24,483 bases of DNA from a virus: positions 1 to 24,483 of IMG/VR virus record IMGVR_UViG_3300046724_000343. One strand, 5' to 3'. The notes under the pieces are model-generated. The model ran no database searches, was not told where the DNA came from, and was given only the letters and a program-made list of their open reading frames with translations. This document shows, one piece after another, positions 1-24,483 of this stretch (position 1 is its first letter; each line of letters opens with the position of its first letter). The translations under genes and the position numbers were made by a program.

Positions 1-557
1 TGCGCGGCTGGGACCTGGCCTCGTCCGAGCAGAAGGACGGCAACGACCCGGACTGGACCGCCTGCGTCAAGATCGGCGTGATGCACGACGGGCGCTGGAT
101 CATCCTCCACGCCGACGCGTTCCGCGGCTCGCCCGCCGAGGTGAACCGTCGCATCCTCAACTACGCGCAGCAGGACGGCTACGAGAACACCACCAGCCTG
201 CCGAAAGACCCAGGCCAGGCCGGGGTCGCCCAGATCGTCGCGCTCACCCACATGCTGGCCGGCTATATCGTCGACTCATCGCCGGAGAGCGGCGACAAGG
301 TGACCCGGTTCGGCCCGTTTTCCTCGCAGGCCGAGGTCGGCAACATCATGGTGCTGCGCGGGCGGTGGAACGAGCGGTGGTTCACCGAACTCGAGAACTT
401 CCCGCCCGTGAACGGCCACGATGACGACGCCGACGCCACCTCGCGGGCCTACAACGCCGTGGCCCAGCTTCCGCCGATGCGGATCGACCCAGACGAGATG
501 CGCAAGCTGGGGATTCACATGCCGCCCGGCGCCAACCTTCCGTCGTTCCAGTTTTGA
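1..557 (+). CDS. terL: Terminase large subunit, C-terminal nuclease part (5' truncated)
   Basis: The reading frame is already open at base 3 and runs to TGA at 555-557, so only the C-terminal ~184 residues are present. They look like the RNase H-like nuclease domain of phage large terminases, which cuts concatemeric DNA during packaging at the portal. Visible acidic motifs are RGWDLASS near the left edge (first metal-binding Asp), PKDPGQAG about 70 residues later, and HDDDADATSRAY near the end, the usual place of the last Asp. The segment RGRWNERWFTELENFP just before that motif is also typical of this family. The ATPase domain lies upstream of the window. The portal gene starts 6 bases downstream, the canonical order. 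Internal ATG 78 is not the true start because the conserved motif lies upstream of it. Confidence 0.9.
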   Translation, partial: RGWDLASSEQKDGNDPDWTACVKIGVMHDGRWIILHADAFRGSPAEVNRRILNYAQQDGYENTTSLPKDPGQAGVAQIVALTHMLAGYIVDSSPESGDKVTRFGPFSSQAEVGNIMVLRGRWNERWFTELENFPPVNGHDDDADATSRAYNAVAQLPPMRIDPDEMRKLGIHMPPGANLPSFQF

Positions 558-563
558 GGTCGC

Positions 564-3500
564 ATGGCGCTCCTGACGAGCCTGTTCGGTGGTCTGCTGG
601 GCTTGCTCGCGCGTGACGCCGCGCGCCTGACTCCACCCCCGTCCGAGGCGCCGGCCGGGCCCACGCCGCCGCCGCCGATGGACCCGACGGCGATGTATCG
701 GGCGCTGATGGACCTGGGCCTCACCCCAGGCGAGACCGACCTCACGCCGTTCCGGCTCTACTCGACCCGCGAGGCGACGCCGGCCGACCAGACGCGCCTG
801 TTCCGTCCCGCCGCGCCGATGCCCGGCGTGGTGCCCGAGAGCGTCCGCCCGATGGCGATGGACGACCTCAACAACCCGATGGCCAACTTCGGCGGATCAG
901 GCTACGGCGCCGCGCTGACCGACGGGATGTACTGGCTGGGGTTCCCTTACCTCGCCGAACTGGCCCAGCGCACCGAATACCGGCGCATCAGCGAGACGAT
1001 CGCCAAGGACATGACGCGGCGCTGGTTCCGCCTGCAGGCCAAGGGCCAGGACGACAAATCCGACCGGATCGCCGAACTCGAAGACGCCATGAAGCGGCAT
1101 AAGCTGAAGGAGAAGTTCACGCTGCTGGCGCTGCTCGACGGCTTCTTCGGGCGCTCTCACCTCTACATCGACAACGGCCAGGGCGATGACCGCGACCTGA
1201 TGAAGCTGCCGCTGCCGGTCGATCCGCGCATGATCAAAAAGGGTGACCTAAAGGGCATCCGGGTGGTCGAGCCGATGTGGTGCTACCCGAACAATTACAA
1301 CGCCGCCGATCCGTTGCGGGAGGGCTTCTATCTGCCGCAGACGTGGTGGGTGATGGGGAAGGAAATCCATCGCACGCGGGTGCTGCCGTTCATCGGCCGC
1401 GAAATGCCGGACATGCTGAAGCCGGCCTATTCGTTCGCCGGGCTGGCGCTGTCGCAGATGGCCAAACCCTACGTGGACAACTGGCTGCGCACCCGTCAGT
1501 CGGTGTCCGATCTGGTGCACTCGTTCTCGACGCCGGTGCTGCAGACCAACATGGGCGCGGTGCTGAACTCGGGCGCGGCGGCGACGCTGGCGATGCGCGC
1601 CCAGATGTTCAATTACTTTCGCGACAACAACAACATGATGATCCTCGATAAGACCACCGAGGACTTCAAGAACGTGGCCACGCCGCTGGGCGCGATCGAC
1701 CACCTGCAGGCGCAGAGCCAGGAACACATGGCCTCGGCCGTGGGCATCCCGCTGGTGGTGCTGCTGGGTATCTCGCCGTCCGGGCTGAACGCCACGAGCG
1801 AGGGCGAGCTTCAGGTCTGGAGCCAGTTCATCCGGGCCCAGCAGGCCTCGTTCTTCGACGCCCACCTGGTGACCGTGCTGAACGTGTTGATGCTCGACCT
1901 GTGGGGCGAGATCGACGACGACATCACGCACGCCTGGGAACCGCTGCGCGAGATGAGCGAGGAGGAGGAGGCGACGGCGCGCAAGTCCGACGCCGACCTC
2001 GACGCCGTCTACGTCAACGCGGGCGTGCTCAGCCCGGACGAAATCCGTCAGAAGCTGGCCGGCGCGTCCGACAGCCCGTACCAGGGCCTCGACCTCACCA
2101 CGCCAGCGCCGACGCCCCCCGAGCAGGAACCAGATCCACTCGGCGGCGCGGGCGGCCCACCAGGGGGCGGTGTTCCTCCCTCCGGCTCCGGTGGGCCGCC
2201 GCCTGACGCCTCGGGGCTGTCCAAGCCCGCCGGGGGCTCACCCGCGCCGATCGCCAGCGGGCCCGGCAAGCTGGGGCCGGCCGGCTCGCCAAATCCCCCG
2301 GACCCGAACAAGGGCTCGCGCGACGGCAAACCCCAGACCGACGATGACAAGGCCGCCGCGCTGCCGGCTGGCGAGAGTCACGTCAAAGTCGTCACCCAAG
2401 ATCCCGACGCCAAGGTCCACGTCCACCTGGGCGAGGGCGACCGGGGCCACGTCCGGCTGGGCGCCGATGAGTTCAAGGAGGGCGACCACCCGCGCGGTGA
2501 GGGCGGGAAGTTCGGCCCCGGCGGCAACTCCGTTCATCCGGCCGGCAAGGAGCGGAAGTTCAAGGCCGCGCACGGCGCGAGCGAGGGGCGGAACGATCCG
2601 CTCACGCCGGAGGAAAAAGCGACCGCGCACGCGGCGCTGGAAAAGCTGACGGAGCGCGACCACCCCTGGGCCGACACCGACGAAGATCGGGCCAGTTACG
2701 GCAGGATCATCCACCCGTCGGATATCGGCTTCGGCAAGCCGGACACGATCGTGCTGGGCGGCGCCAAGAACCGTTCGCCGAAGTACGGGCCGGTGCGAGA
2801 CGTGCCGATCCACGCGATCAACTACGGGCAACCCTACGTGCCGAAGGAAGGCATCAAGGCCTACATCGAGAACCTCAACCACAACCCGGAACTGCCCGAG
2901 ATCGGCCACAACCGGGACACCGGCGAGCATTTCGTCATCAGCGGCCACACGCGGCTGTCCGCGCAGGCGCTCTCGGGGAGGCCGACGACACGGGCGCGCG
3001 TCTACGAGTTCGCGAACCGGCACACGGAAATGGGCGGCGTCAAGACGCTGATCCCGAACTCACGCTACCAGGTCATGCCGACCGCCGCGGACACGGCGCA
3101 GGCCGCCGACGAGTGGAACGAGTCCGACCACGATCGGGCGAAAAACGGCCAGTTCGGCGCTGGCGGCGGCGGCCACACGCGCAACGAGACCAGCGCGGAC
3201 GACCGGCCCGCGATGACCGAGGCGGGCCACCGGGCGAAGGAACTGGTGCCCGACGCGACGCACTTCACCAACCCGGCGCGGGCGAAGGCGATAGGCGATG
3301 GAAGTCACGACTTCTCGAAAAGCAGCACCAGGACCTGGCAGGGCGCTGGCCTCTATCTGTTCCCCGGCGACCATCCTGGCCGCGACAACTTCGGCGAGGC
3401 GAAGCTGCGCGTGAAGCCGGACCTTCGCAATCCGTTCATCGGCAACACGGCCGACGTCGAGAAGAAGGTCGACGAGCTTAAAAAGACGTTCCAGCCGCCG

Positions 3501-5945
3501 GTGTTCAGGCTGCCCGATGGCAGCACCATTTCCGGGCCGGACGGCGAGCCGCTGCGGGCATACACCGACACCGCCGGGCCGAACGCGGACCTGCGCGAGG
3601 CGTGGCTGAAGGCCGGGCACGACGGGATCATCGAGACCGGCGGCGACGGCAAGGCGCAGACGATCGCGGTGTTCCATCCGCACTCGCTGGGCGAGATCGA
3701 TGGCGCTGGCGGCGGCGGTGGCGGTGGCTCAGCCGCGCCGGCCCCGGAAGGCACCGAGGCGGCCACGTTCACGCACGACCCTGGGCATGAGGGCTGGCAG
3801 TTCGGCTCCGGCGTCGTGCCGCACAAGAAAAGCGACATCGTCGAGGAGACCCCGCTGCCACTCGCCAAACTGCACAGCGAGTTGAAGTCCAACAACTACA
3901 ACGCGAAGCCGGTTCAGGGCGTGCAAGACATTCCGGTGCGGGAACTGCACGCCTGGCAGGGGACCATCCAGCCCGACAAGCTGCGCCCGTTGGAGCCCGG
4001 CTATCCGCCGATCGAAGTCGCGAAGCTGGATGGCAAATACATCATCAGGAACGGCAATCACCGGGCTGTGTCGGGGTTCGTGCAGGGCGCGGATACGATC
4101 AAGGCCAACCTGACCGACTTCGACGATCCGAAGAACCACAAGTACCGCAAGGCGCCACCGGCGGCCGCGAAGGACGCCCTGGGCGGCGATGATCCCGACG
4201 AGGCCGACGGCGAGACAGCAACGGCGCCGGTCGACGACTACGTCGAACGTGTCCTGGCGGCCGACGCGGCCGAGTGGAAAGAGACGGATCACCCGCGCGA
4301 CAAGAGCGGCAAGTTCGGCTCCGGCGGCGGCGGTGGGGCGGCCACGGGCGGCGGCGAGACCGCGCCGGCCGCCGCTACCGAGCGGACCCGCGAGGCCGCC
4401 ACGCGCGTGCCTGACGCCGACAAGGCCTGGGTCGCGCGGCGGGGCTCGGCCAAGGCCATGAAGGCCTACGCCACCAAGGCGCTGGAGGAGGGCCACGACC
4501 CGGCCGCCGCCATCGCGAAGATCAAGGACCTCGCCGGCAAAGAGGTGCACGGCGCGGTCGCCGACTATGCCAACCAACTCATCGACCACATCGCCGCGGC
4601 GCACGGGATCGACGCCCACCAGCACGGCCGCGCGACCAAACGGGACGGCGGCGGTGGCGGGACACCCGAACCGGCCCCGCCGCCACCCGATCCCGACGCG
4701 CACAGGCGCGAGCAAGAGGCGCGCCTGCACGCGCATGTCACGAGCTTCGCCGCGACGGTGCCAGACGCGCCGGAGGCCTGGGTCGCGAAGCGGGCGTCCG
4801 CGCGGCAAATGAAGGCGCTGGTGACCAGGGCGCTGGAGGAGCACTCGCCGCCGCTCGAGACCATCGCGAAGCTGAAGCAACTCGCCGGTGGCGAACTGCA
4901 CGGCAAGGTCGAGCAGTACGCGAACCAGTTGATCGACCACATGGGCCAGGCGTGGCAGACGGATTTCTCGTCGCACCGGGCGGCCCGGCGGCGCCAGGAC
5001 GCGGCGCCGACGCCGCGGCCCCAGCCACAACCCCAGCCCCAGCCGAAGCCGTCACCGACGCCCGAGCCGGACAAGGGCAAACTACCTCAGAAGATCGGCG
5101 ACGTGATCAAGGAGCGCGGCCACAAGTGGATCGCGAGCGAGAAGGACTTCCATGAGCGGTCGTGGGCGCACGCCACGCCGGAACTGCTGGGGGCGATGCG
5201 GAACACCCTGCCGCTCACCCGCGTCAAATTCGAGGAGGGGGGCCGCGCGCATTACAACTACCCGCACGAAATCAAGATGGACAGCTTGAAGGACACGGGC
5301 ACCTGGCGGCACGAGTATGGCCACGCGATCGACTGGAACGGCGCCGGCTGGGGCGTCGGCCGGAACAACGCGTCGTACCGGGCGGACGGGGATCGCGCCC
5401 GCGAGGCCGACACGCTGATGGGGCAGATCAGGAGGTGGCAGTTCAAGAAAGGAGCAGGGCAAGGGTTGTCATACAAAACCAACGCCTATGACCTCGCCGA
5501 CGAAGCGGAGAAGGTCGGCCTGACCGAGGACGACCTGAAGGCGTTCGCCGGGCCGAGGCTCAAAGCGCAACAGGCGATCATGGAGGTGCTGGTCCACGGC
5601 GACCTCGCGCACGTCCCGGATGTCCAGCGGGATATAGACAAGTCCTACACCTTCGAGGGCCGCTACGACGAGGTGAGGGCCGTCGACGTCGACAACTCGC
5701 AGTTCCAGGATTTCATCGGCGCGATGACCAAGGAACGCTTCGGCAGCGGCCACGGGGTCGCGTATTACAATAAAGTCCCGGCCTTCCAGACCGCCGAGAT
5801 GTTCGCGCAATACGTCTCGCTCACCAGCAGCGCCAACGGCAAGGTCTACAAAAAGCTATTGAAAGCCATCGCGCCGAAGACCACTGATCACTTCGACGAT
5901 ATCCTCGCCGAGCGTGGAGGGGCGACGATCAAGAAAGGGGCGTGA
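564..5945 (+). CDS. Giant portal protein: DUF1073 portal fused to ParB-like, ART-like and zincin modules
   Basis: Starts at ATG 564, 6 bases after the terminase stop, with a GAGG-type ribosome site. 1793 residues, against about 400-550 for an ordinary DUF1073 portal. Residues 1-510 are portal-like: RRISETIAKDMTRRW near the start, the region around HRTRVLPFIGREMPDML, and SPSGLNATSEGELQVW. The portal forms the ring through which DNA enters and leaves the head. A Pro/Gly-rich linker (~511-630) follows, then ParB-like (~742-816), ART-like (~886-1047), second ParB-like (~1120-1189), two ~75-residue helical repeats (~1274-1352 and ~1392-1466), a Pro-Gln stretch (~1484-1502) and a metallopeptidase-like module with HEYGH at 1583-1587. 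A DHPR...G.FG.GG linker occurs at 635, 849 and 1236. No in-frame stop breaks the ORF. Databases may label the N-terminal family 'Acb1-like'; I see no 2H phosphoesterase motif pair. Portal call firm, tail modules moderate. Confidence 0.85.
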   Translation: MALLTSLFGGLLGLLARDAARLTPPPSEAPAGPTPPPPMDPTAMYRALMDLGLTPGETDLTPFRLYSTREATPADQTRLFRPAAPMPGVVPESVRPMAMDDLNNPMANFGGSGYGAALTDGMYWLGFPYLAELAQRTEYRRISETIAKDMTRRWFRLQAKGQDDKSDRIAELEDAMKRHKLKEKFTLLALLDGFFGRSHLYIDNGQGDDRDLMKLPLPVDPRMIKKGDLKGIRVVEPMWCYPNNYNAADPLREGFYLPQTWWVMGKEIHRTRVLPFIGREMPDMLKPAYSFAGLALSQMAKPYVDNWLRTRQSVSDLVHSFSTPVLQTNMGAVLNSGAAATLAMRAQMFNYFRDNNNMMILDKTTEDFKNVATPLGAIDHLQAQSQEHMASAVGIPLVVLLGISPSGLNATSEGELQVWSQFIRAQQASFFDAHLVTVLNVLMLDLWGEIDDDITHAWEPLREMSEEEEATARKSDADLDAVYVNAGVLSPDEIRQKLAGASDSPYQGLDLTTPAPTPPEQEPDPLGGAGGPPGGGVPPSGSGGPPPDASGLSKPAGGSPAPIASGPGKLGPAGSPNPPDPNKGSRDGKPQTDDDKAAALPAGESHVKVVTQDPDAKVHVHLGEGDRGHVRLGADEFKEGDHPRGEGGKFGPGGNSVHPAGKERKFKAAHGASEGRNDPLTPEEKATAHAALEKLTERDHPWADTDEDRASYGRIIHPSDIGFGKPDTIVLGGAKNRSPKYGPVRDVPIHAINYGQPYVPKEGIKAYIENLNHNPELPEIGHNRDTGEHFVISGHTRLSAQALSGRPTTRARVYEFANRHTEMGGVKTLIPNSRYQVMPTAADTAQAADEWNESDHDRAKNGQFGAGGGGHTRNETSADDRPAMTEAGHRAKELVPDATHFTNPARAKAIGDGSHDFSKSSTRTWQGAGLYLFPGDHPGRDNFGEAKLRVKPDLRNPFIGNTADVEKKVDELKKTFQPPVFRLPDGSTISGPDGEPLRAYTDTAGPNADLREAWLKAGHDGIIETGGDGKAQTIAVFHPHSLGEIDGAGGGGGGGSAAPAPEGTEAATFTHDPGHEGWQFGSGVVPHKKSDIVEETPLPLAKLHSELKSNNYNAKPVQGVQDIPVRELHAWQGTIQPDKLRPLEPGYPPIEVAKLDGKYIIRNGNHRAVSGFVQGADTIKANLTDFDDPKNHKYRKAPPAAAKDALGGDDPDEADGETATAPVDDYVERVLAADAAEWKETDHPRDKSGKFGSGGGGGAATGGGETAPAAATERTREAATRVPDADKAWVARRGSAKAMKAYATKALEEGHDPAAAIAKIKDLAGKEVHGAVADYANQLIDHIAAAHGIDAHQHGRATKRDGGGGGTPEPAPPPPDPDAHRREQEARLHAHVTSFAATVPDAPEAWVAKRASARQMKALVTRALEEHSPPLETIAKLKQLAGGELHGKVEQYANQLIDHMGQAWQTDFSSHRAARRRQDAAPTPRPQPQPQPQPKPSPTPEPDKGKLPQKIGDVIKERGHKWIASEKDFHERSWAHATPELLGAMRNTLPLTRVKFEEGGRAHYNYPHEIKMDSLKDTGTWRHEYGHAIDWNGAGWGVGRNNASYRADGDRAREADTLMGQIRRWQFKKGAGQGLSYKTNAYDLADEAEKVGLTEDDLKAFAGPRLKAQQAIMEVLVHGDLAHVPDVQRDIDKSYTFEGRYDEVRAVDVDNSQFQDFIGAMTKERFGSGHGVAYYNKVPAFQTAEMFAQYVSLTSSANGKVYKKLLKAIAPKTTDHFDDILAERGGATIKKGA
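2466..2525 (+). repeat. Inter-module linker, copy 1
   Basis: Residues 635-654 of the portal fusion read DEFKEGDHPRGEGGKFGPGG. This is the first of three copies of a linker with consensus xE(W/F)xExDHxRxxxGxFGxGG. It separates the proline-rich linker from the first ParB-like module. The Gly tail suggests a flexible hinge. Confidence 0.8.
2787..3011 (+). other. ParB/sulfiredoxin-like module 1 inside the portal fusion
   Basis: Residues ~742-816. The order VRDVPIHAINYGQPY, then a PELPEIG strand region, then VISGHTRLSAQALSG (from ~791) matches the ParB N-terminal fold, where a short 'I-x-G-H-x-R-x-x-A' motif lies in the nucleotide-binding pocket. Members act as CTPases, nucleases or kinases; which applies here cannot be told. 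Basis: motif reading plus family knowledge. Confidence 0.6.
3108..3173 (+). repeat. Inter-module linker, copy 2
   Basis: Residues 849-870, DEWNESDHDRAKNGQFGAGG plus further glycines. Same spacing of E, W, DH, R, G, F and GG as copies 1 and 3. It lies between the first ParB-like and the ART-like modules. Confidence 0.8.
3219..3704 (+). other. ADP-ribosyltransferase-like module inside the portal fusion
   Basis: Residues ~886-1047. The pattern THFTNPARAKAI (His900), TWQGAGLYLFPGDH (Tyr931), RVKPDLRNPFIG, AWLKAGHDGIIE and QTIAVFHPHSL resembles phage ART domains that run 'H-G-T ... GxGxYF ... NP ... GYDGvi ... VVFxPxxI'. His900, Tyr931 and Gln1032 or the nearby Glu are candidates for an H-Y-E/Q triad; this assignment is a guess. 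Such domains in injected phage proteins modify host targets with ADP-ribose from NAD. Confidence 0.55.
3921..4130 (+). other. ParB-like module 2 inside the portal fusion
   Basis: Residues ~1120-1189. VQDIPVRELHAWQGTIQPDK, then PPIEVAKLDGKYIIRNGNHR and a short VSGFVQGADTIKANL tail fit the ParB N-terminal fold: a DIPV strand, then a (D/N)GxHR motif near 1163-1167. It differs clearly from module 1, so it is an old duplication or an independent acquisition. Confidence 0.55.
4269..4337 (+). repeat. Inter-module linker, copy 3
   Basis: Residues 1236-1258, AEWKETDHPRDKSGKFGSGG plus further glycines. Third copy of the linker consensus, between the second ParB-like module and the tandem helical repeats. 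Confidence 0.8.
4383..4961 (+). repeat. Two tandem ~75-residue helical repeats in the portal fusion
   Basis: Copy A (~residues 1274-1352) and copy B (~1392-1466) share VPDAxxAWVAxRxSAxxMKA, then AIAKxKxLAGxExHG or its equivalent, then YANQLIDH. The YANQLIDH tyrosines are residues 1335 and 1452, an offset of 117 residues. Both copies look alpha-helical. I do not recognise the family; a DNA- or protein-binding role is possible but unsupported. Confidence 0.75.
5085..5942 (+). other. Zincin metallopeptidase-like C-terminal module of the portal fusion
   Basis: Residues ~1508-1793. TWRHEYGHAIDW carries the HExxH zinc motif at 1583-1587, and AEMFAQYVSL 158 residues later could supply the third ligand (Glu1745). 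This H-E-x-x-H plus distant 'E-x-F-A' layout is common in phage zincin-like domains. A Pro-Gln stretch precedes it. A protease at the end of a portal could process the portal itself, other head proteins or a host target. The fold call is fair; the substrate is unknown. Confidence 0.6.
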
Positions 5946-6211
5946 CGGTGGCTGATGAAGCGGACGATGATGGCGAGGTCGAGGCCGGCGATCCGACGGC
6001 GGAACAGATACTCGCCTGGGGCGAGGCGCGCGAACGCTACAGGGACCGTTTCGGCCCCACGCTGTCGACCATCGCGGTCCCGTTTTCCTGTACGGTCGAG
6101 GCCACGAAGCTGCTCGAGATCGCGCTGGACACCGACGAGGGATATGACGGCAACGAGGAGTTCTTCGAACGGCTTGGCATTGACCCGCCGGACCCGACCG
6201 TGCCGTACTGA
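5942..6211 (+). CDS. Small acidic hypothetical protein
   Basis: 89 residues from GTG 5942, which overlaps the portal stop as GTGA. A second GTG at 5948 sits about 7 bases after an AAAGGGG ribosome site (5934-5940) and may be the true start (87 residues). The product is acidic, with a DEADDDGEVE start and an LAWGEARERYRDRFG segment. I do not recognise a family. No membrane segment or metal motif is seen. It is probably translated together with the portal. Confidence 0.6.
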   Translation: MTVADEADDDGEVEAGDPTAEQILAWGEARERYRDRFGPTLSTIAVPFSCTVEATKLLEIALDTDEGYDGNEEFFERLGIDPPDPTVPY

Positions 6212-6241
6212 ACCACCCCGTCCCTCATGGAGCCCGCGCGC

Positions 6242-6454
6242 ATGAGCGATCCCGCCCCCGCCGATCCGGCCAGCCGCCGCCTGCAGGACATCCGCCAGGG
6301 CGAGGACGATATCGACCGGCTGCGGACCTTGGTGATGCGGTTCTGCGCCGAGCAGGGGCCGACCACGTCGGCGCTGTCCACCGCGCGCACCAACTTCGAC
6401 CAGGCCATCTTCTGGCTGCGCACGCACCGCAACAGCCGGGCGGCGACGTCATGA
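6242..6454 (+). CDS. Small helical-hairpin protein, candidate Acb2/Tad1-like cyclic-nucleotide sponge
   Basis: 70 residues from ATG 6242. A GGAG at 6228-6232 lies about 9 bases upstream, which favours this ATG over the in-frame ATG 6227 that overlaps the GGAG. The protein reads as a first helix around RRLQDIRQGEDDIDRLRTLV, a short turn, then SALSTARTNFDQAIFWLRTH. The ending 'A-L-x-x-A-x-x-x-x-x-x-A-x-x-W' resembles the hairpin of the Acb2/Tad1 family, whose members bind cyclic oligonucleotides and so block CBASS or Thoeris signalling. The resemblance is short and by eye; a generic helical phage protein is the alternative. The stop overlaps the next start (ATGA). Confidence 0.42.
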   Translation: MSDPAPADPASRRLQDIRQGEDDIDRLRTLVMRFCAEQGPTTSALSTARTNFDQAIFWLRTHRNSRAATS

Positions 6455-6660
6455 GCGACACGTTCGCCGACGGCACCCTGAGCGGGACCGAATTCGACTG
6501 CGCCGACTGCGGGCGTCACGTCATCGGCCTCGCGCTGTCCCCGCCGGACGATCCCGCCCGGTGCACCTCTTGCGACTGGATCAGGCGGAACATCCCGCCC
6601 GAGCATCACGCCGAGGCCCGCAGGCGGCTGGGCGTGCCGCTGAAGGCCGCGCCGGAATGA
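6451..6660 (+). CDS. Zinc-ribbon-like small protein
   Basis: 69 residues from ATG 6451, with a four-base ATGA overlap on the gene before. Two CxxC knuckles, CADC near residue 17 and CTSC near residue 43, suggest one zinc ribbon. The C-terminus (PPEHHAEARRRLGVPLK) is a basic helix. The function is unknown; single zinc ribbons in phage often bind nucleic acid or host proteins. Coupling to both neighbours makes the gene itself credible. Confidence 0.65.
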   Translation: MSDTFADGTLSGTEFDCADCGRHVIGLALSPPDDPARCTSCDWIRRNIPPEHHAEARRRLGVPLKAAPE

Positions 6661-6950
6661 GCGACGTCACGCGCGAGCCGCCAAGACTGTGCCTCGCCTG
6701 TGGCTATGAGACGAATGCCGTCGCGCCGTTTGACCCTGGCCACCGCGCCACGCCGGCCGAGGGCGACCTGTCGCTGTGCTTGAACTGCGGCGCTCCCTAC
6801 GCCCGGCACGGTCTCGCCTGGGTGCCGATGACGGACGCCGAGCGAGCCGCTCTCACGGACGAGGTACGCGAGGAGTTCGAGCAGGCCGAGCGGTCTCGCG
6901 CCAGGACGATCCGGCAAGATCTCAGGCGCGGTCGCGGTGGCACGGTCTAG
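6657..6950 (+). CDS. Zinc-ribbon protein with C-terminal helix
   Basis: 97 residues from ATG 6657, overlapping the previous stop as ATGA; the frame is open further upstream but that part has no reason to be coding. CLACG near residue 12 and CLNCG near residue 41 form a two-knuckle zinc ribbon. A charged helix with WVPMTDAERAALTDEVREEF follows, then a basic tail. The shape is common in phage hypothetical proteins. It is the second zinc-ribbon gene in a row, but the two are not obviously recent duplicates: spacing and C-terminal halves differ. Confidence 0.65.
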   Translation: MSDVTREPPRLCLACGYETNAVAPFDPGHRATPAEGDLSLCLNCGAPYARHGLAWVPMTDAERAALTDEVREEFEQAERSRARTIRQDLRRGRGGTV

Positions 6951-6954
6951 CACC

Positions 6955-7179
6955 ATGAGCGGGCGGATCAGGTATCAATGGATGGTCGCCGCCGCCGCCG
7001 AGTCGCTGGCGCCGGACGAGTATTGGTGCATCGACCACGACGAGGGACCGCTCATCGACACCGCCAGCAAGGACATCGGCGCTCCGGTGCGGCTGTTCTG
7101 CGAGGCTCTCGGCCTCGATGATTGGGACCAGGCCGTCGAGTCCGGGTTCCGGCTCGGCAAGGTCAGGCTGGCCCGGTGA
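6955..7179 (+). CDS. Hypothetical protein
   Basis: 74 residues from ATG 6955, 4 bases after the previous stop. An in-frame GTG at 6937 would give 80 residues and overlap the upstream gene by 14 bases; neither start has a strong ribosome site. The protein (MSGRIRYQWMVAAAAESLAP onward) has no membrane span or motif that I recognise. The stop overlaps the next gene as GTGA. Confidence 0.5.
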   Translation: MSGRIRYQWMVAAAAESLAPDEYWCIDHDEGPLIDTASKDIGAPVRLFCEALGLDDWDQAVESGFRLGKVRLAR

Positions 7180-7322
7180 CCCGCCGCGACGCGATTGCGA
7201 TCCTGGGCTTCGCCGTGGCGGTTCTCGGCATCGCCTCCACGGCCTTCATGCCACCGGCCTACCATTTCGATGATCTGATCTTCCTGGGCATCGGCCTGAT
7301 CGCGGGGAGCCTGACGCGGTGA
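7176..7322 (+). CDS. Small two-TM membrane protein
   Basis: 48 residues from GTG 7176, whose GTGA overlaps the previous stop. Two hydrophobic stretches, AIAILGFAVAVLGIASTAFM and LIFLGIGLIAG, are separated by a short polar loop (PPAYHFDD). The reading frame is open further upstream, but that part lies inside the previous gene. It could be a small holin-like protein, but its size alone is not evidence. It is first in a run of five very small overlapping ORFs. Confidence 0.5.
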   Translation: MTRRDAIAILGFAVAVLGIASTAFMPPAYHFDDLIFLGIGLIAGSLTR

Positions 7323-7456
7323 TCGACGCGAACTGGAACGGCTGGGGCTGCTGGATGTTCGGCTTCATCTGGCACTCGCGCCGCGCGCCGCAAGCCTGGG
7401 TCTTCCGGTGGATCGTGTCGCTCGGGCCGTTCGATCTGCGCTGGCGGCTGCGATGA
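7319..7456 (+). CDS. Tryptophan-rich 45-residue protein
   Basis: GTG 7319 overlaps the previous stop (GTGA) and the stop overlaps the next ATG (ATGA). The product is 45 residues with seven tryptophans, including NWNGWGCWMFGFIWH, and a basic C-terminus ending in RWRLR. This suggests an interfacial membrane peptide. No family is recognised. The evidence for its reality is the exact stop/start overlap on both sides. Confidence 0.45.
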   Translation: MIDANWNGWGCWMFGFIWHSRRAPQAWVFRWIVSLGPFDLRWRLR

Positions 7457-7545
7457 GCGACGACTTCTGGCGTGGATTTTATCTCGGGTGGTCGCTGTTG
7501 GGCTGGATCGTGATCCTCGCCCGCATGGCTGGGATAGGTGAATGA
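7453..7545 (+). CDS. 30-residue single-TM peptide
   Basis: ATG 7453 to TGA 7543-7545, with ATGA overlaps at both ends. The peptide (MSDDFWRGFYLGWSLLGWIV then ILARMAGIGE) has one likely membrane span and an acidic N-terminus. Such ORFs are easily missed by gene callers. No function can be assigned. Confidence 0.4.
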   Translation: MSDDFWRGFYLGWSLLGWIVILARMAGIGE

Positions 7546-7724
7546 CCGAGCACCGCGACATCATCGACATCCGGTTACCGGATCGGCTGACGGAGAAGCC
7601 AACTCCGTCGTTCTGCACGATAGACCCCGGACGTGGCCGATCCGGTCCGGGGCGCACGCGCGGCCGCTGGGTCGAGTGCCTCATCGTCGCCCTGGTCCTG
7701 CTGCTGGCGTGGCTGCTGCGATGA
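7542..7724 (+). CDS. Small protein with C-terminal TM anchor
   Basis: 60 residues from ATG 7542, which overlaps the previous stop; the stop overlaps ATG 7721. About 45 polar residues with basic clusters (GRGRSGPGRTRGR) lead to a C-terminal span, CLIVALVLLLAWLLR. A tail-anchored protein with a cytoplasmic basic domain fits. No family is recognised. Confidence 0.5.
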   Translation: MTEHRDIIDIRLPDRLTEKPTPSFCTIDPGRGRSGPGRTRGRWVECLIVALVLLLAWLLR

Positions 7725-7819
7725 TCGTCTGGCTGGTCGCGCTGAACGTGGTGCTGGCCGTGATCGCGGTGGACGCGACCGAGGCGGCGCTGAGATGGGC
7801 AAAGCGGCGCTGTGCTTGA
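7721..7819 (+). CDS. 32-residue TM peptide
   Basis: ATG 7721, nested on the previous stop, to TGA 7817-7819. One hydrophobic segment (IVWLVALNVVLAVIAV), then a charged helix ending in RWAKRRCA. Last gene of the cascade of tiny overlapping ORFs, and the last + strand gene before a gap. Confidence 0.45.
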   Translation: MIVWLVALNVVLAVIAVDATEAALRWAKRRCA

Positions 7820-7826
7820 CCCAGGA

Positions 7827-7842
7827 CGGGCGAATACGCCCG
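7827..7842. terminator. Short hairpin between convergent genes
   Basis: A six-base stem, CGGGCG, a four-base loop AATA and the perfect complement CGCCCG lie 8 bases after the stop at 7819, between convergent genes. There is no T-run on either side, so an intrinsic terminator is only a possibility. Confidence 0.3.
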
Positions 7843-7863
7843 AGGCTTGCATCTCGCGAATTC

Positions 7864-8058
7864 TTACCGGCCTGTCCGGTACCCGGGTGGCGCGAGGCGC
7901 CGCGGGCTGAACCCGAACACCAACTCGAAGAACGCCTCGAGGTCGTCCATCGGCAGGAGGTTGATCGGCGTGCCGAGCAGCGCCGCCTCGTCCTCGTGGG
8001 TGGACAAGGCCCGGCAACCGAACCGGACAAGTTGGCGGTAGATCGCGCTGGGCGTCAT
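7864..8058 (-). CDS. Lone minus-strand hypothetical protein
   Basis: 64 residues. On the minus strand an AAAGGAG ribosome site lies 7 bases before the ATG whose complement is at 8056-8058, a better site than most + strand genes here; the frame is open further upstream but without such a site. The product starts MTPSAIYRQLVRFGCRALST, has HEDEAALLG, then PMDDLEAFFELVFGFSPRR. I do not recognise the family; the size and acidic middle could suit a regulator or antitoxin, but no HTH is visible. It is the only convincing minus-strand gene in the window. A six-base hairpin overlaps its stop (7865-7881). Confidence 0.6.
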   Translation of the reverse strand: MTPSAIYRQLVRFGCRALSTHEDEAALLGTPINLLPMDDLEAFFELVFGFSPRRLAPPGYRTGR

Positions 8059-8385
8059 TTCATGGCTCCTTTCGGTGGTTGTTAGCACGTTAGACCGCCC
8101 CGGATCGCCCGGCCTACTGATCAAACGAGGGTTTGAAAGCGACCTCGGGTTCTGTATGGCCCGGACCCGGCCGAGCCGGCGAGTTGCACGATCCGAGGGC
8201 GCGCAACCCTGGCGAGTCCGAGCGGCCCGGTCTGACCGAAAAGTAAGTGAACGGCGCGGCGGGGGTCGGCCCGCCGACCCACGGCGTCGGAGGTCGACCC
8301 CCGCCTGGGGCCACGGCGGTCTCGCGCCCGCCGGCCCGTACCGTGCGAATAGCACGCTGGCCCGCGAAGCAGGAGACCCTTGCTC
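8059..8385. other. Gene-free interval between divergent genes
   Basis: About 327 bases without a convincing ORF, between the minus-strand gene and the lysozyme-like gene. It should hold promoters for both directions; I cannot assign -35/-10 boxes with confidence. It ends in AGGAG (8371-8375) for the gene at 8386. It contains overlapping inverted repeats at 8258-8305. No tRNA cloverleaf is seen. Confidence 0.5.
8258..8305. promoter_or_regulatory. Two mutually exclusive inverted repeats
   Basis: GGGTCGGC (8263-8270) is followed two bases later by its perfect complement GCCGACCC (8273-8280). The overlapping GGCGGGGGTCG (8258-8268) is the perfect complement of CGACCCCCGCC (8295-8305). Only one stem can form at a time, an attenuator- or operator-like layout about 80 bases ahead of the next gene. 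High GC raises the chance of coincidence. Confidence 0.4.
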
Positions 8386-8907
8386 ATGACACCCGATCAT
8401 CTACTGCGCGATGTGGTCGATCCCGCGCTGGCCTACATGAGCGCGACGCTCTCCGGTGACCCGTGCCCGTCGGTCGGCGATGATGCCCGCGTCGCGCTGC
8501 TCGCCATCGCCGGTCAGGAGTCCGGCTTCAAGGAGCGCCGCCAGATCGGCGGGCCCGCCAGATCCTATTGGCAATTCGAGAGCGGCGGCGGGGTCGCGGG
8601 GGTGATGGGTTTCCCGACCACGCGGCCGATGCTCGTGAAGCTGTGCGCCGGTCTCGACATTCCTTATGTCCGGGCGACGGTCTTCGAGGCGATGGCGTGG
8701 AACGATCGGCTCGGCTGCGCGATGGCGCGGTTTCTGCTCTACACCGACGCCGCCGCGCTGCCCGCCGTCGGCCAGCAAGACGCGATGTGGGATTACTATC
8801 TGCGGAACTGGCGGCCCGGCAAACCGCACCCCGAGGCGTGGCCGGCGAACTACCGGGCCGCGACGGCCGCCGTGGCCGCGTCCAGGGCCGACCGCCCGGT
8901 CGGGTAA
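8386..8907 (+). CDS. Lysozyme/transglycosylase-like protein
   Basis: 173 residues from ATG 8386, 10 bases after AGGAG at 8371-8375; TTG 8380 is a weaker alternative. LLAIAGQESGFKERR with Glu45, then GPARSYWQFESGGGV, resembles the 'A-x-x-x-E-S-G-F' and 'G-x-x-x-x-x-Q-F' motifs of lytic transglycosylases and related muramidases; MAWNDRLGCAMARFLLY and WDYYLRNWRPGKP follow. No signal peptide is seen. As an endolysin it would cleave cell-wall glycan at lysis; as a virion protein it would act during DNA entry. Its position before the MuF-like minor head gene suits either. Fold call moderate, role open. Confidence 0.5.
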   Translation: MTPDHLLRDVVDPALAYMSATLSGDPCPSVGDDARVALLAIAGQESGFKERRQIGGPARSYWQFESGGGVAGVMGFPTTRPMLVKLCAGLDIPYVRATVFEAMAWNDRLGCAMARFLLYTDAAALPAVGQQDAMWDYYLRNWRPGKPHPEAWPANYRAATAAVAASRADRPVG

Positions 8908-8913
8908 CGATCA

Positions 8914-9714
8914 ATGGCGCTCCCGCCCAGACCCCGCGTGCTGCCGCCGGTGCATCCCAACGCCGGGGTCGGCGCGGTCTACCGCACGCGGCTGTGGCGC
9001 GCGGTCGACGCGATGAACAATTCGCTCGACTACTGGCTGTCGCGGCGCTGGCGAGAGGAGCCGCGCGGGGCCAGCCGGATCATGGCGACGATGAAGGAAC
9101 TCGGCCGGCGCTGGCAGTCCAACTTCGACGAGATGGCCCCCGACATCGCCGGCCAGTTCACCGGCCGATCCGCGGACCACACCACGCAACGGATGGAGCG
9201 CCTGCTCGACGACGCCGGCTGGACGGTCAACTTCAAGGTCAGCCCACAAATCCAGACAATCATGAACTCGGCGATCGTGGAGAATGTCGGGCTTATTAAA
9301 TCGATCCCGGCGCAGCACCTTCAACGGATCGAGGGCGTCGTGATGCGCAACGTCCAGAAGGGCAACGACCTCGAGGCGCTGACGAAGGAATTGCACGAGA
9401 CGTTCGGCGCGCCTAAAGCTCGCGCCACGCTGATCGCGCGGGACCAGACCTTCAAATTGAACTCGGTGATCACCAAGGCCCGTCAGTCGCAGGCCGGAAT
9501 AAAACGCGCGGTCTGGATGCACAGCAACATCCGGGCACCCGGCCGTTTCCGCCCCGAGCATCTGGCGTTTTCCGACGGGCGGCACAGCCCTGGTGCGAAA
9601 GGCCCGATCTATGAAGTCGAGCAGGGCGCGTTCCTCGAGGGCAAGTGGACGTGGCCCGGCTTCGAAATCAACTGCCATTGCTCGTCGCGCCCGGTGATCG
9701 AGGGCTTTGAGTAA
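8914..9714 (+). CDS. Mu gpF/SPP1 gp7-like minor head protein
   Basis: 266 residues from ATG 8914, 6 bases after the previous stop. The C-terminal half has the phage Mu protein F pattern: IARDQTFKLNSVITKARQSQ, then AVWMHSNIRAPGRFRPEHL, then WPGFEINCHCSSRPVIEG, where the H-x-x-x-DGR and C-x-C elements are characteristic. The N-terminal half is helical, with basic and Trp-rich segments (LWRAVDAMNNSLDYWLSRRW). Family members bind the portal and a few copies enter the head. In many phages this protein sits directly after the portal; here about 3 kb of small genes intervene. No toxin domain is fused to it. Confidence 0.75.
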   Translation: MALPPRPRVLPPVHPNAGVGAVYRTRLWRAVDAMNNSLDYWLSRRWREEPRGASRIMATMKELGRRWQSNFDEMAPDIAGQFTGRSADHTTQRMERLLDDAGWTVNFKVSPQIQTIMNSAIVENVGLIKSIPAQHLQRIEGVVMRNVQKGNDLEALTKELHETFGAPKARATLIARDQTFKLNSVITKARQSQAGIKRAVWMHSNIRAPGRFRPEHLAFSDGRHSPGAKGPIYEVEQGAFLEGKWTWPGFEINCHCSSRPVIEGFE

Positions 9715-9728
9715 CAGGAGGAACAACG

Positions 9729-9971
9729 ATGTCAGACGCGGACCCGAACCCGAACCCCGACGATCCCCCGCCGCCGCCGCCGCCGATCATGCCGGTGGAC
9801 CCGCCGCCCGATCCGCCGCCGCCGCCCAACCCGCCCCAGCCCGACCCGCCGATGCCACAGGCCCAGGACGAGGGCCGGGTGACCCTGATCGAGGGCGCCC
9901 CGCCGGCCGGGCGGGTGCATCACATCGGCCCTGGCGAGGTGGTCATCAGCGGCGCTGGCGGCGCCTCGTAA
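9729..9971 (+). CDS. Proline-rich small protein
   Basis: 80 residues from ATG 9729, with an AGGAGG ribosome site (9717-9722) shortly upstream. Residues ~5-45 are nearly all Pro, Asp and Asn, including DDPPPPPPP and PPPDPPPPPNPPQPDPP. The C-terminal ~30 residues are ordinary (EGRVTLIEGAPPAGRVHHIG). It is probably a flexible spacer or virion accessory. No family is recognised. The Pro-rich codons add strong GC bias and antisense ORFs. Confidence 0.65.
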   Translation: MSDADPNPNPDDPPPPPPPIMPVDPPPDPPPPPNPPQPDPPMPQAQDEGRVTLIEGAPPAGRVHHIGPGEVVISGAGGAS

Positions 9972-9996
9972 GCCTCGCGACCTCCGGGGGTGGCTC

Positions 9997-10617
9997 ATGA
10001 ACGATCAGAGCGCCCCCGGCGGACTGCACGGCGTCCTCGATCGGCTGCTGCGGTTCGTCGATACCCCGTGGAAGGCGTTCGCCCTGGCCGGCCTCGCCGC
10101 GCTGGCCTTCGCCGGCTGGATCGTCTGGGACAAGCGCACCGAGTTATTCGAGGCGTGGCTGACGCCCGACGCGCCCGCGTTGCGGACCGCCGAGGTGCCC
10201 GAGGCGCTCACGAAACTGGCGAGCGAGACGAACGCCGACCTGATTCAGATCTGGGCCGTCGATCTGGCCAGCAACTCGCAGTGGTTCCTGGGCGCGCGGC
10301 GGCACGACGGTGAACGCCCGGTCATTCCGTCCCCGCGCAGGCTACCGATCATTGTCACGGCCTCGGATGTCAAAGCGCTGATCGACGTGATGGAGGGGCA
10401 CCCGGTATGCCTGGACCTGTCCGCCCTCGGATCGCCATTGGCGAGGCGGTTGGCCGAACGCGGAATGAAACGCGGGTGCGCGGTGCCGATCCCACCAAAT
10501 CCCGAGAGTTTCGTGGGCGTCATTTATCTCGCATGGCCTGGCAAGACCGACGACAGCAACGAGAACGTCGCGGTCGGCGCCGCCAGGGAGATCGCGAAGA
10601 AGCTGGCCACGCGATAG
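9997..10617 (+). CDS. Membrane-anchored GAF-like protein
   Basis: 206 residues from ATG 9997. One N-terminal span (AFALAGLAALAFAGWIVW, residues ~27-44) is followed by a soluble domain. Its layout, ADLIQIWAVDLASNSQWFLG, RRLPIIVTASDVKAL, EGHPVCLDLS and GCAVPIPPNPESFVGVIYLAW, fits a GAF fold with alternating strands. Phages place such proteins near lysis or tail genes; some are annotated as holin-like. No catalytic motif is visible. It could sense a ligand at the inner membrane or be a structural anchor. The next gene encodes a small two-TM protein. Confidence 0.5.
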   Translation: MNDQSAPGGLHGVLDRLLRFVDTPWKAFALAGLAALAFAGWIVWDKRTELFEAWLTPDAPALRTAEVPEALTKLASETNADLIQIWAVDLASNSQWFLGARRHDGERPVIPSPRRLPIIVTASDVKALIDVMEGHPVCLDLSALGSPLARRLAERGMKRGCAVPIPPNPESFVGVIYLAWPGKTDDSNENVAVGAAREIAKKLATR

Positions 10618-10629
10618 GAGGCCGACGAC

Positions 10630-10806
10630 ATGAACCTGATCCTGCTCGTGCTGCTGCTCGTGCTGCTGCTCGGCGGCGGCGGGTTTTATGGTTGGCGCCG
10701 CGATTATTACGGCCCCGGCGGATTTAGCGTCGTGGTCGTGGTGCTGCTGGTGCTCCTGCTCGTGGTCGTCCTGCAGGGCGGCGGTCACCTGGGCCGCCTC
10801 TGGTGA
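10630..10806 (+). CDS. 58-residue two-TM protein, DUF3309-like layout
   Basis: ATG 10630 to TGA 10804-10806, with an AGGAG ribosome site 9-10 bases upstream (10617-10621). Two long Leu/Val spans, ILLVLLLVLLL and VVVVVLLVLLLVVVL, flank a loop with GFYGWRRDYYGPGGF. This hydrophobic-GYYP-hydrophobic layout resembles small DUF3309-type proteins. A holin is possible. It overlaps the next start as GTGA. Confidence 0.55.
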   Translation: MNLILLVLLLVLLLGGGGFYGWRRDYYGPGGFSVVVVVLLVLLLVVVLQGGGHLGRLW

Positions 10807-11009
10807 GCGATAATCCATTCATCGTTCGTGGGCCTGTCTTCAACGCCCACCCCACCCTCGCGGTGACGGACTGGCTGACGTTTTCGTGCGGCCTGCGCAT
10901 CAACGTGGCGACCGGCGAGGTGGTGATCCCGGACGGGCTGACCTTGCCCGAGGCCTCCCGCGCGTTCTGGGAAGGCCTCTCGCTCTACGCGCCGAGGCGG
11001 CCCGGATGA
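10803..11009 (+). CDS. Hypothetical protein
   Basis: 68 residues from GTG 10803, overlapping the previous stop (GTGA) and the next start (ATGA). The product (MSDNPFIVRGPVFNAHPTLA onward, with NVATGEVVIPDGLTLPEASRAFW) has no membrane span or recognised motif. It probably belongs to the same translation unit as the two-TM protein before it and the glycosyltransferase after it. Confidence 0.55.
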   Translation: MSDNPFIVRGPVFNAHPTLAVTDWLTFSCGLRINVATGEVVIPDGLTLPEASRAFWEGLSLYAPRRPG

Positions 11010-12109
11010 AACCCTGGGCTCTTGTGGTGAGGCTGGGCGGGATCGGCGACAACCTGATCGCGTCCTCGATCCTGCCGCTGCTCGCCGAGACCCACAACGT
11101 CGAGGTGATGGCGCAACGACCGCAACACGTCGTATTCGAAAACAATCCGCACGTCGCCAAACTGACCGTGCGCGAGCCCGGCGATCTGCCCGGCGACGGC
11201 AACCAATGGCAGGCGTTCTTCCGCCATCGCGGCGCCGAATACGACCGCTGGGTCAACCTCTCGCACAGTTGTGAAACGATGCTCGCGCTGGTGCCGGGGC
11301 AGACTCAATTCGACTGGCCCGCCTCGTGGCGACGCGCGTTTTGCGGCCGCAACTACTTAGAGTTCGTCCACGACATCGCCGAGGTGCGCCATGAGTTCAA
11401 TCCACGGTTCTTTCCGACCGAGGATGAAACGCGGCACGCCCGCCAGACGCTGGACAAGGTTCGTGGCGCTGGTGGCCGCCGTCATGTTGTCGGTGTGGCT
11501 GTCTCAGGTTCTCGCCTCGACAAAGTATGGCCGTATCTCCCTCTGCTTACAGCGAAGCTGGTCCGTGAACTGCCCGTCTCCGTCGTGATGTTCGGCGCCG
11601 AGGCCGACGTGGCGATGGCGATCCAGACGCAGGACTTCGTCAAAGAGTTCAACGGCTCCGTCGATGGCCTGCACGCGACCATGTCATCCGATCCGGCGGT
11701 GCCGCCCTGGCCGATCCGCCGCGCGCTGGCGACCCTTCAGCAGTGCGACGTGGTGATCACGCCCGATACCGGGCTCGCCTGGGGCGTGGCGATGGAGGCG
11801 ATGGCGAAGATCGTGCTGCTGAGCCACGCGAGCCCGGAGAACATCACGAAGCACTGGACCAACACGATCACGCTGCACGCCGATCCGAAACGAGTTCCGT
11901 GCTGGCCGTGCCACCAACTGCACGACACCATCGCGACTTGCAAAAAGGCCGAGAAAGCGAACGCAGCGGCCTGCATCGCCGATATCAGCCACGAGACCGT
12001 CCTCGGCCTGGTGAAACGACTGATGGACCCGATCGTCCTCGGCCTGGTGAAACGACTGATCTCCCTGGACCCGCGCGAGGCCGAGCCGCCGCGAGCGGCG
12101 GCCGACTGA
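11006..12109 (+). CDS. Glycosyltransferase family 9 (heptosyltransferase)-like protein
   Basis: 367 residues from ATG 11006, which overlaps the previous stop as ATGA; the frame is open upstream, but no earlier start is better. VVRLGGIGDNLIASSILPLL at the N-terminus is the 'R-x-G-x-I-G-D' strand-turn of GT9 enzymes such as ADP-heptose:LPS heptosyltransferases. VVGVAVSGSRLDKVWPYLPL and CDVVITPDTGLAWGVAMEAM are the C-terminal nucleotide-sugar half. A cysteine cluster (CWPCHQLH, then C further on) is unusual. It would transfer a sugar to host surface glycan or to a virion protein; adjacency to fibre genes favours one of these. The C-terminus carries a 36-base tandem duplication. Confidence 0.7.
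   Translation: MKPWALVVRLGGIGDNLIASSILPLLAETHNVEVMAQRPQHVVFENNPHVAKLTVREPGDLPGDGNQWQAFFRHRGAEYDRWVNLSHSCETMLALVPGQTQFDWPASWRRAFCGRNYLEFVHDIAEVRHEFNPRFFPTEDETRHARQTLDKVRGAGGRRHVVGVAVSGSRLDKVWPYLPLLTAKLVRELPVSVVMFGAEADVAMAIQTQDFVKEFNGSVDGLHATMSSDPAVPPWPIRRALATLQQCDVVITPDTGLAWGVAMEAMAKIVLLSHASPENITKHWTNTITLHADPKRVPCWPCHQLHDTIATCKKAEKANAAACIADISHETVLGLVKRLMDPIVLGLVKRLISLDPREAEPPRAAAD
11998..12060 (+). repeat. 36-base tandem duplication inside the glycosyltransferase gene
   Basis: A 27-base segment at 11998-12024 recurs exactly at 12034-12060, period 36 bases. It encodes VLGLVKRLMD then VLGLVKRLIS, adding 12 residues near the C-terminus. Perfect identity implies a recent slippage or duplication that kept the frame. 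Confidence 0.9.
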
Positions 12110-12160
12110 CCAGACCGGCTCGACCCGTCAACCACCTCCCAATCCGAAGGAACCCGACAC

Positions 12161-12556
12161 ATGGCCGGTATCGCCGCTTACCTTGAGAAAGCGCTGCTCG
12201 ATTTCTCGCTGAACGCCCAGGTGGTGAACCGCCCGGTGGCGTGGTCGATGGGCCTCTCGCTCGGCGTGCCCTCGTCGGTTTCCGGCTCCGAGATCGCGAC
12301 CGGCTCGGGCATCACGCGGCAGACCTTGCTGATGGCCGCGGCCGCCTCGCCGGCCGGCAGCGCCTCCAACGCCTCGGCGCTGACCTTCGGGCCGATCCTG
12401 TCCTCGGCCACGATGAGCGGGATTCAGGTCTGGGACACCGCCGCGGCGACCGGCGGCAACATGCTCTGGTACGGCACGCTGACCACCGCGCGGGCGCTGA
12501 ACGCTGGTGACAGCGTGGTCTTCGCTCCTGGCGCGCTGATCATCACCCTGGCCTGA
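12161..12556 (+). CDS. Tail-fibre-type small protein, paralog A
   Basis: 131 residues from ATG 12161, with an AAGGA ribosome site 10 bases upstream. MAGIAAYLEKALLDFSLNAQ at the start, PVAWSMGLSLGVPSS, GNMLWYGTLTTARALNAGDS and a C-terminal GALIITLA fit a family of small phage fibre or tail accessory proteins with a beta-rich C-terminus. The next gene has the same layout. Both stand before the large fibre gene, suggesting a role in the fibre or its base. Confidence 0.55.
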   Translation: MAGIAAYLEKALLDFSLNAQVVNRPVAWSMGLSLGVPSSVSGSEIATGSGITRQTLLMAAAASPAGSASNASALTFGPILSSATMSGIQVWDTAAATGGNMLWYGTLTTARALNAGDSVVFAPGALIITLA

Positions 12557-12575
12557 TCCGACAGGTCGCCGCCCG

Positions 12576-13004
12576 ATGTCGATCTCCGACGCCACCGAGA
12601 CCGCCATCCTGGCGCTGATCTTCAACGCGGCGGCGTGGGCCAACTACGCCGACAACGCCGCCTCCGTGCCGCAGACCCAGATCTCCGTGGCGCTGCACAC
12701 CGCCGACCCGACCGATGCCGGGAATCAGATCTTCAGCGAGGTGGCATACACGTCCTATGCACGGATGAACGTGAACCGGACCACGGCCGGCTGGCTGGTC
12801 GCCGGCAGCGTCGTCTCCCCGGTCGCCAACATCGACTTCCCGATCGGCACGGGCGGCGCTGGGACCGTGACGTTCTTCTCCTGCGGCAAGACCGGCGGCG
12901 GCGCCACCCCCTATCTCTGGTCCGGCACGGTGACGCCGAACATCGTCTGCGGCAACGGGGTGACGCCGCGCATTTCCACCGCGACGACCATCACGCTCGA
13001 CTGA
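12576..13004 (+). CDS. Tail-fibre-type small protein, paralog B
   Basis: 142 residues from ATG 12576. ILALIFNAAAWANYADNAAS, VALHTADPTDAGNQIFSEVA, YTSYARMNVNR and a C-terminal TPRISTATTITLD match the phage family with 'LHTADP' and 'Y-x-x-Y-A-R' motifs. Distantly similar to the gene before it (N-terminal helix, 'V-x-L-H/G' strand, C-terminal 'I-T-L'). The stop overlaps the next start by one base. Confidence 0.6.
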   Translation: MSISDATETAILALIFNAAAWANYADNAASVPQTQISVALHTADPTDAGNQIFSEVAYTSYARMNVNRTTAGWLVAGSVVSPVANIDFPIGTGGAGTVTFFSCGKTGGGATPYLWSGTVTPNIVCGNGVTPRISTATTITLD

Positions 13005-13402
13005 TGGCCGCCGCCGATCACGGCGCGCTGTTCCGCCAATGCCTGCTGGACCTCGACGTCAAGGGCATCCGCGCGCTGTGGCGTCACGTCTCCCCACACC
13101 TCCCGCAGCCGGCGACGGATGACGAGGCGCTGGTCGCGCTGCACATGGCCCGCGTCCAGTCCGCCGCGATGCCCGAGGCGGCCAGGGCGTATTCCGAACA
13201 CTGGATGCGCGAGCGCCAGGGCCCGATTGCCCACGCGGTGGGGATCGCCGTGCTGGCACCCCGGCGCCGGGCGGCCCAGGCCGTCTCGATCCGCCAGGAG
13301 ATGGAACACGCGGTCACCCAGGCGGTGCGCGAGGGCGTGAGCATCGCCGCCGAACCGGAGGAAATCAGGCGCCGGATACTGCGCGCCAGGGATCGCGCTT
13401 AG
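13004..13402 (+). CDS. Hypothetical helical protein in the fibre module
   Basis: 132 residues from ATG 13004, overlapping the previous stop by one base; the stop TAG abuts the fibre start at 13403. The frame is open upstream, but that part is inside paralog B. It looks wholly helical (LFRQCLLDLDVKGIRALWRH, DDEALVALHMARVQSAA, EEIRRRILRARDR). Similar proteins appear between fibre genes in other phages. An assembly factor for the fibre is possible but unproven. Confidence 0.55.
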   Translation: MAAADHGALFRQCLLDLDVKGIRALWRHVSPHLPQPATDDEALVALHMARVQSAAMPEAARAYSEHWMRERQGPIAHAVGIAVLAPRRRAAQAVSIRQEMEHAVTQAVREGVSIAAEPEEIRRRILRARDRA

Positions 13403-16400
13403 ATGCCGATCGTCAGTGGCGACGGCTTCGCCGCCGGTATCGGCGCGGCCGATGGCACCCCGTATGCGCGGGCGACCGGGCGGTCGGTGAGCGGTGATAA
13501 CCAGCCCTTCAACATAATCCGCAACAACATGGGCGGCGGCGCCGTGCCCGGCGTGATCGGCGCGGGCGGCGCCATGCCGGCCGGCTACAACTGGTTCAAC
13601 CAGCAGGGTTTCGACTCCATCACGGTCGGTCTGGGCGTCGAGAACGGGATCGAATACTTCTCGGTCCGCCTGGTCGGGATACCGACGCAGAACGCGGCGC
13701 GGTTCGTGCCCAGCGGCGGCGCCAACCCCATCACCGCGACGGTGCCGGGCCAGACCTGGACCATGAGCGGTTATCTCAAGCTGCTGGCCGGCTCGTTCGC
13801 CGGGATGTCGTCGGTCAATTTCGGCATCAACGGCGGCCGGGCCAATCAGTCGAATATCGTCAGCGCCGGCCGCTCCGCGGCCTTTGTCCCGACCACCGCG
13901 CCGCTGGACACGCAGCGCTTCTCGCTCACGACGACGTTCGCCGAGCTTGATGTGGCGATAGCCACGCTGGTGGTTTCGTTCTCGCTGATCAACCCGATGA
14001 TAACGCCGGTGGACGTGACCATCGCGATCGGGCTGTTGCAGTGGGAAAAGGGCGATCTGGCCCGCGCGCCGATCCGCACCCTGAACGCGACCGGCTTCGT
14101 CCCATCCGGTGTCGGCTCCTCGACCTTCAACGCGGCGGCCCGGATCGCGGGCGTGGGCGGCGTCCGGGGGGACGGCACCCAGGTTCACCAGACCTTCGAC
14201 GCCGCCGCCGAGATCGACGGCGCGGGCGGGCTCGTGGCGCGCGGTGCCGTGGTGGCCCAGGCCGGCGCGGAGATCGATGGCCTCGCCGGGATACTGGCGA
14301 CGGCGAACGCGCGCCTCGCCGCGCTGATCGAGATTGACGGCCTCGGGGGCCTCGCGGCCGACACCTCGGCCCTGGTATCGGCGTCGGCCCGGATCGACGG
14401 GGCGGGTGGTGTAGGCACGGACGGGATGGTGCTGGCGCCGGTCAGCGCCCGGATCGACGGCGCGGGCAACGCGAGCGCGGCCGCCCGGCTGATAGCCAGG
14501 ACCGGGGCGATCATCCGGGGTGGCGAAGCCAACCGGATCAGCACCTGGCCGCCCACCGCCAGCGCGGGCAACATCTGCGTCGCCAGCACAGACGTCCCGC
14601 CGCCGCGGGCGGACGACACCCAGGTGTTCCGCCACGTCAAAACGCCAGCGGGCGACGCCATCGCCGGCATCGCGTGGGTATTCCCTGGCGCGGGGCCGTT
14701 CACGCCCTACACGCTGCGGCTCTCGGTCTGGATACCCGCCGGATACGGCGGCTCGGCGGTCTACCTGGCGACGGGTGGCGCCGGGATGCCGTACCCCGCC
14801 CCGAACGCCGCCGCCAACCTGAGCCTGACCGATCAGTGGCAGTCGCTGTCGATCGAGGTGCCCGTTCCGACCGCCGCGTTCGCGGTGATCCTGCAGGTCT
14901 TCGACACGACCTCGAGCCCGCTCTACTCGAGCCAGTGGTCCGCCGTTCCCGACACGGTGATGGCCGCGCCGACCAACTTCGCCGCCGCCCGGATCGGTGG
15001 CCAGGGCGCGGTGTTCGCCGATGGCGTGCTGCTGCCCAAGACGGTGCAGGCGAGCGCGCTGATCGCCGGGATCGGCGGGACGACCAACTACATCCGCAAC
15101 CCGCTCGGCGAGGGTGCGACCGACGGCGTGTTCGGCTCCGGCGGCGTGATGCCGACCTTCTGGTCGCAGGCCCAGGGAACTGATCTCACCAGGGCGATGA
15201 CCGGGCACGGCGTCGATCCGGTGACCGGCCTGCCCTACATCGAGGTCAGGCTGAACGGCACCCCGGCGGGCGCTAATCAGTGGGTTCTGAATTTCGAATA
15301 CGCGGGCGCGCTTGGCGTGCCAATCGTCCCTGGTGAGACGTGGTCGTCGTCGGCTTACGTCTGGCTGACCGCCGGCACCAACGCGAACGTCAATTTCTAC
15401 ATCATCCAAAACTACAACACGGGTAGTCCCGCCCAGGTCGTGACCTTGTTCGTGCCGACCGCCACCCCGACGCGGGTCTCGGTTTCGGCGACCACGCCCG
15501 CGGGTGTCGGCTTCATCGTCGCGCGCATCCAGGTCAGTTGGTTCAGCGCCGTTCCGGTTGATTTCACGCTGCGGGTCGCCTCGCCGCAAATGGAGCGGCT
15601 GCCGGCGCCGACCGCGCCGATCTGGCCGCCCGCCGGCTCGCCCGGCATCACGACCCGCGCCTTGCTGGCCGCCCCCGGTGTGCTGGTCCCGCTGGCCGCC
15701 CGGATCGACGGGGTGGGAAGCCTCGCCACCGACACCTCCGGCATCGAGGCCGGGTCAGCCGGGATCGGCGGCGTGGGCAACGTCCGGGCGAGTGCCACGG
15801 TGATCGCTGGGGCCGCCGCCCAGATCAACGGGGTTGGCACCGTCAGGGCCGCCGGGGCCACGCGACAGGTCGCCTCGGCCCGCATCGACGGCGTCGGGCT
15901 GATCGGCGCCGACACGCTGATCCAGGGCCAGATCGGGGCCGGCGCGCGGATCGCTGGCGCCGGTGGCGTCAGCCTCGCGGTGTCGGCTCAGGTCAGGTCG
16001 GTCCGCGCGACGGTCCAGGGCGTGGGCGTGGTCAGTATCGCCGACCCGGTCCAGGTCCGCGCGGCGGCCGGGCTGATCGGCGGACAGGGCAGCGTCGCGG
16101 CCTCGGCCACCGTCCTGGCGGCCGGCGCGGCGGTGATCGGCGGCCAGGGCGCGGTGCGGGCGACGGCCGCCGTGGCCCAGCCGGCGGGCGCGCTGATCCA
16201 GGGTATCGGCTCGGCCACGATCGACGCCGGCCTGCGCATGGTCCATGCCCTGGCGACGATCGCCGGGCGCGGCGCGCTCCGGGCCATCGCGGCGGTGGCC
16301 CAGCCGGGTGGCGCCTCGATCGCGGGCGTCGGTGGAGTCCGCTCGGCCGCGGTTGTGCATGTCGCCTGGCCGGCCGCGGCGCGGATCGACGGAACCGGCG

Positions 16401-17290
16401 CGGTCCAACCCAGGGGGCCGACGGTGTTCGCCGCCGGCCGGGTCAGGATCGCCGGGAGCGGCGCCGTGGCGGCCTCGGGCGAGCCCCAGGCGCCGGGTGC
16501 GTTCAGGATTGGCGGCGTGGGCCACGTCGGGGCGACGGTCGCCCTGTCGGCCGCCGGGGCGGCCCGCGTTGGGGGTCTCGGCGCGGTCCGGGCCGGCGTC
16601 CATGTGATCGCCGCCGAGTCGGTCAGGATCGATGGCCGGGGCGGCCTCGCGGCCCTGGGGGAGCAGCTTCGCCCGGTCCGGGTGGGGGCCTCGGTTATCG
16701 GTGGCGTGGGTCAGGTCAGAGCGAAGGCGGGCCCGTTCCTGCTGGCGGCTCGCGCGCGGATCGCCGGCCTCGGTGGGGTTCGCTCCGCTGGCGGCATTGC
16801 CCAGCCGGGTGCCGCCCGGATCGCCGGCACCGGCTCGGTCGGCGCGGACGGGATCAAGGCGGCGCATCAGGCGACCGCGCGGATCGCGGGCGCTGGCGGG
16901 CTGTCGGCGCGCTCTGAGCGGGTCGTCGCCGCGAGCGCGAGGATAGACGGCCGAGGGGCGGTCGCCGCCCTGGGCCGCCTCGCGGCGCGGGTGGGCGCGG
17001 TGATCCCAGGCCGCGGCCGGGTGAACGCCGCCGCGGCCGAACTGCATCAGGTCCGCGCCCGGATCGGCGGCGTGGGCCACCTCGCCCTGGACGGCGAGCA
17101 GACCTCGCACCGCCATGTGGCCGCGGTGATCGGGGGCGCCGGTAGAGTCCAAGCCGACGCCTACGTCCCGCGCGAGCGGGTGGCGGCGCTCGGGGTGTTC
17201 CTGCCGCCGACGCCAAGGGGCGCGGCCGTGCCGCCTCAGTCCGGCCAGGACGTGACGCTGCCGCCAACCCGACGCGAGGTGGTCCTATGA
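13403..17290 (+). CDS. Large tail-fibre-like protein with ~33 glycine-rich repeats
   Basis: 1295 residues from ATG 13403, directly after the previous TAG. Three globular beta-rich domains: D1 (~38-235, starts NIIRNNMGGGAVPGVIGAGG), D2 (~372-530, with TPYTLRLSVWIPAGYGGSAV) and D3 (~561-755, starts NYIRNPLGEGATDGVFGSGG). D1 and D3 are homologous; all resemble carbohydrate-binding jelly rolls. About 33 repeats of ~20-22 residues with core 'A-R-I-x-G-x-G-x-V' fill the rest: about 7 after D1, 2 after D2 and 24 from ~766 to ~1253. This suggests a long rigid beta-structured stalk. The C-terminus (RGAAVPPQSGQDVTLPPTRR) is plain, with no recognised receptor-binding tip or chaperone. Fibre call likely, receptor unknown. 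Confidence 0.65.
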   Translation: MPIVSGDGFAAGIGAADGTPYARATGRSVSGDNQPFNIIRNNMGGGAVPGVIGAGGAMPAGYNWFNQQGFDSITVGLGVENGIEYFSVRLVGIPTQNAARFVPSGGANPITATVPGQTWTMSGYLKLLAGSFAGMSSVNFGINGGRANQSNIVSAGRSAAFVPTTAPLDTQRFSLTTTFAELDVAIATLVVSFSLINPMITPVDVTIAIGLLQWEKGDLARAPIRTLNATGFVPSGVGSSTFNAAARIAGVGGVRGDGTQVHQTFDAAAEIDGAGGLVARGAVVAQAGAEIDGLAGILATANARLAALIEIDGLGGLAADTSALVSASARIDGAGGVGTDGMVLAPVSARIDGAGNASAAARLIARTGAIIRGGEANRISTWPPTASAGNICVASTDVPPPRADDTQVFRHVKTPAGDAIAGIAWVFPGAGPFTPYTLRLSVWIPAGYGGSAVYLATGGAGMPYPAPNAAANLSLTDQWQSLSIEVPVPTAAFAVILQVFDTTSSPLYSSQWSAVPDTVMAAPTNFAAARIGGQGAVFADGVLLPKTVQASALIAGIGGTTNYIRNPLGEGATDGVFGSGGVMPTFWSQAQGTDLTRAMTGHGVDPVTGLPYIEVRLNGTPAGANQWVLNFEYAGALGVPIVPGETWSSSAYVWLTAGTNANVNFYIIQNYNTGSPAQVVTLFVPTATPTRVSVSATTPAGVGFIVARIQVSWFSAVPVDFTLRVASPQMERLPAPTAPIWPPAGSPGITTRALLAAPGVLVPLAARIDGVGSLATDTSGIEAGSAGIGGVGNVRASATVIAGAAAQINGVGTVRAAGATRQVASARIDGVGLIGADTLIQGQIGAGARIAGAGGVSLAVSAQVRSVRATVQGVGVVSIADPVQVRAAAGLIGGQGSVAASATVLAAGAAVIGGQGAVRATAAVAQPAGALIQGIGSATIDAGLRMVHALATIAGRGALRAIAAVAQPGGASIAGVGGVRSAAVVHVAWPAAARIDGTGAVQPRGPTVFAAGRVRIAGSGAVAASGEPQAPGAFRIGGVGHVGATVALSAAGAARVGGLGAVRAGVHVIAAESVRIDGRGGLAALGEQLRPVRVGASVIGGVGQVRAKAGPFLLAARARIAGLGGVRSAGGIAQPGAARIAGTGSVGADGIKAAHQATARIAGAGGLSARSERVVAASARIDGRGAVAALGRLAARVGAVIPGRGRVNAAAAELHQVRARIGGVGHLALDGEQTSHRHVAAVIGGAGRVQADAYVPRERVAALGVFLPPTPRGAAVPPQSGQDVTLPPTRREVVL
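14132..14529 (+). repeat. Fibre repeat block 1
   Basis: About 7 copies of the 'A-x-I-D-G-x-G-G-L' repeat, period about 60-66 bases, between D1 and D2. Examples: ARIAGVGGV, AEIDGAGGL, AEIDGLAGI, IEIDGLGGL, ARIDGAGGV and ARIDGAGNA. Confidence 0.8.
15695..17160 (+). repeat. Fibre repeat block 3, about 24 copies
   Basis: About 24 consecutive copies from ARIDGVGSL to AVIGGAGRV, period about 60-66 bases. Core glycines keep the spacing G-x-G; the residue before the first G varies among D, A and G. Divergence between copies is moderate, so this is an old protein repeat, not a recent DNA expansion. Confidence 0.8.
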
Positions 17291-17670
17291 GCTTTGACGC
17301 CTGTTGCGGGAGCCCGAACCTGTCCCCGGTGCCGATCCCGCCGCTGCGCGCGGGCGAGACCGACGGACGTTACATCGACGTCTCGACCGACCTCGGCGTC
17401 GTCGGCGATCACGTCACCGACATCGCCACCGTCCAGATCGCCATCGCGCGGGCCGACAACGCGGCGATGACCGCCGCCGACCTGAAACTGGCCGGGGCAA
17501 GCTGGCCCAACTCGCTGGACGCGGCCGGGCTGCGGATCACCGTGGGATTTACCGCGCCGCCGGGCAGCGCCGGGCAAGCCTATTGGGTAACACTTTCGGT
17601 CAACACGACGTTCCAGGGCCGGGTCTACATCCGCGACCTGACGATGATCCCCGCTCCGGTCATGGGGTGA
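17287..17670 (+). CDS. Possible fibre-tail adaptor-like protein
   Basis: 127 residues from ATG 17287, overlapping the fibre stop as ATGA. STDLGVVGDHVTDIATVQIA and GLRITVGFTAPPGSAGQAYW followed by VTLSVNTTFQGRVYIRD give a small beta-sandwich of the type found next to phage fibre genes and sometimes labelled fibre-tail adaptor. The N-terminal CCGSPNLSPVPIPPL is unusual (paired cysteines). The order fibre then adaptor supports the guess. Confidence 0.45.
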   Translation: MSFDACCGSPNLSPVPIPPLRAGETDGRYIDVSTDLGVVGDHVTDIATVQIAIARADNAAMTAADLKLAGASWPNSLDAAGLRITVGFTAPPGSAGQAYWVTLSVNTTFQGRVYIRDLTMIPAPVMG

Positions 17671-17671
17671 G

Positions 17672-18076
17672 GTGAAACCCAACGCCGCCAGCCGCGTCCT
17701 CGCCCACCTTCGCGCGAACGCCGTCGGCGGGATCATCGAGATCACCAACCGGGATCTGCGGTCCGCCGCGCGCATATCCAATCGATACACCCTGACCTAC
17801 GCGCTGGGGCGGCTGAAGGACGCGAAGTGCATCCGGCTGCTGGCCGCGCGCCGCGGGCGACACCCCGCCCGCTGGGCCGTGCTGGCGGGTGACGCGCCGG
17901 GATGCGCCGCCTGGCGGCCGTGGCCGAGGCCCCTGGAACGCCGCCTGCTGGCCGCGCGGGCGGCCGGGCACGCGCCGGGCGCGATCGGCGAAACGCTCGG
18001 CAAGAGCGAGGGCGCGGTGCGCTGCAAGCTCCAACGGATCGAGGCGCTCGAGCGCCGGAAGGGAGCAAACCGATGA
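17672..18076 (+). CDS. HTH DNA-binding protein, putative regulator
   Basis: 134 residues from GTG 17672, one base after the previous stop. ISNRYTLTYALGRLKDAKCI with the following RRGRHPARWAVL resembles a winged helix; ERRLLAARAAGHAPGAIGE then TLGKSEGAVRCKLQRIEAL resembles a second HTH of SANT or sigma-region-4 type. The product is strongly basic. It could regulate the late operon or bind DNA during packaging. The stop overlaps the next ATG. Confidence 0.5.
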   Translation: MKPNAASRVLAHLRANAVGGIIEITNRDLRSAARISNRYTLTYALGRLKDAKCIRLLAARRGRHPARWAVLAGDAPGCAAWRPWPRPLERRLLAARAAGHAPGAIGETLGKSEGAVRCKLQRIEALERRKGANR

Positions 18077-18273
18077 CATCTGACCAAGAACCGATGCTGC
18101 AGTTCTTCGGCTTCGCTCATTTGCGGGAAGATCTGGCGAAGATCAGCAAGCCGTTTCACGACATCGCGCACGGTATCGCCAACGATCTGCCTCGCAACCC
18201 GGAACGATCGGTCGCGCTGCGCAAGCTGTTGGAGGCGAAGGACTGCGCCATCAGGGCCTCGCTCTACAAGTAA
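18073..18273 (+). CDS. Small hairpin protein, candidate Acb2/Tad1-like sponge
   Basis: 66 residues from ATG 18073 (ATGA overlap with the HTH gene). It starts MTSDQEPMLQFFGFAHLRED, continues KISKPFHDIAHGIANDLP and ends ERSVALRKLLEAKDCAIRA. The layout, an aromatic-H-L start, a helix, a 'P-R-N-P-E-R-x-x-A-L' turn and a second helix with 'K-L-L-E-A-K-D', is a widespread phage family whose hairpin matches that of Acb2/Tad1 proteins ('R-E-R-x-x-A-L-x-x-L-E-x-A'). Those bind cyclic nucleotides and disarm CBASS or Thoeris. Family identity is likely; the binding function is inferred. Confidence 0.5.
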   Translation: MTSDQEPMLQFFGFAHLREDLAKISKPFHDIAHGIANDLPRNPERSVALRKLLEAKDCAIRASLYK

Positions 18274-18304
18274 AACGAACGGCTGATCTTTAGCGGGGGC
18301 CGCC

Positions 18305-19807
18305 ATGCCATTCGACTGCATTCCGCTGGCGATGGACCGCTCGGTGCGCCGGTACGATCAGGACGGCCGGCTGCACGTCGCGGTCTCGCACCTGACCAAG
18401 GCGTGCGTGAACGGCTACCGCGGCAACGAGATTCCGGGCTTTCAGCAACTCGGCCTGAACCCCGACCAGACCTACATGCTGCTGCGCGATCCGAACGAAC
18501 TGCGGAGCGCGACGCCGACCTTCAACAACATCCCGGTGCTCGACCAGCACATCCCCGTCACCGCCGCCGACGAGCGGCGCGAGCGGGTGATCGGCTCGAC
18601 CGGCACCGACGCCGCGTGGCGCGCCCCGTATCTCGATAACTCGCTGGTGTTCTGGTCCGACCACGCCATCGCGATGATCGAATCGGGAGACATGCGGGAA
18701 CTGAGTTCGGCCTACCGCTACGTGCCGGTGATGACGCCGGGCGTCTTCGAGGGCGTCCGCTACGACGGCGTGATGACCCAGATCAAAGCCAACCACATCG
18801 CGCTGGTCGAGGCCGGACGCGCGGGTGACGACGTCGTCGTGATGGATGCCAAACCAAAGGAGAAACCCATGCGCCTGTCGCCTTACGCGGCCTATCTCGC
18901 GGGATCGACCGTTGCTTACCTGACGCCGCTGCTGGCGCAGGATCAGAAGCTGCCCGATATGCACAAGCTGTTCCTCGGTCTCGACCGCAAGAACAGCAAG
19001 CGGAAGGTGCCCGAGATCGTGGCGGGCATCACGCGCGGGCTGAAGGACGTCAAGCTAGCCCAGGACGCCGAGGTGCATATCCACGAGCACCTGGACGGCG
19101 CCGGGGCCGGCGCGCCGCCCGACGACGTGGCCCCCGGCGATCCCAACGGAGCGGCCGGCGTCGTGCCAGGCCAGGAGAAGGAAGACCCCGCCGCCAACGG
19201 TGGCGCGGGCGACGACGACCTCGCGGCCAAGGTCCAGCAGTTGTTGCAGGGCCAGATCGACGACAACGACCTCGCGATCATCCTGCACGCGCTCAAAGAG
19301 GTGAAGGCGCCCGACCTCGGCAATGGCGGCGGTGATCCGCCCGCCAACGGCAACGGCGGCGGCGATCAAGATCCCGACGACGACAAGAAGAACCCGCTCG
19401 CCGCGACCGACGAGGACGACGTCGCCGACAAAATCGACACAGCCAGAAAGGACACGCCCGCGATGGATAAGCGGTTCAAGGTCGCGATGGACGCGGCCAT
19501 CGCCAAAGCGGTGAAGGAGAACACCGAGAAGCTCAATGCCCGCGACGAGGCCGCGCGGTTCGTCCGCCCGTGGGTCGGTGACATCGCCGTCGCGATGGAC
19601 AGCGCCGCCGAGGTCTACAAGTTCGCGCTCGAGCAGTCGGGCGAGGACGTCACCGGCATCCACCCGTCCGCCTTCAAGGCCCTGCTCACCCGAATCCCCA
19701 GGCCCGGCGAGGAGCAGCAGCGGCCGTCGCCGATGGCGATGGATAAGGCCGGCACCAGCAAATACCTGGAACGATTCCCCAACGCCAACCGGCTTCGGGC
19801 CCACTAA
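18305..19807 (+). CDS. DUF2213-type prohead protease with C-terminal scaffold
   Basis: 500 residues from ATG 18305. The N-terminal ~180 residues match DUF2213: VFWSDHAIAMIESGDMRELS, SSAYRYVPV with Ser134/Ser135 as candidate nucleophiles, YDGVMTQIKANHIALVEAGR with His164. The protease would mature the prohead. The remainder is acidic and Gly/Asn/Asp-rich (GNGGGDPPANGNGGGDQDPD) with helical ends, typical of a scaffold. A strong internal start at 18869 may make the scaffold alone. The cement and capsid genes follow. Confidence 0.75.
   Translation: MPFDCIPLAMDRSVRRYDQDGRLHVAVSHLTKACVNGYRGNEIPGFQQLGLNPDQTYMLLRDPNELRSATPTFNNIPVLDQHIPVTAADERRERVIGSTGTDAAWRAPYLDNSLVFWSDHAIAMIESGDMRELSSAYRYVPVMTPGVFEGVRYDGVMTQIKANHIALVEAGRAGDDVVVMDAKPKEKPMRLSPYAAYLAGSTVAYLTPLLAQDQKLPDMHKLFLGLDRKNSKRKVPEIVAGITRGLKDVKLAQDAEVHIHEHLDGAGAGAPPDDVAPGDPNGAAGVVPGQEKEDPAANGGAGDDDLAAKVQQLLQGQIDDNDLAIILHALKEVKAPDLGNGGGDPPANGNGGGDQDPDDDKKNPLAATDEDDVADKIDTARKDTPAMDKRFKVAMDAAIAKAVKENTEKLNARDEAARFVRPWVGDIAVAMDSAAEVYKFALEQSGEDVTGIHPSAFKALLTRIPRPGEEQQRPSPMAMDKAGTSKYLERFPNANRLRAH
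18869..19807 (+). CDS. Probable internal start giving a scaffold-only protein
   Basis: ATG 18869 is in frame with the protease gene (Met189). It is preceded by AAAGGAG at 18856-18862, 6 bases away. It would yield a 312-residue product starting MRLSPYAAYLAGSTVAYLTP and containing the acidic scaffold without the protease. This parallels lambda C/Nu3, where the scaffold is an internal in-frame start of the protease gene. The SD-like run is encoded by Lys-Glu codons, so coincidence is possible. Confidence 0.5.
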   Translation: MRLSPYAAYLAGSTVAYLTPLLAQDQKLPDMHKLFLGLDRKNSKRKVPEIVAGITRGLKDVKLAQDAEVHIHEHLDGAGAGAPPDDVAPGDPNGAAGVVPGQEKEDPAANGGAGDDDLAAKVQQLLQGQIDDNDLAIILHALKEVKAPDLGNGGGDPPANGNGGGDQDPDDDKKNPLAATDEDDVADKIDTARKDTPAMDKRFKVAMDAAIAKAVKENTEKLNARDEAARFVRPWVGDIAVAMDSAAEVYKFALEQSGEDVTGIHPSAFKALLTRIPRPGEEQQRPSPMAMDKAGTSKYLERFPNANRLRAH

Positions 19808-19822
19808 GAGGAGGACGCGGCA

Positions 19823-20383
19823 ATGGCGTTTCAACAGACGATCAACATCACCCAGGCGGTCGGCGTCGAGGGTGACTTCGCGTCGGCCAACCCGCGCTGG
19901 TCGGTCAACTCGGTCGAGGGTGGCTTCAAGGCCGGCGGCACGCAGAACGCGGCCCCGCCCGCCGACGCCGGGGTCTTCATCGCCCGCTTCGCGTGGGCCG
20001 ATGTGGCGACCGGCACGCTGCTGCTCAATGTCGGCTCCGGCCTGCCCACCGGGTTCGTCCATCGCGCGATGGAGGGCCTCAACACCGCTTACTTCACGAC
20101 GCCGTCCTCGACCTCCTTCCTGATCCCGGCGGGTTATCCGGTGGGCGAGGTGTTCTCGGCCGGCGACTTCTGGGTCAGGCACCGGGGCGCTGGCGCCGTC
20201 GCGGTGGGCATGAAGGCGTTCACCAAGCTGGCCCACACCTCCGGCGCCAACATGGACGGGGGAACCATCCAGTTCGCCGCCGCCGGCTCGACCATCGCCG
20301 GCTGGGTCGAAACGAAATGGATCGCCGCCAGCACCGGCCTCGCCGGTGAACTGATCAAGATGAGCAGCCAGCCGCTCGGCTAA
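19823..20383 (+). CDS. Head cement (Gp24-like) protein
   Basis: 186 residues from ATG 19823, with GAGGAGG at 19808-19814. QQTINITQAVGVEGDFASANPR, GVFIARFAWADVATGT, GLPTGFVHRAMEGL and GDFWVRHRGAGAVAVGMKAF fit the phage 'structural cement' family that binds at capsomer junctions. It comes directly before the capsid gene, the usual place for a decoration protein. Beta-rich, no membrane segment. Confidence 0.65.
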   Translation: MAFQQTINITQAVGVEGDFASANPRWSVNSVEGGFKAGGTQNAAPPADAGVFIARFAWADVATGTLLLNVGSGLPTGFVHRAMEGLNTAYFTTPSSTSFLIPAGYPVGEVFSAGDFWVRHRGAGAVAVGMKAFTKLAHTSGANMDGGTIQFAAAGSTIAGWVETKWIAASTGLAGELIKMSSQPLG

Positions 20384-20425
20384 GCCCCAGCGAAACAATC
20401 AAGCCGAGGACAGGAGAAACCCACC

Positions 20426-21487
20426 ATGCGACGCAACCCGGACTTCGCCCGCGACGCTACCTATCTGGAACAAGACTGGGGCATCGTGATGCCCTTCGCG
20501 ATGGACTACATGCCGCCCGACATGCGCCTGCCACGCGGGATGGCGCTCGACGCGCAGCCCGGACTGATCACGACGCCGAACGCGGCGATCCCCGGTTTTT
20601 TCACGCAACTGGTCGATCCCGAGGTGGTCCGCATCCTGCAGGCCCCCAACAAGGGCGCCGAGATTTACGGCGAGCAGAAGAAGGGCACCTGGGTCGACCA
20701 GACGATCTTCATTCCGGTGGTCGAGAACACCGGCGAGGTCTCGTCGTACGGCGACTTCAACACGCTGGGCCGCTCGGACGTCAACGAGCAGTGGGAACAG
20801 CGGCAGGCGTATCTGTTCCAGACCATCATCGAATACGGCGATCTGGAAGTGGAGCGCGCGGGCGCGGCGCGGCTCGAGTTGGTCTCGGAGAAGCAACAGG
20901 CCTCGGCCAAGACGCTCGATAAGTTCATGGACCTCGTCTACCACGTCGGCATCTCGGGGCTGCAGAACTACGGCATCACCAACGATCCCGGCCTCGCCGC
21001 CAATCTGCTGCCGACGCTGAAGGCCGGCGGCAACGCCAACAAGTGGATCTTCAACGGCGCGCTGAACGCGACCGCCGAGGAAATCTACAAGGACTTCCAG
21101 TTGATGTTCAATCAACTGACCTCGGTGAGCCAGGGCTACATCACCGCCGACAGCCCGTTGACGATGGTGTATCCCAACCAGGTCGCCGCCGCGCTGACCG
21201 CCGTGAACAGCTTCGGCATCACCATCAAGGCGTTCATAAAGGAGTCGTTTCCGAACGTCGAATATGTGACCGACCCGCGCTACGCCGGGGTCTCCGGCGG
21301 CAACCTCGTGCAACTGATCGCCAAGGAGTTCGACGGCCACAAGACCGGCTACTGCGGCTTCAATGAAAAGAGCCGCGACCACGCGCTGGTCCGTTCGCTG
21401 TCGTCCTACGCGCAGAAAAAGACCGCCGGAAGTTGGGGCGCTGTGATCCGCTACCCGCTCGCGGTCGCCGGAATGATCGGGGTCTGA
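20426..21487 (+). CDS. Major capsid protein (DUF2184 family)
   Basis: 353 residues from ATG 20426, with an AGGAG ribosome site 9-10 bases upstream. FFTQLVDPEVVRILQAPNKG, the GEQKKGTWVDQTIFIPVVEN stretch, NEQWEQRQAYLFQTIIEYGD and a C-terminal TAGSWGAVIRYPLAVAGMIG are typical of DUF2184, an HK97-fold family. It forms the shell, templated by the scaffold and stabilised by the cement protein. The N-terminal ~45 residues may be removed by the protease; no cleavage site can be fixed. Confidence 0.8.
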   Translation: MRRNPDFARDATYLEQDWGIVMPFAMDYMPPDMRLPRGMALDAQPGLITTPNAAIPGFFTQLVDPEVVRILQAPNKGAEIYGEQKKGTWVDQTIFIPVVENTGEVSSYGDFNTLGRSDVNEQWEQRQAYLFQTIIEYGDLEVERAGAARLELVSEKQQASAKTLDKFMDLVYHVGISGLQNYGITNDPGLAANLLPTLKAGGNANKWIFNGALNATAEEIYKDFQLMFNQLTSVSQGYITADSPLTMVYPNQVAAALTAVNSFGITIKAFIKESFPNVEYVTDPRYAGVSGGNLVQLIAKEFDGHKTGYCGFNEKSRDHALVRSLSSYAQKKTAGSWGAVIRYPLAVAGMIGV

Positions 21488-21490
21488 GCC

Positions 21491-21919
21491 ATGCCGGGAA
21501 CAGTGACCGTCGCCTGCAAGATCGAGAACGGGATCGTGCTGCAACTTTACGAGTTCGAGACGGTGAGCATGCCGGTGATGGGCGGGGGCGTGAAGGAGGT
21601 GAAAATGGCGAGGGCGCTGCCCTGGTCTCACCGCCTGAACGGCCCCGCGCGCCGGCTCGGTCAGGACATAACCTACCAGATCGCGGACGGCGCGGCGCTC
21701 ACGCATGGCGTGGACGCCGACAACTTCGCGAAGTGGCTGGAGCAGCGGAAGGACACGGACATGGTTCGCAACGGTCTGGTGTTCGCCAACGCCAAAGTGC
21801 CGGACCTGATCGCCCAGGCGAAGGAACACCGCCTGCAGAAGGGCGACTTCTCGCCGGTCGATCCGAAGGCCCTGCCGGCCGAGTTCAAGGGCAAGGTCGA
21901 GACCGCCGTCACGGCGTGA
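21491..21919 (+). CDS. Head-neck region protein, paralog 1 of 3
   Basis: 142 residues from ATG 21491, 3 bases after the capsid stop. TVTVACKIENGIVLQLYEFE at the start and GAALTHGVDADNFAKWLEQR in the middle are shared with the next two genes ('G-x-x-I/L-T-H/Y-x-V-D-x-x-x-F-x-x-W-L'). It lacks their C-terminal extensions. Probably virion-associated or a fibre/neck decoration. Function unknown. Confidence 0.6.
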   Translation: MPGTVTVACKIENGIVLQLYEFETVSMPVMGGGVKEVKMARALPWSHRLNGPARRLGQDITYQIADGAALTHGVDADNFAKWLEQRKDTDMVRNGLVFANAKVPDLIAQAKEHRLQKGDFSPVDPKALPAEFKGKVETAVTA

Positions 21920-21932
21920 AAGGGTGGCCAGC

Positions 21933-22979
21933 ATGTCAGAGACCGTCACTGTCGCTTCCAGACTGCCGGTGGCCGTGCTGATGCAGACCGACACCGGCCT
22001 GCCGGGGATCGAGGCGCGCCAGGTGATCGTCAGTCCCGCCGACCCCGGCGCCATCGATGGCTACGGCATCACCCATGGCGTGGACGCCGCCGCGTTCGAC
22101 CAGTGGCTGACCGCCCATCCCGAGTTCGCCGCGCACATGGCCGTGGCGACCCAGCAGCAGATCGACGAGCATTCCGATCCGGTCAACACGCACGGCTTCG
22201 AGTTGGGCTTCGATCCGGCCGCGCCGCCGATCGAGACGCCGCCGCCGGTCAACCGCGACATCCCCTACATCTGGCAGGACGAGCAGCGGATGCGCTGCAC
22301 GATGGGCAATTGGGAGAACTACCCGACGGCCTACAGCTACCAGTGGGTCCAGGACGGCACGCTGAATATCGGCGCCGACAACGACACCCTGCCGATGCTG
22401 GCGAGTAACGACGGGCACACCATCACATGCGTCGTCACCGCCTCCAACGCCGCCGGCTCGACGGAGGCGCCGCCGTCGAACGCGATCGTCTACCACGCGC
22501 CGACCGTGGCCACCTCGGCGGAACTGATCGGGGCCGATTTCACCGACGCCGAACTGGCCAGCCTGATCACGCTCTTCAATAACAATTCCGGCTTCGCGCT
22601 GGGCTTCGACATCGTCGTCGATGGGCTCAACCTGAGACTGGCCGCGACGTTCGGCCCGGTCGCCACCGGGGCCGACATCTGCGCGGTGATCAACGCCCAG
22701 CTTGGCGCCTGGCTGACCGCCGCGTTCGAGGCGCCCGCCGCGCCCTGGCAGTTCCTGATCCGCAGCGACACGGCCGGCGTGACCTCGACCATCTCCTACG
22801 CCTCGGCGCCCAGCACCGCCGCCGCCGCCGGCTCGGTCGGCGCGCTGATGGCCAGCGTCGGGCTGCGCGGCGAAGGCCCGCTCGCCGGGCGACCGACCCA
22901 GGACCTCTCCATCCCGATGAAGCTGCGCCAGTCGGTCGGCGCGATCACCGTGCAAGGCATCGACGCCACTACCCCCTGA
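21933..22979 (+). CDS. Paralog 2 of 3, with Ig-like domain
   Basis: 348 residues from ATG 21933, 8 bases after AAAGGG; the in-frame GTG 21924 lies inside that site. The N-terminal ~95 residues are the shared module (GYGITHGVDAAAFDQWLTAH, then HGFELGFDP). Next comes an Ig-like domain with two cysteines (MRCTMGNW ... YSYQWVQDG ... HTITCVVTASNAAGST), then a third domain (~200-348) containing RSDTAGVTSTISYASAPSTA, like repeats found in phage sheath or tail proteins. Ig-like domains on virions often aid weak binding to cell surfaces. Confidence 0.6.
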   Translation: MSETVTVASRLPVAVLMQTDTGLPGIEARQVIVSPADPGAIDGYGITHGVDAAAFDQWLTAHPEFAAHMAVATQQQIDEHSDPVNTHGFELGFDPAAPPIETPPPVNRDIPYIWQDEQRMRCTMGNWENYPTAYSYQWVQDGTLNIGADNDTLPMLASNDGHTITCVVTASNAAGSTEAPPSNAIVYHAPTVATSAELIGADFTDAELASLITLFNNNSGFALGFDIVVDGLNLRLAATFGPVATGADICAVINAQLGAWLTAAFEAPAAPWQFLIRSDTAGVTSTISYASAPSTAAAAGSVGALMASVGLRGEGPLAGRPTQDLSIPMKLRQSVGAITVQGIDATTP

Positions 22980-22992
22980 AGGAGTTTCCATC

Positions 22993-23610
22993 ATGGCCCT
23001 GACAATGGTTTCCTCGACCCTGCCGGTCGCGGTGCTGTGCACCGCCACCACGCACCCCGACGGCGTCGAACCCTATTCGATCGGAATCGAAGGGTCGCAC
23101 TCGCTCGCCGCCGTGAACGGCGTCGGCATCACCTACGACGTGGACGACGCGGCCCTCGGCGAGTGGCTGACCGCGAACCCGGCGATGGCCGACTCGATCA
23201 AGGCGATCACCCAGGCGGAACTGGACGCGCTGGCCCTGACCGAGGGCCAGTACGGCTTCGAACTCGGGCTGACGCCGGAAGCGATGTCGGCCGAGGCGGC
23301 GCTCGGACGGATGACCCCGGACGACACCCGCGCCACGGTCCTCGCCGCCGCCGGCCGCCGCCGTGACGCCGAGGCCGGCCGGCGCCAGGCCGGGATGCTG
23401 CGCCGTCAGGCCGACACGCTCGAGGAACACTCGAAGGCCGAGATCACCGCCGCCGACGCCGCCCACAAGGCCGCCACGGAGGCGCTCGCCGCGAAGGCCC
23501 CACCGCCGGCCGCCGCCGCCGCCAGACCCGCCCAGGCGGCCCACCAGGCGGCCCACCAGCCCACCGCCCGCGAGACCCGCGAGGCCGCGCGCGAGGACAA
23601 ATCCAGATGA
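22993..23610 (+). CDS. Paralog 3 of 3, with Ala-rich coiled C-terminus
   Basis: 205 residues from ATG 22993, with GAAGGAG upstream. It shares TLPVAVL at the start, NGVGITYDVDDAALGEWLTA and YGFELGLTP with paralog 2. The C-terminal ~90 residues are helical and Ala-rich (RRRDAEAGRRQAGMLRRQAD), ending in a Pro/Ala/basic tail. The helix may multimerise. The stop overlaps the next ATG. Confidence 0.6.
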   Translation: MALTMVSSTLPVAVLCTATTHPDGVEPYSIGIEGSHSLAAVNGVGITYDVDDAALGEWLTANPAMADSIKAITQAELDALALTEGQYGFELGLTPEAMSAEAALGRMTPDDTRATVLAAAGRRRDAEAGRRQAGMLRRQADTLEEHSKAEITAADAAHKAATEALAAKAPPPAAAAARPAQAAHQAAHQPTARETREAAREDKSR

Positions 23611-24113
23611 GCGGCGTCACCCCGGCGCCTGATCCGAACATCGTGGTGTTCGACTATCCGCACTGGATGGCCCGCTACCCGGAGTTCGCCGGGGTGACGC
23701 AGCCGCGCGCCGAGGGCTTCTTCGACGAGGCGTGCATCTATTGCGACAACACCGCCTGCTCGCCGGTGCCGGCGCAGCAGCCCCGCGCGACCTACCTGGA
23801 AATGCTGACCGCCCATATCGCGGCGCTGAACGGCGGGCTGGACTCTTGTGGGCAGATCGCCCCCGGCCAGGGCCAGGGCCTCGTGGGCCGGATCACCTCG
23901 GCCTCCGAAGGCTCGGTCTCGGTCAGTACCGAATACCCGGTGGCCGGCGATGGGCCGAACGCCGCGTGGTATAACCAGACCCGCTACGGCGCGGCCTTCT
24001 GGGTCGCCACCGCGCAGTACCGGACCTTCCGCTACTACCTCGGCCCGCAGCCGTTTCCCGAGGCGAACAACGCCATGCCGTTCGCCGGGAGGCTGGGGAC
24101 GTGGCGACGCTGA
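23607..24113 (+). CDS. DUF4054-type head-tail connector protein
   Basis: 168 residues from ATG 23607 (ATGA overlap). VVFDYPHWMARYPEFAGVTQ, FFDEACIYCDNTACSPV, RATYLEMLTAHIAALNGG and AAFWVATAQYRTFRYYLGPQ match DUF4054, a neck protein near the capsid in many siphophages. It would close the head and present it to the tail. The C-terminal FAGRLGTWRR is usual. Confidence 0.8.
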   Translation: MSGVTPAPDPNIVVFDYPHWMARYPEFAGVTQPRAEGFFDEACIYCDNTACSPVPAQQPRATYLEMLTAHIAALNGGLDSCGQIAPGQGQGLVGRITSASEGSVSVSTEYPVAGDGPNAAWYNQTRYGAAFWVATAQYRTFRYYLGPQPFPEANNAMPFAGRLGTWRR

Positions 24114-24483
24114 CGCGCAAGACCATCGGCGGGATCGGCGGGCTGGCCGAACTGGCGCGCTCGATGGGCGGGCCGCGCACGCTCAAGATCGGCTTCCTCA
24201 AGGGCGCGACCTACCCGGACGGCACCTCGGTGCCGATGGTCGCCGCCGTCCAGGAGTTCGGCGGGCGCATCGAGCGCGAGCCGTCGGACCCGGACGCGGG
24301 CGGCGGCCAGACCATCTATCGTCAGGTGAACGCGGCGGGCACGGAGTTCCTGCGCGGCGGGCGGTTCGTGCCGCGGGCGCGATCCAACTTCGCCTCGACC
24401 CACTACGTCGGGGCCTACGTGATCAACATCCCGGCCCGGCCGTTCTTCCGCAACATGATCGCCGAGCAATCGCCGAAGTGGGG
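24101..24483 (+). CDS. HK97 gp10-like neck/tail-completion protein (3' truncated)
   Basis: Open from GTG 24101, overlapping the previous gene by 13 bases, to the window edge (127 complete residues). LKIGFLKGATYPDGTSVPMV, AAVQEFGG and IPARPFFRNMI are the signature of gp10-like/virion morphogenesis proteins: a strand giving 'K-I-G-F', 'A-x-x-x-E-F-G', and 'I-P-x-R-P-F-F-R'. Order DUF4054 then gp10-like is standard. The C-terminus lies outside the window. Confidence 0.75.
   Translation, partial: MATLTRKTIGGIGGLAELARSMGGPRTLKIGFLKGATYPDGTSVPMVAAVQEFGGRIEREPSDPDAGGGQTIYRQVNAAGTEFLRGGRFVPRARSNFASTHYVGAYVINIPARPFFRNMIAEQSPKW

Follow-up and report, generated by a model that had tools for sequence, protein, structure and literature searches.

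A giant phage portal protein with several cargo cassettes, each opened by a conserved peptide tag

We find that a stretch of viral DNA of 24,483 nucleotides (IMG/VR record IMGVR_UViG_3300046724_000343, positions 1 to 24,483; hereafter the window) encodes a giant portal protein in which three cassettes follow the portal domain, each opened by a conserved peptide tag, in the order portal-[tag-ParB-like]-[tag-ART-like-ParB-like]-[tag-two helical repeats-zincin]. To our knowledge, how a phage chooses its proteins for injection is known in only a few systems (T4, P1, N4 and T7), and the finding of tagged modules that differ among related phages suggests a general way of loading effector proteins into particles. 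Portal-effector fusions are already known (Iyer 2017, 2022), as are effector fusions to MuF proteins and capsid proteases; what appears to be new here is the multi-cassette portal together with its conserved tag, neither of which we found described in open-access papers, and the tag is the part most worth attention.

Results

A single frame joins a portal to about 1,280 residues of non-portal modules

The open reading frame at 564–5945 (plus strand) starts with ATG, runs for 1,793 residues with no internal stop and directly follows a terminase large subunit gene, of which the window has the C-terminal part (3–557, plus strand; PF17289, 2.6e-16). Third-position GC stays between 0.82 and 0.92 across the portal, the linker and every module, the behaviour expected for coding sequence. 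A contig from another metagenome (IMG/VR 3300046536_000664) aligns to the window over 13,943 bases at 99.79% identity, with 27 mismatches and 2 gaps, and shows zero differences within the frame; because the junction is identical in this second metagenome a misassembly is very unlikely, and we reject the joining of two genes by misassembly on this ground. An earlier sequence-only reading of this DNA had proposed one uninterrupted 1793-residue frame, and both the absence of internal stops and the second contig bear it out.

The N-terminal 510 residues (564–2093, plus strand) are a portal of the DUF1073/Phage_portal_3 family, with residues 129–481 matching PF06381 over profile positions 3–356 of 357 (E = 4e-83); the product also matches PHROG portal families, terminase and MuF genes adjoin, and portals 77–86% identical to this domain are present in IMG/VR. 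A low-complexity Pro/Gly linker with a conserved stretch, HVKVVTQDPDAKVHVHLGEGDRGHVRLGAD, follows at residues 511–635 (2094–2468, plus strand) and is common to five relatives (L004, L236, L237, L239 and L248). Neither Pfam nor PHROG confidently names a family behind about residue 530. No relatives of the tail were found among 50,697 phage records, module-by-module scans of IMG/VR returned the sister contig only, and sequence searches of the PDB with the window's modules gave no relevant chain.

The neighbouring MuF head protein (8914–9714, plus strand; PF04233, 1.9e-10) is a separate protein of 266 residues with its MuF domain at 137–257 and no space for cargo, as the sequence-only reading had said, and so does not have the toxin C-terminal to a MuF domain that defines the MuF polymorphic toxins. 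That the portal has taken over the cargo role of MuF, as was also proposed, does not follow, since a cargo-free MuF is no proof and relatives use DUF2213 (L003, L036) or MuF (L006) as the carrier. The window encodes a DUF2213 protein of its own (18305–19807, plus strand; PF09979, 6.7e-42), a family that is an alternative cargo carrier in relatives; a six-frame search of the window found no tag in it. Two other frames lie nearby: a 175-residue product just 5' of MuF (8380–8907) appears by eye lytic transglycosylase-like (GQESGFKERRQ...SYWQFE) and has no Pfam match, and a 407-residue product (10886–12109), between MuF and the later structural genes, has weak similarity to glycosyltransferase family 9 (heptosyltransferase).

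Three tags mark the module boundaries

The tag reads [FW]xE[SE][DE]HPRDxxG[KR]F followed by glycines. A six-frame pattern search of the window reveals three copies, all in the 564–5945 protein and all at module boundaries, and one further match, on the minus strand, that is unrelated and without the flanking consensus. Tag 1 (EFKEGDHPRGEGGKFGPGG, 2469–2528) stands where homology with relative portals stops, there or at most about 35 residues beyond; tag 2 (EWNESDHDRAKNGQFGAGGGG, 3111–3173) is degenerate, with HDR for HPR; and tag 3 (EWKETDHPRDKSGKFGSGGGG, 4269–4331) opens the last cassette, all three on the plus strand. These tags, like the duplicated helical module described below, were absent from the sequence-only reading.

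Behind tag 1 lies a ParB-like module with a GHTRLSA box (about residues 737–813; 2772–3002, plus strand), which hhalign aligns to the ParB_N profile with a score of 34.8 against a shuffle maximum of 18.6. The second cassette begins with an ART-like module (THFTN ... GAGLYLF ... GHDGII; 3252–3701, plus strand) that is 48% identical to a cassette of L036 and is thus a real mobile domain. It matches no Pfam or PHROG family profile, and hhalign to ART-PolyVal (PF18760) is no better than shuffles, a result by which we reject membership of that family; since every profile test is negative the ART name is tentative, and the assignment is a weak one at the level of motifs. A second ParB-like module (GNHRAVSG; 3921–4127, plus strand) scores 24.3 in hhalign against a shuffle maximum of 14.8 and weakly matches phrog_17560, a family without assigned function. 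The ParB assignments are weak overall, with module 1 supported by its profile alignment and module 2 weaker.

In the third cassette a helical module is present twice (SA(K/R)xMKAxxxxAL...YANQLIDH; 4380–4955, plus strand), with homologues in L003 and also in L237, L240 and L248, and a zincin-like metallopeptidase module (5076–5942, plus strand), with HEYGH at 5310–5324, completes the cassette. The zincin is 50%, 37% and 30% identical to homologues in L003, L036 and L006; HEYGHAID, which reads HEYGHAIDW in the window, is kept in all four homologues, and the C-terminal AE/SE is kept as well. Structure prediction of the tail, proposed earlier as a check, was of no help for the ART and ParB assignments: AlphaFold2 gives the helical modules a pLDDT of about 80, the ParB-ART-ParB region (two-row alignment) 31.5 with nothing usable, and the zincin cassette 57.8, for which Foldseek returns no significant fold match, the best annotated viral match being a MuF-domain protein at a non-significant E = 0.035.

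Among the modules that the sequence-only reading had named, ParB-like 1 and the zincin are thus upheld by profile score and by homologues, respectively, and ParB-like 2 and the ART-like module are weak. Polyvalent proteins carry at least two distinct effector-like domains on one polypeptide, and here we find at least four modules, the first ParB-like module and the zincin supported, the ART-like and second ParB-like modules tentative. None of them matches a Pfam or PHROG family of known function; cassettes of relatives match the named polyvalent families LPD3, PBECR, InPase and ADPrib_exo_Tox. The proposal of a portal with a polyvalent-protein-like tail is further supported by related portals, which bear ADPrib_exo_Tox, NUDIX, GNAT and Zeta toxin.

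Cassettes are exchanged among portals and between carriers

Selection of relatives by the portal core alone, from the best 80 in IMG/VR, gave 66 distinct usable portals, the window's sister contig included, which are close relatives and not a random draw of all portals. Tags are present in none of the 40 portals in this set with tails shorter than 130 residues and in 17 of the 26 with longer tails, the other nine having no recognisable tag; the long tails hold 28 tags, with 0.34 expected from shuffled tails. Further portals of the length for which a search had been proposed do exist: portals of 1,000–1,979 residues occur in several relatives, with giants at 1,461–1,979, and the long-tailed portal of the window is not a one-off. 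The largest of these (L268:4276-10212; 1,979 residues) has five tag-like sites and a Zeta toxin (5.3e-38).

The portals of L004, L236, L237, L239 and L248, which are 65–78% identical, align through the linker to about residue 650–684 and then carry different cargo; contig ends cut the portals of L235 and L238 off before this divergence point. Recognised families are found in this position, including NUDIX, GNAT and ADPrib_exo_Tox on the L248 portal, Zeta toxin on L298 as on L268, and ADPrib_exo_Tox on L244, L245 and L272. On the L271 portal, the GNAT region shares 60% identity with a segment of the DarB-like antirestriction proteins found in Serratia phage Parlo and phages like it.

The same cassettes also occur on other carriers. 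A 1,375-residue protein (L036:2986-7110) is organized as DUF2213-[tag-ART-like]-[tag-TopoIB]-[tag-X-repeat-zincin], its ART-like and zincin modules being the homologues of the window's modules given above, and the portal of that phage, of about 523 residues, is cargo-free; L003 has the repeats and zincin on a DUF2213-like carrier, and L006 has a related zincin on MuF. Because the same cassettes are found on portal, DUF2213 and MuF, the carrier is interchangeable and tag plus cassette are the units. These comparisons indicate that what follows the portal domain is a slot for exchangeable cargo, which would explain the giant portals.

Cultured phages have this organization too. Gp4 of Pseudomonas syringae phage Orisa03 (L317:2268-4379, PP179327.1; 704 residues), annotated as a hypothetical protein, is a portal-tag-ADPrib_exo_Tox fusion (3.1e-20), and Xanthomonas phage PhiXhv-5 has a DUF1073-type portal with the tag. 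The PHROG head-maturation-protease family phrog_595 aligns to the C-terminal part of Orisa03 gp4 (residues 435–682), as would be expected if another carrier bore the same cassette.

The tag is conserved as protein across bacterial phyla

A DNA pattern for [DE]HPR[DE]xxGxFG run on IMG/VR returned 68 stretches, with 55 distinct in-frame tags, in which positions not imposed by the search are strongly conserved: F or W at -4 in 55 of 55, E at -2 in 54 and G at +12 in 53. A second form of the pattern, applied to genome contigs, found at least 100 tagged proteins, among the matches listed in Clostridia, Gastranaerophilales, Treponema, Methylobacterium, Elusimicrobia, Actinobacteria, Planctomycetes, Bacteroidetes and others; position -4 is F or W in all 109 matches listed, though Leu, Cys and stop codons were allowed. 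A short-peptide tblastn search in phages gave no match. At the invariant His, Pro, Arg, Gly and Phe the full set of synonymous codons is in use, showing that selection acts on the protein, and a DNA-level repeat or recombination site is for this reason not favoured as the cause of the conservation. Conservation at unsearched positions and the excess of tags over shuffled portal tails rule out a chance motif.

The tag is shared by phages and prophages of many phyla. N-terminal of the tags, Pfam identifies portal families most often (Phage_portal_3 in 21 of the 36 viral proteins and in 9 of the 26 from genomes, among the matches listed), and also DUF2213 and MuF. C-terminal of them are ADPrib_exo_Tox, TopoIB, NUDIX, DUF2213, LPD3, PBECR, Acb1, InPase, LPD13, Zeta toxin, GNAT, 2H, papain-fold toxin, lysozyme, M23, Ntox50, ART-PolyVal and ParB_N. 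The Acb1 anti-CBASS domain (1.7e-44) lies behind a tag at an IMG/VR locus, which places an anti-CBASS enzyme among the tagged, possibly virion-borne cargo. The alphaproteobacterial genome L230 encodes, in a frame of about 1,030 residues, a DUF1073 portal whose tag, NPYHDQKGRFTHKEGG, is degenerate and which has an additional C-terminal domain.

Free cargo proteins also bear the tag at their N-terminus, and it lies within 30 residues of the start in 60 of the 105 distinct tagged genome proteins among the matches listed. Capsid-targeting sequences are short peptides N-terminal on free cargo, as the tag is in these genome proteins; in the window it is internal. Several free tagged genes are scattered through Gastranaerophilales genomes, and a MuF gene is present in none of the five genomes examined, so that the tag may not be virion-specific: either an unrecognised phage-like particle uses the tags there, or the tag has another role. 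In Gastranaerophilales (Melainabacteria) MAGs (L098, L105, L108, L112, L115, L122, L131, L139 and L140) free proteins begin M-x-x-WNEADHPRDEEGKFTYKNGG and continue with papain-fold toxin, M23, lysozyme, SAA or LPD3, with up to five such proteins per genome, on different contigs.

Discussion

The uninterrupted frame, its tags, the exchange of cassettes from portal to portal and between portal and DUF2213, and the recognised effector families of relatives lead us to favour, with modest confidence, a reading in which the portal is a carrier for early-infection effectors, the cassettes being loaded into the head with the tag as a targeting or processing signal and the cargo then freed and ejected. 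From these observations we infer location in the head, cleavage, ejection and activity for the window's own modules. The C-terminal crown or barrel of the portal points into the head, as established for P22/SPP1-type portals, so the cargo would sit inside the capsid and not, as the sequence-only reading had considered, be displayed at the DNA exit. Portals form rings of twelve, and up to twelve copies of the three cassettes would enter the procapsid with the ring. The tag most likely behaves like a capsid-targeting and processing signal, which at the N-terminus of free cargo would bring that cargo into the head and which stands at each junction of portal- or DUF2213-borne cargo; that it loads cargo, marks it for release or does both is suggested by these positions and by analogy with the capsid-targeting sequences of T4 and P1, where the N-terminal 30 residues of P1 DarB are enough for capsid targeting (PMC9024508). 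To exit with the DNA the cargo must come off the portal, and the cut would probably fall at or near the tags, with either the prohead protease or the zincin module that this phage itself encodes as the enzyme; in an Orisa03-type portal fusion the site would be DADFDENKHPRSDDGKFGSN. A precedent is P1 DdrB, which is processed prior to packaging (PMC5512222). The freed ParB-like, ART-like, helical repeat and zincin modules would then be ejected to act on the new host, as the cargo families of relatives suggest.

An alternative is that the tag is a cleavage site only, cut by the prohead protease (DUF2213) during maturation, with packaging achieved by covalent fusion to the portal or DUF2213. Cargo on the portal ring is not ejectable uncut, a DUF2213 protein is encoded in the window and itself bears cargo in L003 and L036, and every cassette is set apart by tags; a separator has little purpose, however, within the first 30 residues of a free protein, where the tag lies in those 60 of the 105 listed genome proteins, and we regard this explanation as unlikely, though one to be kept in mind.

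We consider it improbable that the tail remains attached to the portal and serves within the virion as an internal core or as an element of assembly or DNA arrangement, with the enzymatic modules as worn-out passengers. Such a role would fit the low profile scores of the ParB-like and ART-like modules, the duplication of the helical modules and the estimated mass of twelve tails, roughly 1.6 MDa, on the scale of known internal cores, but a shared structural role would not permit wholly different cargo among portals 65–78% identical, the cargo of relatives consists of recognised enzymes and toxins, and the HEYGH motif of the zincin is intact. Very improbable, in our judgement, is that the modules, as exchanged cassettes of polymorphic toxins carried by a prophage, are expressed in the lysogen against competitors or other phages and are not injected from the virion: the cargo behind tags does include papain-fold toxin, Ntox50, Zeta toxin and ART, and temperate phages are known to carry MuF polymorphic toxins (PMC5576092), yet the modules are attached to late structural proteins, we identified no immunity gene, and TopoIB, NUDIX, InPase and Acb1 cargo suit early infection better than killing.

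A wider proposal is that tailed phages use the tag as a general signal for virion loading, one not described before. At the N-terminus of free proteins it would bring unrelated effectors into heads, or it would mark their release from portal, DUF2213 or MuF, and with it injected effectors could be found across bacterial phyla by sequence alone; we advance this proposal tentatively, as possible but somewhat doubtful. If true, a conserved tag on different carriers in many phyla would allow injected effectors to be listed from sequence and the packaging signal to be probed, and the contents of the cargo slot include anti-defence enzymes, with a relative of Acb1 behind the tag, as well as toxins.

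Parts of this architecture have precedents. Iyer 2017 (PMC5512222) describes fusions of portal domains to PBECR, 2H and InPase, and we found no tag, linker, short motif or packaging signal described in the available text. The polyvalent proteins treated there resemble the window's protein in their many unrelated effector-like domains per polypeptide, their metallopeptidase and their late-gene setting; the portal of the window differs in having several cassettes, each opened by a conserved peptide tag. Portal and MuF fusions to ART and Nudix domains are also published (PMC9503650), and portal-MuF fusions are present in Microbacterium phages. The portal-Nudix protein of Burkholderia phage Bcep1, like the fusions of PMC9503650, has a single enzyme behind the portal, one domain only in contrast to the window, and we saw no tag in the Bcep1 tail. 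MuF polymorphic toxins (Jamet et al. 2017, PMC5576092) share a variable C-terminal effector on a head protein encoded beside the portal gene, but MuF is the carrier there, whereas here it is the portal and MuF is cargo-free. Orisa03 gp4 and the PhiXhv-5 portal combine a DUF1073-type portal with the tag, in Orisa03 with ADPrib_exo_Tox, and have one cassette each where the window has three; they are annotated only as hypothetical protein or portal protein. The capsid-targeting sequences of the phage T4 internal proteins and P1 DarB (PMC9024508) are likewise short N-terminal peptides that bring cargo into the head, and the tag described here, a putative signal known from sequence, differs from them in being strongly conserved across phyla and in occurring inside fusions as well.
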